64,000 bases of DNA, from positions 164,527 through 228,526 of the forward strand of contig NZ_LMDJ01000012.1 of the NCBI RefSeq assembly GCF_001425045.1, given 5' to 3'. This DNA is from Massilia sp. Root351 (GTDB lineage: Bacteria > Pseudomonadota > Gammaproteobacteria > Burkholderiales > Burkholderiaceae_D). Position 1 is the first letter of the stretch, and each line of letters starts with the position of its first letter. The notes below the pieces were generated by a model that ran no database searches, was not told the DNA's origin, and saw only the letters and a program-made list of their open reading frames with translations. The position numbers and the translations under genes were made by a program. Shown piece by piece: positions 1-64,000 of the stretch.

Positions 1-22
1 AGCCTCCTTCGGGAGGCTTTTT
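1..22 (+). terminator. Intrinsic terminator of a gene upstream of the window
   Basis: A perfect 7-bp stem, AGCCTCC (1-7) with GGAGGCT (12-18), closes on a TTCG tetraloop and runs into a T-rich tract on the plus strand. It would end a plus-strand gene lying before the window. The LysR gene on the other strand stops right beside it, so the two genes converge here. Confidence 0.85.
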
Positions 23-904
23 CTATTGTCCGAAGCGTTCCGCCATGAAGTCCACGAAGCTGCGCAGTTTAGGCGAGCGGTAGCGGTCCTGCAGATACAC
101 CAGGTTCATCGGCCGGCTAGGCAGCGTATAGCCGGGGAACAGCGGCACCAGCCGCCCCGCCCGCACATCCCCTTCCATCAGTATCGCCGGCTGCAGCACG
201 ATGCCCATGCCGTGCAGCGCGGCCACGCGCAAGGCCTGGCCGTTGTTGACCTGCACCCGGCCGGCCACCGGCACGCACAAGTCGCCATCCTCGCCGGTCA
301 TGCGCCAGTGCGCCAGTGCGGCCATGGAGAACGACAGGCAATCGTGTCCGCTCAATTCCTCCGGCCTGGCCGGCGTGCCCTTGCGCGCCAGGTAGCCGGG
401 CGAGGCGCAGATCATCAGCCGGTAAGGCGCCAGCGGCTTCGCGACCAATGCGGAATCCGGCAAATGCCCGATCCGCACCGCCACCTCGCAGCCCTCCTCC
501 ACCAGGTCCAGCACGCGGTCGCTCAGCACCACGTCCACATCCACTTGCGGGTAGCGCTCGAGATAGGCGGACAGCGCTGGCATCAGCGCCTCCGCGCCGA
601 ACGTGAGCGGTGCGGTGACGCGCAGTTTGCCGGCCGGCGCCAGCTGCAGGGTCTGCGCCTGCGCGTCGGTCTCGGCCACCAGCCGCAGGATTTCCTTGCA
701 GCGCTGATAGTAGTCCTCCCCGAAAGCGGTCAGGTACTGCCGCCGCGTGGTGCGGTTGAGCAGGCGCGTGCCGAGGCGCTGCTCCAGCATGCGCACATGG
801 TTGCCCGCCATGGTCGCCGACATGCCGCTGGCTGCGGCCGCAGCGCTAAGGCTGCCCTTTTCTACGGCCTGCACATACACCCTCATGCTTTCCAGCAGAT
901 CCAT
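23..904 (-). CDS. LysR-family transcriptional regulator
   Basis: This 293-residue protein has the normal LysR length. Residues about 5-63 form the winged helix-turn-helix, with the family pattern of small residues and a LEQRLGTRLLNRTTR wing. The rest is a periplasmic-binding-protein-like effector domain of the subgroup that carries VRIGHL and SPGYL-type motifs. The ATG at 904 faces the oxidoreductase gene starting at 1000. Divergent LysR/target pairs are the usual arrangement, so that enzyme is the likely target. The effector cannot be named from sequence. Confidence 0.93.
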   Translation of the reverse strand: MDLLESMRVYVQAVEKGSLSAAAAASGMSATMAGNHVRMLEQRLGTRLLNRTTRRQYLTAFGEDYYQRCKEILRLVAETDAQAQTLQLAPAGKLRVTAPLTFGAEALMPALSAYLERYPQVDVDVVLSDRVLDLVEEGCEVAVRIGHLPDSALVAKPLAPYRLMICASPGYLARKGTPARPEELSGHDCLSFSMAALAHWRMTGEDGDLCVPVAGRVQVNNGQALRVAALHGMGIVLQPAILMEGDVRAGRLVPLFPGYTLPSRPMNLVYLQDRYRSPKLRSFVDFMAERFGQ

Positions 905-975
905 TTAACAGCTCCAGTTGCAAATGCATCAAGTACCCGCAAGTTTATCTCAACATGGTTTTAAATGACACTGAG

Positions 976-998
976 GTCTTTCCGACTTTGTGAAAGAC
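976..998 (+). promoter_or_regulatory. Inverted repeat over the ribosome-binding site of the oxidoreductase gene
   Basis: GTCTTTC (976-982) and GAAAGAC (992-998) are perfect inverted repeats separated by 9 bases. The right arm ends one base before the ATG at 1000 and contains GAAAG, the only Shine-Dalgarno-like sequence there. The repeat could be an operator for the divergent LysR protein, or an mRNA hairpin hiding the ribosome-binding site. Confidence 0.5.
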
Positions 999-999
999 G

Positions 1000-2007
1000 A
1001 TGATGAAAGCCATGCAACTGACCGCCCCTGAACTGACCGCTTTCCGCCAGGCGGCGCTGCCCGATCCCTCGCCGGGCAAGGGCGAGGTGGTGCTGCGCCT
1101 GCGCGCCGCCACGCTGAACTACCTGGACGTGGCCATCGCCACGGGACAATTCCCGGCGCCGGGCTTCCCCCTGGTGCCGGTGGCGGACGGCGCGGGCGAG
1201 ATCGCAGCGTTGGGCGAAGGCGTCGGCGGCTGGTCCGTCGGCGAGCGGGTGCTACCCCACTTCATGCCGAACTGGCAGGGCGGCGCCATCACGCCGCACA
1301 ACGTTGCCGCCATGCGCGGCCTCACCCTGCCTGGATCGCTGGCCGAATACGTCGCCGTGCCGGCCAGCAGCCTGGCCGCCCTGCCCGCGCACCTGGATTT
1401 CGTGCAGGGCGCCGCGCTGCCGATCGCCGCCACCACGGCATGGAACGCGGTGCGCTCGGCACGGCTCAAGCCGGGGTCCGTGGCGGTGCTGCTGGGTACC
1501 GGGGGTGTGAGTATCTTCGCCCTGCAGTTTGCCAAGGCATGCGGCGCCACGGCGATCCTGGCGTCCTCGTCGGAAGCCAAGCTGGACCGCGCGCGCCAGG
1601 CCGGCGCCGACCTGCTGATCAACTACCGCGCAACGCCGGCCTGGGACGAAGAAGTCCTGAAACTGACCGGCGGCCGCGGCGCGGACCTGGTGCTGGAAAC
1701 CGTCGGCGCCGCCACCTTCGCGCGCTCGCTGCATGCGGCAGCCATGGGCGGCACCGTATTCACGGTGGGCTTCGTGGCCGGCACCGTGGCACAGGTCGAC
1801 CTGCTGCCCATCATTGTGAAGGCCTTGCGGGTGGTGGGCAACAACACCGGATCGGTGGCCGACCTTGCCGAGGCGGTACGGGCCATCGCCGCGCACCGCA
1901 TCGTGCCGGTGATCGACCGCGTGTTCGACATCGGCGACACCGCCGCAGCCTACGCGGAGCTCAGTGCAGGCGGCCGCCACTTCGGCAAGCTGGCCATCGT
2001 GCACTGA
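1000..2007 (+). CDS. NAD(P)-dependent medium-chain oxidoreductase, zinc-free quinone-reductase type
   Basis: The 335-residue protein belongs to the medium-chain dehydrogenase/reductase superfamily. An N-terminal GroES-like domain (about 25-120, VPVADGAGEIAALGEGV) precedes a Rossmann fold whose nucleotide loop reads LGTGGVSIFALQFAKA (about 165-180). The cysteines and histidines that bind zinc in classical alcohol dehydrogenases are absent, which places it with quinone oxidoreductase-like enzymes. Substrate is unknown. The start is one of two adjacent ATG codons (1000 or 1003). It is divergent from the LysR gene and probably controlled by it. Confidence 0.9.
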   Translation: MMKAMQLTAPELTAFRQAALPDPSPGKGEVVLRLRAATLNYLDVAIATGQFPAPGFPLVPVADGAGEIAALGEGVGGWSVGERVLPHFMPNWQGGAITPHNVAAMRGLTLPGSLAEYVAVPASSLAALPAHLDFVQGAALPIAATTAWNAVRSARLKPGSVAVLLGTGGVSIFALQFAKACGATAILASSSEAKLDRARQAGADLLINYRATPAWDEEVLKLTGGRGADLVLETVGAATFARSLHAAAMGGTVFTVGFVAGTVAQVDLLPIIVKALRVVGNNTGSVADLAEAVRAIAAHRIVPVIDRVFDIGDTAAAYAELSAGGRHFGKLAIVH

Positions 2008-2018
2008 GCGGGCCGCGC

Positions 2019-2870
2019 TTACTTCGCCAGCGCGCTGCGGACCGCTTCGGACAGCGGCGTGGTGGCTCGCCCGATCAGGCGCGACAAGGTGGCGCTGTTG
2101 TCTTCCAGCGCGCCCTTTGCCACCCCCGCGTCCGAATCGGACAGCAGCGACGCCAGCCATTCCGGCAGGCCGGCGCCCAGCAGCGCGGCCTTGTACTCCG
2201 CTTCCGGCAAGTCCTTGTACGGCACGTCCTTGCCGGCCTGGCGCGACAACTCGGCCGCCAGTTCCGGCAGCGAGAAGCTGCGGTCGCCCGCCAGTTCGTA
2301 CAGCGGTTCGGGCTCGGCACTGTTCAGCACGGCCACTGCTGCGGCGGCATAGTCGCTGCGCGTGGCGGCGGAGATGCGCCCGTCCTGCGCGCTGCCCAGC
2401 AGCACGCCGTAGCCCAGCGCGCCGGCCAGGCCGGCAGTGTAGTTCTCGACATACCAGCCGTTGCGCAGGATGCTGTAACGCAGGCCCGACGCGCGCAGCA
2501 GCGCCTCGGTGTCGCGGTGCTCGCCCGCCAGCGCCAGCGGCGAACTGTCCGCATGCAGCACGCTGGTGTAGGCCAGCAAGCCCACATTGGCGCGCCTGGC
2601 TGCCTCGATCACGTTGCGGTGCTGCGCCAGGCGCTGGCCAATCTCGCTCGACGAGATCAGCAGAACCTTTTCCGCGCCGGCGAAGGCCGCGTCCAGCGAG
2701 GACGGATCGGTGTAGTCCGCCTTGCGCACCTGCACACCCAGTGCGGCCAGGTTGGCGGCCTTGGCAGGATCGCGCACGGCGGCCACGATGGCGGCAGCCG
2801 GCGTGGTTTTCAGCAGTTCGGTAACAATCAGTTGGCCCAGTTGGCCGTTGGCGCCGGTAATGACGATCAT
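2019..2870 (-). CDS. qorB: NAD(P)H:quinone oxidoreductase 2-like protein (YtfG/QorB, atypical SDR)
   Basis: This is a 283-residue NmrA-like atypical short-chain dehydrogenase. The start at 2870 gives an N-terminal dinucleotide loop MIVITGANGQLGQL. The later segments LLISSSEIGQR, AYTSVLHAD and LRNGWYVENY match my memory of E. coli QorB (286 residues). QorB reduces quinones with NADPH. As in E. coli, where ytfG lies next to the HxlR gene ytfH, this gene is divergent from an HxlR regulator, which supports the assignment. The stop lies only 11 bases from the end of the convergent oxidoreductase gene. Confidence 0.93.
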   Translation of the reverse strand: MIVITGANGQLGQLIVTELLKTTPAAAIVAAVRDPAKAANLAALGVQVRKADYTDPSSLDAAFAGAEKVLLISSSEIGQRLAQHRNVIEAARRANVGLLAYTSVLHADSSPLALAGEHRDTEALLRASGLRYSILRNGWYVENYTAGLAGALGYGVLLGSAQDGRISAATRSDYAAAAVAVLNSAEPEPLYELAGDRSFSLPELAAELSRQAGKDVPYKDLPEAEYKAALLGAGLPEWLASLLSDSDAGVAKGALEDNSATLSRLIGRATTPLSEAVRSALAK

Positions 2871-2917
2871 GGTGTTTCCTTTCAATTCGCGGTTGGAGTA
2901 ATTCATCTTAGCGCCTA

Positions 2918-2954
2918 TACTTACTATTTGTAAGTACGCACATTTTGGTAAGTA
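2918..2954. promoter_or_regulatory. HxlR-type operator between qorB and its regulator
   Basis: TACTTAC (2918-2924) and GTAAGTA (2930-2936) form a perfect 7-5-7 palindrome. A third half-site GTAAGTA lies at 2948-2954, 18 bases from the second. HxlR/DUF24 regulators of electrophile and quinone stress bind sites of this TACTTAC/GTAAGTA type. The position between two divergent genes suits a repressor acting on both promoters. Confidence 0.75.
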
Positions 2955-2975
2955 CCCCCCCCCTGGAGAGCAACC

Positions 2976-3392
2976 ATGCCGCAACCCAAGACCCTGCGCG
3001 CCACCCTGGCCGCCAGCAATGAAGCCCGCCGCGGCGAACTGATGGTGGCGGCCTGCCCCTCGCGTGCCGTGCTCAGCCACGTCACCAGCCGCTGGGGCGT
3101 GCTGGTGCTGGTGGTGCTGCTGGACGGCATGCACCGCTTCAGCGAACTGCGCCGTGAAGTCGGCGGCGTCAGCGAAAAGATGCTGGCGCAAACCCTGGAC
3201 GCCCTGGTGGGCGACGGCTTTGTGCTGCGCTACGCCCACCCGGTGATACCGCCGCGCGTGGAGTACAGCCTGACACCCATGGGCCGCGAACTGGCGCTGC
3301 GGCTGGCGTCGCTGGTCGACTGGATAGAGGAAAACTATCCGAGAATCGCCGAGGCGCGCGCCGCGGGCGGCGGCGGCGCCAAAGCCGCATGA
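2976..3392 (+). CDS. HxlR-family transcriptional regulator (redox or electrophile sensor)
   Basis: The 138-residue winged-helix protein has the HxlR signature: a conserved cysteine near the N-terminus (C27 in AACPSRAVL), then RWGVLVL, a HRFSELRREVGGVSEKML recognition region and RVEYSLTPMG. In YodB, QorR and HypR-type members this cysteine is the thiol switch that senses quinones and disulfide stress. GGAGAG lies five bases before the ATG. It is divergent from the qorB-like gene across a matching operator, so the likely role is repression of qorB until quinone stress. Confidence 0.93.
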   Translation: MPQPKTLRATLAASNEARRGELMVAACPSRAVLSHVTSRWGVLVLVVLLDGMHRFSELRREVGGVSEKMLAQTLDALVGDGFVLRYAHPVIPPRVEYSLTPMGRELALRLASLVDWIEENYPRIAEARAAGGGGAKAA

Positions 3393-3533
3393 CCGGCTGC
3401 GCGCCGCCAGGCCGCCGCAGCCGGACGGCCTGCGGCTAGCATTTCGCCAGCAGCATTTGCTTACCAATTGCATCGCCATGGCCAGGCATCCTGTACTACA
3501 CTTGGTCCTTGGACCCGCATCACGGACCGGGCA

Positions 3534-5414
3534 ATGACGTCGAAACCGCCTATCAAATTGCAAACCATACTGATCGTTACCGGCGCCAGCTTCGACCTGG
3601 CTGCGCTGGAAGGTGCGCTGGCGACGTCCGGCCTGGGCTTGCTCTCGGTCAGCCGCGCCGACAGCGCCCTTAACGCGGTGCGCGCCGGCGGCGTGGCCAT
3701 GGTGCTGCTCGATGCCGCCCAGGCCGGCAGCTCCAGCTACGAACTGTGCGGTTACCTGCGGGCCGCCAGCGCCACGCCGGCCCTGCCCATCATCCTGCTG
3801 ACCCCGGCCGGCGGCGGTGCGGACGAACTCGACGACGAAGAACAGCGCGCGCTGGCTGCCGGCGCCAGCGCCAGCCTGCGCCTGCCGTTCAGCACCGGCG
3901 CCGTGCTGGAGCAGATCCTGGCCCTGCTCCCGGCCCCGCGTTCGGCGGACGAACTGCACGCCAGCATTGCGCAGCTGCGCCAGCTGCGCCTGGCGGACGC
4001 GGCCAGCCACCAGCACGCGGAAGCGCTGCGCGAAGGCCAGAACCAGCTGCTGGAACTGGTGGCGCGCGGCGCGCCCCTGAGCACCACGCTGGACAAGCTG
4101 ATGCTGCTGATCGAGGCGCAAGCGCCCGGCGTGCTGTGTTCCATCCTGCTGCTCGACAGGGACGGCCGCACCGTGCGGAGCGGCTCCGGCCCCAGCCTGC
4201 CGCGCGCCTACATGGAAGCCATCGACGGCCTGCCGATCGGCCCGGTGGCGGGTTCCTGCGGCACCGCCATGTACCGCAAGGAAGCGGTGATCGTCAGCGA
4301 CATCCAGACCGATCCGCTGTGGGCGCCGTACGCGGCCGTCGCCGCCCAGTACGGCTTGCGCGCGTGCTGGTCCGTGCCCGTGCTGCTTGACAGCGACACC
4401 GTGCTCGGCACCTTCGCCATGTACTACCGCGAGGCGCGCAGTCCCAGCGCGGGCGATATGCGCCTGATCGGCGTGGCCACCCACCTGGCCGGCATCGCCA
4501 TCGCCCGCACCCGGCATGAAGACGAGCTGCGGCGCCACCGCACGCAGCTGGAGGCCCTGGTGGCCGACCGCACCACGGAACTGCGCAAGGCCAAGGAGCG
4601 CGCCGAGCAGGTCAATGACGAACTGGCCACCGCGCTGGACAACCTGAGCATGACGCAGGACGAACTGGTGCGGCGTGAAAAACTGGCCGCGCTGGGCGCG
4701 CTGGTGGCCGGCGTGGCGCACGAGCTGAACACGCCCATCGGTAACAGCCTGATGGCGGCCGGCACCATGGCCGACCGCACCCAGGCGCTGCGCGCCGCCA
4801 TTGCCGCCGGCGCCGGGCAGGCCGAGCTGGACGCCTACCTGGACCAGGCAGCGCAGGCCGACGACATCGTGGTGCGCAACCTCAAGCGCGCGGCGGCGCT
4901 GCTGCACAGCTTCCGCGCCATCGCGGTGGACCATGACAACAGCCAGCGCAGCCGTTTCAAGCTGGCGCCGCTGGTGGCCGGACTGATGCCGGCGCTGCAG
5001 GCGGCCGCCAAGCAGGTGGCGGTCCAGGTCGAGCTGGCCATCCCGCCCCACCTGGAACTGGACAGCTACCCCGGCCAGCTGAGCCAGGTACTGCAGGCGC
5101 TGTTCGAGAACAGCGTGGCGCACGGCTTTGCCGGCCGGGGCCGGGGCCATGTGCGCATCAGCGCCAGCCTGAACGCCAAGGGCGAGGTCGCGCTGGTGTA
5201 CGCCGACGACGGCAACGGCATCGCGCCCGAGCACCTGGGCCGCGTGTACGACCCCTTCTTCACCACCCGGCGCGGCACCGGCGGTTCCGGACTGGGCCTG
5301 TACATCGCGCATAACATTGTCAGCAGCGTGCTGGGCGGCCGTATCAAGCTGGCCAGCGAGCCCGGCAGCGGCGCCGCCTTCACCCTGCTGCTGCCGCCTG
5401 CGGCGCCTATTTGA
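3534..5414 (+). CDS. Sensor histidine kinase with degenerate receiver and GAF domains
   Basis: Starting at the ATG at 3534 the protein has 626 residues. Residues about 10-130 fold like a response-regulator receiver and keep the phospho-acceptor-like D60 (VLLDA), but the usual acidic pair is replaced by TGA and the conserved Lys before PF is lost (LRLPF), so this looks like a pseudo-receiver. A GAF domain follows (about 175-325), then a coiled coil (330-382), a dimerisation/phosphorylation helix with H396 (VAGVAHELNTP), and an ATPase domain with FENSVAHGF, DDGNGI and GGSGLGLYI. No membrane segment or neighbouring response regulator is seen. An upstream in-frame ATG at 3468 is possible but leaves a low-complexity head. 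Confidence 0.88.
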   Translation: MTSKPPIKLQTILIVTGASFDLAALEGALATSGLGLLSVSRADSALNAVRAGGVAMVLLDAAQAGSSSYELCGYLRAASATPALPIILLTPAGGGADELDDEEQRALAAGASASLRLPFSTGAVLEQILALLPAPRSADELHASIAQLRQLRLADAASHQHAEALREGQNQLLELVARGAPLSTTLDKLMLLIEAQAPGVLCSILLLDRDGRTVRSGSGPSLPRAYMEAIDGLPIGPVAGSCGTAMYRKEAVIVSDIQTDPLWAPYAAVAAQYGLRACWSVPVLLDSDTVLGTFAMYYREARSPSAGDMRLIGVATHLAGIAIARTRHEDELRRHRTQLEALVADRTTELRKAKERAEQVNDELATALDNLSMTQDELVRREKLAALGALVAGVAHELNTPIGNSLMAAGTMADRTQALRAAIAAGAGQAELDAYLDQAAQADDIVVRNLKRAAALLHSFRAIAVDHDNSQRSRFKLAPLVAGLMPALQAAAKQVAVQVELAIPPHLELDSYPGQLSQVLQALFENSVAHGFAGRGRGHVRISASLNAKGEVALVYADDGNGIAPEHLGRVYDPFFTTRRGTGGSGLGLYIAHNIVSSVLGGRIKLASEPGSGAAFTLLLPPAAPI

Positions 5415-5415
5415 G

Positions 5416-5616
5416 ATGCGCATGAGAACACTGATCGCGTCCCTGCTGCTGCTGTCCTGTACCGCCCTGAGCGCGGCGCCGGCGCCGTTCTATTGGTGGG
5501 TCAGCAAGGTGGACGGCTCGCGCGTATGCGCGCAGGGCCCGCTCGGTGCGGGCTGGGAGCGGGTCGAGCGCCCCTACAAAGATAGCCGTTGCGAAAAATT
5601 AGCATTTGCCAAATAA
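5416..5616 (+). CDS. Small secreted protein of unknown function
   Basis: This 66-residue protein begins one base after the kinase stop codon, so it is probably translated from the same mRNA. The N-terminus is a signal peptide (RTLIASLLLLSCTALSA) with predicted cleavage near residue 20. The mature part is about 45 residues, rich in Trp and Lys, with two cysteines (VCAQG and SRCEK) that could form one disulfide. I do not recognise a family. A second in-frame ATG at 5422 is an alternative start. Confidence 0.7.
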   Translation: MRMRTLIASLLLLSCTALSAAPAPFYWWVSKVDGSRVCAQGPLGAGWERVERPYKDSRCEKLAFAK

Positions 5617-5687
5617 TGGGACCATAACAATACGCCCTGATGCAGGCCGGTAAGTAGTAGTTCTATTCCAATAACCGAGGAGAACGA

Positions 5688-6227
5688 ATGTTTACGAGTC
5701 CAGAGCAGTTCGCAGCAACCACCAAGGCGCTGTTTGAATTTCAGTTAGAAACCTTCAACACGCTGACCAGCAAAGCCGTGCAAGGCGTGGAACAGGTGGT
5801 GGCGCTGAACATGGCCACTGCCAAGACCAGCGTCGAAGAGCAGCTGGCCGCCGGCAAGGAGCTCAGCCTGGCGCGCGACCCCAAAGCCGTGATGGCCGTG
5901 GCCGCCGCCAAAGTCCAGCCCGGCATCGCCAATGCCGCCGCCTACAACGAGCAGCTGGGCGGCATCATCGCCGAGATCCGCGAGGAATTCACCCGCGCCG
6001 CCGACGCCCACATGACGGAGGCGAAAAGCACGCTCAGCGCGCTGATTTACGACGTGACCAAGAACGTGCGCCCGGGCTCCGAGAACGCGGTGCAGATCGT
6101 CAAGCAAGCCATCGACAACGCATTCGCCGGCTATGAGCAGGTGACCAACGCCACCCGCCAGGCCGTGGCCAATGTGGAAGCCCAGATCGCCAAGGCCGCC
6201 GCCACGGTGACGCCGCCGGAGAAATAA
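5688..6227 (+). CDS. Phasin family protein (polyhydroxyalkanoate granule-associated)
   Basis: The 179-residue helical protein shows the phasin pattern: FTSPEQFAATTKALFEFQLETF at the N-terminus in pieces (residues 2-23), a long amphipathic Ala-rich helix, and an Ala/Lys-rich tail. Phasins coat polyhydroxybutyrate granules and control their size. The start at 5688 follows a strong GAGGAG site. It is a single-gene unit, followed by a GC-rich hairpin (6233-6269) without a T-tract. No other PHA gene lies in the window. Confidence 0.93.
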   Translation: MFTSPEQFAATTKALFEFQLETFNTLTSKAVQGVEQVVALNMATAKTSVEEQLAAGKELSLARDPKAVMAVAAAKVQPGIANAAAYNEQLGGIIAEIREEFTRAADAHMTEAKSTLSALIYDVTKNVRPGSENAVQIVKQAIDNAFAGYEQVTNATRQAVANVEAQIAKAAATVTPPEK

Positions 6228-6254
6228 ACCCTGCGGGCCGGCCGGCGCCGCCGG

Positions 6255-6298
6255 TTGCCCCCGGCCCGCGAACGCGCTACACTGTATGAACATACAGT
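6255..6298 (+). promoter_or_regulatory. LexA (SOS) box overlapping a promoter of the nuclease-helicase operon
   Basis: CTGTATGAACATACAG at 6282-6297 fits the beta/gammaproteobacterial LexA consensus CTGT-N8-ACAG, and the palindrome extends one base each side (6281-6298). A candidate promoter, TTGCCC (6255-6260), 17 bases, TACACT (6278-6283), places the box over the -10 and start region. The gene's ATG is at 6314. A second inverted repeat, CGCGCTACA (6273-6281) with TGTAGCGCG (6300-6308), encloses the box almost symmetrically. Confidence 0.8.
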
Positions 6299-6313
6299 CT
6301 GTAGCGCGTAGCA

Positions 6314-7957
6314 ATGAATAGAGTTCTGGAAAACGAGTTTTATTACCTGGACAACTTCCACCGGGTATTGCAGTGGATCGGCGAGCGCTACGACGACCTG
6401 CTCAATGCCGAGGAACGCGCCTTCCTCACCCAATTCCCCGCCCTGCCCCGCGCTTCGCGCGCGCTGTTCGTGCGCATGGTCATGCGCAAGGGCCTGCTAT
6501 TCCGGGCCAGCAAGCTGGTCTATGCCGAAATCGGCTGCGCCCACGAGGCCGCCCGTCCGCTCGCCGAGCTGGGCTGGGTGGACGCCGACCCGGTACTGAG
6601 CCTGGACCAGTTGTTCACCCTGCTGCAAAAGCCCGAAATCGTGCGCGTATTCCAGCTGGCCGGGCATGAAAAGAGCGCACGCAAGCCCGAGCAGCTGGCG
6701 GCGCTGCGCGAGCGGCACGACGGCGCACACCGCTTTTCGGCCTGGTGCGGCGACGCCTTCGACCATGTCTACCAGGTGCTGGCCCAGGAACTGTGCGACC
6801 GGCTGCGGCTCATCTTCTTTGGCAACTACCACCAGGACTGGTCGGAATTCGTGCTGTCGGACCTGGGCGTGTACAAATACGAGAAGGTGGAGTTTTCCCC
6901 GTCCGCGCGCGGCTTCCGCAGCCGGCGCGACATCGACGACTACCTGGCCCTGCACCAGTGCCGCGAGCGGTTTGCCGACGGCGAGGCGCCGCAGGACGTG
7001 CTGCGTGGCCTGCCGCCCGCCATCAGCGGCAACGAGTGGCTCAACAGCCGGCGCGACAAGCTGCTGTTCCAGATGGCGCAGCATCTCGAGAAACAGCAGG
7101 ACTGGGACGGCGCGCACGCCATCTACGCCGCGTGCGCCTACCCCGGGGCGCGGGCGCGCGCCATCCGCGTGCTGGAAAAGAGCGAACGCTGCGGCGCTGC
7201 CCACGCGCTGCTGCTGGCAGCCATGGCGCAGCCCGAGAGCGAGCACGAACGCCAGCAGCTGCTGCGCATGCTGCCGCGCCTGAAGCGCAAGCTGGGCCAT
7301 CCCAAGCCGCCCGCCGCGCAGCCCGCGCCCGTGGTGCGGCTGGACCTGTCGCTGCCGATGCCGGCCGAGGACTGGTGGGTGGAGGGCGTGGTGCGCGACC
7401 ACCTGGCGCGCGCGGACGCGCCGGTCTACTATGTGGAAAACGCGCTGATCAATTCCCTGTTCGGGCTGCTGTGCTGGGATGCGATTTTCACCAGCATTCC
7501 CGGCGCCTTCTTCCACCCCTTCCACCACGGCCCGGCCGACCTGCACAGCGCGGATTTCCAGCGCCGCCGCGCGCCGCAGTTCGCCGCCTGCCTGGGACAG
7601 CTGGACGACGGCCGCTACCTGGACACCATACGCCGCAACCTGGCGGCCAAGGACGGCATCCAGTCGCCGTTCGTGTTCTGGGGCGCGCTGGACGCCGCAC
7701 TGGTGGAACTGGCGCTGGCCTGCATCCCGGCCGCGCACCTGAAGAAGTGGTTCGAGCGCATCCTGCTCGACATCAAGACCAACCGCAGCGGCTTCCCGGA
7801 CCTGATCCAGTTCTGGCCGGCCGAGCGGCGCTACCAGATGATCGAAGTGAAAGGCCCTGGCGACCGGCTGCAGGACAACCAGCTGCGCTGGATCAGCTAC
7901 TGCGCCGAGCACCAGATGCCGATCACGGTGTGCTACCTGCAATGGGCGGACGCATGA
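6314..7957 (+). CDS. FAN1-like VRR-NUC domain nuclease
   Basis: The 547-residue protein ends in a VRR-NUC domain with PD-(D/E)XK catalytic residues D496 (GFPDLIQF), E511 and K513 (MIEVKG), followed by the LQDNQLRW helix. The N-terminal four fifths are helical (YYLDNFHRVL, RASKLVYAEIG), as in bacterial FAN1, whose length is very similar. FAN1 is a structure-specific 5'-flap nuclease that unhooks DNA interstrand crosslinks. The gene has a LexA box 16 bases upstream of its ATG and overlaps the helicase gene by four bases (ATGA), so the two proteins are made together and probably repair the same lesion. Confidence 0.9.
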   Translation: MNRVLENEFYYLDNFHRVLQWIGERYDDLLNAEERAFLTQFPALPRASRALFVRMVMRKGLLFRASKLVYAEIGCAHEAARPLAELGWVDADPVLSLDQLFTLLQKPEIVRVFQLAGHEKSARKPEQLAALRERHDGAHRFSAWCGDAFDHVYQVLAQELCDRLRLIFFGNYHQDWSEFVLSDLGVYKYEKVEFSPSARGFRSRRDIDDYLALHQCRERFADGEAPQDVLRGLPPAISGNEWLNSRRDKLLFQMAQHLEKQQDWDGAHAIYAACAYPGARARAIRVLEKSERCGAAHALLLAAMAQPESEHERQQLLRMLPRLKRKLGHPKPPAAQPAPVVRLDLSLPMPAEDWWVEGVVRDHLARADAPVYYVENALINSLFGLLCWDAIFTSIPGAFFHPFHHGPADLHSADFQRRRAPQFAACLGQLDDGRYLDTIRRNLAAKDGIQSPFVFWGALDAALVELALACIPAAHLKKWFERILLDIKTNRSGFPDLIQFWPAERRYQMIEVKGPGDRLQDNQLRWISYCAEHQMPITVCYLQWADA

Positions 7958-10257
7958 GCGCCGCGGGTGCGACCTACACCGTTGCCGTGCGCGCGCTGTG
8001 CGAATTCACCGCCAAGACGGGCGACCTCGACCTGCGCTTCACGCCCACGCCCACGGCGCAGGAAGGCATCGCCGGCCACGCGCTGGTGGCCTCGCGGCGC
8101 GGCGACAGCTACGAGAAGGAAGTGAGCCTGTCCGGCAGCTTCGGCCCGCTGCGCGTGCGCGGCCGCGCCGATGGCTACGATGCGCAGCAAAACCAGCTGG
8201 AGGAAATCAAGACCTTCCGCGGCGACCTGGCGCGCATGCCGGACAATCACCGCCAGCTGCACTGGGCGCAGCTGAAGATGTACGGCCATCTGCTGTGCCA
8301 GGCGCGCGGGCTGGACCAGCTGCGCCTGGCGCTGGTGTATTTCGACGTTGGCAGCCAGAAGGAAACCCTGATCGCCGAGCAGGCCGACGCCGAAGGCCTG
8401 CGCCTCTTCTACGAGTCGCATTGCAGCCGCTTCCTGGCATGGGCCGAGCAGGAACTGGCGCACCGCGCGCAGCGCGACGCGGAACTGAAAGCCCTGCGCT
8501 TCCCGCATGCGGACTTCCGCCCCGGACAGCGGCAGCTGGCCGAAGCCATGTACAAGGCCAGCACCCGCGCCTGTACGCTGCTGGCGCAGGCGCCCACCGG
8601 CATCGGCAAGACCGTGGGCAGCCTGTTCCCGCTGCTCAAGGCGAGCGCGGAACACAAGCTGGACAAGGTGTTCTTCCTGGCCGCCAAAACCTCCGGCAGG
8701 CGCATGGCGCTGGACGCGGTGGAGACCATCCGCTCGTCCGCACCGCTGCTGCCGCTGCGCGCACTGGAGCTGGTGGCGCGCAATACCGCCTGCGAGCATC
8801 CCGACAAGGCCTGCCACGGCGAATCGTGCCCGCTGGCGCGGGGCTTCTACGACCGCCTGCCGGCCGCCCGCAGCGCGGCCCTTGCCGTGTGCGCCGGATC
8901 GGCCGCCGGCGCCAGCGCCGCCGCGCCGGTGCTCGACAAGGCCGCCGTGCGCGCGATCGCCCTGGCGCACCAGGTTTGCCCCTACTACCTCGGCGCCGAG
9001 CTGGCGCGCTGGGCCGACGTGGTGGTGGGCGACTACAATTACTACTTCGACATCAGCGCCATGCTGTACAGCCTGACGCTGCAGAACGACTGGAAGATCA
9101 GCGTGCTGGCGGACGAGGCGCACAACATGGTGTCGCGCGCGCGCAAGATGTATTCGGCGGAACTGGAACACGCCGGCCTGCGCATGCTGCGCAAGACGGC
9201 GCCGGAAACGCTGAAAAAGCCGCTCGACCGCGTGCACCGCCAGTGGTCCGCGCTGGAAAAAGCGCAGGACGGTGAATACCAGGTGCACGCCGGACTGCCC
9301 GAAAAAATCATGGGCGCGCTGCAAACGGCGGTCACCGCAATCGGCGAGCACTACGCCGAACATCCCGCCTACGTGGACGAGGACCTGCAGCGCTTCTACT
9401 TCGACGCCATGGGCTTTGCGCGCCTGGCCGAAAGCTACGGCCAGCATTCGCTGTTCGACGTCACCGTCAGCGGCGCCGGCGCCCGGATCAACTCCGTGCT
9501 CTGCCTGCGCAACATCGTCCCTGCGCCGTTCCTGAAGCCGCGCTTCGAGGCGGCGCATTCCACGGCGCTGTTCTCTGCCACGCTCAGCCCCTGGAACTAC
9601 TACTGCGACACCTTGGGCATGCCGGACGACACGGCCTGGATCGACGTCGAGTCGCCTTTCATCGCCGAGCAGCTGTCGGTGCGCCTGGCCGGCCACATCT
9701 CCACCCGCTACCAGCACCGCGACCGCTCTCTCGCGCCGATAGCGGAGCTGATGGGCGAACAGTACCAGCGCCAGCCGGGCAACTACCTGGCCTTCTTCAG
9801 CAGTTTTGACTACATGGAAAAAGCCGCCGCGCTGTTCGCCGAACGGCATCCCGCCGTGCCGGTGTGGCTGCAAACGCGGCGCATGGACGAAGCGGGCCGC
9901 GAACAGTTCCTGGCGCGCTTCAGCGCCGATGGCAGCGGCATCGGCTTCGCGGTGCTGGGCGGCTCCTTCGGCGAAGGCATCGACCTGCCCGGCGCGCGCC
10001 TGATCGGCGCCTTCATCGCCACGCTGGGCCTGCCGCAGCTGAACCCGGTGAATGAGCAGATACGCCTGCGCATGGACGCCATCTTCGGCTCAGGCTACGA
10101 CTACACCTACACCTATCCCGGCATGCAAAAGGTCGTGCAGGCGGCCGGCCGCGTGATCCGCACCGAGACCGACCGTGGCACCGTGCACCTGATCGACGAC
10201 CGCTTCGCGCGGCCTGAAATACAGGCGCTGCTGCCGTCATGGTGGCGCATCGATTGA
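7954..10257 (+). CDS. Nuclease-helicase fusion: Cas4/RecB-type PD-(D/E)XK domain with XPD/DinG-type Fe-S helicase
   Basis: From the ATG at 7954 this is a 767-residue protein. Residues 1-165 carry PD-(D/E)XK nuclease motifs: D73 (RGRADGY), E84 and K86 (EEIKT) and the RecB-family motif IV Q106-xxx-Y110. Residues 185 onward are a superfamily-2 helicase with Walker A QAPTGIGKT (212-220), ADEAH (386-390), four cysteines placed as in XPD/DinG for a 4Fe-4S cluster (C280, C287, C292, C342), and C-terminal GGSFGEGIDLPG and QAAGRVIRTETDRG motifs. The gene is translationally coupled to the FAN1-like gene and is expected to be SOS-controlled. Plain DinG or YoaA lacks the N-terminal nuclease domain. Confidence 0.9.
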   Translation: MSAAGATYTVAVRALCEFTAKTGDLDLRFTPTPTAQEGIAGHALVASRRGDSYEKEVSLSGSFGPLRVRGRADGYDAQQNQLEEIKTFRGDLARMPDNHRQLHWAQLKMYGHLLCQARGLDQLRLALVYFDVGSQKETLIAEQADAEGLRLFYESHCSRFLAWAEQELAHRAQRDAELKALRFPHADFRPGQRQLAEAMYKASTRACTLLAQAPTGIGKTVGSLFPLLKASAEHKLDKVFFLAAKTSGRRMALDAVETIRSSAPLLPLRALELVARNTACEHPDKACHGESCPLARGFYDRLPAARSAALAVCAGSAAGASAAAPVLDKAAVRAIALAHQVCPYYLGAELARWADVVVGDYNYYFDISAMLYSLTLQNDWKISVLADEAHNMVSRARKMYSAELEHAGLRMLRKTAPETLKKPLDRVHRQWSALEKAQDGEYQVHAGLPEKIMGALQTAVTAIGEHYAEHPAYVDEDLQRFYFDAMGFARLAESYGQHSLFDVTVSGAGARINSVLCLRNIVPAPFLKPRFEAAHSTALFSATLSPWNYYCDTLGMPDDTAWIDVESPFIAEQLSVRLAGHISTRYQHRDRSLAPIAELMGEQYQRQPGNYLAFFSSFDYMEKAAALFAERHPAVPVWLQTRRMDEAGREQFLARFSADGSGIGFAVLGGSFGEGIDLPGARLIGAFIATLGLPQLNPVNEQIRLRMDAIFGSGYDYTYTYPGMQKVVQAAGRVIRTETDRGTVHLIDDRFARPEIQALLPSWWRID

Positions 10258-10268
10258 CGCAACCGGCA

Positions 10269-10937
10269 TCAGCAGCGCGCACCCCAGGCCGTCAGTTCGC
10301 GGGCCCGCTTGCGCACCGTGACCACGGCATTGCCGCCACGGTCGCTGACATAGGTCAGCTGGTAAAACCGGTCCGGCGTCACGTCGATGGCGGTCAGCTC
10401 GAACTTGTTGGCGCGCTGGGGCGCGCAGCGGGTGTTGCCGGCGAATAGCAGGCGCGCGCTTTGCAGCACCGCTCCTTGCTGCTCCAGCACCGTCACGATA
10501 TCGCGCTCGCCCAGCTCCTGCTTGAGGTGCACGCGCTGGGGCGATACGCCGCAGTCGGCCGAGCGGTCCAGCCACACGTACTGGCGCCGTTCGCCGTTTG
10601 CGCTCCAGCGCTGCGTCCTGGCGTCGTAATTGTAGCCATCGGCGCGCGCCAGGCACAAGCGCCACGCCGCGCGTTGCGGCGGCTGTTCGGCCCATGCGGT
10701 CACGGTCCAGTCGCGCGCTCCCTCGCCGCGCTGAATGTCGTAGCCGGCCCTGAGCGTGCCGGCGCCGGGGCGCTGGCTGAACCAGCTTTCAAAGGACTTG
10801 ATTTCGGCCTCGCTGGGCGGACGCGTTTCCGTCCCCGCCGCAGCTGCGCCGGACCATGCCAGGGCCAGGGCCAGCGCGGTCACCCCGGGCAGCGAGGCGA
10901 ACAGCGGCGGGGTCGCGATATTGGTCGGTTTGCTCAT
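10269..10937 (-). CDS. Secreted protein of unknown function, last gene of the LytTR operon
   Basis: The 222-residue protein opens with a short polar stretch and a hydrophobic segment (TALALALAWSGAAAAG) that reads as a signal peptide or anchor. The mature part has several cysteines and repeated Arg-rich beta-like segments such as YVWLDRSADCGVSPQRVHL. I do not recognise a family. Its ATG overlaps the stop of the response-regulator gene by four bases, so it is translationally coupled to it and may be an output or accessory of that signalling system. It converges with the helicase gene. Confidence 0.75.
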   Translation of the reverse strand: MSKPTNIATPPLFASLPGVTALALALAWSGAAAAGTETRPPSEAEIKSFESWFSQRPGAGTLRAGYDIQRGEGARDWTVTAWAEQPPQRAAWRLCLARADGYNYDARTQRWSANGERRQYVWLDRSADCGVSPQRVHLKQELGERDIVTVLEQQGAVLQSARLLFAGNTRCAPQRANKFELTAIDVTPDRFYQLTYVSDRGGNAVVTVRKRARELTAWGARC

Positions 10938-11692
10938 TGGATCACGCTACGTACTTTCTGATAGCCGCTGCGGCTGATCGGCAGCCGGGTGCCATCCTTC
11001 AGCACCGCCACGTGGCTATCCTTGCCGGCCTGCTCGATGCGGCTCATGCACTCGATGTTGAGCAGGTAGGAGCGGTGGATGCGCAGGAATTTCCCCGCCT
11101 CCAGCTGGTTCTCGAGGTCGGACAGGCGCTGGTTCTTCAGATAGGACTTGCCCTCACTGCGGATCTGCACATAGTCGTCCTGCGCTTCGATGTAGTCGAT
11201 CTTCTCGGCGGCGATCACGTGCACCCTGGCGCCGTCGCGTATCAGCACGCGGCCCAGCGGCCCCTTGCGCACCGCCGCGTCCCGCACCACGCCGGCCAGT
11301 CCGTCCTGCGCCGGCGGCGCGCTGTCCGTCCTGTCGCCCTTGCCGATGCTGGCGCGCGCATGCGTCAGCGCCTGGTCGAAGCGCTGCTGGCTGAACGGCT
11401 TGAGCAGATAGTCCAGCGCGTGGTACTCGAAGGCTTTCAGGGCAAACTGGTCGAACGCGGTAGCGAACATGAAACGGCATTTGCCGGCCGCCAGTTCAGC
11501 CACCTCGAAACCGTCCAGCTTGGGCATCTGGATGTCCAGGATCGCCAGGTCCGGCTCCAGTTCGGTGATCGCCTTCACGGCTTCGAAGCCGTTGGCGCAT
11601 TCGGCCACCACGTCGACATCCGCATGCTCGGCCAGGTACTCCCGCACGACGCCGCGCGCCAGTGCTTCGTCGTCCACGATGATGATGCGCAT
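10934..11692 (-). CDS. LytTR-family response regulator
   Basis: The 252-residue protein has an N-terminal receiver with acidic pair D7/D8, phospho-acceptor D53 (LAILDIQMP) and a LLKPFS motif, followed by a LytTR DNA-binding domain from about residue 148 (VHVIAAEKIDYIEAQDDYV, then RIHRSYLLNIECMSRI). AlgR and LytR belong to this class and bind direct repeats rather than palindromes. The partner is the LytS-type kinase encoded three bases upstream. It likely controls envelope or adaptation genes. Confidence 0.95.
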   Translation of the reverse strand: MRIIIVDDEALARGVVREYLAEHADVDVVAECANGFEAVKAITELEPDLAILDIQMPKLDGFEVAELAAGKCRFMFATAFDQFALKAFEYHALDYLLKPFSQQRFDQALTHARASIGKGDRTDSAPPAQDGLAGVVRDAAVRKGPLGRVLIRDGARVHVIAAEKIDYIEAQDDYVQIRSEGKSYLKNQRLSDLENQLEAGKFLRIHRSYLLNIECMSRIEQAGKDSHVAVLKDGTRLPISRSGYQKVRSVIQ

Positions 11693-11695
11693 ACT

Positions 11696-12784
11696 CTATC
11701 CTTCCTTGGTCTCTGCCGGCATGGAAACCGTCACAGTGAATATATTCTCCTGGCGCGCCCATCGGATGCTTGCTTCATGTCCGTAGGCGCAGGCCAGCCG
11801 CTGCCGCACGTTGGCCAGGCCAATGCCGTTGCCTTCGCTGCCGCCGTGGCCGGCCGCAGCGGCCGGCGCATCCTGGTCCACCGCGTTGTCCACCCTGATG
11901 TGCAGCAGCGAACCAGCGCGGCGGGCCGAGACGTCGATCCAGCCGCCTTCGGCCAGTTGCGCAATGCCGTGCTTGATGGCGTTCTCGACTAGCGGCTGGA
12001 TAATCATCGGCGGCACCAGGCAGGCGCCCGCGTCTTGCGGTATTGCCGCGCGCAGCGCCAGGCGTTCGCCGAAGCGCACCTTTTCGATGGCGAGGAAGTG
12101 CCGCACCAGCATCATTTCCTGCTCCAGCGCCACCTTCTTGTGCGCTTCCATGCTCAGGCTCTGGCGGAAAAAGCCGGCCAGCTGCAAGGTCATCTCGCGC
12201 GCGCTTTTCGGATTCTGCGACGTCAGCGCGCTGATCGAGTTCAGGCTGTTGAACAGGAAGTGCGGATCGATCTGGGTACGCAGCATGCGCAGTTCGGCTT
12301 CCTGCGCCATCAGGCGCGATTCGAGTTCACGATGCTCGGCGCCGCGTGCCCGCTCGAACTCCGTCACCAGGTAGTTGACCGCAGCCAGCAGGCCGTACAG
12401 CAGCACGCCCAGCCCGGAAATCAGGATCGCCAGCTGCGGCTTGAAAGCGATGCCGGCCCATGGGACTTCCGGCAGCAGGCAGGCTTCGTTCCAGCCGCGC
12501 ACCACGGCGTTCCACAGCAGCGTGGAGACGATGGCGGCAGCGCCCAGCGCCAGCAGCACGCTGGCCGCGCCGCGCTCCGCCAGCGGGTAGGCGCGGCACA
12601 GGTAGTAGGAGGAAAAGCCGGCACTGGCGGCATACACCAGCGTCACCGGAATGGCGAAGATCATGGCGTTGACCCAGGCGGTGTCTTCCACCGCCACCGT
12701 CACGCCGCCCAGCGCCGTGCCCAGGAACAGCCACGCCAGCAGGTACAACGTGGCGCCCCGGCGGCTGGAGATCAAACCTTGCAT
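11696..12784 (-). CDS. LytS/YehU-type membrane sensor histidine kinase
   Basis: The 362-residue protein has four predicted membrane helices (about 11-30, 39-60, 75-95 and 112-137), a coiled linker, and the His_kinase (PF06580-type) domain with the signature QIDPHFLFNSLNSISAL (phospho-His about residue 173) and an ATPase part with PLVENAIKHG and GIGLANVRQRL. Kinases of this type pair with LytTR regulators, here the next gene. There is no extracellular sensor domain, so the signal is probably sensed in the membrane, perhaps through the two LiaF-like proteins encoded just upstream. Confidence 0.95.
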   Translation of the reverse strand: MQGLISSRRGATLYLLAWLFLGTALGGVTVAVEDTAWVNAMIFAIPVTLVYAASAGFSSYYLCRAYPLAERGAASVLLALGAAAIVSTLLWNAVVRGWNEACLLPEVPWAGIAFKPQLAILISGLGVLLYGLLAAVNYLVTEFERARGAEHRELESRLMAQEAELRMLRTQIDPHFLFNSLNSISALTSQNPKSAREMTLQLAGFFRQSLSMEAHKKVALEQEMMLVRHFLAIEKVRFGERLALRAAIPQDAGACLVPPMIIQPLVENAIKHGIAQLAEGGWIDVSARRAGSLLHIRVDNAVDQDAPAAAAGHGGSEGNGIGLANVRQRLACAYGHEASIRWARQENIFTVTVSMPAETKEG

Positions 12785-12799
12785 CGCTGCGGCGGCGCT

Positions 12800-13516
12800 T
12801 TAGTTGCGCACTTCCACGCCGCCCATGATGGCGACGCCGCGGATGACAAGGCGCGTGCTCGCATCCCTGTTCGGCATGGCTCTTTCGGTAAAGCCGCCAA
12901 GCAGCGGCGTGCCCTGCAGGCTCACGGCCCAGTCGTCCGGCACCAGGATCTCGATACCGCCGCACAGCGCGAATACGTTCAACACCGCTTCGCCCTGCAT
13001 CGACGCGTGGCGCAAGTCCAGCTGGCAGCCGCCCATGATGGAGGTCACTTCGCCGCCGCGGAAATGGCTGGTGGTGACGCGGCGCTCCATGCCGCCCAGG
13101 ATGGCCGTCACGTTGATCACGCTGTCGTCATCGGCCTGGCCATCGAGCTTACCCAGCTTGTCGAACATCTGCGGCGGCTTGCGGCCCTGCTGGGCCTTGA
13201 AGATGACCACCAGGCCCAGGCCGATCAGCACCAGCGGCGCCATGGTGCGCCAGCTGATATACAGCAGGCCCGTGCTCTTGAGGATAATCGCGGCGCCAAA
13301 CGCAATCAGGATGCCGCCGATGGTCTTGCCGCCGTTGTCGCTGCTTTGCGCCAGCTTCAGCGCGCCGGCCAGTATCAGCAGCACCGGCCAGAACTGCAGC
13401 GTGTAGTCGAAGTCAAGGATGCCGAGGTTTTCAAGCAGGAACACGCAGCCAATGGCAATCACCGCCACGCCGATCAGGACCTGGCCGAGGCCGTGTTGTG
13501 GACGCTTATTTTCCAT
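12800..13516 (-). CDS. LiaF-like membrane protein (DUF5668 transmembrane plus C-terminal LiaF domain)
   Basis: The 238-residue protein has four short hydrophobic segments in its first half (IGVAVIAIGCVFLLENLGIL, FWPVLLILAGALKL, IGGILIAFGAAIIL, APLVLIGLGLVVIF), typical of the LiaI/LiaF membrane region. The second half is a beta-helical domain with repeats like GGMERRV, IMGGCQLDL, LCGGIEILVP and IMGGVEVRN, as in Bacillus LiaF and VraT-type proteins. LiaF restrains a sensor kinase until the envelope is stressed. Its place 15 bases before the LytS-type kinase suggests the same role here. Confidence 0.9.
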   Translation of the reverse strand: MENKRPQHGLGQVLIGVAVIAIGCVFLLENLGILDFDYTLQFWPVLLILAGALKLAQSSDNGGKTIGGILIAFGAAIILKSTGLLYISWRTMAPLVLIGLGLVVIFKAQQGRKPPQMFDKLGKLDGQADDDSVINVTAILGGMERRVTTSHFRGGEVTSIMGGCQLDLRHASMQGEAVLNVFALCGGIEILVPDDWAVSLQGTPLLGGFTERAMPNRDASTRLVIRGVAIMGGVEVRN

Positions 13517-13880
13517 CGTAGTGCTCCTTGTTCGACTCGAAATAGTGGTGCAGCACGGGCTTCAGCACCAGTGTCACGCCCCACATGATCAGCAGCAGCG
13601 GCCAACTGTTGCCAAAGCTCAGGCCCCAGAGATGTTCAAACGAGCAGTAGAACCAGGCGCCGAAAAACACATAGGACAATCCGTCCAGCACCAGCTTGAC
13701 GTTGGTCGGCGGCACCAGGTTGCTGATGCCGGCCACTACCATCAGCAGCGGCCAGTAGCGCCAGGCGGTGCCCCAGTGCAGCGCGCCCGACCGGTCCAGC
13801 AGGAAGGCCACACCGATGCCGGTGAGGATAATGCCCCAGCTTAGCTGTTTGCGCCAGTGCTGCTGATTGTCCTTGCCCAT
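13506..13880 (-). CDS. Small DUF5668 (LiaI/LiaF-like) membrane protein
   Basis: Starting at 13880 the protein has 124 residues and four predicted helices (LSWGIILTGIGVAFLLDRSG, WRYWPLLMVVAGISNLV, LSYVFFGAWFYCSF, SWPLLLIMWGVTLVLKPV). It matches the membrane half of the next protein and looks like its single-domain relative. The two reading frames overlap by 11 bases. The start was chosen because the longer frame upstream (to 14009) codes for an unlikely Arg/Pro-rich head. It is the first gene of the five-gene LytS/LytTR operon. Confidence 0.85.
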   Translation of the reverse strand: MGKDNQQHWRKQLSWGIILTGIGVAFLLDRSGALHWGTAWRYWPLLMVVAGISNLVPPTNVKLVLDGLSYVFFGAWFYCSFEHLWGLSFGNSWPLLLIMWGVTLVLKPVLHHYFESNKEHYDGK

Positions 13881-14065
13881 TGCCGCCTCCGTGTGTATGT
13901 GTGACCTCACAATAGCGGGCAAGCGCGGCAGGCGATACCGCAATTCGGCGAACGGCATGCCGGCATCGGTGAACGGCGCCGTTTTCAGCGAATGGCGCGG
14001 CGGAATCATAAGAAAAGGGTCCGGACCTTGCGGTGCGGACCCCTTGCAGGCAATGCAGCGAACTG

Positions 14066-14227
14066 TCAGATGCGGTCGCCGGTACTCATTTTCTGGTCGT
14101 ACATCATCAAGCCCCAGCCTAGCTGGCGGCGGATCTCCTCCGGCGTTGGAGGAGGCTGCACTTCTTGCGAACGGCGTTCGAGATACTCGCGGACCACGTA
14201 CTTCGATGGATGGTTTGCCTGCGTCAT
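14066..14227 (-). CDS. Small conserved-looking protein of unknown function
   Basis: This 53-residue reading frame begins at 14227 with MTQANHPSKYVVREYLERR and ends QKMSTGDRI. It is charged, Pro-rich in the middle (QPPPTPEEIRRQLGWGL) and has no membrane segment. GGAGGC lies a few bases upstream of the ATG as a ribosome-binding site. The codon usage looks like its neighbours. I cannot name a family. A longer start at 14371 is less likely. Confidence 0.6.
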   Translation of the reverse strand: MTQANHPSKYVVREYLERRSQEVQPPPTPEEIRRQLGWGLMMYDQKMSTGDRI

Positions 14228-14511
14228 GATGGCCTCCGTATGTCTAGCTGCAATTCGGTCCGGCGTTGCCGTAACCGGCTCACTACTTTGGAATTGGTGC
14301 CGGTACTCGAGGCGGCCGGCTAACCTGCGGAGGAGCTTTTGCGCTGCGCTTTTCGCTGCGCCCTGCATCAATCACGCAAGTCCATCTTATTCCTCTGGCG
14401 GGCAAGGGACCGTACGTTAACGCACACTTTGCGCAGCGATTCCTTGAGACAGGTCAAAACCCTGTAGGACTAAGCCCTGTAAGGGCTAGTGCGAAATCTT
14501 ACATGGCCTTT

Positions 14512-15393
14512 TCACAGCTTTTTTTGCAGGAATTCGAGGAAGCAGCTGATACGTTGCGAGAGCTGTGTGTTGCGGTAATAGACCGCGTGGATTTGCTGGC
14601 GGAAGCCGGTGGAATGCGCTTCAAGCAGCTTGACCAGGCGGCCTTCGGCGATGTCGGCGCGGGTCATGAAATCGGACAGGCAGACCATGCCTTGCCCGGC
14701 CAGCGCTAGCTGGCGCAAGGTCTCGCCGCTGGATGCCGCCAGCGCCGGCGTGATCTGCAGGCTGTTGCCGGCCGCGTGGCGCAAGGGCCAGAGGTTGCCA
14801 AGCTCATACTGCGCAAAGCCAAGCAGTTCGTGCTGCGCCAAGTCTTCCGGCGAGGCGGGCGTGCCGTGCCGCGCCAGATAGGCCGGACTGGCCAGCACAT
14901 GCAGCGGGCTGGAACTGAGCGCGCGCGCGTGCAGCGTCGAATCGCTGAGGGCGCCGATGCGGATGGCGATGTCGGTGCGGTGCTCGATCAGGTCGGCAAT
15001 CTGGTCGTTACTGGTGAGTTCCAGGCGGATTTCCGGATACAGGGCTCGGAACTCGGCCACGTGCGGCACCACGCAATGCAGCATGAAGGGCGAGGCGGCA
15101 TCGACACACAGGCGTCCGGCCGGCCTCTGGCGGCGGATGCGGATGGTTTCCTCGGCCTCTTCCATGGCGGCCAGGATGGCGCGCGCCTGGGCCAGGAACA
15201 GCTGGCCTTCCTCGGTCAGCTCCATGCGCCGCGTAGTGCGCGTGAGCAAGGTGGTGGCCAGCTTTTCCTCCAGCCGCGACAGCGCACGGCTCACGCCCGA
15301 GGTGGTCTGGCCCAGGTGCACGGAGGCGGCGCTCAAGGTGCCGCTATCGATCACCGCCACGAAAATCTTCAGATCGTCCGAGTTGATATCCAT
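14512..15393 (-). CDS. LysR-family transcriptional regulator
   Basis: The 293-residue protein is a complete LysR regulator: helix-turn-helix at about 4-62 (ASVHLGQTTSGVSRALSRLEEKL, then LTRTTRRMELTEEG) and an effector-binding domain (about 90-290) with VRIGAL-like IRIGALSD and LASPAYLARHGTP motifs. It is divergent from the asparaginase gene, with 158 bases between the start codons, and may control it. Downstream, an imperfect AGCCC/GGGCT hairpin at 14473-14487 lacks a T-tract, so a terminator is uncertain. Confidence 0.93.
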   Translation of the reverse strand: MDINSDDLKIFVAVIDSGTLSAASVHLGQTTSGVSRALSRLEEKLATTLLTRTTRRMELTEEGQLFLAQARAILAAMEEAEETIRIRRQRPAGRLCVDAASPFMLHCVVPHVAEFRALYPEIRLELTSNDQIADLIEHRTDIAIRIGALSDSTLHARALSSSPLHVLASPAYLARHGTPASPEDLAQHELLGFAQYELGNLWPLRHAAGNSLQITPALAASSGETLRQLALAGQGMVCLSDFMTRADIAEGRLVKLLEAHSTGFRQQIHAVYYRNTQLSQRISCFLEFLQKKL

Positions 15394-15551
15394 GCCGGAT
15401 TATAGACCGGGCACATTACATTGTTGAATTAACCCGGCAAAGCCGGCCGTTCGCCAACAGTTGCGGGGCGCACACGAAAAACCTGAAAAACTGACAACTT
15501 GCGGGGAGATTTGTTACCATCGCCGCTCGTCAGCTTTAACAGGAGAGAAAA

Positions 15552-16643
15552 ATGCTGCATCAAAAGACGGCCCAGTTCATGGCCGCTGTAGTTGGTATGT
15601 TCGTCATCGCCACCGCCCAGGTTCACGCCCAGGACGCGGCCAAGGCACCCAAGCTTGCCAATGTGACCATTCTGGCCACTGGCGGCACCATCGCCGGCAG
15701 CGGCGCCACGTCCACCACCACGGTCGGCTATACGGCCGCCACGGTTGGCGTGCAGCAACTAATCAAGGCTGTGCCAGAGCTGGCCAAAGTGGCCAATGTC
15801 AACGGCGAACAGGTGTTCCAGATTGCCAGCGAAAGCATGACCAACGACCATTGGCTGACCCTGGCCAAGCGCGTCAACGCGCTGCTGGCCCAGAACAGCG
15901 TGGACGGCATCGTCATCACCCATGGCACCGACACGCTGGAGGAAACCGCCTACTTCCTGAACCTGGTGGTCAAAAGCCGCAAGCCGGTGGTACTGGTAGG
16001 CGCGATGCGCCCATCGACCGCACTGTCCGCCGACGGCCCGATCAACCTGTATAACGCCGTGCTGCTGGCCGCCGACCCGTCGGCCGCCAACAAGGGCGTG
16101 CTGGTGGCCATGGGCGACCAGATCCACAGCGCGCGCGACGTGAGCAAGACCAACACCTCCACCCCGGACGCATTCAAGACCGCCGAGCTGGGCATGCTGG
16201 GCTACATCCAGGGCAGCAAGCCGTTCTTCTACCGCGCCTCGACCCGCAAGCACACCGCCGACACCGAGTTCGACATCAGCAACCTGGCCGCCCTGCCGCA
16301 AGTGGACATCGTATACGGCTACGCCAATATGAACACCGTGGCGCTGGACGCATTCGTGGCCGCAGGCGCGAAAGGCATCATCCACGCAGGCACCGGCGAC
16401 GGCAGCGTGGCCGCCAAGGTCAAACCAGGCCTGGTGGCAGCGCGCAAAAGCGGCGCCATCATCGTGCGCGCCAGCCGCGTCGGCCAGGGCATCCTGGCAC
16501 GCAATGGCGAAGCCAATGACGACGAACTGGACTTCGTCGTATCGGACACGCTGAGCCCGCAGAAAGCGCGTATCCTGCTGATGCTGGCGCTGACCAAGAC
16601 CAATAACACCAAAGAACTGCAGCGCATGTTCTACAATTACTAA
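15552..16643 (+). CDS. ansB: Type II (periplasmic) L-asparaginase
   Basis: The 363-residue protein begins with a signal peptide (FMAAVVGMFVIATAQVHA). The mature enzyme has both catalytic threonine motifs of the asparaginase family: ILATGGTIAG near the N-terminus and THGTDTLEET around residue 120, followed by VGAMRPSTALSADGP. It hydrolyses asparagine, often also glutamine, to the acid and ammonia in the periplasm. AGGAGAG lies just before the ATG. It ends in a strong intrinsic terminator and is divergent from a LysR gene. Confidence 0.95.
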   Translation: MLHQKTAQFMAAVVGMFVIATAQVHAQDAAKAPKLANVTILATGGTIAGSGATSTTTVGYTAATVGVQQLIKAVPELAKVANVNGEQVFQIASESMTNDHWLTLAKRVNALLAQNSVDGIVITHGTDTLEETAYFLNLVVKSRKPVVLVGAMRPSTALSADGPINLYNAVLLAADPSAANKGVLVAMGDQIHSARDVSKTNTSTPDAFKTAELGMLGYIQGSKPFFYRASTRKHTADTEFDISNLAALPQVDIVYGYANMNTVALDAFVAAGAKGIIHAGTGDGSVAAKVKPGLVAARKSGAIIVRASRVGQGILARNGEANDDELDFVVSDTLSPQKARILLMLALTKTNNTKELQRMFYNY

Positions 16644-16665
16644 GAGCGACTGTTTTTTACGACAC

Positions 16666-16692
16666 AAGGCCTTCCTTGCGGAAGGCCTTTTT
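16666..16692 (+). terminator. Intrinsic terminator of ansB, running into the next gene's start
   Basis: AAGGCCTTCC (16666-16675), loop TTGC, GGAAGGCCTT (16680-16689) form a perfect 10-bp stem followed by a T-tract. The next ATG is at 16697. The 3' arm supplies the only Shine-Dalgarno-like sequence (GGAAGG, 16680-16685) for that gene, so hairpin formation would both stop transcription and hide the site in read-through mRNA. Confidence 0.9.
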
Positions 16693-16696
16693 ATTG

Positions 16697-17431
16697 ATGA
16701 AACGCTTACCCACATTTATTCTCGCTTCCCTGCTGGCCATTCCGGCCTTGGCCGAGGATATCGTGTTCGCCGTTTCCACGGGTAGCGCCATGCCCATGAC
16801 GGAATTCCGCGATGGTGCGCTGGTGGGCGGCCTTCTGAAGGACTTTGGCGACGCGCTCGCGCGCGAACTGAAAGCACAGCCGCGCTATCTCACCTTTCCC
16901 CGCAAACGGGTCGAATCGGCGTTAACCGGCGGGCAAGCTGATTTAGTCTGCGACCTGCGCCCGGAATGGCTGGACAGCAAAGAATGGCGCTGGACCGACA
17001 CCGTATTTACCAACAATATGACGGTGGCCAGCAGGAAAGATACACCGCCGCTGCCGCATTTGAATGCGCTGGCCGGTATTCGGGTGGGTACGCTGCTGGG
17101 ATACCGTTACCAGGAAACCGAAAGCGTGCTGGCAAAGAGTTTCCTGCGCGACGAGGCGTTGACCGACGATATCAATCTGAGCAAACTGCTGACGCACCGC
17201 TATGATTATATGCTGACCAATTCCCTTTATTTCGAATACCAGCGCAAAGTGCATGCGGAACGCCAGCGATTGAATCCGGTTTCATTTAAGATTACCTCCT
17301 TCGATACATACTGTGCATTGCCGCCGCAAGGCAGGTGGCCGGCGGATAAAGTAAACCGTGCTATCCAGGCCTTGAAGGGACGCGGCGAGATCCAGGCCAT
17401 CATGGCGCACTACCGACCCGTAGCCAATTAG
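16697..17431 (+). CDS. Periplasmic solute-binding protein (SBP_bac_3 type)
   Basis: The protein has 244 residues from the ATG at 16697, with a signal peptide (PTFILASLLAIPALA). The mature part resembles family-3 solute-binding proteins of amino-acid ABC transporters: GGLLKDFGDALARELK, QADLVCDLRPEW and a C-terminal AIQALKGRGEIQAIMAHY. No permease or ATPase genes follow, so it may be a stand-alone sensor or partner of a distant transporter. The DNA from here to about 18.5 kb is visibly more AT-rich than the surroundings. In-frame TTG codons at 16676 and 16694 are alternative starts. Confidence 0.85.
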   Translation: MKRLPTFILASLLAIPALAEDIVFAVSTGSAMPMTEFRDGALVGGLLKDFGDALARELKAQPRYLTFPRKRVESALTGGQADLVCDLRPEWLDSKEWRWTDTVFTNNMTVASRKDTPPLPHLNALAGIRVGTLLGYRYQETESVLAKSFLRDEALTDDINLSKLLTHRYDYMLTNSLYFEYQRKVHAERQRLNPVSFKITSFDTYCALPPQGRWPADKVNRAIQALKGRGEIQAIMAHYRPVAN

Positions 17432-17620
17432 GCGTGCACGGATCGCAGAGCGCATTTCGCGCCCCACTCAAGCCAAAAATTAGCTTAATCACACCAAAAC
17501 CGGGCATGATGGCGGCCCATCCATCCTTGCGTACAACAGGCTGCAGCACGCTTGCGCGCATTCCTTGACACCGGCGGCTCGGGTGATACCATGAGGCAAC
17601 ACCCCTCTTGAGTCCCCGCC

Positions 17621-18742
17621 ATGCAAATTCACACCCAAACGGATTTCCATTCCCCTGTACGGCACCGCGCCTTATATACGCCGTGGACCGATGTATTACT
17701 GCTGGGTGGCGGCTCGGTAATCGCGTTGCTGATCTTTAAAATGCTGCGCCTGAGCGCGGAAAGCGTCGCGCAGCTGGCTATTGTCATGCTGGTCGTGGCC
17801 AATTTTGTCAATCATCCGCACTTCGCGTATTCCTATCAATTATTTTATGGGTCGTGGAAGGAAGTAAAGAACGGCGCCATGCCTGCCGATTTAACGCGCC
17901 GCTGGTGCCTCGCCGGCTTTATCGCTCCAATAGCATTGGCGCTGGGATTGATGCTTGGGGCATTACTCTGGCTGAATGGGCAGCCCCTGGTATTGGGCAT
18001 CGGTTTAAATCTGATGGGATTGCTGGTCGGCTGGCATTATGCCAAGCAAGGGTTTGGCATGGCCATGATGGATGCGGCCTTCAAGAAACGGTACTGGCCG
18101 GCAGCCGCCCGCAAAGCCATGTTGATGAATGCGTACGCGTGCTGGGTTGCCACCTGGACCTTAGGTAACAGCACGCAGTTTGCCCGCGAATTATGGGGCG
18201 TATTCGGCCTGGTGGTTAATGTACCCGGCGTCATCGTTATTGCCGCATGCACGGTCGCTGCCGGCACAACCGCCTGGTGCGGCCTGGCCCTTTACCGCGC
18301 AATCAAACAATGGCACGAGCAGCAGTTCAACTGGAAACAAATGCCGCTGGCAGGATTGACCGGCTATTTCGTTACGCTGTATCTGTGGATGGGCCTGATC
18401 AGCCTGGATCCGGCTTTCGTGCTGACGGTCCCATTCTTCCATTCCCTGCAATACCTGACCGTTATCGGCCGCTATAAAGTCAATGAAGCAAAATCGGGCG
18501 GCTGGACCAGGGGACAGCTAGCCGGGTTTGCGCTGACCGGCGCCGTGCTGGGCGCCATCGGCTTCTGGCTGATGCCCGCTGCGCTGGACTATGCGCGCAC
18601 CGGCAAGATCCCGGAAATCGGCAGCCCCGCGCTGGCGGTGGCCTGCTTCTGGATCTTCATCAACGTGCATCACTACCTGATCGACAACGTGCTGTGGCGC
18701 CAGGGCAACCCGAAAGTCAAGCAATACCTGTTCGACGCCTGA
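17621..18742 (+). CDS. Polytopic membrane protein with conserved-looking histidine motifs, function unknown
   Basis: The 373-residue protein has about eight predicted membrane helices. Histidines sit in short motifs at or near helix ends: NHPHF (H65, H67), GWHYAKQ (H139), FFHSLQY (H274) and NVHHYLID (H350, H351). This spread of His pairs resembles membrane metalloenzymes such as desaturases or carotenoid-cleaving membrane oxygenases, but I cannot match it to one. The first 850 bases are AT-rich for this genome. It stands alone between a binding-protein gene and a kinase gene. Confidence 0.8.
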   Translation: MQIHTQTDFHSPVRHRALYTPWTDVLLLGGGSVIALLIFKMLRLSAESVAQLAIVMLVVANFVNHPHFAYSYQLFYGSWKEVKNGAMPADLTRRWCLAGFIAPIALALGLMLGALLWLNGQPLVLGIGLNLMGLLVGWHYAKQGFGMAMMDAAFKKRYWPAAARKAMLMNAYACWVATWTLGNSTQFARELWGVFGLVVNVPGVIVIAACTVAAGTTAWCGLALYRAIKQWHEQQFNWKQMPLAGLTGYFVTLYLWMGLISLDPAFVLTVPFFHSLQYLTVIGRYKVNEAKSGGWTRGQLAGFALTGAVLGAIGFWLMPAALDYARTGKIPEIGSPALAVACFWIFINVHHYLIDNVLWRQGNPKVKQYLFDA

Positions 18743-18842
18743 GGCGCCATGTGGATTCCACGCCACGCTGCACCGCAGCAAAGATGTGTAAATTTTATCA
18801 CTATCGTAAAATAAGCCCGTCACATACATCTTCAGGATATAC

Positions 18843-19736
18843 ATGAGCAAGACAAGCGAGCAGACCTGGCGCCGGGTGCCCCCAAGGAGCCCGGCGCCGC
18901 CTTTGCTATCGGGAACCCAGCTGCGCGGCGCCGCCAGACGCCAGGTGGAAGGGTCCAGGCTGGCACGCTCACGGCGCAACAACACGGCGCTGGGACGCCG
19001 CGCCACGGATCAGGCCAGTTCGTATCAGCAACTGCGCGACCTCTCTGCTGCACTGCAAACAATACGCGAAGAGGAGCGCGCCCACTTGGCGCGCGAACTG
19101 CACGACGACCTGGGCCAGTTGCTGGCCACCCTGCGGATCGAATTCAACCAGTTGCAACTGTTGCAAATCGCCAATCCGGTAGCGGAACGCCAACTGCGCA
19201 GCATGGACGAGCTGCTGGTGCGGGCGGTTACCTCGCTGCGCCGCATTGCCACCGATCTGCGCCCGTCGGCGCTCGAGGAAGGCGGCCTCTACTTTGCACT
19301 GAAAGCCTTACGCAACGAATGGGTACGACGGCATGGCATCTCCTGCAAGCTCGATGTCAAGGAACATGAGCTGATCCTGGAAGACTGCTACAGCACCGCC
19401 GTGTTCCGCATCGTGCAGGAGTCGCTAACCAATATCGTGCGCCACGCGAACGCCACCCGCGTCTGGATTTCCGCACGCAAGCGCGGCGGCACCTTGCGCC
19501 TGAACATAGAAGACAACGGCAGCGGCATCGCGCCAGCCGATCTGCGCAAGCCGCGTTCCTTCGGCCTGCTCGGCATGCGGGAACGGGTATGGGCATTGAA
19601 TGGCAAGATTGGAATCGGCAGGCTGTCCGACAGCGGGGGGGGCCATGGCACCCATATCGCGATCGAGCTGCCGCTGCCTCCCTCAGATCAGCCCCTATTG
19701 AGCGATATCAAGGCGGCGCCAACTACCCGCACCTGA
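18843..19736 (+). CDS. Soluble DegS/NarX-type sensor histidine kinase, orphan
   Basis: The 297-residue protein has an Arg-rich, probably disordered N-terminus (1-58), then a HisKA_3 dimerisation domain with H87 (ARELHDDLGQ) and DLRPSALEEGG, and an ATPase domain with RIVQESLTNIVRHANA, DNGSGI and SFGLLGMRERV. It has no membrane segment or input domain, and no LuxR-type response regulator gene is nearby. Its partner must be elsewhere. The signal may reach it through another protein. Confidence 0.88.
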   Translation: MSKTSEQTWRRVPPRSPAPPLLSGTQLRGAARRQVEGSRLARSRRNNTALGRRATDQASSYQQLRDLSAALQTIREEERAHLARELHDDLGQLLATLRIEFNQLQLLQIANPVAERQLRSMDELLVRAVTSLRRIATDLRPSALEEGGLYFALKALRNEWVRRHGISCKLDVKEHELILEDCYSTAVFRIVQESLTNIVRHANATRVWISARKRGGTLRLNIEDNGSGIAPADLRKPRSFGLLGMRERVWALNGKIGIGRLSDSGGGHGTHIAIELPLPPSDQPLLSDIKAAPTTRT

Positions 19737-19795
19737 GCCCGCGGCACATGATATCGTCCTTTTTTTGGCCTGTACCATCGTGTAAAGGTTACGTC

Positions 19796-20122
19796 ATGGA
19801 ACGTCGATGCAATACCTTGATGGAGGAGACGATACAGGTCGCCCTTTCCAAACTCACGCAGCATGATCACGATATCTGCGTGAAGATATTGGTCGCGGCG
19901 CAGGTGCCCGTGGAAACCATCTCCAGGCTGATCTTCCTGCCCCACCGCCGGCGCACCCGGGACCGCCGCCAGGACAGCGCCACGGCGACCATCATCAGCC
20001 GCGCCAGGGGCATACTCAATTGTTCCAACCTGCAGGACGCGGTGGACTACCTGCGGCTCAAACGCGTTCCCGAAGATTTGATGCAGCGCGCCTTGCACCA
20101 CCCCGAGCACCGGGAGGCATGA
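19796..20122 (+). CDS. Small basic protein of unknown function
   Basis: The ATG at 19796 has AAAGG upstream at about nine bases and gives 108 residues. The protein is soluble, with an acidic-to-mixed N-terminal helix, a very basic centre (PHRRRTRDRRQD) and a C-terminal helical part (LQDAVDYLRLKRVPEDLMQRAL). I do not recognise a family. It follows the orphan kinase gene by 59 bases on the same strand and may be cotranscribed with it. Confidence 0.6.
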   Translation: MERRCNTLMEETIQVALSKLTQHDHDICVKILVAAQVPVETISRLIFLPHRRRTRDRRQDSATATIISRARGILNCSNLQDAVDYLRLKRVPEDLMQRALHHPEHREA

Positions 20123-20231
20123 GACGTTTCCTGTTGGAATAATTTATTCTCGCACTATTTCGCTTGGAAACTTTGATAAAAATCAATTCCAGGCTATGAA
20201 ACGTCTTTGTTTCGCGATAACAAGAAGGATA

Positions 20232-20308
<77 letters not shown>

Positions 20309-20348
20309 TCAGGGTATTTTTTGCCGGCAGAAAAACTCTGCGGAAATG

Positions 20349-20376
20349 AAAAACGGGCTGTCTTTCGACAGCCCGT
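20349..20376 (-). terminator. Intrinsic terminator after tRNA-Pro
   Basis: ACGGGCTGTC (20353-20362) and GACAGCCCGT (20367-20376) form a perfect 10-bp stem. On the minus strand it is followed by five T. It lies between the two tRNA genes, so tRNA-Arg either relies on read-through or has its own promoter. Confidence 0.8.
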
Positions 20377-20388
20377 CTTAAAAGTTCT

Positions 20389-20465
20389 TGGTCGGAGTAC
20401 AAGGATTCGAACCTTGGACCCCCTGGTCCCAAACCAGGTGCGCTACCGGGCTGCGCTACACTCCG
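20389..20465 (-). tRNA. tRNA-Pro (anticodon UGG)
   Basis: The 77-nt minus-strand cloverleaf has acceptor arms CGGAGTG and TACTCCG (one G-T pair), anticodon stem CCTGG/CCAGG around loop TTTGGGA giving UGG, a T arm with GGTTCGAATCC and an encoded CCA end. It reads CCA and other proline codons by wobble. Confidence 0.95.
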
Positions 20466-20536
20466 ATGAACGTATTATAGGTGCTAGGCCCCTATGGCGT
20501 CAATGCAGCGACGGAAAAGTTTCGTCTGCTCAAGAC

Positions 20537-21886
20537 TTAAGCAGCCAGCTTAGCATCCACTTTGTCGGCAATACGGCGGGCGCAATTCTGGGCGGCGGCG
20601 GCGTCGCGCGCCTCCACCATCACCCGGATCAGCGGCTCGGTACCGGAAGCGCGGATCAGCACGCGGCCGCTGTCGCCCAGCTCGCGCTCGACGGCATCCT
20701 TCTCGGCCACCATGGCGGGGTTCTTTTGCCATTCGAAGCCGGCCGGCACGCGCACATTGATCAGCGTTTGCGGGAACAGCACCAGCTCGGCGGCGCACTG
20801 CTCCAGCGACTGGCCGCTACGCTTCAGCGCCGACAGCACTTGCAGCGCGGACACGATACCGTCGCCGGTGGTGTGCTTGTCCAGCGCCAGCAGGTGGCCG
20901 GAGCCCTCGCCGCCCAGCAGCCAGCCGCGCTCCTGCATCACTTCCAGCACGTAGCGGTCGCCCACCTTGGCGCGCGCGAACGGGATATTCTTTTGCTTGA
21001 ACGCCACTTCCAGCGCCATATTGGTCATCAGCGTGCCGACCGCGCCGTCCACCTTGCCGGTGGCGCAGCGGTCCATCACCATCACGTACAGCAGCTCGTC
21101 GCCGTTGTACAGGCGGCCCTTGGCGTCGCACATGATGAGGCGGTCGGCGTCGCCATCCAGCGCAATGCCGAGGTCGGCGCCGTGCTCGACCACGGCGGCG
21201 GCCATGGCGGCCGGCGCCGTGGCGCCGTAGCCGTCGTTGATGTTATAGCCGGACGGCTTGTTGCCGATGGCAATTACTTCCGCGCCCAGCTCATGGAACA
21301 CGTGCGGCGCGATGTTGTAGGCGGCGCCGTGGGCGCAATCGACCACGATTTTCAGGCCGCGCAAGTCCAGCGCGTTGGGGAAGGTGCTTTTGCAGAATTC
21401 GATATAGCGGCCCTGCGCGTCGTCCAGGCGCTTGGCGCGGCCCAGCTTGTCCGGCGCCACGCATTCCATGGGCAGGTCCAGCTGCGCTTCGATGTCCAGT
21501 TCCACCGCGTCGGGCAGCTTGGCGCCCTGGTCGGAGAAGAACTTGATGCCGTTGTCCTGGTAGGGGTTGTGCGAGGCCGAAATGACCACGCCGGCTTGCA
21601 GGCGCAGCGCGCGCGTCAGGTAGGCGATGGCCGGGGTCGGCATCGGCCCGGCCAGCATCACGTCCACGCCGGCGGCGGCGAAGCCCGCTTCCAGCGCCGC
21701 TTCCAGCATATAACCGGAGATGCGCGTGTCTTTGCCGATCAGCACAGTCGAACGCGCCGAGCCGCTCATGTTCTTGACCAGCACTTTGCCGGCCGCGTAG
21801 CCCAGGCGCATGACGAAATCCGGGGTGATCGGCGACACGCCCACCAGTCCGCGTACGCCATCGGTTCCAAAATATTTACGTGCCAT
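20537..21886 (-). CDS. glmM: Phosphoglucosamine mutase
   Basis: The 449-residue enzyme converts glucosamine-6-phosphate to glucosamine-1-phosphate for UDP-GlcNAc, peptidoglycan and LPS synthesis. It has the N-terminal [10 protein letters not shown], the phosphoserine loop [14 protein letters not shown] (active Ser about residue 102), the metal loop ALDGDADR and the C-terminal [13 protein letters not shown]. The start at 21886 ([10 protein letters not shown]) is family-typical. It lies 17 bases downstream of folP, the usual folP-glmM order. Confidence 0.97.
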
Positions 21887-21903
21887 GTCAGTTCTCTTTA
21901 TCG

Positions 21904-22737
21904 TTAGTTTGCAGCTTGCCATACTTTCAGCGCATCGACGGTCTCTGCCACGTCGTGCACCCTGACTATCCTTGCGCCGTGCGCCACTGCCGCCAGCGCG
22001 CCGCCCAGGCTACCGGCCATGCGCTGCTCCACCGGCTTGCCCGTCACCGCCCCTATCATGGACTTGCGCGACATGCCAGCCAGCAGCGGCACGCCCAGCT
22101 CATCCACCAGCTGGCGGCCAGCCTTGACCAAAGCATAATTATGCTCGACTGTCTTACCAAAGCCAAACCCCGGATCGATCCAGATCCGGCGCCGCTCAAT
22201 GCCGGCATCGGTCAAGGCGGCGATGCGTTCACGCAGGAAATCGGCCACCTCGCGCACCACGTCGCCATATTCGGGCGCTTGCTGCATGGTAGCCGGGTCA
22301 CCGCGCATGTGCATAATACACAACGCGCAGTCGCTATCGCGCACGGCTGAGATCGCGCCCGGCGCCTGGAAGGCGTTGATGTCGTTGATCATGTCCACGC
22401 CGGCCAGCACGGCTTCGCGCATGACGGCCGGCTTGTAGGTGTCGACCGAGATGGCCTTGCCGCAGTCGCGCAGCGCATACACCACCGGCATCACGCGGCG
22501 CAGTTCATCTTCCAGCGGGACCGCCGGCGCGCCCGGGCGGGTCGATTCGCCGCCGATGTCGATGATGTCCACGCCCTGCTCTATCATTTCTTCGGCGTGG
22601 GCGATGGCGAACTCCAGCGAGGCGTGCTGGCCGCCGTCGGAAAAAGAGTCGGGGGTGACATTGAGGATGCCCATCACGAGGGCGCCCGCCGGGTGCAGCG
22701 GGAGGTTGAAACGGCCGAACGGTATTGTCTGTCTCAT
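21904..22737 (-). CDS. folP: Dihydropteroate synthase
   Basis: The 277-residue TIM-barrel enzyme joins p-aminobenzoate to the pterin diphosphate in folate synthesis and is the sulfonamide target. Signature motifs are [26 protein letters not shown] and the C-terminal VRVHDVAET. Start 22737 ([12 protein letters not shown]) was chosen. A longer frame to 22794 adds a hydrophobic head unlike the family. It shares a transcript with glmM. A terminator between it and ftsH suggests its own promoter in the 22.74-22.81 kb gap. Confidence 0.96.
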
Positions 22738-22811
22738 GGAAACAAATGGTGCTGAGTGAAAAAGAAAAAGTGGGATCGTGCCGCAGTGCAGCACGAGCCG
22801 AGCCCCGTAGC

Positions 22812-22848
22812 AAAAAGCAAAAAGGGCGAGGATTGCTCCTCACCCTTT
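22812..22848 (-). terminator. Intrinsic terminator of ftsH
   Basis: AAGGGCGAGGA (22822-22832) and TCCTCACCCTT (22837-22847) pair with one mismatch around TTGC. On the minus strand the stem is followed by TTTTTGCTTTTTG. It lies 19 bases after the ftsH stop. Confidence 0.8.
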
Positions 22849-22866
22849 CTGTCTGGCGCACAGCGT

Positions 22867-24750
22867 TTAAGCCGGTGCGGTGGCGCTGTTCGGCGTGGCG
22901 CCGGGGCCGTCGCCGCTAGGCTGCTTGCGCAGCGTGACGCCGGCCTTCGGCGGACGCGGCTCGATGCCGGCCATGATGTCGTTGATCTGGTCGGCGTCGA
23001 TGGTTTCCCATTCCAGCAGCGACTTGGTCATCACTTCCACCTTGTCGCGGTTCTCTTCCAGCAGCTTGCGGGCCAGCGCGTATTGCGTGTCCAGGATGTT
23101 GCGGATTTCCGCATCCACCTTCTGCTGCGTCGCTTCCGAGATGGTCTTGTTGGTGCCGCCCATGAAGCCTTCGTTCTGGCTGTCCTCGTACACCATGACG
23201 CCCAGCGCGTCGGACATGCCGAAGCGGGTCACCATCGAACGGGCCAGCTTGGTGGCGCGCGAGAAGTCGTTGGAGGCGCCAGTGGACATCTGGCCGACGA
23301 AGATTTCCTCGGCGATACGGCCGCCGAACAGGATGGAAATCTCTTCCAGCATCTTGTCTTTGTAGCCGGAGATGTTGTCGTGCTCAGGCAGCTGCCAGGT
23401 CAGGCCCAGGGCCCAGCCGCGCGGCATGATGGTCACTTTGTGCACCGGATCGGCCTTCGGCAGCAGCTTGGCGACAACGGCGTGGCCGCTCTCGTGGTAG
23501 GCCGTGTTGCGGCGCTCTTCCTCGCGGATCACCATGGACTTGCGTTCCGGGCCCATGAAGATCTTGTCCTTCGCGTCCTCGAAGTCCTGCATGTCGACCA
23601 GACGCTTGTTGCGGCGCGCGGCGAACAGGGCGGCTTCGTTGACCAGGTTGGCCAGGTCGGCGCCCGAGAAACCGGGAGTGCCGCGGGCCAGGATGTCGGC
23701 TTTCACGTCGGTACCGATCGGCACTTTGCGCATGTGCACGTTCAGGATTTGCTCGCGGCCGCGGATGTCCGGCAGGCCGACCGATACCTGGCGGTCGAAA
23801 CGGCCAGGACGCAGCAGCGCCTTGTCCAGCACGTCGGCGCGGTTGGTGGCGGCGATGACGATCACGCCGGACGAGGCTTCGAAGCCGTCCATTTCCACCA
23901 GCAGCTGGTTCAGCGTCTGCTCGCGCTCATCGTTGCCGCCGCCCATGCCGGCGCCGCGATGGCGGCCGACAGCGTCGATCTCGTCGATGAAGATGATGCA
24001 AGGCGAATGCTTCTTGGCGTTCTCGAACATGTCGCGCACGCGGCTTGCGCCAACGCCGACGAACATTTCCACGAAATCCGAACCGGAAATCGAGAAGAAC
24101 GGCACCTTGGCTTCACCCGCGATGGCGCGTGCCAGCAGCGTTTTACCGGTACCGGGAGGACCGACCATCAGCACGCCGCGCGGAATGCGGCCGCCCAGTT
24201 TCTGGAATTTGGTGGGGTCTTTCAGGAAGTCGACGATTTCGGTCACTTCCTCTTTGGCTTCGTCGCAGCCGGCCACGTCGCCGAACGTGACGGTGTTGTT
24301 GGTCTCATCCAGCATGCGCGCCTTCGACTTACCGAAGGAGAACGCGCCGCCCTTGCCGCCGCCCTGCATCTGGCGCATGAAGAAGATCCACACGCCGATC
24401 AGCAGCAGCATCGGGAACCACGACACGAACACCTGCTGCAGGAACGAAGGCTCCTCGGGCGGCTTCACGTCAAAGCGGACGTTGTTATCGCGCAGGTCGC
24501 CGATCAGGCCACGGTCCAGGTAAGTGGAGGTGGTCCGAACCTTGCTGCCGTCGTCCTTGGTGGCAGTGATGGTATTGCCTTCAATCACCACATCCTTGAT
24601 GTGCCGGGCTTTGACTTCATCCAGCAAATCGGAATAAGCGATCGTCTTCGAACCAGCGGCCGTGCCATGATTCTCGAATTGCTTAAACAGCATGAATAAT
24701 AGCAGGGCAACGACGACCCAAATGGCTGATTTGGAAAACATGTTATTCAC
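22867..24750 (-). CDS. ftsH: ATP-dependent zinc metalloprotease FtsH
   Basis: The 627-residue membrane AAA+ protease degrades misassembled membrane proteins and short-lived regulators. It has two N-terminal membrane helices (about 8-23 and 105-126), Walker A GPPGTGKT (197-204), Walker B IFIDEIDA (253-260), the second-region-of-homology [19 protein letters not shown] and the zinc site HESGH (419-423). The start is GTG at 24750: AAGGAG lies five bases before it, but 14 bases before the next ATG (24741). The gene follows rlmE on the same strand after 188 bases. Confidence 0.97.
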
Positions 24751-24938
24751 GAAAACTCCTTGGATGCGGGACGCATCTTTGACCGATAGCTAGAAATCCG
24801 ATTTTACTCGCAATACCGCTGCCCGTGCCATAAACCTGCCCCGTACGGTGCACAAATCCGGCGCGCACCTGCCGCGAGGAAGCGCAAATCCGCTCCTCAC
24901 CGCAGGATTTGCGGCCGGCATGGCAAATATCAAGGCCT

Positions 24939-25607
24939 TTACACTATGGGATTGGACTTATTTTCCACAGGATTCTTCAATCCGCGCCCCAGCAGGAAGA
25001 TCTCGGACGATTTGTCGCGGCTGGCCTTGGGTTTTTTCTGCGTCACGGTCTTGAATTCGGCCCGGAATTTCTCGTACACCGAGTTGAAACCCATGTCTTT
25101 AAAGCATTTGACCAGCAGCGCGCCGCCCGGTTTCAGGTGCAATTGCGAAAATTCGATGGCCAGGTCGATCAGGTCTTCCATGCGCGCCGCGTCCGCCGAG
25201 GAAATCCCCGACAGATTGGGGGCCATGTCGGACAGCACCAGGTCGCATTTGCGTCCCTGCAACAGCTCGCCGAGCTGCTCCAGCGTTTCGATTTCACGGA
25301 AATCGCCTTGTATAAAATGCACGTCAGCGATCGGCTCCATCGGCAGCATGTCGAGGCCTATCATGGTGCCGTTGATGCCGCCGCCCTCCTTGCCGGCCAG
25401 CTTGCGCCGCACGTACTGGCCCCAGCTGCCGGGGGTGCAGCCCAAGTCGACAATCACCTGCCCTGGTTTGACCAGGTGTTCATCTTCATCGATCTCCTTG
25501 AGCTTGTAAGCGGCCCGCGCGCGGTAGCCATCTTTCTGCGCCGCTTTCACGTAAGGATCGTTAATATGGTCGTGCAACCAGTTTTTGTTTAATTTCTTCT
25601 TTGCCAT
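24939..25607 (-). CDS. rlmE: 23S rRNA 2'-O-methyltransferase (U2552)
   Basis: The 222-residue FtsJ/RrmJ protein methylates U2552 of 23S rRNA with S-adenosylmethionine. The SAM loop reads [18 protein letters not shown], and the catalytic K-D-K-E set falls in the N-terminal [34 protein letters not shown] and FRAEF segments. The rlmE-ftsH order is conserved widely. It is divergent from the yhbY-type gene, with 43 bases between start codons. Confidence 0.96.
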
Positions 25608-25650
25608 TCGCGTAGAATACTGCCTTTAGAGAACTACCGAAAAAAATATT

Positions 25651-26118
25651 ATGATCAAACTCACACCCGTTGAACGCGCTGCCCTGCGCGCCGAGGCCCA
25701 TGGCCTGAAACCTGTCGTCATGATAGGCGAAGCGGGCTTGACGCCTGCCGTCATCAAGGAAATCGAACTGGGCCTCGACGCCCACGGCCTGATCAAGGTG
25801 CGCGTGTTCGGCGACGACCGCGAAGCCCGCGCCGGCATGTACGACACCATCTGCGCGCAGCTGGAGGCGGCGCCGGTGCAGCACATCGGCAAACTGCTGG
25901 TCCTGTACCGCCCGAAAAAGGAAGTGGAAAAGGAACGCAGCGCCAAGACCGGCAAAGGCATGCGCATGGTCACCATCGTGAAACCTAGCGCCAGCGGCAC
26001 CAAAAAGCCGTCGGTCAACAAGGTTTTGCTGAAGGGGAATGAGCGTGTGACCGAGGGTGGCACCATCAAGCGTGCCAAGGTGCGCCAGAAGAGCACCAAA
26101 AAATCGTCGCTGGCCTAA
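25651..26118 (+). CDS. yhbY: YhbY-family CRM-domain RNA-binding protein
   Basis: The first 95 of 155 residues form a CRM domain: KLTPVERAALRAEAHGLKPV, VMIGEAGLTPAVIKEIE, and the family GxxG-like and LLVLYRPKK strands. YhbY binds pre-50S ribosomal particles and 23S rRNA. The C-terminal 60 residues are a basic Lys/Ser-rich tail not present in the 97-residue E. coli protein, probably extra RNA contact. It is divergent from rlmE, the arrangement found in E. coli, where both act on 50S assembly. Confidence 0.93.
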   Translation: MIKLTPVERAALRAEAHGLKPVVMIGEAGLTPAVIKEIELGLDAHGLIKVRVFGDDREARAGMYDTICAQLEAAPVQHIGKLLVLYRPKKEVEKERSAKTGKGMRMVTIVKPSASGTKKPSVNKVLLKGNERVTEGGTIKRAKVRQKSTKKSSLA

Positions 26119-26121
26119 CCG

Positions 26122-26148
26122 AAACCGGGGTATGCCCCGGTTTTTTTA
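26122..26148 (+). terminator. Intrinsic terminator of yhbY
   Basis: AAACCGGGG (26122-26130), loop TATG, CCCCGGTTT (26135-26143), then further T residues. The T-tract touches the stop codon of the convergent DUF4149 gene, so the hairpin may serve both directions. Confidence 0.9.
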
Positions 26149-26613
26149 CGTCTGCTTCAACACCAGCCAGCCGGCCAGCAGGCTCTGGATCAGGTAAATA
26201 CCGCTGGAAACACCGTGCAGCATGCCGAAACGGCCTTTCGCGGCCGACTCCATCACGCCCGACGGGCCCGCCGCGGCGCGCAGTTCCGCCATCATCGGCT
26301 GCAGGCCGAAGTGGCTGACCACGGTGCACATCACCATCAGCACGATAATCGCCAGCACCGTGCGGCGGCGCTGGCCGTCCCAGCCCGGCGTGGCGCGCCA
26401 CAACAGCAGCAGCATGGCCAGGCCGCAGCCCAGCGACAGCAGCGCCATCGCATGGAACATGCTGCCGGCGATGGTGCCCGCCAGCACGCGGTCGCCCAGG
26501 GTGGCAAACAAGGTCGGCGCCACCAGGTAGCCCACCGCCCACAGGCAGCCGGCCCACAGCACCGCCACCAGCAGGCGCACCTTCGGCAAGAAACCGGCCA
26601 TGGACGGCGTCAT
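26146..26613 (-). CDS. DUF4149 membrane protein
   Basis: The 155-residue protein has four predicted membrane helices (VRLLVAVLWAGCLWAVGYLV, FHAMALLSLGCGLAMLLLL, TVLAIIVLMVMCTVVSHFGL, and a C-terminal VSSGIYLIQSLLAGWLV). This layout and the position behind greA match the DUF4149 family of betaproteobacteria. The function is unknown. Its ATG overlaps the greA stop codon (TGATG), so the two are translationally coupled. Confidence 0.88.
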   Translation of the reverse strand: MTPSMAGFLPKVRLLVAVLWAGCLWAVGYLVAPTLFATLGDRVLAGTIAGSMFHAMALLSLGCGLAMLLLLWRATPGWDGQRRRTVLAIIVLMVMCTVVSHFGLQPMMAELRAAAGPSGVMESAAKGRFGMLHGVSSGIYLIQSLLAGWLVLKQT

Positions 26614-27089
26614 CAGATGTAACGCACTTCCAGGATTTCGTATTCGCGCGGACCGGATGGCGCCTGCACTTCCACCACGTCGCCGGCCGACTTGCCGATC
26701 AGCGCGCGGGCGATCGGCGAGGTCACCGACACCTTGCTCAGTTTCAGGTCCGCCTCATCCAGGCCGACGATCTGGTAGGTCACTTTCTGGCCCGACTCGA
26801 GGTCTTCCAGGTCCACCGTGGAGGCGAACACCACGCGGCCTTCCGCGTCCAGCTGGGTTGGATCGATGATTTGCGCTGCGCTCAGCTTGCCTTCCAGTTC
26901 CGCGATGCGGCCTTCCACAAAGGCCTGGCGCTCTTTGGCGGCATCGTACTCGGCGTTTTCCGACAGGTCGCCATGCGAACGCGCTTCGGCGATCGCGTCG
27001 ATCACGATGCGGCGCTCCTTGGTCTTCAACTGGTGCAGCTCCTCCTTCAGGAGTTCTGCGCCGAATTTGGTCAATGGAACTGAAGTCAT
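26613..27089 (-). CDS. greA: Transcription elongation factor GreA
   Basis: The 158-residue protein has the N-terminal coiled-coil finger (about 1-75, [18 protein letters not shown], with the acidic tip in [15 protein letters not shown]) that enters the RNA polymerase secondary channel and stimulates cleavage of backtracked RNA. The C-terminal FKBP-like domain ends [18 protein letters not shown]. The ATG at 27089 has GAGAGA upstream. It sits just after a strong hairpin at the end of carB. Confidence 0.97.
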
Positions 27090-27110
27090 AATTGTCTCTC
27101 TAGGTTACGA

Positions 27111-27151
27111 AAAGCACAGAGCCCGCGCCATGCTTCGGCGCGGGCTCTGTG
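27111..27151 (-). terminator. Strong hairpin between carB and greA
   Basis: CACAGAGCCCGCGCC (27115-27129) and GGCGCGGGCTCTGTG (27137-27151) form a perfect 15-bp stem with a 7-base loop. On the minus strand it is followed by CTTTTCG, a short T-tract. It can terminate carAB, yet it ends only about 22 bases before the greA ATG, so it may also act as a leader attenuator for greA. Confidence 0.8.
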
Positions 27152-27185
27152 TCAGCGATCTGGATTGCGTATCGCTTAAAGGAGC

Positions 27186-30100
27186 TTAGTGTAAGGTTTT
27201 ATGCAGACCTTGTAAATCGTACACACGCAACTCGTCCAAATGACGGATACCGGCCACCGCCGCTTCAGCGCCGGCAATGGTGGTGTAGGTCGTCACGCGC
27301 GCCGCCAGCGAGGAGGTACGGATGGCGCGCGAGTCCGTGATGGCGCTGCGCTTCTCTTCCACCGTGTTGATGACCAGCTTGATCTCGTGGTTCTTGATCA
27401 TGTCGACCACGTGCGGACGGCCTTCGGCCACCTTGTTCACTGCCGTGACCGGCACACCGGCCGCCGCGATCACCGCCGCGGTGCCCTTGGTGGCCACCAG
27501 CGTGAAGCCCATGTCGACCAGGTCCTTCGCCACTTTCACGGCGCGCGGCTTGTCCGAGGCCTTCACCGACAGGAACACCTTGCCCGACTTCGGCAGGTTC
27601 ACGCCGGCGCCCAGCTGCGATTTCACGAACGCTTCGCCGAAGGTCATGCCCACGCCCATTACTTCGCCGGTCGATTTCATCTCAGGGCCGAGGATGGTGT
27701 CCACGCCGGGGAATTTGACGAACGGGAACACGGCTTCCTTGACGCTGTAGTAAGGCGGCACCACTTCCTTGGTGATGCCCTGCGATTCCAGGCTCTGGCC
27801 GACCATGCAGCGCGCGGCGATCTTGGCCAGCTGCAAGCCGGTCGCTTTCGACACGTAGGGCACGGTGCGCGAGGCGCGCGGATTCACTTCCAGCACGAAC
27901 ACCACATCCTGGCCGTCTTGTTTTTGGATCGCGAATTGCACGTTCATCAGGCCGACCACATTCAGGCCCTTGGCCATCAGCGAGGTCTGGCGCTTCAGTT
28001 CGTCAATGGTTTCCTGCGACAGCGAGTAAGGTGGCAGCGAGCAGGCCGAGTCGCCCGAGTGCACGCCGGCTTGTTCGATGTGCTCCATCACGCCGCCGAT
28101 AAAGGTGGTGGTACCGTCGGAGATGCAGTCGACGTCGCACTCGATGGCGTCGTTCAGGAAGCGGTCCAGCAGCACCGGCGAATCGTTCGATACTTTCACC
28201 GCTTCACGCATGTAGCGCTCCAGGTCGCGCTGCTCGTGCACGATTTCCATCGCGCGGCCGCCCAGCACGTAGGATGGACGCACCACCAGCGGGTAGCCGA
28301 TTTCCTGCGCCAGGGTCAGCGCCTCGGCTTCGGTGCGCGCGGTGCGGTTAGGCGGCTGGCGCAGGCCCAGGTCCTGCAGCAGCTTCTGGAAACGCTCGCG
28401 GTCTTCGGCGGCGTCGATCATGTCCGGCGAGGTGCCGATGATGGGTACGCCGTTCGCTTCCAGGTCCAGCGCCAGTTTCAGCGGGGTCTGGCCGCCGTAC
28501 TGCACGATCACGCCCACCGGTTTTTCCAGCGCCACGATTTCCAGCACGTCTTCCAGGGTCAGCGATTCGAAGTACAGGCGGTCCGAGGTGTCGTAGTCGG
28601 TCGACACGGTTTCCGGATTGCAGTTGACCATGATGGTCTCGTAGCCGTCCTCGCGCATCGCCAGCGCCGCGTGCACGCAGCAGTAGTCGAATTCGATACC
28701 CTGGCCGATACGGTTCGGGCCACCGCCCAGCACCATGATCTTCTTCTTGTCCGACGGGTTGGACTCGCACTCCTCGTCATAGGTCGAGTACATGTAGGCG
28801 GTGTCGGTCGAGAACTCGGCCGCGCAGGTGTCCACGCGCTTGTACACCGGACGGATGTTCAGCTCGTGGCGCTTGTTGCGCACGGCCGTGTCGGTGGTCT
28901 GCAGCAGGAAGCCCAGGCGGCGGTCCGAGAAGCCCTTCTGTTTCAGCTTGTACAGCACCGTCTTGTCGAGGTTGTCCAGCTTCTGCGTGTCCAGCCACAG
29001 TTCCAGGTCCACGATTTCCTTGATCTGGATCAGGAACCATGGATCGATCTTGGTCAGGTTGTGCACTTCTTCCAGCGTGAAGCCCTGGGCGAAAGCGTCG
29101 CCCACGTACCAGATGCGCTCGGGACCGGGCTCGCCCAGCTCTTCCTCGATCTTCTCGCGGTCGCGGGTTTTTTCGTTCATGCCGTCCACGCCCACTTCCA
29201 GGCCGCGCAGGGCTTTCTGGAACGATTCCTGGAAGTTGCGGCCGATGGCCATCACTTCACCGACGGATTTCATCTGGGTGGTCAGGTGGTGGTCGGCGGT
29301 CGGGAACTTCTCGAACGTGAAGCGCGGCACCTTGGTGACCACGTAGTCGATCGACGGCTCGAACGAGGCCGGGGTGGCGCCGCCGGTGATCTCGTTGCGC
29401 AGCTCGTCGAGCGTGAAGCCGACGGCCAGCTTGGCCGCCACCTTGGCGATCGGGAAACCGGTCGCCTTGGAAGCCAGCGCCGACGAACGCGACACGCGCG
29501 GGTTCATCTCGATGACGATCATGCGGCCGTCTTTCGGATTGATCGAGAACTGCACGTTGGAGCCGCCGGTGTCCACGCCGATCTCGCGCAGCACTGCCAG
29601 CGAGGCGTTGCGCATGATCTGGTATTCCTTGTCGGTCAGCGTCTGCGCAGGGGCGACGGTGATGGAGTCGCCGGTGTGCACGCCCATCGGGTCCAGGTTT
29701 TCGATCGAGCAGATGATGATGCAGTTGTCCGCCTTGTCGCGCACCACTTCCATCTCGTACTCTTTCCAGCCCAGCAGCGATTCTTCAATCAGCAGCTCGT
29801 TGGTCGGCGAGGCTTCCAGGCCGCGCTTGCAGATCGCTTCGAATTCTTCTTCGTTGTAGGCGATGCCGCCGCCGCTGCCGCCCATGGTGAACGATGGACG
29901 GATGATGGTCGGGAAGCCGACTTGCTTCTGCACCGCCCACGATTCTTCCAGCGAGTGCGCCACGCCGGAACGGGCCGAGCCCAGGCCGATCTTGGTCATC
30001 GCGTCCTTGAACTTGGAGCGGTCCTCAGCCTTGTCGATGGCTTCCGGGGTAGCGCCGATCAGCTCGACCTTGTACTTGTCCAGCACGCCGTGCCGGTGCA

Positions 30101-30404
30101 GGTCCAGCGCGCAGTTCAGCGCGGTCTGGCCGCCCATGGTCGGCAGGATCGCGTCCGGCTTTTCCTTGGCGATGATCTTCTCGACGACTTGCCAGGTGAT
30201 CGGCTCGATGTAGGTCACATCGGCCATTTCAGGATCGGTCATGATGGTGGCCGGATTGCTGTTCACCAGGATGACCTTGTAGCCTTCCTCGCGCAGCGCC
30301 TTGCAGGCCTGGGCGCCGGAATAGTCGAACTCGCAGGCCTGGCCGATGATGATGGGGCCGGCGCCGATGATCAGAATACTTTTAATGTCTGTACGTTTTG
30401 GCAT
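27186..30404 (-). CDS. carB: Carbamoyl-phosphate synthase large subunit
   Basis: The 1072-residue subunit makes carbamoyl phosphate from bicarbonate, ATP and ammonia delivered by CarA, for pyrimidine and arginine synthesis. It shows the duplicated structure: two ATP-grasp synthetase halves, the first starting with [21 protein letters not shown] and the second with [18 protein letters not shown] (from about residue 555), and a C-terminal allosteric MGS-like domain (from about 935). Length is normal. It begins four bases after the carA stop. Confidence 0.98.
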
Positions 30405-30408
30405 CTTA

Positions 30409-31569
30409 TTATTTCTCCACCGCTGCCATCATGGTGATGAAGCGGTCAAACAGGTAGGCGACGTCGGTAGGACCAGGCGATGCTTCAGGGTGTCCCTGGA
30501 AGCAGAAGGCCGGGGTGTCGGTGCGGGCGAAACCCTGCAGCGAACCGTCGAACAGCGATTTGTGGGTAACGCGGCAGTTGGCCGGCAGCGTGTCCGCATC
30601 GACCGCGAAGCCGTGGTTCTGCGACGTGATCAGCACCTGCCTGCTGTCCAGGTCCTGAACCGGGTGGTTGGCGCCGTGGTGGCCGAACTTCATCTTCAGC
30701 GTCTTGGCGCCGGAGGCCAGCGCCATGATCTGGTGGCCCAGACAGATGCCGAACACCGGCAGCTTTTTGTCCATGAAGACTCTGGTGGCGGCGATCGCGT
30801 AATCGCATGGTTCAGGGTCGCCGGGACCGTTCGACAGGAACACGCCGTCCGGGTTCATGGCCAGCACCTCTTCGGCGCTGGTCTGGGCCGGCACCACGGT
30901 CACTTTGCAGCCGCGCGAAGTCAGCATGCGCAGGATGTTGCGCTTGACGCCGAAGTCGTAGGCGACCACGTGGAATTTCGGATCGTCCAGCTTGGCGTAA
31001 CCTTCGCCCAGGGCCCACTCGGCCTCGGTCCACTCGTAGGTGGCCTGCACCGACACCACCTTGGCCAGGTCCATGCCGGACAGGCCGGGGAAGGAGCGCG
31101 CCAGTTCCAGCGCCTGCTCGACCGACGGTTCCTTGCCTTGCGTGCCGGTCAGGATGGCGCCGCCCTGCGCGCCTTTTTCGCGCAGGATGCGGGTCAGCTT
31201 GCGCGTGTCGATGCCGGCGATGGCGACGATGTTCTCGGCCTTCAGGTAGTCGGACAGGGATTGGGTGGAGCGGAAATTCGAGGCCAGCAGCGGCAGGTCG
31301 CGGATGATGAGGCCGGCGGCGTGGACTTTGGTGGATTCGACGTCTTCAGGATTGACGCCGGTGTTGCCGATATGGGGATACGTCAGGGTGACGATCTGGC
31401 GGCAGTAGCTGGGGTCGGTCAGGATTTCCTGGTAACCGGTCATGGAAGTGTTGAAAACAACTTCGCCTGTCGTGTGGCCGACGGCACCGATGGAAAAACC
31501 TTTGAAAATGGTTCCGTCAGCAAGAGCCAGAATGGCTGGGACGGCGGGGCCAGAAAAAAATGGCGGCAA
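30409..31569 (-). CDS. carA: Carbamoyl-phosphate synthase small (glutaminase) subunit
   Basis: CarA hydrolyses glutamine and passes ammonia to CarB. The class-I glutamine amidotransferase domain has the nucleophile in [15 protein letters not shown] and the catalytic His in GHPEASPGP; the N-terminal half has [18 protein letters not shown]. No ATG is available upstream. Of two nearby TTG codons, the one at 31569 has AGGAG (31576-31580) six bases before it, whereas the one at 31575 abuts AGGAG, so 31569 is chosen, giving 386 residues. Confidence 0.96.
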
Positions 31570-31712
31570 GGGCAACTCCTGATAAAGTTACCGTAGCTGC
31601 GCCACGTCAGACGACCAACAGATTCCCTGGCTGTGCGCCCGGGTTGCAAGTCAGATTGATGATGGATGAGTGGTAGTCGCTACGGTAGATGTGAGATTGG
31701 CTAAACCTTTGA

Positions 31713-31741
31713 ATTATAACCTAAAGAGGCCCATTCCACAA
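31713..31741 (-). promoter_or_regulatory. Candidate carAB promoter
   Basis: On the minus strand, TTGTGG (31736-31741) and a perfect TATAAT (31713-31718) are spaced by 17 bases. The start would be near 31706, leaving a leader of about 135 nt before carA. No ARG box was evident to me in it. Confidence 0.5.
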
Positions 31742-31847
31742 TGCCGTCAGGAAGTTCTCCACCAGCTTCCCGCCGTCCGCAGGGCCAGCGGCGGCAATCC
31801 TTGCGCCAGGTCCAAACGCTGCCGCACCATCCGGCTAGACTGGGCCG

Positions 31848-33023
31848 ATGCCCATCATCGCCCTGCCCCTGCCTCGCGAAACCTACGACGCGCCCTGGAA
31901 AGGCGCACTGGCCGCGTATTTCCAGGAGTTTATGGCGTTTTATTTCCCGGACATGGGTAACGCCATCGACTGGCTGCGCCCGCCTGTGTTCCTGGACAAG
32001 GAGCTCCCCCAGGTCACGCGCGACGCCGCGCTCGGCACGCGGCTGGCGGACCATCTGGTGCAGATCCATACCGGGGACGGCAACAAGCAATGGATGCTGA
32101 TCCATATCGAAGTGCAGGCGCAGCAAGACTGCACCCTGCCAGAACGCATGTATGTCTACCAATACCGCATTTACGACCGCTTCCGGCACCCGGTAGCCTG
32201 CCTGGTCGTGCTGGCCGATCGCGCCCGCCGCTGGCGGCCGTCCAGTTTCAGTTACCGGTGGCACGGCTGCGGTGCGCGGGTGGACTTCCGTTGCGTCAAG
32301 CTGCGGGACTACGCGCGCCGGGTCGAGCAACTGCAGACCCAAGACAATGCCTTCGCCCTGCTCACCGCAGCCCACCTGCTTACCCAGCAGACCCGCGGCC
32401 AGCCGCAGCAGCGCCACGCCGCCAAATGGAAGCTCGCACGCTTGCTGTTCGCGCGTGACTGGGACCGTCAGCGTGTCATAAACTTATTTCATGTCATAGA
32501 CTGGATCATGCGTCTTCCCAAGGAGCTTGAAGACCAACTGTGGCAGGACATCATCGATTTGGAAGGGAGAAAAGCCATGGATACTTACGTCCCGCGCGGC
32601 GCAAGAATTGCGATGATGCGCGAATTGAACGAAGCGCGCGAGAAAGCACAGAGAGAGGGCTGGCTGGAAGGACAGCAGAAAGGCTGGCAGGAGGGCAAGC
32701 TGAAGGGCTGGGAGGAAGGACAGGCCCAAGGCCGGCAGCAAGGGCTGTTTGATGGCCTGCTTGAGGGCCGTCAGGAGGGTCGCCTGGAGGGTCGTCAGGA
32801 GGGTCGTCAGGAGGGCCGTCAGGAGGGCCGTCAGGAAGGACTGGCCGACGGGTTACGGCTCGGCCAGGCAGCGCTGCTTGCCAGGCTGCTGGCAAAGCGC
32901 TTCGGCACACTACCGGAGGACGTCAGCGCGCGGATCCGCGCGGCCAGCCTCGATGAGCTGCAGGCATGGGCCGAGGCCGCACTGGACGCCGGTACGCTTG
33001 ACGAGGTGCTGCCTCGCCACTGA
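31848..33023 (+). CDS. Rpn-family PD-(D/E)XK nuclease (putative anti-phage toxin, RpnL-like)
   Basis: The 391-residue protein has an N-terminal Rpn/YhgA-like nuclease domain with D68 (RLADHLVQIH) and E88-V-Q90 (MLIHIEVQAQ) as catalytic residues. Residues about 270-343 are a run of tetrapeptides each starting with Gly, including six GRQE/GRLE copies, and the end (345-388) is a DUF4351-like helical domain (LAKRFGTLPEDVSARIRAAS). Rpn proteins cleave DNA and have been linked to phage defence, with a shorter product from an internal start acting as antitoxin. An internal start with a good ribosome site lies at 32577. The gene stands alone, divergent from carA. Confidence 0.9.
   Translation: MPIIALPLPRETYDAPWKGALAAYFQEFMAFYFPDMGNAIDWLRPPVFLDKELPQVTRDAALGTRLADHLVQIHTGDGNKQWMLIHIEVQAQQDCTLPERMYVYQYRIYDRFRHPVACLVVLADRARRWRPSSFSYRWHGCGARVDFRCVKLRDYARRVEQLQTQDNAFALLTAAHLLTQQTRGQPQQRHAAKWKLARLLFARDWDRQRVINLFHVIDWIMRLPKELEDQLWQDIIDLEGRKAMDTYVPRGARIAMMRELNEAREKAQREGWLEGQQKGWQEGKLKGWEEGQAQGRQQGLFDGLLEGRQEGRLEGRQEGRQEGRQEGRQEGLADGLRLGQAALLARLLAKRFGTLPEDVSARIRAASLDELQAWAEAALDAGTLDEVLPRH
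32577..33023 (+). CDS. Candidate internally started Rpn C-terminal protein (RpnS-like antitoxin)
   Basis: An in-frame ATG (codon 244 of the Rpn gene) begins MDTYVPRGARIAMMRELNEA. AGGGAG (32564-32569) precedes it by seven bases, better than the site of the full-length start. The product would be 148 residues: a charged helix, the Gly-x-x-x repeat region and the DUF4351-like domain, without the nuclease domain. In studied E. coli Rpn genes, an internally started C-terminal product with four-residue repeats binds and blocks the full-length toxin. That this start is used here is an inference. Confidence 0.6.
   Translation: MDTYVPRGARIAMMRELNEAREKAQREGWLEGQQKGWQEGKLKGWEEGQAQGRQQGLFDGLLEGRQEGRLEGRQEGRQEGRQEGRQEGLADGLRLGQAALLARLLAKRFGTLPEDVSARIRAASLDELQAWAEAALDAGTLDEVLPRH
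32766..32837 (+). repeat. Six tandem 12-bp repeats in the Rpn gene
   Basis: Six consecutive units of the form GGYCGTCAGGAG (the second is GGTCGCCTGGAG, the last ends GGAA) encode GRQE, GRLE, GRQE, GRQE, GRQE, GRQE. The unit is a multiple of three, so slippage changes the number of tetrapeptides without breaking the frame. It lies inside a longer stretch of 18 Gly-x-x-x units. Confidence 0.95.
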
Positions 33024-33027
33024 GAGC

Positions 33028-33043
33028 GGGCCTGCGCAGGCCC
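33028..33043. terminator. Palindromic hairpin between convergent rpn and glcG-like genes
   Basis: GGGCCTGCGCAGGCCC is a perfect 16-bp palindrome in the 37-base gap between two convergent stop codons. There is no T-tract, so terminator function is tentative. Confidence 0.4.
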
Positions 33044-33060
33044 TGCCTGGCCGCACTGAA

Positions 33061-33465
33061 TTACCCCAGCGCGGCGATGCCCACTTTCGCGACTTGCGCG
33101 TCTTCATTCGATTTGACGCCGGATACGCCCACCGCGCCCACCACGTGACCGTCGACGATCACCGGCACGCCGCCTTCCAGCATGCCTTCCATCTCCGGCG
33201 CGCTCAGGAACGATACGCGGCCGTTGTTGATCATCTCTTCATACACGCGCGACTCGCGGCGCCCCAGCGCGGCCACGCGCGCCTTCCTCGGGGCGATGTG
33301 CGACGAGATCGGCGCAGCGCCGTCCAGGCGCTGGAACCACAGCGCATGGCCGCCGTCGTCCACGATGGAGATCGATACTGCCCACTTGTTGGCCACAGCC
33401 TCGGCTTCGGCGGCAGCGGCGATCTTCTTCACGTCTTCGAGGGTCAGTACTGGTTTGGTTTGCAT
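33061..33465 (-). CDS. GlcG/HbpS-family (DUF336) protein
   Basis: The 134-residue single-domain protein matches GlcG/HbpS-like proteins: LTLEDVKKIAAAAEAEA, SISIVDDGGHALWFQRLDGA, and GGVPVIVDGHVVGAVGVSG. HbpS binds haem in Streptomyces; PduO and GlcG relatives have unclear roles. No signal peptide is seen, so it is cytoplasmic. It is followed by the rpn gene on the other strand and preceded by the patatin gene 34 bases upstream on the same strand, which may share its promoter. Confidence 0.9.
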   Translation of the reverse strand: MQTKPVLTLEDVKKIAAAAEAEAVANKWAVSISIVDDGGHALWFQRLDGAAPISSHIAPRKARVAALGRRESRVYEEMINNGRVSFLSAPEMEGMLEGGVPVIVDGHVVGAVGVSGVKSNEDAQVAKVGIAALG

Positions 33466-33499
33466 GGGACTTCCTGATTAAGAATATTGAAATAACAAC

Positions 33500-34474
33500 T
33501 TACTGCTCGCGCATGGCTTTCAGCTTTTGCTTCAGCTGCGCCATGATGGCATTGGTGGCGCGCTCCCCGGCCTGGATGGCCTTGTTGCGGTTGCCGAAAT
33601 CGTTGCCCGCCATGCGCCCCAGCGGCGGCTGGATCACGATGTCGGCGTCCTTCAGCTCGTACTGGTTGATGCGCTGCCCCATGATGCTAAAGGTCTGCAG
33701 GATGACTTCCAGCGAGCTGATCGCCGCCTGGGAATCGGTCTGGGTCGAAATATTGACGGCAATGATGAAGTCTGCGCCCATTTCGCGCGCGAAGCGCACC
33801 GGCACCGGCGCCACCAGGCCGCCGTCCACATAGGTGCGGCTGCCGATCACCACCGGCTGGAACACGCCCGGCACCGACGAGCTGGCGCGCACCGCCATGC
33901 CGGTATTACCGCGCTGGAACAGGATCGGCTGGCCGTTTTTCAGGTCGGCCGCCACCGCGCCGAAGGGAATCTTGAGTTTTTCGATCGGGCGGTTGTGCAC
34001 CGCCTTGTTGACGTAGGCTTGCAGCGCCTCGCCCTTGAGCACGCCGGATGACTTGCCAAACAGCGGCATGGCCCAGTCCGAAATGGCGGCCTCGTCCATT
34101 TCGTAGGCCATTTTCTGCAGGTTGGCGCCCGAATTTCCGGCCGCGTACAGCGCGCCCACCACGCTGCCGGCGCTGGTGCCCACCACCACGTCCGGCACGA
34201 TGCCCTGTGCCTCGAGCGCCTTGATCACGCCGATATGGGCGAAACCGCGCGCGGCGCCGCCGCCCAGGGCCAGGCCGATCTTGATCTTGCGCTGAGGCGG
34301 TGCGGCCGCGGCGGCAACCGCCGGGGGCGCCAGCGGATTGACGGGCGTCACGGCCGGCGCCACCACGGTGGCGGCCGGCGAGGCAGGCACCACCGGCGGC
34401 GCGACCGGAGTGGAAGCGCATCCGGCCAGCGCGGCGGCAGCCAGGACGGAAGCGAGTAAGCGTTTCAAGGACAT
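33500..34474 (-). CDS. Patatin-like phospholipase lipoprotein (RssA-like)
   Basis: Starting at 34474 the protein has 324 residues with a lipoprotein signal (LAAAALAGCAS, lipid-modified Cys about residue 18). A Pro/Ala/Val linker leads to a patatin domain with the oxyanion loop GLALGGGAARGFAHIG, the nucleophile elbow GTSAG and the catalytic DGG (YVDGGLVAPVPV). The Ser-Asp dyad is complete, so lipid acyl hydrolase activity at the inner or outer membrane is likely. RssA-type proteins are its nearest named relatives. Confidence 0.92.
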   Translation of the reverse strand: MSLKRLLASVLAAAALAGCASTPVAPPVVPASPAATVVAPAVTPVNPLAPPAVAAAAAPPQRKIKIGLALGGGAARGFAHIGVIKALEAQGIVPDVVVGTSAGSVVGALYAAGNSGANLQKMAYEMDEAAISDWAMPLFGKSSGVLKGEALQAYVNKAVHNRPIEKLKIPFGAVAADLKNGQPILFQRGNTGMAVRASSSVPGVFQPVVIGSRTYVDGGLVAPVPVRFAREMGADFIIAVNISTQTDSQAAISSLEVILQTFSIMGQRINQYELKDADIVIQPPLGRMAGNDFGNRNKAIQAGERATNAIMAQLKQKLKAMREQ

Positions 34475-34557
34475 GTATCGGCTATCTGCACAGTTAAAGC
34501 GGGGCAGATTGTAACGCAAGCCGGCCCAGGCGCCCAAAACGCGGGCCGGATTGCGGC

Positions 34558-35835
34558 TTACACCTTGGGCAGGCAGACCGTGAAACTGCTGCCCTTGCCC
34601 GCCTCGGACTTGATCGACAGGCTGCCGCCGTGGCGCAGCAGCACGTGCTTGACGATGGCCAGGCCCAGCCCGGTACCCTGGGTCTCCCGCGAGCGGCTCT
34701 TGTCGACCCGGTAGAAACGCTCGGTCAGCCGCGAGATATGCTCGGGGCTGATGCCGATGCCGGTATCTTCCACCACGAACTTGACACCCTTGCCGCTGTC
34801 GCTCCAGCTCAGCCGGATGCTGCCGCCGGCCGGGGTATAGCGCACCGCGTTCGACGCCAGGTTGCCGAAGGCGCTGTGCAACTCGTCATAATTGCCCTGC
34901 ACCGCCACATCCTCCATCTCCACCGAGATCTCGTGCTTGCCCGCCGACAGCGCGCGCGCATCGCGCAACACCTGTTCCAGCAGCGCGCGGGTATCGATCT
35001 TCTCCGGCCGCATCGGATGGTCCACCGATTCCAGGCGCGACAAGGTCAGCATGTCCTCGATCAGGTGCTGCATGCGATGCCCCTGCTCCGTCATCAGCTT
35101 CAGGTGCGCCATGCGGGTGGCCGTATCCAGGTCCTCGGAGGCGGCGATTTCCAGGAAACCGACAATCACCGTCAGCGGCGTGCGCAGCTCGTGCGAAGCG
35201 TTGGCGATGAAGTCGCGCCGCATCATTTCGGTGCGCTCGGTTTCCGTCACGTCGTGCGTAACCAGGATCTGGCGCCGGTTTTCGAACGGAATGATGTGCA
35301 CGATCAGCTTGCGCTCGCGGAAAGTCAAGGTCAGCGGCTGGTCGTAGCGTCCCAGGATGATGTAATCCATGAATTCGGGGCTGCGGATCAGGTTGGTTAC
35401 CCGCATGCCCTTGTCGCGTTCGTTGCGCAAGCCCAGGTGGGCTTCGGCGGCCGGATTGCACCATTCCAGGAACAGCACGTCGTCCATGATGACCACGCCG
35501 TCCGGCAGCAGATGCATGGCCTGGCGGAAGCGCGCCAGCCATTCGGTCAGCTCGGCCTGGTTTTTCTCGTCGTCGCGGCGCAGCCGGTACAGGCGCGAGA
35601 AAATGCCGGTCCAGGCGCCCCAGCCGTCGGGCAGCTTGGCGCTTTGCGGATCGTCCAGCCAGTCGCTCAGCTGGTACAGGTAATTCAGCTGCGCGAACAC
35701 CATCACCGACATCGTGATGAAGGCCACGGTCAGCGCCGTCATGGCGCCGAACAGCCACCACAAAATGCCGACGCCCGCCAGGATCAAGCCCATGCGCAGC
35801 GCCGCCGGCACCCAGAACACCAGTTTTGGATTCAT
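34558..35835 (-). CDS. phoR: Phosphate regulon sensor histidine kinase PhoR
   Basis: The 425-residue kinase has two N-terminal membrane helices (about 12-30 and 32-50) without a periplasmic loop, a PAS domain (about 100-200), a HisKA domain with H215 (ANASHELRTPLT) and an ATPase domain ending GTGLGLAIVKHVL. As in other PhoR proteins it reads phosphate through PstSCAB and PhoU and phosphorylates PhoB. It is the last gene of the pst-pho operon, four bases after phoB. Confidence 0.96.
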   Translation of the reverse strand: MNPKLVFWVPAALRMGLILAGVGILWWLFGAMTALTVAFITMSVMVFAQLNYLYQLSDWLDDPQSAKLPDGWGAWTGIFSRLYRLRRDDEKNQAELTEWLARFRQAMHLLPDGVVIMDDVLFLEWCNPAAEAHLGLRNERDKGMRVTNLIRSPEFMDYIILGRYDQPLTLTFRERKLIVHIIPFENRRQILVTHDVTETERTEMMRRDFIANASHELRTPLTVIVGFLEIAASEDLDTATRMAHLKLMTEQGHRMQHLIEDMLTLSRLESVDHPMRPEKIDTRALLEQVLRDARALSAGKHEISVEMEDVAVQGNYDELHSAFGNLASNAVRYTPAGGSIRLSWSDSGKGVKFVVEDTGIGISPEHISRLTERFYRVDKSRSRETQGTGLGLAIVKHVLLRHGGSLSIKSEAGKGSSFTVCLPKV

Positions 35836-35839
35836 AGCG

Positions 35840-36529
35840 CTATTTTTCGGACAACATGTAGCCGACGCTGCGCACCGTCTTGATCAGGTGCTCGGCCTCC
35901 TTCAGCGCCTTGCGCAGGCGCAGCACGTGCACGTCCACCGTGCGCTCCTCGATCACCACGTGGTCGCCCCACACCTTGTCGAGCAGCTGGCTGCGCGAGA
36001 ACACCCGTTCCGGGTGCGCCATGAAAAACTTCAGCAGCTTGTATTCGGCGTGGCCGATATCGATCTTCTGCTCGTTCATCAGCACCGTGCAGCTGACCGG
36101 GTCCAAGGTCACGCCGCCCACGTTCATCGCCGCCTGCGCGTGCTCCGGGCTCTTGCGCCGCAACAGGGCCTTGGCGCGCGCCAGCAGCTCGCGCGGCGAG
36201 AACGGCTTGGTGATGTAGTCGTCGGCGCCGCTGTTCAGGCCGGCCAGCTTGTCCTCTTCCATGCTCTTGGCGGTGAGCATGATGATGGGGATGTCCTGGA
36301 ACTGGCGGTCGGAGCGGATGCGCGACAGCAGGCGCAGGCCGGTCTGGTCGGGCAGCATCCAGTCCAGCAGCAACAGCTGCGGGGTGCGCTTGGTGATGAA
36401 TTCCCAGGCTTCGCCCACGGTCGAGACGGCGCACACATTCCAGCCTGCGTCGCGCAGCGAAAACGTCACCAGTTCGACGATCGCAGGCTCGTCCTCCACT
36501 ATCAGTACAGTCGTTTTATCAGATGCCAT
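35840..36529 (-). CDS. phoB: Phosphate regulon response regulator PhoB
   Basis: The 229-residue OmpR-type regulator has a receiver with E12/D13, phospho-acceptor D56 (LLLLDWMLPDQTG) and KPFSPRELLAR, and a winged-helix domain with HAEYKLLKFFMAHPERVFSRSQLLD. Phosphorylated PhoB binds Pho boxes, two of which lie upstream of pstS and ppk in this window. It sits between phoU and phoR in the operon. Confidence 0.97.
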   Translation of the reverse strand: MASDKTTVLIVEDEPAIVELVTFSLRDAGWNVCAVSTVGEAWEFITKRTPQLLLLDWMLPDQTGLRLLSRIRSDRQFQDIPIIMLTAKSMEEDKLAGLNSGADDYITKPFSPRELLARAKALLRRKSPEHAQAAMNVGGVTLDPVSCTVLMNEQKIDIGHAEYKLLKFFMAHPERVFSRSQLLDKVWGDHVVIEERTVDVHVLRLRKALKEAEHLIKTVRSVGYMLSEK

Positions 36530-36543
36530 GGTACCGCTTTACT

Positions 36544-37248
36544 TTATTCTGGGAGATCGTCCGGCAGGGGAACGGTCTTGGTATGGCGGATGTCCTTGCC
36601 TTCCACCACGTAAATCACGTACTCGGCGATGTTCTTCGCGTGGTCGCCGATGCGCTCGATTGCCTTGGCCACCCACAGGGTGTCCAGCGCGGCGGAGATT
36701 GTACGCGGATCTTCCATCATGAAGGTGATCAGATTGCGCATGATGGAACGGAACTCGTGGTCGATCACGGCATCCTGCGCGATCAGCTGCAGCGCCTGCT
36801 TGCCGTCGTTGCGGGCGAACGCGTCCAGCGCGTCGTGCAGCATGTCGCTGGTGGCGTTGGCGATGCTGCGCACCATTTCATAGTGGCTCACCGTCACGGC
36901 GCCGCGGCTGTGCAGGCTTTTCGCGGTGCGCGCGATCTTGGTCGCTTCGTCGCCGATGCGCTCCAGGTCGGTAATCACCTTGATGGTGGCCATCACGGTG
37001 CGCAGGTCGTTGGCGGTCGGCTGGCGGCGCACGATCAGGTGGCTGCAGGCGTCATCCAGCTGCACTTCCAGCTGGTTCACGGTATCGTCTTCGCGCATCA
37101 CGCGCTCGGCGCGTTCCAGGTTGCCGATGCGGAAGCAGGTCATGGCGTCGAGGAATTGGGTCTCGACGATGCCGCCCATCAGCAGCACCTTGGAGCGGAT
37201 CGCTTCCAGTTCCTCGTCATATTTCTTGGATGAATGTTCGCCCATCAT
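36544..37248 (-). CDS. phoU: Phosphate transport system regulator PhoU
   Basis: The 234-residue helical protein has the duplicated three-helix PhoU fold with metal-binding motifs such as ERIGDEATKIAR (about 104-115) and ERIGDHAKNIAE in the second half. PhoU links the PstB transporter state to PhoR and keeps the regulon off when phosphate is plentiful. Two adjacent ATG codons (37248, 37245) are possible starts. It is between pstB and phoB. Confidence 0.97.
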   Translation of the reverse strand: MMGEHSSKKYDEELEAIRSKVLLMGGIVETQFLDAMTCFRIGNLERAERVMREDDTVNQLEVQLDDACSHLIVRRQPTANDLRTVMATIKVITDLERIGDEATKIARTAKSLHSRGAVTVSHYEMVRSIANATSDMLHDALDAFARNDGKQALQLIAQDAVIDHEFRSIMRNLITFMMEDPRTISAALDTLWVAKAIERIGDHAKNIAEYVIYVVEGKDIRHTKTVPLPDDLPE

Positions 37249-37284
37249 GGTGGTTCTCTCCGTACTCTTGTTATGTGCCGAGGC

Positions 37285-38085
37285 TTAGCCGAAGCGGCCG
37301 GTGATGTAATCCTGCGTTTCCTTGCGGGCAGGGTTCATGAAGATCTGGTCGGTTTCGCCGAACTCCACCAGTTCGCCCAGGTACATATAGGCGGTGTAGT
37401 CGGAGCAGCGCGCCGCCTGCTGCATGTTGTGGGTGACGATGGCGATGGTGTAGTCCTGCTTCAGTTCGCTGATCAGTTCTTCCACTTTCGAAGTCGAGAT
37501 CGGGTCCAGCGCCGAGGTCGGTTCGTCGAGCAGCAGCACGTCGGGCTTGACCGCCACGCCGCGCGCGATGCACAGGCGCTGCTGCTGGCCGCCGGACAGC
37601 GACAGGCCGCTCTTGCTCAGCTTGTCCTTCACCTCGCCCCACAGCGCGGCCTTCTTCAGCGCCCATTCCACGCGCTCGTCCATCTCGCCTTTCGACAGGT
37701 CTTCATACAGGCGCACGCCGAAAGCGATGTTGTCGTAGATCGACATCGGGAACGGGGTCGGCTTCTGGAACACCATGCCGACCTTGGCGCGCAGCATGTT
37801 GACGTCCTGGCCCGGCTCGAGGATGTTGCGGCCGCGGTACATGATGGAGCCTTCGGCGCGCTGGCCCGGATACAGGTCGTACATGCGGTTCAGCGTGCGC
37901 AGCAGGGTCGACTTGCCGCAGCCGGACGGGCCGATGAAGGCCGTCACCTGCTTCTCGTGCACGTCCAGGTTGACGTTGTGCAGGCTCTGCGTCTTGCCAT
38001 AGAAGAAGTTCAGGCCCGAGATTTCGATGGTCTTGCGCTTGGCGGCGTTCGCTGCTTTGGTGTCGTTGCTCATTTGCGTATTCAT
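37285..38085 (-). CDS. pstB: Phosphate ABC transporter ATP-binding protein PstB
   Basis: The 266-residue ATPase has Walker [19 protein letters not shown], the Q-loop [12 protein letters not shown], the signature [14 protein letters not shown] and Walker [14 protein letters not shown]. It powers high-affinity phosphate import through PstA and PstC. ATG at 38085 or 38073 could be the start; neither has a clear Shine-Dalgarno site, consistent with coupling to pstA. Confidence 0.97.
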
Positions 38086-38101
38086 CTGTATGTATGTTTG
38101 A

Positions 38102-38965
38102 TTAGTTCGGGGCTTTTTGGCTGAACACGGTGCGCGACAGGATGTTCAGGCCCAGCACGCTGAAGGTCACCAGCAGGGCGCCGCCCCAAGCCAGCGAGCG
38201 CCAGTTGTCGTACGGGCTCATGGCGAACTGGTAAATCACCACCGGCAGGTTGGCCACCGGCGCGTTCATGTCGGCGCTGAAGAACTGGTTGTTGAGCGCG
38301 GTAAACAGCAGCGGCGCGGTTTCGCCGGAGATGCGCGCCACGGCCAGCAGCACGCCGGTCACCACGCCGGCCTTGACCGCGCGCAGGCGCACCGTCATGG
38401 CCACTTTCCAGCGCGGCGCGCCCAGCGCGAACGCCGCTTCCAGCAGGCTGTTGGGCACCAGCTTGAGCATATTGTCGGTGGTGCGCACCACCACCGGCAC
38501 CGCGATCAGCGACAGCGCGATGGAACCGGCGTAGCCCGAGAAGTGCTTCACGTTGGCCACGTACAGCGCGTAGACGAACAGGCCGATCACGATGGATGGT
38601 GCGGACAGCATGATGTCGGTCACGAAGCGGGTCACCTGCGCCACCTTGTTCTCTTCGCCGTATTCGGCCAGGTAGATGCCGGCCAGGATGCCGATCGGGG
38701 TCGACACCACGGTGGCCACGCCCACCATCATCAGGCTGCCGACGATGGCGTTCAGCAAGCCGCCGCCTTCGCTGCCGGGCGCCGGGGTGTTGGCCGTGAA
38801 CAGGGTGTAGTGCAGGGCCGAGAAGCCGTTGATCAGCAGCGTGGCCAGGATCCACAGCAGCACGATCAGGCCGACCGACATGGCCATCACGGACAGCGCG
38901 ATGCCGATACGGTGCACCAGCAGGCGCTTGCGGTAGACCGGGTTCATTGGGGTAGCTTGGCTCAT
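38102..38965 (-). CDS. pstA: Phosphate ABC transporter permease PstA
   Basis: The 287-residue permease has six predicted membrane helices and the coupling-helix region with [19 protein letters not shown], the EAA motif that contacts PstB. Together with PstC it forms the phosphate channel. The ATG overlaps the end of pstC by four bases. Confidence 0.97.
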
Positions 38966-39978
38966 TTGACGCCTTCCTTGCGGGACATGCCGGCCAGCAT
39001 CAGCTTGGCGGCGGACAGAACGATCAGGGTAATCACGAACAGGATCAGCGCCAGCGCATACAGCGAGGACACGTGCAGCGTGCTCTCCGCCTCGGCGAAC
39101 TCATTGGCCAGCGTCGAGGCGATCGAGTTACCGGCCGCGAACAGCGACCAGGACAATTTGTTGGCGTTGCCGATGACGAAGGTCACCGCCATGGTCTCGC
39201 CCAGCGCGCGGCCCAGGCCCAGCATCACGCCGCCGACCACGCCGCTCTTGGTGTACGGCAGCACCACCTTGCGCACCACTTCCCACTTGGTGCAGCCCAG
39301 GCCGTAGGCCGATTCCTTCAGCACCGCCGGCACGATCTCGAACACGTCGCGCATCACGGAGGAAATGAAGGGGATGATCATCACGGCCAGGATCAGGCCG
39401 GCGGTCAGGATGCCGATGCCCATGGTCGGGCCGCTGAACACGGAACCGATGATGGGCAGCTGGCCCAGCGTGGCTTTCAGGAAAGGCTGCACGTAGTCGC
39501 CGAACAGCGGCGCGAACACGAACAGGCCCCACATGCCGTAGATGATGGACGGCACGCCGGCCAGCAGCTCGACGGCCGTGCCCAGCGGGCGGCGCAGCCA
39601 GACCGGGCAGATCTCGGTCAGGAACAGCGCGATGCCGAAGCTGACCGGGAAGGCGATCAGCAGCGCGATACCGGCCGTGGCCAGGGTGCCGACGATGGCG
39701 ATCAGCGCGCCGTAGTTGTCATTGACCGGGTCCCATTCGACGGTGGTGATGAAGGCCGGGCCGAAGTGCTGCAGCGCCGGCATGGCGCCCAGCACCAGCG
39801 AAATGATAATCCCCACCAGTACCAGCAGTACCGACAGGGAAAAGGTCATCGTGACTTTGTGGAAGATGAAATCCTGGATGCGCTGCTTGCGCATGGTCGA
39901 GAGCATGGCGGCATTGGACACTTCTGTCATGGCGGGCTCCGACAAGGTGATCGGCGGGGATGTGATGTCTGCGCTCAT
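38962..39978 (-). CDS. pstC: Phosphate ABC transporter permease PstC
   Basis: The 338-residue permease has six membrane helices after a cytoplasmic N-terminus of about 45 residues, with the EAA-type loop [20 protein letters not shown] and [18 protein letters not shown]. It pairs with PstA. It follows pstS after a 104-base gap filled with hairpins, which may reduce its expression relative to the binding protein. Confidence 0.97.
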
Positions 39979-40002
39979 AGAGTGGTCTTGTTCTGGATGT
40001 GG

Positions 40003-40073
40003 GCTAGCCGGGTGCGCCGCGGCGGCGGTCCGCCGCAGCGTCCCCGGCTAGCCTCCTCGGCTGTCCGAGGAGG
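40003..40073 (-). promoter_or_regulatory. Paired hairpins in the pstS-pstC intergenic region
   Basis: A long stem GCTAGCCGGG (40003-40012) with CCCGGCTAGC (40043-40052) encloses an inner stem GCGGCGG/CCGCCGC (40019-40036). A second perfect hairpin, CCTCCTCGG (40052-40060) and CCGAGGAGG (40065-40073), abuts it. No T-tract follows. Such structures after pstS usually protect the 5' message from decay or partly block transcription. Confidence 0.75.
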
Positions 40074-40082
40074 CCGCGGGGA

Positions 40083-41126
40083 TTAGTAGATTGCTTTACC
40101 CGAAGCGTCTTTCAGGTTGGCTTTCCACGAATCCTGCACCAGCTTCACAACCGAAGCAGGCAGCGGCACGTAGTCCAGGTCGGCGGCGGCGGCGCCACCG
40201 TTCTTGAAGGCCCAGTCGAAGAACTTGACCACTTCCTTGCCCTTGGCTGCATCAGCCTGGGTTTTGTGCATCAGGATGAAGGACACGCCGGTGATCGGCC
40301 AGGAGGTCTTGCCGGCCTGGTCGGTCAGCACCACGCCGAAGCCCGGGGTCTTGGTCCACTCGGCGTTGGCGGCGGCAGCTTTGAAGTTGTCGTCGTCAGG
40401 CTGCACGAACTGGCCGTCCTTGTTTTTCAGCTGGGTGTGCGCGATCTTGTTCTTCTTGGCGAAAGCCCACTCCACGTAGCCGATCGCGCCCTTGATACGC
40501 TGCACGTTGGCGGCCACGCCTTCGTTGCCCTTGCCGCCCACGCCCACCACCCACTTGACGGCGGTACCGGCGCCAACCTTGGTCTTGAACTCAGGGTTGG
40601 TTTTGGACAGGTAGTCGGTCCACAGGAAGGACGTGCCCGAGCCGTCGGCGCGGTGTACCACGGTGATTTCATCGTTCGGCAGTTTCATGCCTGGGTTCAG
40701 GGCGGTGATTTCAGCCGCGTTCCACTTGGTGATCTTGCCCAGGTAGATGTCGCCGATCACCTGGCCGGTCAGCTTCATCGCGCCCGGGGTGACACCGTCC
40801 AGGTTCACGATGGCAACCACGCCGCCCATGATGGCCGGGAACTGGGTCAGGCCTTCCGCGTCCAGCTCGTCGCCTTTCAGCGGGCTGTCGGTGGCGCCGA
40901 AGTCGACGGTCTTGGCTTTGATCTGCTTCACGCCGGCGCCGGAACCCACGGACTGGTAGTTCAGGCCGTTGCCGGTGGCTGCCTTGTACGATTCAGCCCA
41001 CTTGGCGTAAATCGGGTAAGGGAAAGTTGCGCCTGCGCCGGTCAAGTCCGCAGCAGCGGCGGTGGAAAAGGCGACGGCAGCGGTGGCGCCGATAACCAGG
41101 GAGGTGAACAACTGTTTCATACGCAT
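40083..41126 (-). CDS. pstS: Phosphate-binding periplasmic protein PstS
   Basis: The 347-residue protein has a signal peptide (QLFTSLVIGATAAVAFSTAAAA) and a phosphate-binding fold with DLTGAGATFPYPIYAKWAE, SVGSGAGVKQI, DFGATDSPLKGDEL and HRADGSGTSFLWTDYL, the loops that hold the phosphate ion. It is the first gene of the pst-pho operon, with a Pho box about 57 bases upstream of its start. Confidence 0.97.
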   Translation of the reverse strand: MRMKQLFTSLVIGATAAVAFSTAAAADLTGAGATFPYPIYAKWAESYKAATGNGLNYQSVGSGAGVKQIKAKTVDFGATDSPLKGDELDAEGLTQFPAIMGGVVAIVNLDGVTPGAMKLTGQVIGDIYLGKITKWNAAEITALNPGMKLPNDEITVVHRADGSGTSFLWTDYLSKTNPEFKTKVGAGTAVKWVVGVGGKGNEGVAANVQRIKGAIGYVEWAFAKKNKIAHTQLKNKDGQFVQPDDDNFKAAAANAEWTKTPGFGVVLTDQAGKTSWPITGVSFILMHKTQADAAKGKEVVKFFDWAFKNGGAAAADLDYVPLPASVVKLVQDSWKANLKDASGKAIY

Positions 41127-41182
41127 ATCAATGTCCTTAGGGGTTGTGACGGTTTGAATGCTGCGCAGTCTACCGAGCCAAT

Positions 41183-41200
41183 ATGACAGCTTTATGACAT
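41183..41200 (-). promoter_or_regulatory. Pho box of pstS
   Basis: On the minus strand ATGTCAT, AAAG, CTGTCAT matches the PhoB consensus CTGTCAT-N4-CTGTCAT in all but one base. It lies 57 bases upstream of the pstS ATG, where it would replace the -35 element. Confidence 0.85.
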
Positions 41201-41279
41201 GTGAAAAAATAATTAAAACACCCGCTTCAGAGGGAATAGTACCCCGGTTTTGACACCGTTCCGGTCAATTATGACAAAC

Positions 41280-41320
41280 GTGACAGCCGCGCTGTCACCG
41301 TTTTGTCATGGAGTTGTCAC
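41280..41320 (+). promoter_or_regulatory. Pho-box array upstream of ppk
   Basis: Three 7-mers, CTGTCAC (41292-41298), TTGTCAT (41303-41309) and TTGTCAC (41314-41320), repeat with an 11-base period on the plus strand, the spacing of Pho boxes. GTGACAG (41280-41286) forms a palindrome with the first unit. The ppk ATG is at 41397, so PhoB should activate ppk together with pstS. Confidence 0.8.
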
Positions 41321-41396
41321 AATTAACATCTACACTGGGGCGCGCCCGATTGGGCTAGAATTAACCATCTGCAAAGATAAAGTGATAGACAACATC

Positions 41397-43496
41397 ATGA
41401 AGCCTGACCTGCGTTCGGAAACAAACAAGCACGGTATTTTCCTCGACCGCGAACTGTCCCAGCTGGCATTCAACCGCCGCGTCATGGCGCAAGCCGCCGA
41501 CCCTGCCGTACCGTTGCTGGAACGCCTGCGCTATTTATGCATCGTCAGCAGCAATCTGGACGAATTCTTTGAAGTACGCGTGGCCAGCCTGCTGGCGGCC
41601 GCCGCCACCGACGGCAGCAACAGCGCGCTGCACCCTGCCCTGGCCGCCAACCTGCGCCGCATCTGCGACGAGTGCCACGAGCTGGTCAAACTGCAATACG
41701 AACTGTTAAATACCGAAGTGCTGCCGCAGCTGCAGGAAGCGGGCATCCACCTGCTGCGCCACACCCAGCGCAACGAGGCGCAACGCGCCTGGGTCAAGCA
41801 GTATTTCGAGCGCGAAGTGCGCCCGCTGCTAACGCCAATCGGCCTGGACCCGGCCCACCCCTTCCCGCAAGTGGTCAACAAGAGTCTCAACTTCATCGTT
41901 TCGCTGACCGGCAAGGACGCCTTCGGCCGCGGCACCGCCATCGCCATCGTCAAGGCGCCGCGCGTGCTGCCGCGCGTGATCCGCCTGCCCGACGAGCTGT
42001 CGGACGCGGGCGGGGTGTCGTTCTGCCTGCTCTCCTCCATCATCCATGCGCATATTTCCGACCTGTTCGCCGGCCGCGAAGTGATCGCCTATTCGCAGTT
42101 CCGCGTCACGCGCGACTCCGACTTGTGGGTCGACGAGGAAGAGGTGAAGAACCTGCGCCAGGCGCTCAAGGGCGAGCTGCAGGGCCGCCAGTTCGGCACC
42201 TCGGTGCGGCTGGAGGTGGCAAAGAACTGCCCGCCCGAGCTGTCGCAGTTCCTGCTGGACCAGTTCGCGCTGGACAACAGCCGCCTGTATGAAGTCGACG
42301 GTCCGGTCAACCTGGTGCGCCTGACCGAGATCATCAACAACGTGGCCCACCCCGAGCTGCGCTTTCCGCCCTTTTTCCCCGGTGTGGCCAACAAGACCAC
42401 CAATACCGACATCTTCGGCGCGCTGCGCCAGCAGGACATCCTGCTGCACCACCCCTACCAGTCATTCCAGACCGTGATCGACTTCATCCGCGCCGCCGCG
42501 CTGGACCCGGCCGTGGTGGCGCTCAAGCAGACCATCTACCGCACCGGCATGAACTCGGACCTGATGGAGTCGCTCATCATGGCAGCCCGCGCCGGCAAGG
42601 AAGTGACCGTGATCGTGGAACTGATGGCGCGCTTCGACGAAGAAGCCAACATCAACTGGGCCGACAAGTTGGAGCAGGCTGGCGCGCAGGTGGTGTACGG
42701 CGTGGTGGGCTTGAAGACGCACGCCAAGGTGGCGCTGGTGATACGCCGCGAGGAAGGCGGCCTGCGCTACTACTCGCATCTGGGCACCGGCAACTACCAC
42801 CCCACCACCACCAAGCTGTACACCGACTTCGGCCTGCTCACCAGCAACCCGGAGCTGGGGCGCGACGTCAACGAAGTGTTCATGCACCTGACCAGCCTGA
42901 CCAAGCCGCAGAAGCTGAACCACCTGTGGCTGGCGCCGTTCGCGCTGCAGAACGAGGTGATCAAGGCCATCCGCAACGAGGCCAAGATCGCGCGCGCCGG
43001 GCGGCCCGGCCGGATTATCGCTAAAATGAATGCGCTGGTGGACGAATCGGTAATCCGCGCGCTGTACGCCGCGTCCAAGGATGGCGTCAAGATCGACCTG
43101 ATCGTGCGCGGCGCCTGCACGCTGAAGCCGGGCGTGCCTGGCCTGTCCGAAAACATCCGGGTGCGCTCCATCATCGGCCGCTTCCTGGAACACAGCCGCA
43201 TCTACTATTTCCGCAACGACCTGACGCACGACGTCTACCTGGGCAGCGCGGACTGGATGAGCCGCAACCTGTTCCGCCGCATCGAAGTTGCCTTCCCCGT
43301 GCTGGACCGCGCGCTGAAGCGGCGCGTCATCGCCGAAGGCCTGAACCCTTACCTGAAGGACAACAGCAATGCCTGGGAACTGGAGCCGACCGGCCATTAC
43401 CAGCGCCGCCGTCCGCGCGGCAAGCAAACCCTGTTCAGCGGACAGCAATACCTGATGCATACCCTGGGCACGCCCAGCGGCGAGGTCAACGACTAA
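41397..43496 (+). CDS. ppk: Polyphosphate kinase 1
   Basis: Starting at 41397 the enzyme has 699 residues, normal for PPK1. It begins FLDRELSQLAFNRRV, has the two phospholipase-D-like catalytic halves with the phospho-His in GLKTHAKVALV, and the ATP-site region HLGTGNYHPTTTKLYTD and DWMSRNLFRRIEVAFP. It makes polyphosphate from ATP. An upstream in-frame ATG at 41250 would run through the Pho boxes and is rejected. Pho-box control ties polyphosphate storage to phosphate starvation. Confidence 0.97.
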   Translation: MKPDLRSETNKHGIFLDRELSQLAFNRRVMAQAADPAVPLLERLRYLCIVSSNLDEFFEVRVASLLAAAATDGSNSALHPALAANLRRICDECHELVKLQYELLNTEVLPQLQEAGIHLLRHTQRNEAQRAWVKQYFEREVRPLLTPIGLDPAHPFPQVVNKSLNFIVSLTGKDAFGRGTAIAIVKAPRVLPRVIRLPDELSDAGGVSFCLLSSIIHAHISDLFAGREVIAYSQFRVTRDSDLWVDEEEVKNLRQALKGELQGRQFGTSVRLEVAKNCPPELSQFLLDQFALDNSRLYEVDGPVNLVRLTEIINNVAHPELRFPPFFPGVANKTTNTDIFGALRQQDILLHHPYQSFQTVIDFIRAAALDPAVVALKQTIYRTGMNSDLMESLIMAARAGKEVTVIVELMARFDEEANINWADKLEQAGAQVVYGVVGLKTHAKVALVIRREEGGLRYYSHLGTGNYHPTTTKLYTDFGLLTSNPELGRDVNEVFMHLTSLTKPQKLNHLWLAPFALQNEVIKAIRNEAKIARAGRPGRIIAKMNALVDESVIRALYAASKDGVKIDLIVRGACTLKPGVPGLSENIRVRSIIGRFLEHSRIYYFRNDLTHDVYLGSADWMSRNLFRRIEVAFPVLDRALKRRVIAEGLNPYLKDNSNAWELEPTGHYQRRRPRGKQTLFSGQQYLMHTLGTPSGEVND

Positions 43497-43514
43497 CGCG
43501 AAAAGAGGGATACC

Positions 43515-43982
43515 ATGGACCTGATCTTGTGGCGCCACGCCGAAGCCGAAGAAGCGGCTCCCGGCCAGTCCGACCTGGAGCGGGCCCTGACAACCAAGGG
43601 CCAGAAGCAGGCGCGGCGCATGGGCCAGTGGCTGGACTCCCAGCTGCCGGACAATTGCCGCGTGCTGTCCAGCCCCGCGCTGCGCACTTTGCAGACGGCG
43701 GAAGCGCTGGGCCGCAAATTCAAGATCCACAACGACCTGGCGCCGGGCGCGGACGCGGCCGACGTGCTGAAAGCGGCCAACTGGCCGGGCGCCCGGGAAA
43801 CCGTGCTGGTGGTGGGCCACCAGCCCACCCTGGGCCAGGCGGCGGCGCTGCTGATGACGGGGGAGGACCAGGACTGGGATATCCGCAAAGCCAGCGCCTG
43901 GTGGTTCGTGCAGCGCGATCCGGGCGACCCGGACAGTCTTTACCTGAAGGCGGTGATGGCTTCGGACCTGGTGGTGAAATAG
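43515..43982 (+). CDS. sixA: SixA-type phosphohistidine phosphatase
   Basis: The 155-residue histidine-phosphatase protein starts MDLILWRHAEAEEA (catalytic RHA/RHG motif, nucleophilic His about residue 8) and has the second His in VLVVGHQPTLGQAA. In E. coli SixA removes phosphate from His of phosphotransferase proteins. It follows ppk by 18 bases on the same strand, a pairing seen in many betaproteobacteria, and is probably cotranscribed and Pho-controlled. Confidence 0.94.
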   Translation: MDLILWRHAEAEEAAPGQSDLERALTTKGQKQARRMGQWLDSQLPDNCRVLSSPALRTLQTAEALGRKFKIHNDLAPGADAADVLKAANWPGARETVLVVGHQPTLGQAAALLMTGEDQDWDIRKASAWWFVQRDPGDPDSLYLKAVMASDLVVK

Positions 43983-44076
43983 CGTTGCAACTGTGGCTTG
44001 AAAAGCAAAACGCTTCTGCTAAAGTTTAGTTGTATCAACTCTAGGGAGCTGCCGTCCCAAAGACGGTTGAAAACTT

Positions 44077-44193
44077 ATGTTTACCCTCCTCACCATGGGC
44101 ATTTTTGGCGGCATGATCGCACTGGTCGTGTTCGAGCTGATCCAGGAGTCCAGTGGGAGCCATCACAAACTATCCGATCGCTATCACGAATAG
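44077..44193 (+). CDS. Very small single-pass membrane protein
   Basis: A 38-residue reading frame starts MFTLLTMGIFGGMIALVVF, one hydrophobic helix, followed by a polar tail ESSGSHHKLSDRYHE. It is followed at once by a strong terminator, and preceded by a small hairpin (CCGTC/GACGG, 44052-44066), which suggests a real transcription unit. There is no strong Shine-Dalgarno site. I do not recognise a family. Confidence 0.55.
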   Translation: MFTLLTMGIFGGMIALVVFELIQESSGSHHKLSDRYHE

Positions 44194-44213
44194 CCTGCCG
44201 CTGCGCGGAACCG

Positions 44214-44244
44214 GGCGCCTTAAGCTAGCACTTAAGGCGCCTTT
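44214..44244 (+). terminator. Intrinsic terminator after the 38-residue frame
   Basis: GGCGCCTTAAG (44214-44224) and CTTAAGGCGCC (44231-44241) form a perfect 11-bp stem with loop CTAGCA, followed by TTTG on the plus strand. It separates the ppk-sixA side from the convergent potF gene. Confidence 0.75.
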
Positions 44245-44295
44245 GTCGCGTTTACAGCTTGCTGCTCTTCCTGCTTATCCCTGCTTATCTCGCTG

Positions 44296-45414
44296 CTACA
44301 TGCCGGTTTTGAACTTGGTGTAGATGCGGGTGATGGAACGGCGCACGTCGGCCGGCACTGCTTCCGGGGCGATCATGCGCTGCATGTCGGCCGCCGGCAG
44401 GAAGACCGTCTTGTTGTCGGCGATATCCTTGCGCACAAACTTGATGCCTGCCTTGTTCGGGTTGGCGTAGAACACCTTGTTGGTCAGGCTGGCATGCACT
44501 TCCGGACGCAGGATGTAGTTGATGAACAGGTGCGCATTGTTCGGGTGCGGCGCGTCGGCCGGAATGGCCATGGTGTCGAACACCAGCGCGGCCGAGGTCT
44601 TCGGCACCAGCACCTGGATCTGGTTGCCGTTCTTAGCGTCGATGGCGCGCTGGCGGGCGATGTTGATGTCGCCGGACCAGCCGAAGGCCACGCAAATGGC
44701 GCCGTTGGCCATGTCGTTGATATAACCCGACGAGCTGAACAGCGTGACGTAAGGACGGATGGCCGTCAGCACCTTGCCCGCCTCGGCGTAGTCGGCCGCC
44801 TTGGCCGAGTACGCCGGCTTGCCGATGTATTGCAGCGCCGCCGGCAGCACCTCGGACGGCGAGTCGAGGAAGGACACGCCGCAAGACTTCAGCTTGGCCG
44901 CGTATTTCGGGTTGAAGATCAGCTCCCAGGCATTGTCCGGCATCGGCTCGCCGCCCAGCGCGGCTTTCACCTTGCCGACGTTGATGCCCACCGTGGCGTA
45001 GCCCCACAGCCAGTCCACCAGGTATTCATTGTTGGGGTCGATCTTGGCCAGCTTGGCCTGGATTTGCGGGTCCAGGTTGGCCAGGTTGGCCAGCTTGGAC
45101 TTGTCCAGCTTGCGCAGCTGCTTGGCGTCGATCTGCAGCTTGGCCCACGGTGCGGTCGGCACCACGATGTCGTAGCCGGATTTGCCGGCGGCCAGCTTGG
45201 AGTTCAGGATCTCGTTGTTATCAAAAACATCATAGCGGACCTTGATGCCGGTCTCTTTCTCGAAGTTCTTGATGGTGTCGTCGGCGATATAGTCCGACCA
45301 GTTGTAGATGTTCAGGACTTTCTCTTCCTGCTGCGCCTGCACCAGCCCCGCCGTGGACATCATGGCAGCCGTCGCCGCCAACATCATCAACTTCCCCCAA
45401 CGCTTCCCCGCCAT
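44296..45414 (-). CDS. potF: Polyamine ABC transporter substrate-binding protein (PotF/PotD family)
   Basis: The 372-residue protein has a signal peptide (LMMLAATAAMMSTAGLVQA) and the polyamine-binding fold: KVLNIYNWSDYIADD, FEKETGIKVRYDVFDNNE, SGYDIVVPTAPWAKLQID and a FGWSGDINIARQRA loop. It resembles putrescine-specific PotF rather than spermidine PotD. The transporter ATPase and permease genes are not in the window. ATG codons at 45414 or a little inside are possible starts. Confidence 0.92.
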   Translation of the reverse strand: MAGKRWGKLMMLAATAAMMSTAGLVQAQQEEKVLNIYNWSDYIADDTIKNFEKETGIKVRYDVFDNNEILNSKLAAGKSGYDIVVPTAPWAKLQIDAKQLRKLDKSKLANLANLDPQIQAKLAKIDPNNEYLVDWLWGYATVGINVGKVKAALGGEPMPDNAWELIFNPKYAAKLKSCGVSFLDSPSEVLPAALQYIGKPAYSAKAADYAEAGKVLTAIRPYVTLFSSSGYINDMANGAICVAFGWSGDINIARQRAIDAKNGNQIQVLVPKTSAALVFDTMAIPADAPHPNNAHLFINYILRPEVHASLTNKVFYANPNKAGIKFVRKDIADNKTVFLPAADMQRMIAPEAVPADVRRSITRIYTKFKTGM

Positions 45415-45498
45415 ATGCCTGCCTCCAAAGAAAAGAAGAATACTCAGAACGCGAGATGATCAGGCATTGCGGCGCCGAATGCAAGCGCGCCGGGCCCG

Positions 45499-46911
45499 TT
45501 AGGCCAGGAAGTCGAACAGCGAGCGCGCGCCGGTGTAGCCGGGCAAGGCTTCGCTGGCGGCGGCCTGCTCCTGCTGCGTGTAGAACGCCACCAGCACATT
45601 GGCCTGGGTAGTCAGCGCCTTGGCCAGGTCGGCCTTTTTCGCGGTGAGGGTGCCGATGTCCTTGCTGACCTGCTGCGCCTCGCGCTGGATGCTGCTGTTC
45701 TTGCCGGTCAGGACATCGATCTTGGCGTCGAACTGGTCGGCCAGGCCCTTGCCCTGGTTGGTGAACAAGCCGGCCACGCCGGCCGAATCGGCCGCAATGG
45801 CGCTTTTCAGCTTCTTGTCGTCCAGCACCAGCTTGCCGCTGCTGTCGACCGTCACGCCGGCCGCCGCCAGCGCGGTCCTGGACACCCCGCCGCCGCCCTG
45901 CACCAGCGAATTGAGCTCGCGGCTGACCTGGCCCAGCGCCAGGTCGGACTTCAGCTCGCCCTTCTGCAAGGCGCTCAGTTTGTTGTTCAGGTCGTTGTAG
46001 GCGTTGACGAAGCTGGTGACGTTCTGCGCGATCTGGGCGCTGTCCTGGCTGACGGTCACGTCGGTCTTGCCGCTGCCGGTCAGGGTGACGCTGACGCCTT
46101 CGATGGCGTCCTTCAGCGTATTGCCGGCGCTTTTCACTTCCTTGCCGTTCACGGTGGCCAGCGCGTCCTGCGCCGCTTGCGCCTGGGTCAGGCCCTGCGC
46201 CGTGGGGCTGTTGTTGGCGGCCGGATTGTAGGACACCAGGCTCTTCACGGCCGCGTCGCCGGACACGCTGATGCGCATGCTGGCCGCTTCGCCGTTTTCG
46301 CCCTTGATCTGCAGCGCGTAGCCGGTGCCGCTCTTGACCACGCTGGCGTCGATGCCGGCGTCCTTGAAGGCGGCGGCAATGCCGTCCAGCGTATTGTTCT
46401 TGCTGTCGATGGTGATGGTCTTGGCGGCGGTCTTGCCGGGCGTGAATTTGTCCGCGCCCTCGACACCGAATTCAACCTTGATGGTGGCCGGCGAGCCGGT
46501 GCCGATCCTGGAACCGGCGCTGGCCAGCTTGTCGCTATTGAGGATCTGGCCCTGCGCCAGCTGTTTCACCTCCACCGCATACGTGCCGGGTTTGGCGGTG
46601 CCGCCCGCGCTCACGTTCAGCACGCCCTTGCCGGACGACGTGGCCGAGGTGCTCAGGCCGCTGCCGGCCAGGCGCTCGGCGATCGACTGGAAGCCGGTCA
46701 GCGCGCTTTGCAGCTGGCCCAGGCCGGACAGCTTGGTCTGGTCGCGCAGCAGGCTGGTATTCAGCCTGGCCACGGAACCGGCCTGGCCCGCCAGCGTGCG
46801 CTCGACCTTGGCCAGTACCGACGCCGACGGCGTCGAGCTGTTCGCGCCATACGCCGCCGTGCCGGTCAGATTGCCGTAGTTTCCGATGCTGCCGATGCCT
46901 GAGTTTGCCAT
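45499..46911 (-). CDS. fliD: Flagellar hook-associated protein 2 (FliD) family, atypical
   Basis: The 470-residue protein has a FliD-like layout: an N-terminal coiled coil (about 30-80, TKLSGLGQLQSALTGFQS), an ordered core with SGTGYALQIKGENGEAASMRI and VKSAGNTLKDAIEGVSVTLTG, and a C-terminal coiled coil (about 390-450). The usual FliD opening (GLGSGLDVNSIVSQLM-type) is replaced by a Gly/Asn-rich head, so this may be a divergent second copy. No other flagellar gene lies nearby; a PilZ gene precedes it by 87 bases. Confidence 0.82.
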   Translation of the reverse strand: MANSGIGSIGNYGNLTGTAAYGANSSTPSASVLAKVERTLAGQAGSVARLNTSLLRDQTKLSGLGQLQSALTGFQSIAERLAGSGLSTSATSSGKGVLNVSAGGTAKPGTYAVEVKQLAQGQILNSDKLASAGSRIGTGSPATIKVEFGVEGADKFTPGKTAAKTITIDSKNNTLDGIAAAFKDAGIDASVVKSGTGYALQIKGENGEAASMRISVSGDAAVKSLVSYNPAANNSPTAQGLTQAQAAQDALATVNGKEVKSAGNTLKDAIEGVSVTLTGSGKTDVTVSQDSAQIAQNVTSFVNAYNDLNNKLSALQKGELKSDLALGQVSRELNSLVQGGGGVSRTALAAAGVTVDSSGKLVLDDKKLKSAIAADSAGVAGLFTNQGKGLADQFDAKIDVLTGKNSSIQREAQQVSKDIGTLTAKKADLAKALTTQANVLVAFYTQQEQAAASEALPGYTGARSLFDFLA

Positions 46912-46998
46912 TTTGTGTCATCCGATCAAAGTGGAAGACATGATAAGGTCTTCACCCGTCCATCAATGCGGCAAACAGCGCGGTATAAGCCGCCCGTA

Positions 46999-47319
46999 TC
47001 AGCGCATGAACTTGCCGATCGCGGCCACGGCGGCCGCATCGGGATTGATGAATTGTAGGCCGACTTTCACGTCGTCGCCGCTAAAGATGCAATATGTTAC
47101 TTTTGAACGGCAGCTAATGATGACCGGTTTGCCATCCACAAACATCTCGAATGAAACCTGCCCGATCTGGCCGGACGGCACCATGTGGCCCATGGTGACC
47201 GACATGCCGGTCGGGCCCAGGTCGATGGTACGGGCCGGCGCCGGCTTGGCGCCCTCCATTACCACCACCGCTTTTGCGCGTAAAATTTTACGGGTTGTCT
47301 GCCTTTGATCTACTAGCAC
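46999..47319 (-). CDS. PilZ domain protein (c-di-GMP receptor type)
   Basis: The start is GTG at 47319 with AGGAAG upstream, giving 106 residues. The protein has the general PilZ barrel, RKILRAKAVVVME, ARTIDLGPTGMSVTM (DxSxxG-like, with the Ser replaced by Gly) and VGLQFIN. The N-terminal RxxxR switch is only weakly matched. It may bind c-di-GMP, but the imperfect motifs make that uncertain. It is upstream of the fliD-like gene on the same strand. Confidence 0.85.
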   Translation of the reverse strand: MLVDQRQTTRKILRAKAVVVMEGAKPAPARTIDLGPTGMSVTMGHMVPSGQIGQVSFEMFVDGKPVIISCRSKVTYCIFSGDDVKVGLQFINPDAAAVAAIGKFMR

Positions 47320-47454
47320 GCTGTTGCTTCCTGAATTTCGACTTGCCTGTTGACTGCCTGATCAGAGCGCGTTTCTGGTAGCGCTCTCCAAGCCTTCATT
47401 CTACTGCGCATTCACTTTTGATGCAGGCGGAAATTGCCGTACGAATAAACTTGC

Positions 47455-48834
47455 TTACTGCAATTCACGCAGCTTGGTGAACGCGTCGTCGATGCGCTCC
47501 ACCGCCACGATGGTCATGCCCTCGATGGCCTGCTTGGGCGCGTTCGCCTTGGGGATCATGGCGATCGAGAAACCCAGCTTGGCCGCCTCGCGCAAGCGTT
47601 CCTGGCCGCGCGGCGCGGGCCGGATCTCGCCCGCCAGGCCCACCTCGCCGAACACCACGAAGCCGCGCGGCAGCGCCTTGCTGCGCATCGACGAGTTAAT
47701 CGCCAGCAGCACCGCCAGGTCGGCCGCCGGCTCGGTGATCTTCACGCCGCCGACCGCGTTGATGAACACGTCCTGGTCGAACGCGGCAATGCCGGCGTGG
47801 CGGTGCAGCACCGCCAGCAGCATGGCCAGCCGGTTCTGCTCCAGGCCCACCGACAGCCGGCGCGCGTTCGGCAGGTGGCTGGCATCGACCAGCGCCTGGA
47901 TTTCCACCAGCAGCGGGCGGGTTCCCTCCTGCGTCACCATCACACAGGAACCGGGCACCTGGTTGTCATGCTGCGACAGGAACAGCGCGGACGGATTGGA
48001 CACGCCTTTCAAGCCCTTGTCCGTCATGGCGAACACGCCCAGCTCGTTGACCGCGCCGAAGCGGTTCTTGATGGCGCGCACCAGCCGATAACTGGAATGG
48101 TTGTCGCCCTCGAAGTACAGCACCGTATCGACAATGTGCTCGAGCACGCGCGGCCCGGCCAGCGCGCCCTCCTTCGTCACGTGCCCCACCAGGATGATGG
48201 TGATGCCGCTCTGCTTGGCCATGCGGGTCAGCTGGGCTGCGCACTCGCGTACTTGCGCCACCGAGCCGGGCGCCGAGCTGAGCGCGTCCGAATACATGGT
48301 CTGGATCGAGTCGATCACCGCCACCTGCGGCTTCAGCTCGGCCAGCGTGCCGAGCACCTTTTCCAGCTGGATCTCGGCCTGCAATTTGAGGTCGCGCGCG
48401 TCGATCGCCAGGCGCTTGGCGCGCAGTGCGATCTGGGCGCCGGATTCCTCGCCGCTGACATACAGCACGCTTTTCGCGTGCGACATGTGCGCCAGCGCCT
48501 GTAGCAGCAGGGTCGACTTGCCGATGCCGGGATCGCCGCCGATCAGCACCACGCCGCCGGCCACCAGGCCGCCGCCCAGTACCCGGTCGAACTCCTCGAT
48601 GCCGGTCGGGAAGCGCGGCACGTCCAGCGCCTCGATGTCCTGCAGCGACAGCACCGGCGCGGTCTGCGCCAGCGACAGGTGCTGCGGATTGGAGTAGCGG
48701 TTGTTGCCGGCGCCGGACTCCAGCACGGTTTCCACCATGGTGTTCCACTGCTGGCAGGCGCCGCACTGGCCGGTCCATTTGCTGCTGGTTCCGCCGCATT
48801 CGGTGCAGGTGTAATTGGTTTTTGCCTTGGCCAT
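47455..48834 (-). CDS. radA: DNA repair protein RadA
   Basis: Starting at 48834 the protein has 459 residues. It shows the N-terminal zinc finger (CTECGGTSSKWTGQCGAC), the RecA-like core with Walker A IGGDPGIGKSTLLLQ, the RadA-specific KNRFGAVNE motif and a C-terminal Lon-like domain. RadA drives branch migration in recombination. An upstream frame start at 48885 is Arg/Ala-rich and unlikely. The gene follows alr by 11 bases on the same strand. Confidence 0.97.
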   Translation of the reverse strand: MAKAKTNYTCTECGGTSSKWTGQCGACQQWNTMVETVLESGAGNNRYSNPQHLSLAQTAPVLSLQDIEALDVPRFPTGIEEFDRVLGGGLVAGGVVLIGGDPGIGKSTLLLQALAHMSHAKSVLYVSGEESGAQIALRAKRLAIDARDLKLQAEIQLEKVLGTLAELKPQVAVIDSIQTMYSDALSSAPGSVAQVRECAAQLTRMAKQSGITIILVGHVTKEGALAGPRVLEHIVDTVLYFEGDNHSSYRLVRAIKNRFGAVNELGVFAMTDKGLKGVSNPSALFLSQHDNQVPGSCVMVTQEGTRPLLVEIQALVDASHLPNARRLSVGLEQNRLAMLLAVLHRHAGIAAFDQDVFINAVGGVKITEPAADLAVLLAINSSMRSKALPRGFVVFGEVGLAGEIRPAPRGQERLREAAKLGFSIAMIPKANAPKQAIEGMTIVAVERIDDAFTKLRELQ

Positions 48835-48845
48835 GCCGGTGCTCC

Positions 48846-49955
48846 TTACGCTTCCACCACGCGCACGCGCGGCGCCAGCGCGCACATCAGCTCATAGCCG
48901 ATGGTGCCGGCGGCGGTGGCCACCTCGTCGATCGGCATGCCCCGTCCCCACAGCACCACCTTGCTGCCCACGCGCGCCTGCGGCAGGCCGCTCAGGTCCA
49001 CGGTCAGCATGTCCATCGATACGCGGCCGACCACGCGGGTGCGCACGCCGTCCACCAGCACCGGCGTGCCCTGCGGCGCGTGGCGCGGGTAGCCATCGGC
49101 GTAGCCGCAAGCGACCACGCCGATGCGCATCGGGCCGTCGGCCTGGAAGCGGCTGCCGTAGCCGACGCAGTCGCCGGCCAGGATGTCCTGCACCGAAATC
49201 AGTTCGCTGCTCAGCGTCATGGCCGGCAGCAGGCCGAATTCCTCGGCGCTCTTGCCGCCCGGCGAGCCGCCGTACAGCATGATGCCGGGCCGTATCCAGT
49301 CGCTCACCAGTTCGGCGCCCAGGGTCCGCGCCGCGCCGGGCATGTGGAAGATGCCAGCCGAGTTGGCCAGGCTGAGCGGCCCCGGCAAGCCGGCCGCGCC
49401 GGCGTTGAAGCGGCGCACCTGCTCGCCGATCGGCAGGCGCGGATGCGCGGTCTCGTCGGCATTGGCGAAGTGGGTCATCAGCGTGATTTCGCCCACGTGC
49501 GGCAGCGCGCGCAGGCGCGCATGGGCGGCGGCGAACCGCTCCGGCTTGAAGCCGAGACGGTTCATGCCGGTGTTCATTTTCAGGTGCAGATTCAGCGGCT
49601 TGGCCGCTGCGGGCAGGCGGGCCGACTCGATCAGCGCCAACTGCTCCTCGCCATGCACGGCGCCGTTGATGCCATGCGCGGCCATCATGGCCACGTCGGC
49701 CGCGTCGAAAGGGCCTTCCAGCAGCAGGATGGGCTTGGTCCAGCCCAGTTCGCGCAAGCGCAGCGCGTTGTCCGGCTCGATCAGCGCCAGGCCGTCGGCG
49801 TCCGCCAGGCCGCGCATGGCGCGCTCCAGTCCATGGCCGTAGCCGTTCGCCTTCAGCACGCCCCACACCCTGGCGCCCGGCGCGCAGGCTCTGGCCCGCG
49901 CCAGGTTGTGTTGCATGGACTCTATATGGATGGTTGCGACGATCGGCCTTGGCAT
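48846..49955 (-). CDS. alr: Alanine racemase
   Basis: The 369-residue PLP enzyme has the lysine motif [14 protein letters not shown] (PLP-binding Lys about residue 35) and the second catalytic Tyr region [14 protein letters not shown], and ends in the C-terminal beta domain. It interconverts L- and D-alanine for peptidoglycan. It starts with [14 protein letters not shown] and is divergent from the lplT gene, with 211 bases between them in which I see no gene. Confidence 0.96.
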
Positions 49956-50166
49956 AGTGAAATCGGGACGGTTGAGCGAAGCCGTATTCTACCCGGATGC
50001 GCCGCCGGATGCGCCCCGGGCAGCAGCCCGGACAACGCCTGATTTCCTTGCGGAAACATCGAAACGGCGGGCTTGGCCGCAGCTTCCGTACATGTAGTCG
50101 ATTTCTTGGGAATACCAGTTATTCATGGTATAAAGCAAGCCGAGATTAGTTTCCAGGCCTTCCAGT

Positions 50167-51429
50167 ATGAATCGTGGTTTTTATACCATCATGGCAGCGC
50201 AGTTCTTTTCGTCACTGGCAGACAATGCACTGCTGTTTGTGGCCATCGATCTGCTGATTTCCATGAAGTCCCCGGCGTGGCTGACGCCGCTGCTGAAATT
50301 GTCGTTCGTGCTGTTCTACGTGCTGCTGGCCGCTTTCGTCGGTGCTTTCTCGGACGCCCTGCCCAAAGGCCGGGTCATGTTCATCGCCAACATGATCAAG
50401 ATCCTGGGCTGCGCCATGATCTTCTTCCATGTTCACCCGCTGCTGGCCTATGCCGTGGTCGGCTTCGGCGCGGCGGTGTACTCGCCCGCCAAGTACGGCA
50501 TCCTGACCGAACTGCTGCCGGCCGAGAAGCTGGTGGCCGCCAACGGCTGGATCGAAGGCCTGACCGTGACCTCCATCATTCTCGGCACCGTCATGGGCGG
50601 CGCGCTGGTGACCGGCCGCCTGTCGAGCATGCTGCTCAATATCGACCTCCCGCTGATCGAGACCGGCATCGACACCACCACCGAGGCGGCGCTGTGCGTA
50701 CTGGGCCTGACCTATGTGCTGGCGGCCATCTTCAACCTGCGCATCCCGGACACCGGCTGTATCTATCCGCACCAGGAACGCAATCCGATCAAGCTGATCG
50801 TCGATTTCTCGAACTGCTTCACGCTGCTGTGGAAGGACAAGCTGGGCCAGATTTCGCTGGCGGTGACCACGCTGTTCTGGGGCGCCGGCGCCACCTTGCA
50901 GCTGATCGTGCTGGAGTGGGCGCAGCGCTCGCTGGGCATGCGCTACGACCAGGCCACCAGCATGGTGGGCATGGTTGCCATCGGCATCGCCTTCGGCGCC
51001 ATCATGTCGGCCCGCTTCATTACGCTGCGCAAGTCGCTGTCGGTGATCCCGCTGGGCATCCTGATGGGGGTCATCGTGATGGGCATGACACTGGTGTACT
51101 CGACCTGGATCGCCTACCCGCTGCTGGTGGTGATCGGCGCCATCGGCGGCTTCTTCGTGGTGCCGATGAACGCGCTGCTGCAGCACCGGGGCCACGTGCT
51201 GATGAGTGCGGGCCACTCGATCGCGGTGCAGAACTTCAATGAAAACCTGTCCATCCTGACCATGCTGGCCATGTACTCGCTGATGATACGCCTGCACCTG
51301 GGACTGAACACCATCATCGTGCTGTTCGGCCTGTTCATTGCCGGCATCATGCTGTGCATTATGTGGCTGCACAATGCCAACCAGCGCCAGCACGATTCGC
51401 TCGCACTGATCGGCGAAGCGAAGCACTAG
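50167..51429 (+). CDS. lplT: Lysophospholipid transporter LplT
   Basis: The 420-residue major-facilitator protein has 12 predicted helices. Its start MNRGFYTIMAAQFFSSLADNALLF and segments AVYSPAKYGILTELLPAEKLVAANGW match LplT, which flips lysophosphatidylethanolamine into the inner leaflet. In enterobacteria it lies next to the acyltransferase Aas; no such gene is here. Confidence 0.95.
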   Translation: MNRGFYTIMAAQFFSSLADNALLFVAIDLLISMKSPAWLTPLLKLSFVLFYVLLAAFVGAFSDALPKGRVMFIANMIKILGCAMIFFHVHPLLAYAVVGFGAAVYSPAKYGILTELLPAEKLVAANGWIEGLTVTSIILGTVMGGALVTGRLSSMLLNIDLPLIETGIDTTTEAALCVLGLTYVLAAIFNLRIPDTGCIYPHQERNPIKLIVDFSNCFTLLWKDKLGQISLAVTTLFWGAGATLQLIVLEWAQRSLGMRYDQATSMVGMVAIGIAFGAIMSARFITLRKSLSVIPLGILMGVIVMGMTLVYSTWIAYPLLVVIGAIGGFFVVPMNALLQHRGHVLMSAGHSIAVQNFNENLSILTMLAMYSLMIRLHLGLNTIIVLFGLFIAGIMLCIMWLHNANQRQHDSLALIGEAKH

Positions 51430-51438
51430 CGTAGCACT

Positions 51439-52503
51439 TTACGGGGGCAGCAGCCCCTGTTCACGGCGCGCGGCGGCCCGCGCGCGCCAGTCGTCCGGCG
51501 CGACAAAACCCCGCTCGCGCTCGACCAGCCAGCCATCCCGCTCCACCACCGACGCCACCATCACCGGCGACATCTCCTGTTCGAAACGGGCCAGCACGGC
51601 CTGCACCACTTGCGCAGCGTCCAGCGGCGCCGCGCTGTCGACCGCCGCGATGGAATTGATGCGCGCCGGTCCGGCGGCGGCTGGCGATCCCGGCGGGCGG
51701 TCCGGCACCGCATCCGGCCCGGAACCCGGCACGGGTGCACCGGCGCCAGCCGCGCGCACCTTCAGCGGCGCCAGCCATTGAAGGCGCGGCATCACCACGT
51801 ACTGTTGCCGCGGCTGCGCGGCGCCGTTGCGGCCGGCCGCGAATTCACGCAGCGTGCTCCAGTAGCCCAGGCAGTGGCCGGGCGAGATGCCGGCCAGCGC
51901 GTGCGGCGAACCTTGCGGATAGAACAGCCAGCCCTTCACCAGCGCCTGCGCCAGATCCACCGGCTGCGGCAGCAGCGGCTGCGCGGCGGGGTGGTAGGCC
52001 AGTTCGAGCTGCTTGGCGAAAGTCTTGCGCATCTTGACGCCCAGCGTGTCCGCCAGGTTGGGGCCGACCAGGTGGTTGAAGCTGGCCGCTCCCGCCGTGT
52101 CGTCCAGCAGGTAGAACTTGGTGGCGAATTCCCAGTGCAGCAGCTGGCTGCCATGGCGCAGCAGGAAATCGAACTCGCCCACCGTGTCGTTGCGGTTGGC
52201 GCGCACCTGCAGGCCATGCGCCACCAGGGTGCCTTGCTGCTCGAAATAGAACGCCATCAGTTTCTCGGCGTACAGGCCAAGGCGCGAATAGAAACGGCCG
52301 CCCAGGGCGGCGTCCAGCGGCGCGGGGTCGCGCTCCAGCGCGGCCAGCCATTCGGCGGCCGCCGGCGGCACGGGGCCGAGGGTGGCGATGCGGTTTTGCC
52401 AGTGCGGCGAGGCCGGGTCGAGCAGGTCCGGCGCGTCCAGCAGCCAGGCCAGCGCGCGCACATGGGGGCGGGTCAGATGGCCCCAGGTGCGCTCGAAGCG
52501 CAT
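51439..52503 (-). CDS. DUF1853 family protein
   Basis: The 354-residue protein opens MRFERTWGHLTRPHVRALAWLLDAPDLL and has HWEFATKFYL and LGRRFYSRLGLYAEKLMAFYFE-like segments (residues about 75-150), typical of DUF1853, a family with a PD-(D/E)XK-like E-x(n)-K motif but unproven function. The start at 52503 has GGAAA upstream; an alternative at 52557 overlaps the udg end. It is the last gene of the tsaB-rimI-udg unit, 37 bases after udg. Confidence 0.88.
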   Translation of the reverse strand: MRFERTWGHLTRPHVRALAWLLDAPDLLDPASPHWQNRIATLGPVPPAAAEWLAALERDPAPLDAALGGRFYSRLGLYAEKLMAFYFEQQGTLVAHGLQVRANRNDTVGEFDFLLRHGSQLLHWEFATKFYLLDDTAGAASFNHLVGPNLADTLGVKMRKTFAKQLELAYHPAAQPLLPQPVDLAQALVKGWLFYPQGSPHALAGISPGHCLGYWSTLREFAAGRNGAAQPRQQYVVMPRLQWLAPLKVRAAGAGAPVPGSGPDAVPDRPPGSPAAAGPARINSIAAVDSAAPLDAAQVVQAVLARFEQEMSPVMVASVVERDGWLVERERGFVAPDDWRARAAARREQGLLPP

Positions 52504-52540
52504 CTGGTACGTTTCCGTACCGCTTGTTTCCTGCGCTGCG

Positions 52541-53665
52541 TCAGGCCCGGCCGGCATGGGCCGCTTTCGCCAGGCACAGGTCGGACCATGCCCTGGCCTT
52601 GTCCGCCGGCTTGCGCAGCAGGTCGGCCGGGTGGTAGGTGGCAATGGTGGGAATGCCGTCGTAGCGCAGCACCTTGCCGCGCGCGGCGGCGCCCAGCAAG
52701 CCTTTGCCGGCCGTGTGGCCCAGCGTGAGGATCATGCGGCTGCCGGCCAGCTCCAGCTCGCGCTGCAGGTAGGGCCGGCACGCCGCCAGCTGCTCGGGCG
52801 TAGGCAGGCTGTCGCTGCCGTCCGGCGCGGCCGGCGGGCGGCATTTCACCAGCGTGGTGACGTAGGCGTCTTCGTCCGGCGTGAGCGCAATGGCTTTCAG
52901 CATATTGTCCAGCAACTGGCCCGCTGCGCCGGCGATGGCGCGCACTTCCTGCTCGTCCGCAGCGGCGGGCGCGGTGCCCAGCACCAGCCACTGCGCGTGC
53001 GGGTCGCCGCGTCCGGGCACGGCGGCCTGGCGGCTGTGGCACAAGTCGCAGCGGGTGCAGGTGCTGACGGCAGCCTGCAGCGCGGTCCAGTCCATGTCGG
53101 CGATCTGCTGGCCGGCCTGCTGCGCGCGGGCCGAGCCGGGCGCCGGGGTCGCGGCCGGCATCGGCACGTCGTCGAACCAGGCAGTCGATTCCGGCTCCTC
53201 CGCGCCTGCGGCGGGCGGACGCGCCGGCGCCGCCTGCACTGGCTTGGCGGGCGATTTGGTAACCACCGGTGGCGGCGTGGCCGGCACGGGGGCATCGTCG
53301 AACCAGGCCGTGTCGTCGCTCGCGGCGGCGCCTGGGGCGGGGCGTGCGGCGGCTGGCTGCGCGGCGGGCCGCTGAGCGGCAGGCGGCAGCGCGGCGGCTG
53401 GCTGCGCCGGGGCTGGCTGCGCGGCGGGCGGCTGCACGGTGCGAAGCCCGGGCGCCTGCGCGGGCGCCTCATGCCGGGCTGCGGCAGGCTCGTGCGCGGC
53501 GTACGCCGACATGACCGCAGCGGCCAGGTCAACCGGTTCAGCGGTTTCAGCGGCCCCGGCAACATCGTTGCCGGCATGGGGCTCGGCAGCGCCCGGCGCG
53601 GCATTGCGCAAGCGCCATTGCACGCCCACGCCGATCTCCTGCAGGAACACTTCATTGCGGTTCAT
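52541..53665 (-). CDS. Family-4-like uracil-DNA glycosylase with long N-terminal linker
   Basis: The 374-residue protein has a 190-residue Ala/Pro-rich N-terminus with two copies of TAWFDD-x-P-x-PA (119-129 and 161-171), then a uracil-DNA glycosylase domain. Its Fe-S cysteines are among C203, C206, C209, C275 and C296; the HPADLLR motif is at 345-351. Motif A, normally GEAPG, reads GTAPA (230-234), and the following residues are ADEQEVRA, so catalytic strength is uncertain. It excises uracil from DNA in known relatives. The ATG overlaps the rimI stop by four bases. Confidence 0.88.
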   Translation of the reverse strand: MNRNEVFLQEIGVGVQWRLRNAAPGAAEPHAGNDVAGAAETAEPVDLAAAVMSAYAAHEPAAARHEAPAQAPGLRTVQPPAAQPAPAQPAAALPPAAQRPAAQPAAARPAPGAAASDDTAWFDDAPVPATPPPVVTKSPAKPVQAAPARPPAAGAEEPESTAWFDDVPMPAATPAPGSARAQQAGQQIADMDWTALQAAVSTCTRCDLCHSRQAAVPGRGDPHAQWLVLGTAPAAADEQEVRAIAGAAGQLLDNMLKAIALTPDEDAYVTTLVKCRPPAAPDGSDSLPTPEQLAACRPYLQRELELAGSRMILTLGHTAGKGLLGAAARGKVLRYDGIPTIATYHPADLLRKPADKARAWSDLCLAKAAHAGRA

Positions 53666-54132
53666 AACATATAACGCATGACGATCGCGTCCTCGCGTTG
53701 CTGGCCGCCCGCCGGGTAGTAGCCCTTGCGGCGGCCGATCTGTTCAAATCCGTAGCGCTGGTACAGTTCCAGCGCCCGCACGTTCGACGGCCGCACTTCC
53801 AGCAGCATCGATTCCATCCCCAGCCCGCGCGCGCAGGCCACGGACTGGTTCAGCAGGAAGCGGCCCAGCCCTTGCCCTTGCCACTCTTGCGCCACCGCCA
53901 CGTTCAGCAGATGCGCCTCATCGACCATCTGCATCACCAGGAAATAGCCCATCAGCTGCATGGACTGGTTGCGCAGCACCCAGGCGTGGTAGCCGCTGGC
54001 CAGCGAATCGGCGAAATTGCCCCGGGTCCAGGGGTAGGGATAAACGCTTTCCTCCAGCGCCACCACTTCGTCGATATCGCCGTCCTGCATCGGTTCATAA
54101 TTGAGCCGCGCCAGATCCCACACTGGCTTCAT
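53662..54132 (-). CDS. rimI: Ribosomal-protein-S18 alanine N-acetyltransferase
   Basis: The 156-residue GNAT protein has the acetyl-CoA loop QEWQGQGLGRFLLN and the family YQRYGFEQIGRRKGYY. RimI acetylates the N-terminal Ala of S18. The start at 54132 (MKPVWDLARLNYEP) is chosen; it overlaps the tsaB end by four bases, the usual tsaB-rimI order. Confidence 0.95.
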   Translation of the reverse strand: MKPVWDLARLNYEPMQDGDIDEVVALEESVYPYPWTRGNFADSLASGYHAWVLRNQSMQLMGYFLVMQMVDEAHLLNVAVAQEWQGQGLGRFLLNQSVACARGLGMESMLLEVRPSNVRALELYQRYGFEQIGRRKGYYPAGGQQREDAIVMRYML

Positions 54133-54854
54133 GCGGCGGCCTTCGCAGCGTTGATCTCGCGCCGTTCGGCGCTGGTATAGGCGATCTTGTTGCGCAGGTA
54201 GAACGGCTGGGCGTCGGCCGCCTTCACACCCTGCCCGGCCGCGAACGCAATGCGGCCCAGCTGCGCGATCTGCGCCGCGTGCGGCATCACGTCCGCATGC
54301 GCGCCGGCTGCGAACGGCTGGTCCGCCAGCGCTGCCGCGTAGGCCGCGAAGCCATTGCCGCACGCCGTCACCGCACCCTGCGGCGCCACCGCTTCGGGCG
54401 CCGACAGCACCGGCGGCAGCACGGACAGCGGCAGCGCCGCCGGCGCCGCCGGCGATGCGCCGCCGAAGCGGTACTGGGCCCAATACACTTCACTCATGCG
54501 CGCGTCCAGCACGGCCAGCACATCGGCGCCGCCGTGCTGCTGGTGGCAGGCCAGTGCCATGGCGTCCAGCGTCACCACCGGCACCAGCGGCAGCCCGGCG
54601 CCGTAACCGAGGCCCTGGGCGATGCCGCAAGCGGTGCGCACACCGGTGAAGGAACCCGGGCCGGAGCCGTAGGCGATGGCGTCGCACTCGCGCAACGCAA
54701 CGCCGGCTTCGGCCAGCAGTTCCTGGATCATCGGCAGGATGGCCTGCGAATGGGTGCGCACGCCGGACGAGGATCGGGTGTAAAGCTTCTCGCCGCGCAG
54801 CAGCGCGCAGGAAGCCATTTCAGATGATGTTTCAATTGCAAGTATGGTAGACAT
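54129..54854 (-). CDS. tsaB: tRNA threonylcarbamoyladenosine synthesis protein TsaB
   Basis: The 241-residue ASKHA-fold protein starts MSTILAIETSSEMASCALL and has the SGPGSFTGVRTACGIAQGL motif. It is the scaffold partner of TsaD for the t6A modification of tRNAs that read ANN codons. It is divergent from a thioredoxin-like gene and heads the rimI-udg-DUF1853 unit. Confidence 0.96.
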   Translation of the reverse strand: MSTILAIETSSEMASCALLRGEKLYTRSSSGVRTHSQAILPMIQELLAEAGVALRECDAIAYGSGPGSFTGVRTACGIAQGLGYGAGLPLVPVVTLDAMALACHQQHGGADVLAVLDARMSEVYWAQYRFGGASPAAPAALPLSVLPPVLSAPEAVAPQGAVTACGNGFAAYAAALADQPFAAGAHADVMPHAAQIAQLGRIAFAAGQGVKAADAQPFYLRNKIAYTSAERREINAAKAAA

Positions 54855-54920
54855 GCCGTATTTTAACCCGCCGGGGCCGGCCTGCGCGGGCCGGCGACAT
54901 CTCGCGGTACAATAGCGCGC

Positions 54921-55346
54921 ATGCATAGCACTACCCTACATACCGATAATCGCGCCGACGTCTCGGCAGCGCTGGCGCAGGACCGCTGGATCGTTGCCTG
55001 CCTGTGCGCCGCCTGGTGCGGCACCTGCGCCGGCTACCGCGCCACCTTCGACGAACTGGCCGCGCGCCATCCGGACAAATACTTCCTGTGGGTCGATATC
55101 GAAGACCATGCCGACGTGGTGGGCGACCTGGACGTGGAGAACTTCCCCACCCTGCTGATCCAGCGCCACGAGCATGTGGCCTTTTTCGGCACCATGCTGC
55201 CGGACCCGAACGTGGCGCACCGGCTGATCGTGGCGCAAGCCGGCATGGACGACGCCGAACTGGCGCGCTACGCGCAAAGCAGCGAGGAGCGCCGCCACTG
55301 GCAGCGCGACTGCAACTTGCGCGTGCTGCTCCCGGCGGCCGCCTGA
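54921..55346 (+). CDS. Thioredoxin-like protein
   Basis: The 141-residue protein has a thioredoxin fold with the active-site CGTC (CAAWCGTCAGYRATFDELA) and the cis-Pro loop ENFPTLLIQRH. The usual WCGPC is altered to WCGTC. It has no signal peptide, so it is probably cytoplasmic, with a reductase or disulfide-handling role. It is divergent from tsaB, with 66 bases between starts. Confidence 0.9.
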   Translation: MHSTTLHTDNRADVSAALAQDRWIVACLCAAWCGTCAGYRATFDELAARHPDKYFLWVDIEDHADVVGDLDVENFPTLLIQRHEHVAFFGTMLPDPNVAHRLIVAQAGMDDAELARYAQSSEERRHWQRDCNLRVLLPAAA

Positions 55347-55366
55347 ATCGGCGCTGAGGCCAGCGC

Positions 55367-57643
55367 CTACGCCAGCCTGAGCGGCAGGCTGCGCAAGCGC
55401 TGCCCGGTCAGCGCGAACACGGCGTTGGCCACCGCCGGCGCCACCGGCGGCACCGCGGGTTCTCCCATGCCTTCGGGCGGCTCGGCGCTCAGCATGATGA
55501 TGGTCTCCACTTTCGGCGCCTGGTCCATGCGCAGCACCGGGTACTGGTGGAAGTTGGTCTGCTCCACCTTGCCGTCCTTGATGGTGATCTCGCCGCCCAA
55601 CGCCGCCGACAGGCCGAACACCACCGACGACTCCACCTGCTGCGAAATGATGCCAGGGTTGACGGCGATGCCGCAGTCCACCGCGCACACCACGCGGTGC
55701 ACGACGATCTGCCTGTCCAGCACCGACACTTCCGCCACCTGCGCCACGATGGTGCCGAAGGACTGGTGCAAGGCCACGCCATGCGCGCGACCCGCCGGCG
55801 GCTGGCCAGCCTTGTCCACCGCCGCGTTCAGCACCGCCAGGTGGCGCGGATGGCGGTTTAGCAAGCCGCGCCGGAATCCCACCCCGCTCATGCCAGCCGC
55901 ATGCGCCAGCTCGTCGATGAAGCTCTCCTTGAAGAAGGCATTGTGCGCATGCCCCACCGAGCGGAAATAGCCGACCGGTACCGCGCTGTCGGCAATGATG
56001 TGGCGGATGCGCTGGTGCGGAATCTCGTACTGCATGTCGAACGCGCCCTCGGCGGTGGTCATGTCTGGCCCCAGGCCCGGCAGGCCCAGGCTGCGCTTGA
56101 GGTACTGGTGCCCGATCGAGGCGCTGACGGACTTGTTGTCCCAGGCCGAGATATTGCCGGCCGCGTCCAGGCTGGCGGCAAAGCGCGCCAGCGCGGCCGG
56201 GCGGTACACGTCGTGCGTGATGTCGTCCTCGCGCGACCAGATCAGCTGCACCGGCGCGCCGTTGCACTCCTTGGCCACCGCCACCGCCTGCGCGATGAAG
56301 TCCGCTTCCAGGCGCCGCCCGAAGCCGCCGCCCAGCATGGTCACCTCCAGCGTCACGTCGGCCGCTTTCACGCCCGCCACCTTGGCTGCGGTGTCGATCG
56401 CCAGCGTCGGCACCTGGGTCGATACCCACAGGCGCACCTTGCCGTCCCTGACCTGGGCGGTGCAGTTGAGCGGCTCCATGGCGGCGTGCGCCAGGAACGG
56501 CGCGCGGTACTCGGCCTTCACCGTCTTGAGCGTGCCTGTCGCCTCGGCCATGCCGTCCACCTCGTCCATGTCGCCCGCCGTGTAATACGCGTGGCCGTCC
56601 TCGTCGTCCAGCTGCTGCGCGAAGCGCTGGTACAGGTCGGCGCTCGACAGCTTGCCGTTCACGCCCTCCAGCCAGACCACCGGCAGCGCCGCGGCGGCCT
56701 GCCTGGCCTGCCAGTAGCGCGCAGCCACCACCGCCACGCCGGCCCCGGCGCCGGTCTTTTCGGCCAGCGCCGGCGAGAAGTCCACCACCCGCGACACGCC
56801 CGGCATCCTCAGGGCCGCCGCCGTGTCCACGCTGGCCACGGTGCCGCCTATCACCGGCGACATCTTCACCGCCGCGTACAGCATGCCCTCGGGCCGCACG
56901 TCCAGTCCGAAGACGGCGCTGCCGTCGCTCTTGGACGCCGAATCGCGGCGCAGCACGGCCGTGCCGATCAAGCGGAACTGGCCCACGGTCTTCAGCCGCA
57001 CTTCGCCCGGCGTCATGCCCGCCGCGGCGGCCACCAGGCTGCCGTAGCTGGCGCGCTTGCCGTTCGGGTGCCCGACATAGCCCGCTTCGGTGAAGCACTC
57101 GAGCGGGCGCACCTTCCACTGGCGCGCGGCCGCTTCGATCAGCAAGGCGCGCGCCGTGGCGCCGGCCTCGCGCATCGGCAGCCATAAGTCCTTCACGCTG
57201 GACGAATGGCCGGTCAGGTTGATGCCCAGCTCGCGCCCCACCTTGGCCACCAGCCACGAGGCCGCGCGCTTGCCACGGCTGTCATCGTCGGGATGGAACG
57301 GCAGGTTGTCCACCAGGGCGGCCACGTTGCCGTAGATCTTGTCGTTGGGCGCCTGCACCAGCTGCACCCAGCCGATCGGCACGTCCAGCTCCTCGGCCAG
57401 CAGCATCGGCAGCGCGGTGTGTACGCCCTGCCCCATTTCGCTGCGCGCCATCGCCACCGTCACGCTGTTGTCCGGCGCAATGGCGACCCAGCCGTTAAGC
57501 GCCACCGCGCCACTCGCGCCTGCCAGCGGCAGCGGCACCTTGCCGCGCACGCGCTGGCGCGCCGGCAGCGCCCCCCAGCCGAGCACCATGGCGCCCGCCA
57601 CCGCGGTGGCGCTCAGCAGAAAACGGCGGCGCGACAACTTCAT
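55367..57643 (-). CDS. Tat-exported molybdenum hydroxylase large subunit (IorB-like)
   Basis: The 758-residue protein begins with a twin-arginine signal (SRRRFLLSATAVAGAMVLG) and is a xanthine-dehydrogenase-family molybdopterin-binding subunit of the isoquinoline 1-oxidoreductase beta type: GQGVHTALPMLLAEELD, VTMLGGGFGRRLEADF, and the C-terminal CAVDCGIAVNPGIISQQVE. These enzymes hydroxylate aldehydes or N-heterocycles. The usual 2Fe-2S small subunit gene (IorA-like) is missing on both sides. It begins 22 bases after a GGDEF-EAL gene. Confidence 0.92.
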   Translation of the reverse strand: MKLSRRRFLLSATAVAGAMVLGWGALPARQRVRGKVPLPLAGASGAVALNGWVAIAPDNSVTVAMARSEMGQGVHTALPMLLAEELDVPIGWVQLVQAPNDKIYGNVAALVDNLPFHPDDDSRGKRAASWLVAKVGRELGINLTGHSSSVKDLWLPMREAGATARALLIEAAARQWKVRPLECFTEAGYVGHPNGKRASYGSLVAAAAGMTPGEVRLKTVGQFRLIGTAVLRRDSASKSDGSAVFGLDVRPEGMLYAAVKMSPVIGGTVASVDTAAALRMPGVSRVVDFSPALAEKTGAGAGVAVVAARYWQARQAAAALPVVWLEGVNGKLSSADLYQRFAQQLDDEDGHAYYTAGDMDEVDGMAEATGTLKTVKAEYRAPFLAHAAMEPLNCTAQVRDGKVRLWVSTQVPTLAIDTAAKVAGVKAADVTLEVTMLGGGFGRRLEADFIAQAVAVAKECNGAPVQLIWSREDDITHDVYRPAALARFAASLDAAGNISAWDNKSVSASIGHQYLKRSLGLPGLGPDMTTAEGAFDMQYEIPHQRIRHIIADSAVPVGYFRSVGHAHNAFFKESFIDELAHAAGMSGVGFRRGLLNRHPRHLAVLNAAVDKAGQPPAGRAHGVALHQSFGTIVAQVAEVSVLDRQIVVHRVVCAVDCGIAVNPGIISQQVESSVVFGLSAALGGEITIKDGKVEQTNFHQYPVLRMDQAPKVETIIMLSAEPPEGMGEPAVPPVAPAVANAVFALTGQRLRSLPLRLA

Positions 57644-57665
57644 ACAGTCCTTTCGAATGGGCGCA

Positions 57666-60600
57666 TCAGGACTTCCAGCGCTGCAGCAGGTCGTCCGGCA
57701 GCACCGGGCGGCTGTAGAAATAGCCCTGCGCCAGGTTGCAGCCGTGGCGCAGCAGGAAGGCGGCCTGCTCGTCGGTCTCCACGCCTTCGGCGATGACGGA
57801 CAAATTCATGCTCTTGCCGAGCTGGATGATGGCGATGGCGATCGCCTCGTCGTTGACATCGGTCGAAATGTCCTTGATGAAGGAGCGGTCGATTTTCAAG
57901 GTCTGCACCGGCATCTGCTTCAAGTAGGCCAGCGAGGAATAGCCGGTGCCGAAGTCGTCGATCGCCAGGCCCACGCCGATCGAGTGCAGGTCGTTGATAA
58001 AGACCAGCGCGTCGCCGGTGTTCATGATGACAGACTCGGTCACCTCCAGCTGCAGGCGGTGCGGCTCCAGCCCGGTCTCGCGCAGGATGTCCCCCACCAT
58101 CGAAGCGATGCTGCCGCGCTCGAACTGCTTGGCCGACAGGTTGACCGCCATCTTCGGCACCCACAGCCCGGCCTCCTGCCAGCGCACCATCTGCAGGCAG
58201 GCCTGGTACAGCACCCACTTGCCCAGCTGGTTGATGTAGCCGATATCCTCGGCCAGGGAAATGAAGCGGTTCGGCGGCACCAGGCCCAGTTCCGGGTGGT
58301 TCCAGCGCACCAGCGCCTCCACGCCCACCAGGCGACCGGTGTCGATTTCCACCTGCGGCTGGTAATTCAGGAACATCTCTTCTTTTTCCAGCGAGCGGCG
58401 CAGGAAGGTCTCCAGGCGCAGGCGCTCCACGCCCTCGCCCGACATGGACGGCGCGTAGAAGCGGTAGCCGTTGCGGCCGCGCGCCTTGGCCTGGTACATG
58501 GCCACGTCGGCGTTGCGGATCAGCATATTCAGGTCGGTGGCGTCGGCCGGGTACAGGCTGATGCCCACGCTGCAGGTGACGAACAGTTCGTGGCCGGCCA
58601 CCATGAAGGGCTGCTCGAACATGCCGACCAGTTTTTCGGCCACCAGGCTGGCGCCGTACTGGCAGTCCACATTCTCCAGCAGCACGATGAATTCGTCGCC
58701 GCCCAGGCGCGCCAGCGTGTCGCCGTCGCGCAGCTTGTCCTGCAGCGCCTCGGCCACCTGCTTGAGCAGCTCGTCGCCGATGTGGTGCCCCAGCGTGTCG
58801 TTGACGTTCTTGAAGCGGTCCAGGTCGATGAACAGCAGCGCCAGCTGCTCCTGCTCGCGCGCGGCGCGCTGCAGCGCGTGGTGCAGGCGGTCGTGGAACA
58901 GCAACCGGTTCGGCAAGGCGGTCAGCGGATCGTGGTGCGCCAGGTGGTCCAGCTTTTCCTGCGACTGCTTGACCAGCGTGATATCGCTGAACACGCACAC
59001 ATAGTGGGTGGTCAGGCCGTGGGTGTCGCGCACCGCGCTCACCGTCAGCCATTCCAGGTACAGCTCGCCCGTTTTGCGCAGGCTCCACAGCTCGCCGCGC
59101 CAGAAGCCGGTGGTTTCCAGCTCCTGCCACATGGCGTGGTAGAAGGTGTCCTCGTGGCGGCCGGAACGCGTCAGCGCGCGGTCCTGGCCCAGCGCTTCAG
59201 CCTCGCTGTAGCCGGTGATCTGCGTGAAGGCCGGATTCACGGCCACGATGATGCCCTGCGCATCGATCACCATCACGCCGTCGGCGATGTGCTCGAGCAC
59301 CGTGGCCGACAGGCGCAGCTTTTCCTCCGCTTCCTTGCGCGCGGTGACGTCGGCGTAGACCCAGATGCTGCCCTCGTTGGCGCGGCTCTGGTCGATGGCG
59401 CAGCCGCTCACCATGCACCAGAACAGCGTGCCGTCCTTGCGCCGGTAGTGGCGCTCTTCGCTGAAGTACTCGCCGGCCGACAGCGTGGGGTACTGGCGCG
59501 CGCCGGCCGACTCGAACTCGAACGCGGTGGGGAACACGATGGAGGTGGAGGCGCCGGCCATGGCGCCGGGCTCGTAGCCGAACAGTTCCTCGCAGCGCCG
59601 GTTGACCGAGACGATCTGGCGGTTGCGCACGAACATCACGCCGAACATCACGTTGTCCAGGATGGCGCTCTGCTCGGCCAGCAGCGCCTCGATGCGCATT
59701 TCATTGTGCTTGCGCTGGCTGATGTCGGAAATGATGCCGTCCACCCAGGGCGCGCTGTCGCCCCGCTCGGCCACCTGCGGCTGGCCGTTCTCGGCCACCC
59801 AGCGCTCGGTGCCGCTGGCGTCGGTGATGCGGTACTCGACCGAATACGGGCGGCCGTCGCGGATGGCCTGGGTCACCACGCGGCGCTGCATGCGGCGGTC
59901 CTCCGGGCAGATCAGGTTGGCCCAGGAATGGCTCGTGCTGCGCATGAACTGCGCGGCCGAGTAGCCGGAAATATCCTCGATGGCGTCGCTGACGAAGTCG
60001 ATCGGGCCGTCCGGGCGAAAGCGGAACACCGCGCCCGGCACCTGGGTCACGATGGTGCGGAAGCGCTCTTCGCGCTGGCCGATGTCCTCGAACAGGTGCT
60101 TGATCGCCACCCGCATCTGCTCCAGCTGGCCGGACAGGCGCCCCAGCTCGTCGCTGCCGGTCAGTTCCAGCCGGGTTTCAAAGTCGCCGTGCGACAGGCG
60201 GTCGGAAAAGCGCATCAGCTTGCGCAGCGGCTTGAGCAGGCGCTTGTTCAGGAACAGCACGATCAGCAGCAGCGACACGGTCAGCTGCGCGGCCAGCACG
60301 AACACATAGGACAGCTGCTTCTCGCGCAGCTCCTGCTGGCTGCGCGCGTCGTCCATCTCCACCACGATGCGGCCGATCTTCTCGCCGCGCACCAGGATTT
60401 CGCGTTCGGCGCGGTACACGTTGCCGGTCTGCCGGCGCGGCGACTGCACGTGCATGAACTGGGTTTCGGCCTGGCCGGTCACCTGCACCTGCAGCACCGA
60501 GCGGTCGCGCATCACCGACTCGACCAGCGAATGGGCCGATTCGGCATTCATATTCCATAGCGACTCCTGCATGCCCAGCGCCAGGATGTCGGCATTGCGC

Positions 60601-60785
60601 TGCAGCGATTCGTTCAGGGCCATCTTGGCCGACTGCTGCTCGTGCACGCCGATCAGCAGATAGCTGCCGATGATGGCAGGTATCACAAGGCCGCCAAAAA
60701 CCACCAGCAGCAGCGCGCCGTAGATGGAAAGGCCGTACAGCGCGCTCAGACGGGAACGCATCCTTCTGTATAAAGAACTAATCAT
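57666..60785 (-). CDS. Membrane PAS-GGDEF-EAL protein (c-di-GMP synthesis and breakdown)
   Basis: The 1039-residue protein has two membrane helices (about 18-47 and 148-170) around a periplasmic sensor of about 100 residues, a HAMP linker, three PAS domains (about 240-605), a GGDEF domain with the active motif ARLGGDEFIVLLENVD (about 715-730) and an EAL domain with GVEALVRWNHPELG and DDFGTGYSSLAYLKQMP. Both catalytic motifs are intact, so it could make and degrade c-di-GMP. It is on the same strand as the molybdenum hydroxylase gene it precedes. Confidence 0.95.
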   Translation of the reverse strand: MISSLYRRMRSRLSALYGLSIYGALLLVVFGGLVIPAIIGSYLLIGVHEQQSAKMALNESLQRNADILALGMQESLWNMNAESAHSLVESVMRDRSVLQVQVTGQAETQFMHVQSPRRQTGNVYRAEREILVRGEKIGRIVVEMDDARSQQELREKQLSYVFVLAAQLTVSLLLIVLFLNKRLLKPLRKLMRFSDRLSHGDFETRLELTGSDELGRLSGQLEQMRVAIKHLFEDIGQREERFRTIVTQVPGAVFRFRPDGPIDFVSDAIEDISGYSAAQFMRSTSHSWANLICPEDRRMQRRVVTQAIRDGRPYSVEYRITDASGTERWVAENGQPQVAERGDSAPWVDGIISDISQRKHNEMRIEALLAEQSAILDNVMFGVMFVRNRQIVSVNRRCEELFGYEPGAMAGASTSIVFPTAFEFESAGARQYPTLSAGEYFSEERHYRRKDGTLFWCMVSGCAIDQSRANEGSIWVYADVTARKEAEEKLRLSATVLEHIADGVMVIDAQGIIVAVNPAFTQITGYSEAEALGQDRALTRSGRHEDTFYHAMWQELETTGFWRGELWSLRKTGELYLEWLTVSAVRDTHGLTTHYVCVFSDITLVKQSQEKLDHLAHHDPLTALPNRLLFHDRLHHALQRAAREQEQLALLFIDLDRFKNVNDTLGHHIGDELLKQVAEALQDKLRDGDTLARLGGDEFIVLLENVDCQYGASLVAEKLVGMFEQPFMVAGHELFVTCSVGISLYPADATDLNMLIRNADVAMYQAKARGRNGYRFYAPSMSGEGVERLRLETFLRRSLEKEEMFLNYQPQVEIDTGRLVGVEALVRWNHPELGLVPPNRFISLAEDIGYINQLGKWVLYQACLQMVRWQEAGLWVPKMAVNLSAKQFERGSIASMVGDILRETGLEPHRLQLEVTESVIMNTGDALVFINDLHSIGVGLAIDDFGTGYSSLAYLKQMPVQTLKIDRSFIKDISTDVNDEAIAIAIIQLGKSMNLSVIAEGVETDEQAAFLLRHGCNLAQGYFYSRPVLPDDLLQRWKS

Positions 60786-60961
60786 TCACCACGGGACTTG
60801 GGGCCAGCGCGTGTCGGCGCATTCAGGAATTTTTCAATTGCAACAATTATGCACGCAAACAAGCGTGTGCGTCACCAGATTACACGGTGGCGCAGCTATC
60901 GGCGCCAGCAAGAATGCGACAAGCTTGCTATCATCGCCACTCTTTCAACGAGGAGCCCGCA

Positions 60962-61468
60962 ATGACTTTTAATACCTACACCGCATCCATCCCAGTGTTC
61001 AAGCAGATCCTGAACAGTCTGCTGGCCATCCTCGACAAGGCCGAAGCCCATGTGACCGACAAAAAACTGGACGCCAACGCCCTGTTGCAATTCCGCCTGT
61101 TCCCGGACATGCTGCCGTTCTCGCGCCAGATCCAGATCGCCACCGACTTCGCCAAGGGCGCCGGCGCGCGCCTGGCCGGCCAGGAAGTGCCGCCGTATGA
61201 GGACACCGAAAAAACCTTCGCCGAGCTGAAAGCGCGCATCGCCAAGACCATCGCCTTCCTGGAAGGCCTGGACGCGGCCGATTTCGGCGGCGCCGAAGAC
61301 CGCGCCATCACCACCGGCAGCGGTGAAAAGACCAAGCACTTCACCGGCACCACCTACCTGCTGCACTACGCGTTGCCGCACTTCTTCTTCCACGCCACCA
61401 CCGCCTACGACATCCTGCGCCACAATGGCCTGGAAATCGGCAAGAAGGACTTCATCGGCAGCTACTGA
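60962..61468 (+). CDS. DUF1993 family protein
   Basis: The 168-residue helical protein starts MTFNTYTASIPVFKQILNSL and has FPDMLPFSRQIQIATDFAKG and the histidine-rich end LLHYALPHFFFHATTAYDILRHNG, which fit the DUF1993 family related to DinB-like four-helix bundles. The histidines may bind metal. GAGGAG lies before the ATG. It stands alone. Confidence 0.85.
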   Translation: MTFNTYTASIPVFKQILNSLLAILDKAEAHVTDKKLDANALLQFRLFPDMLPFSRQIQIATDFAKGAGARLAGQEVPPYEDTEKTFAELKARIAKTIAFLEGLDAADFGGAEDRAITTGSGEKTKHFTGTTYLLHYALPHFFFHATTAYDILRHNGLEIGKKDFIGSY

Positions 61469-61567
61469 TCGCCGCCGCGCCGCGCGCCGAACGGTGCGCG
61501 CGGCCTGTCTTGCCGCATGATATGGTTGCCGATATTATAATTATCCGACAACCATTGCGCGAGCATC

Positions 61568-62197
61568 ATGACAACCCACCTCCTCATCAACGAGCCCGGC
61601 GCGCCGCAAGGCGCCGGCGCCCGCACCAGTTTCGGCGGCCTGCCCAGCGTGCCGGCCGGTTTTGCCTGGCCGGTCTGCAAGGAATGCGCTGGCCACATGC
61701 AATTCCTCGGCCAGCTGCGCACCAACCACCCTGGCTCGCGGCGCGACCAACTGCTGCTGCTCTTCAAGTGCGATAACGATCCCGGCTGCTGCGATGAATG
61801 GGAAGCAGACAGCGGCGGCAACGCCGTCGTGGCGGTCCCGTCCGACGCCAGCCTGAGCCTGGCAGCCCCGCCTGCTGGCGGCGAAACCGTGCGCGCCACC
61901 CACCACGGCGCGCGGCTGGACACGCTGGACGGCGACTACGATGCGGCGCGCGATGCCTGGGATACCGGCGGCCGGCGCGGGCGCGACATCCTGGGCCAGC
62001 TGGGAGGCCAGCCCAGCTGGATCCAGGGCGAAGAGGTACCGCTGTGCAACGATTGTGGCAAGGAAATGGAATTCGTCGCGCAACTCGAGGAAGGCCCGGA
62101 CCACCAGACCAGCATGAATTTCTGCGGCGGCGGCTGCGCCTACGTGTTCGCCTGCGGCTGCTCGCCGGCATCGGCCAAGATGGTGATACAGGCCTGA
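61568..62197 (+). CDS. Cys-rich protein of the DUF1963/YwqG-like type
   Basis: The 209-residue protein has several CxxC-like pairs (CKECAGHM, DPGCCDEW, CNDCGKEM and a C-terminal FCGGGCAYVFACGC) that likely bind zinc or other metal. The segments GGLPSVPAGFAWP and GGQPSWIQGEEVPLC suggest YwqG/DUF1963-like proteins, whose function is poorly known. It is a single-gene unit convergent with the DUF1289 gene. Confidence 0.75.
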   Translation: MTTHLLINEPGAPQGAGARTSFGGLPSVPAGFAWPVCKECAGHMQFLGQLRTNHPGSRRDQLLLLFKCDNDPGCCDEWEADSGGNAVVAVPSDASLSLAAPPAGGETVRATHHGARLDTLDGDYDAARDAWDTGGRRGRDILGQLGGQPSWIQGEEVPLCNDCGKEMEFVAQLEEGPDHQTSMNFCGGGCAYVFACGCSPASAKMVIQA

Positions 62198-62200
62198 GGC

Positions 62201-62224
62201 AGGACCGGGACGGCGCCCGGTCCT
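62201..62224. terminator. Hairpin between convergent genes
   Basis: AGGACCGGG (62201-62209) and CCCGGTCCT (62216-62224) form a perfect 9-bp stem around ACGGCG, overlapping the stop codon of the DUF1289 gene. No T-tract follows. Confidence 0.5.
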
Positions 62225-62469
62225 CAGGTATTGCGGCGCGGGTAGCCCTGCGCCGTGATGCGCTGCCACACCGCTTCTTTTTCCGTCGCCGACATCGAGA
62301 CCCAGTGCGCCACCTCTATATAAGTGCGTCCGCAGCCGCGGCAGATGTCGTCGAAGGTGGTGGAACAGACGGCCACGCAGGGCGTGTCCGGGCGCTGGGC
62401 CGGCGGCACGGACGGCGTTGCCGCCTCGTGCACCGCCGCCGCCATGCGCTTCAGTTCCAGCTCCGTCAT
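62224..62469 (-). CDS. DUF1289 domain protein
   Basis: The 81-residue protein has the DUF1289 cysteine pattern: TPCVAVCSTTFDDICRGCGRT, four cysteines that probably hold zinc or an Fe-S cluster, followed by EVAHWVSMSATEKEAVW. Its function is unknown. Its ATG overlaps the end of the DUF1415 gene by four bases, so they are translationally coupled. Confidence 0.92.
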   Translation of the reverse strand: MTELELKRMAAAVHEAATPSVPPAQRPDTPCVAVCSTTFDDICRGCGRTYIEVAHWVSMSATEKEAVWQRITAQGYPRRNT

Positions 62470-63041
62470 CCCTTCACCTGTTGCTTCGGATCGAGATCCA
62501 GCGCGTCCCAGCCTTCATGGCCCAGCTGCTGCATGGTTTCGATATTCTTCTCGAAAATGTCTTCCGCTTCCGGGAAGGCTTGCACCGCGCGGTCCACGCT
62601 GTCCTCGCGCAGCAGGTGCAAGGTCGGATACGGCGAGCGGTTGGTGTAGTTGTCGATATCGTTCTTGTCCGAGTCGGCGAACTGGTAGTCCGGGTGGAAG
62701 CTGGCCACCTGCAGGATGCCGTTCAGGTCCATTTCCTCCAGCGCCGCGTCGACCACGTCCAGGAAGTCGTTATAGTCCTCGAAGTCGTTCAGCACCTGCG
62801 GGTGCATGATCAGCGTGGTGTCCACCTTTTCCGGGCTCGCCTCGGCCAGCAATTCCAGTTCCGCCATCAGCACGTCCATCAGCTCTTCGGGAGTGGCGGC
62901 GTCCGTGACCACGTAGCGGATCTGGTTCTTGATGTGCACCGCCTTGGCGAAGGGGCACAGGTTGAGGCCGATAACGGCCTTCTCCAGCCATTTCTGGGTC
63001 AGGGCGATAACGGCGTCGTGGTCGGCGATGGGCTTGCTCAT
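62466..63041 (-). CDS. DUF1415 family protein
   Basis: The 191-residue protein shows the DUF1415 pattern: WLEKAVIGLNLCPFAKAVH near the N-terminus and VASFHPDYQFADSDKNDIDNYTNRSPYPTL (residues about 117-146), with the conserved NRSPYP motif. It has no signal peptide. The function is unknown. It is the first gene of a two-gene unit with the DUF1289 gene, which is common in betaproteobacteria. Confidence 0.92.
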   Translation of the reverse strand: MSKPIADHDAVIALTQKWLEKAVIGLNLCPFAKAVHIKNQIRYVVTDAATPEELMDVLMAELELLAEASPEKVDTTLIMHPQVLNDFEDYNDFLDVVDAALEEMDLNGILQVASFHPDYQFADSDKNDIDNYTNRSPYPTLHLLREDSVDRAVQAFPEAEDIFEKNIETMQQLGHEGWDALDLDPKQQVKG

Positions 63042-63259
63042 AAGGTCTTTCCTTGTAAATGCTTGCGGCGAGGGCGCATTGTACGCACTCCGGCAAAATG
63101 CCGTCTACTTCCGTCAACTTCGATATATATGCAGACATCATTACATCAAAGAAACTGTCATCCGGACGACATATTTCTTGACTCAGCAGCGCCAACCTAC
63201 GTACACTGCCCCATTATTCACGGTTCGTTTGTGTTTCTCGACGACAACAACGGAATACT

Positions 63260-64000
63260 ATGCAAGCACGAATCAACACATCCTTGCTGGCCGCGCTGAT
63301 TGCCCTGGCGCCCACGGTCAGCCAGGCAGTCGACGGCGCCTCCGCAGCGGCGGCGGCCGCGGCCGCAAACCTGCCGCCGCCATTGCCCCTGATCCCGCTG
63401 TCCACGCCTGCCACGGCCAAGCTGCCGACCACCGAACTGCTCCCCGCCTCCAAAGTCATCGCCAAGCCTGCGGTCAGCGAAGATGCCTTCAAGGAAACCG
63501 ACGTCTGGGGCCGCATCCGCACCGGTTACGCCATTCCCGATCTTAACAACGAGCTGGTGCAGAAGCACGTCAACTGGTACAGCGCCCGCCCGGACCACAT
63601 GGCCCGCACCACCCAGCGCGCCTCGCGCTACCTGTTCCACGTGGTCACCGAGCTGGAAAAACGCGGCATGCCGACCGAACTGGCGCTGCTGCCCTTCATC
63701 GAATCGGCGTTCAACCCGCAAGCCCTGTCCAGCGCCAACGCGGCCGGCATGTGGCAGTTCGTGCCGGGCACCGGGCGCGACTACAACCTGAAGCAGGACG
63801 CCTTCAAGGACGAACGGCGCGGCATCCTGGCCTCGACCGACGCCGCCCTCAGCTATCTGCAGCGCCTGTACGACATGTTCGGCGACTGGCAGCTGGCCCT
63901 GGCCGCCTACAACTGGGGCGAAGGCAATGTGCAGAAAGCCATCAAGCGCAACCAGGCGGCCGGCAAGCCGACCGATTTCGAGAGCCTGGCCGAGCATATG
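63260..64000 (+). CDS. mltD: Membrane-bound lytic murein transglycosylase (MltD-like), cut by window end
   Basis: The 247 residues present have a signal peptide (NTSLLAALIALAPTVSQA), an Ala/Pro-rich linker, and an SLT domain with the catalytic Glu in LLPFIESAFNPQALSSANAAG, then MWQFVPGTGRDYNLKQ and AAYNWGEGNVQKAIKRN. Lytic transglycosylases cleave the glycan strand of peptidoglycan. MltD-type proteins usually carry C-terminal LysM repeats, which would lie beyond 64000. The gene is truncated by the end of the window, not by a mutation. Confidence 0.92.
   Translation, partial: MQARINTSLLAALIALAPTVSQAVDGASAAAAAAAANLPPPLPLIPLSTPATAKLPTTELLPASKVIAKPAVSEDAFKETDVWGRIRTGYAIPDLNNELVQKHVNWYSARPDHMARTTQRASRYLFHVVTELEKRGMPTELALLPFIESAFNPQALSSANAAGMWQFVPGTGRDYNLKQDAFKDERRGILASTDAALSYLQRLYDMFGDWQLALAAYNWGEGNVQKAIKRNQAAGKPTDFESLAEHM

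Follow-up and report, generated by a model that had tools for sequence, protein, structure and literature searches.

The gene at positions 31848 to 33023 of the window (the whole 64,000-nucleotide stretch of Massilia sp. Root351 DNA that we analysed; the gene and its parts lie on the forward strand) raises the question of whether a single reading frame could supply both a nuclease that harms the cell and the protein that holds it in check. A sequence-only reading had taken it for an Rpn nuclease gene with an internal start and tandem four-residue repeats, and had likened it to the gene-within-gene toxin-antitoxins of Escherichia coli. In the work of Zhong et al. (PMC10327210), the E. coli case is described as the first antitoxin characterised as encoded within its toxin's gene: the small Rpn proteins were detected by tagging, RpnS blocks RpnL, the small proteins of RpnA, RpnB and RpnP2 counter their full-length proteins, a C. 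difficile gene likewise makes a small protein, and RpnS, when separately encoded in some species, goes by the name DUF4351. Our literature search yielded one study of Rpn internal antitoxins, that article, besides a few papers containing the phrase 'intragenic antitoxin'; most subscription journals lay outside its scope, and later work may exist.

The intact reading frame encodes a 391-aa, 45.3-kDa protein that we describe as full-length, RpnL-like or Rpn-like. Its N-terminal part (residues 1-243, 31848..32576) is a PD-(D/E)XK-type nuclease domain in which the proposed motif, D68, E88 and Q90, is intact, and R100 and D14 accompany it. An in-frame ATG at 32577-32579 follows the Shine-Dalgarno sequence AGGGAG (32564..32569) after a gap of seven nucleotides, exactly where the sequence-only reading had placed both, and the internal reading frame that it opens (32577..33023) has a predicted RpnS-like product of 148 aa and 16.5 kDa, in agreement with the earlier figure of about 16 kDa. 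The run of 18 four-residue units with Gly at every fourth residue was also found as described (32658..32873; 17 units to 32861, then GQAA). Within it lies the 12-bp tandem array (32763..32836; 6.2 copies with 90% matches according to TRF), whose six repeats were said all to encode GRQE; the number stands, and the units encode five GRQE and one GRLE. The DUF4351 domain closes the protein (residues 325-386, 32820..33005; Pfam E 7.4e-11, 42.4 bits, cut-off 25). Yae1_N matches over the repeats lie just above the Pfam cut-off; matches to the flagellar protein FliH, far below cut-off and over the Gly-repeat stretch, were rejected as an effect of composition, and a sequence search of solved structures with the window protein returned repeat or chance matches only. 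Elsewhere in the window, a second tandem array, whose unit is 15 bp (30- and 45-bp units were also called; scores 102-130), occupies 53346-53439, inside a reading frame on the reverse strand (52897-53655).

The relationship of this protein to the canonical Rpn nucleases was assessed with curated models and profile comparisons. The window protein does not reach the cut-off of TIGR01784 (14.3 bits vs 52.1) or of PF04754 (Rpn nuclease, 'Transposase_31'; 13.1 bits vs 21); we therefore class the gene with the known gene-within-gene systems, as a divergent representative of DUF4351 type. The earlier assignment is supported by the internal start and by the DUF4351 C-terminus found here, and falls short at the curated Rpn models. 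Among our 82 aligned sequences, 49 match TIGR01784 at E 0.01 or better (best 5.6e-9) and 24 match PF04754 at the same level. Alignment of the 82-sequence profile with the four E. coli Rpn proteins by hhalign gave E 2e-4 at a probability of only 46%, and it pairs D68, E88, Q90 and R100 with RpnA D63, E82, Q84 and R94, residues that were probed by mutation (PMC5350276); the N-domain alone gave E 6.6e-4 (probability 27%) and the tail after the repeats E 0.0017 (16%). By eye, D14 perhaps corresponds to RpnA D11. The four paired residues are invariant in all 55 full-length homologues, D14 is present in 54 of them, and residues 11-243 are under purifying selection (dN/dS 0.10 and 0.16 in comparisons with two syntenic orthologues). 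A PF12784 search of the Root351 genome was silent, as was its control, and is therefore uninformative.

Like E. coli RpnA, RpnB, RpnC and RpnE (YhgA-like), the window gene has aligning catalytic D, E-x-Q and R residues, an internal Met shortly before units with Gly at every fourth residue, a stronger ribosome-binding site at the internal than at the main start, and a repeat number that varies. Unlike them, besides falling below the TIGR01784 and PF04754 cut-offs, it encodes a longer protein (391 vs 292-300 aa) and a longer small product (148 vs 49-59 aa), and its first Gly unit begins 27 residues after the internal Met, compared with the 8-20 given in PMC10327210. It shares its family with DUF4351 (PF14261) proteins of Massilia, Duganella, Rugamonas and cyanobacteria, with 40-87% identity among the matches listed; some of these relatives are annotated as cytosolic protein or transposase, and those tested share the internal start signature described below. 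Stand-alone DUF4351 genes (a separately encoded RpnS according to Zhong et al.) have the C-terminal domain in common with the window gene, where it sits inside a nuclease gene.

Special attention was given to the conservation of the internal start, for which the test set comprised all 55 full-length homologues; 27 partial reading frames were dropped beforehand, two partial matches (G002:C14:134-682 and G011:C15:82222-82563) were not fetched, and L116 was fetched and left unused. The column of M244 holds Met in 49 homologues, Leu in five and Val in one (GTG, from a Chlorobiaceae MAG). In the five Leu genes, an ATG that carries a ribosome-binding site of its own lies 1, 1, 17, 17 or 21 codons upstream, and in L049, whose column residue is Met, the favourable site belongs to an ATG four codons upstream; it is important to note that these six shifted sites were chosen for their strength, because the scan, from 24 codons before to two codons after the column, kept the best ATG in its range. 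Predicted pairing at the internal site is -5 kcal/mol or better in 54 of the 55 genes, the weakest being L024 at -4.4. In the window gene, the ATG at 32577 has the strongest predicted Shine-Dalgarno pairing among 18 in-frame ATG, GTG and TTG codons (-8.4 kcal/mol, vs -2.0 at the annotated start). Pairing of this strength or better occurs at 26 of the 49 Met-column codons vs five of 441 other in-frame ATGs of the 55 homologues, counted from codon 21 on, which is not a chance outcome.

The pairing was also compared with a null in which synonymous codons are shuffled within each gene and the protein is kept. Shine-Dalgarno strength exceeds this null in the 55 genes together (z -11.2; stronger in 50) and in the 49 genes with ATG at the column (z -11.6), and the same test gives no signal at other Met codons, either upstream (z 0.07, 336 codons) or downstream (z 1.18, 105 codons). 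These z values are inflated by related sequences, so one gene was taken per 50%-identity cluster: of 12 clusters, nine have ATG, and all nine are stronger than the null (z -5.65). Taken alone, the window gene does not differ significantly from the null (p 0.466), because the residues E-G-R already dictate its site; two of its orthologues, L039 and L040, reach significance individually (p 0.004 and p 0.008). Separately, the Shine-Dalgarno-like hexamer AGGAGG occurs five times in the repeat stretch 32689-32826 (at 32689, 32773, 32797, 32809 and 32821), with no ATG, GTG or TTG within the 14 bases that follow each copy; ribosome pausing at these copies is possible.

Other marks of translation initiation coincide with the same place. 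AT-richness at synonymous positions is highest at residues 245-252 (z 9.3 in 53 GC-rich sequences), and the 60 nt of RNA around the internal start have weaker predicted structure than expected under the null (z 6.28; 43 of 55). Structure is also weaker 30 codons downstream of the start (z 3.54), stronger than the null at two upstream positions (z -4.72 and -3.08) and near zero at two further ones (z -1.38 and -0.36), so that the internal start is the largest, though not the sole, structural departure among the positions tested. If the full-length start is assumed to be the ATG nearest upstream of D14, mean pairing is -8.97 kcal/mol at the internal start vs -1.62 at the full-length start, with the internal one stronger in 55 of 55 genes; when the strongest candidate full-length start of each gene is taken instead, the internal one still exceeds it in 54 of 55, L057 being the exception. 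The internal site is the stronger one in E. coli rpnA, B, C and E too (-8.5 to -10.8 vs -3.5 to -8.0). The conserved start codon, the selected ribosome-binding site, the AT-rich and weakly structured region and the weak full-length start give strong comparative support to use of the internal start, which the sequence-only reading had put forward for this organism as an inference.

A possible internal promoter lies upstream of the internal ATG (32455..32484), with a -35-like GTGACT (32455-32460), a gap of 18 nt and a -10-like TAAACT (32479-32484) 98 nt before 32577. With sigma-70 weights, the promoter-like score of the homologues exceeds the synonymous null between codons -50 and -20 before the start (z 4.39; 14 windows scanned); the same scan gives z 2.90 for -30 to 0 and z 5.40 for -10 to 20, and one window farther upstream falls below the null (z -3.38). 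Under a stricter, local-shuffling null applied to eight windows, -50 to -20 alone stands out (z 3.4), -40 to -10 has z 2.08, and the other six range from -1.14 to 1.18. The commonest distances from the -10-like element to the ATG are 103 nt (15 of 53 genes), 73 nt (seven) and 98 nt (six), and the rare codons ATA, TTA and ATA of the promoter-like region are kept in two syntenic orthologues. These observations are suggestive of an internal promoter; E. coli rpn genes possess internal transcription starts (PMC10327210).

The repeats vary by whole units. Across the 55 homologues the number of Gly units ranges from 2 to 18, and six close homologues have 15, 16, 17, 17, 17 and 21 units before an identical GQAALL, with lengths of 383, 387, 391, 391, 391 and 407 aa. 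The proteins of 407, 387 and 383 aa have gained or lost complete four-residue units relative to the length of 391, and the three of 391 aa differ in the units themselves. The three orthologues found between carA and glcG, together with P0001-P0003, stand at the long end of the range (15-21 units before GQAALL). Such repeat variation alters RpnL-RpnS pairing in E. coli RpnC (PMC10327210). Among the partial reading frames, a non-random sample of degraded copies, eight have a broken or missing nuclease part (L004, L026, L028, L043, L072, L073, L074 and L076) and keep the internal start (pairing -7.9 or better) and the C-terminal part; in L005, L070, L071 and L077 the internal start or C-terminal part is not kept. 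The eight are possible orphan antitoxins, although their pattern is merely consistent with an inhibitor that is safe alone, because damage to the C-terminus would hit both proteins. Six further partial matches (L010, L068, L069, L075, L078 and L079) resemble a second Rpn-like subfamily within the genus; they carry Gly repeats at the C-terminus, and an ATG with pairing of -6.9 to -11.2 lies about 100-145 codons from their end.

Our study also examined where the gene resides. Matches occur in 20 of 41 searched genomes (Root351 itself, 19 of 24 others of the genus and none of 16 others of the order), and the Root351 genome holds three full-length open copies (100, 55 and 45% identity) along with remnants. 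In the close relatives Massilia sp. Root418 (87%) and Pseudoduganella aquatica (79%), the gene lies between carA and an HbpS/GlcG-like gene, as in the window. An empty-site comparison covered 30 loci (our own included) of 60 genomes with glcG: the 29 other loci of the genus with a glcG-like gene show no rpn match in the stretch compared, and carA lies within the 1.5-kb flank in 24 of them. The gene is thus present or absent at one chromosomal place, carA-glcG. Pfam analysis of 16 neighbours (22.9-41.1 kb) returned what look like housekeeping or phosphate-uptake genes, the nearest being carA, carB, GreA, FtsJ and FtsH on one side and the HbpS/GlcG-like gene, a patatin, PhoR and a response regulator, PhoU and phosphate-type transporter genes on the other. 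PADLOC has no match for the window protein itself; its matches to ten neighbouring genes, among them FtsH to IetA, FtsJ to mad2, patatin to a phospholipase effector and the histidine kinase to PDC-M43B, are read as shared domains and not as defence, and the patatin gene is present in all 29 other loci of the genus. No relatives were found in 50,697 phage records or in an IMG/VR scan with two peptide patterns. The defence framing of the sequence-only reading is weakened here, since the neighbours scanned resemble housekeeping genes and no defence island is visible.

Considering these results together, we put at about 0.72 the probability that the window gene is a divergent, DUF4351-type Rpn-like gene making two proteins, a toxin-antitoxin like RpnL-RpnS. 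Under this explanation, the weak start at 31848 would yield the full-length nuclease, which would cut DNA without much specificity and harm the cell, and the strong internal start at 32577 would yield the 148-aa C-terminal protein, consisting of the repeat helix plus DUF4351. This shorter product would pair with the matching region of the full-length one and keep the nuclease inactive, the number and order of the four-residue units would decide which partners recognise each other, and release of the nuclease, perhaps upon phage infection, would lead to damage of phage or host DNA. The sequences themselves show the anatomy, the conserved and selected internal initiation site, the variation by whole repeat units, the purifying selection on the nuclease domain and the presence or absence of the gene at one chromosomal place; that the small protein is translated, that it inhibits a toxic nuclease and that the pair defends against phages is in this account taken over from the E. 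coli work by analogy.

Three other explanations deserve consideration. The internal start might be used to make a helper of the nuclease, an accessory subunit or a regulator, instead of its antitoxin, since the initiation evidence shows no more than that there is a second product, and Cas11d for Cas10d is such a case (described in PMC10327210). We consider this unlikely: the small proteins of E. coli RpnA, RpnB and RpnP2 act against the full-length ones, a strong internal start beside a weak full-length start suits an excess of inhibitor, and the eight degraded copies retain the internal start and the C-terminal part without an intact nuclease part. The gene might also be mainly a recombination or mobility nuclease for which defence is incidental, a notion that draws on the name transposase borne by some relatives, on the increase of RecA-independent recombination by E. 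coli Rpn reported in PMC5350276, and on the patchy presence at carA-glcG. This we find quite improbable, given that the position between carA and glcG is identical in three genomes, the window's included, and that Zhong et al. see no terminal repeats or target duplications and deem transposition highly unlikely (PMC10327210).

Finally, there may be no internal translation at all, and constraints on the protein alone may have conserved the Met and the purine-rich codons that precede it. Taken in isolation, the window gene would allow this (p 0.47), and E-G-R or K-E residues favour purine-rich codons. However, the null that fixes the protein is still exceeded in the full set and in the clusters (z -11.2 and -5.65), the five Leu-column genes have an upstream ATG (1-21 codons) with its own ribosome-binding site, and low structure and AT-richness coincide at the start, which together make this last explanation very improbable indeed.

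How far the signature extends was addressed with cyanobacterial and canonical genes. Ten of 54 cyanobacterial plasmid records were used, and these relatives have Met at the column in all ten cases, with pairing stronger than the null in nine (z -4.03) and stronger at the internal site than at the annotated full-length start in ten of ten. On the Synechococcus elongatus IITB7 plasmid pIITB7_1 (L151), the DUF4351/Rpn-like relative (CDS 1486-2445) adjoins the DISARM gene drmA, a defence neighbour, and a separate 49-aa DUF4351 CDS downstream (2566-2715) is a candidate separate partial copy; on the cyanobacterial plasmids L147, L148 and L155 a convergent gene for an MT-A70 methyltransferase comes next. 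For canonical TIGR01784 genes, 200 genomes of the phylum were searched, 49 of which had a match; 30 loci were taken, of which 29 were used (L134, below 700 nt, was dropped), plus the four E. coli genes. Seven genes that are E. coli-like by sequence (three loci and the four of E. coli) all have Met at the RpnA-M244 column, compared with one of the other 26. The 84 C-terminal ATGs of those 26 genes show no excess of ribosome-binding sites (z 1.15); against this, some ATG, GTG or TTG within the last 40-170 codons has pairing of -6 or better in 15 of the 26, as a raw count. A Met column near the N-terminus of the same alignment does show an excess (z -3.55; 12 of 15), which indicates that the test can work there.

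These comparisons suggest that the internal start may be a lineage trait among Rpn genes. We advance tentatively, at somewhat under even odds, a wider proposal: that the DUF4351-type lineage, from Massilia-like bacteria to cyanobacterial plasmids, would be a one-gene toxin-antitoxin with a main start that has hardly any ribosome-binding site, a strongly selected internal start and, roughly 100 nt ahead of the latter, an internal promoter giving the inhibitor its own transcript. Because the 26 canonical Rpn genes unlike those of E. coli show no selected site at their C-terminal ATGs, such wiring would characterise particular Rpn lineages, not the superfamily as a whole.

Our analysis provides a way to test for internal starts from sequence alone, with no experiment required, and the internal-start signature is now seen in a large and poorly named family. 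The results suggest that an inhibitor of their own is encoded by some Rpn-like lineages and not by others, and proteins now named transposase, cytosolic protein or DUF4351 could be reinterpreted as self-inhibited nucleases.
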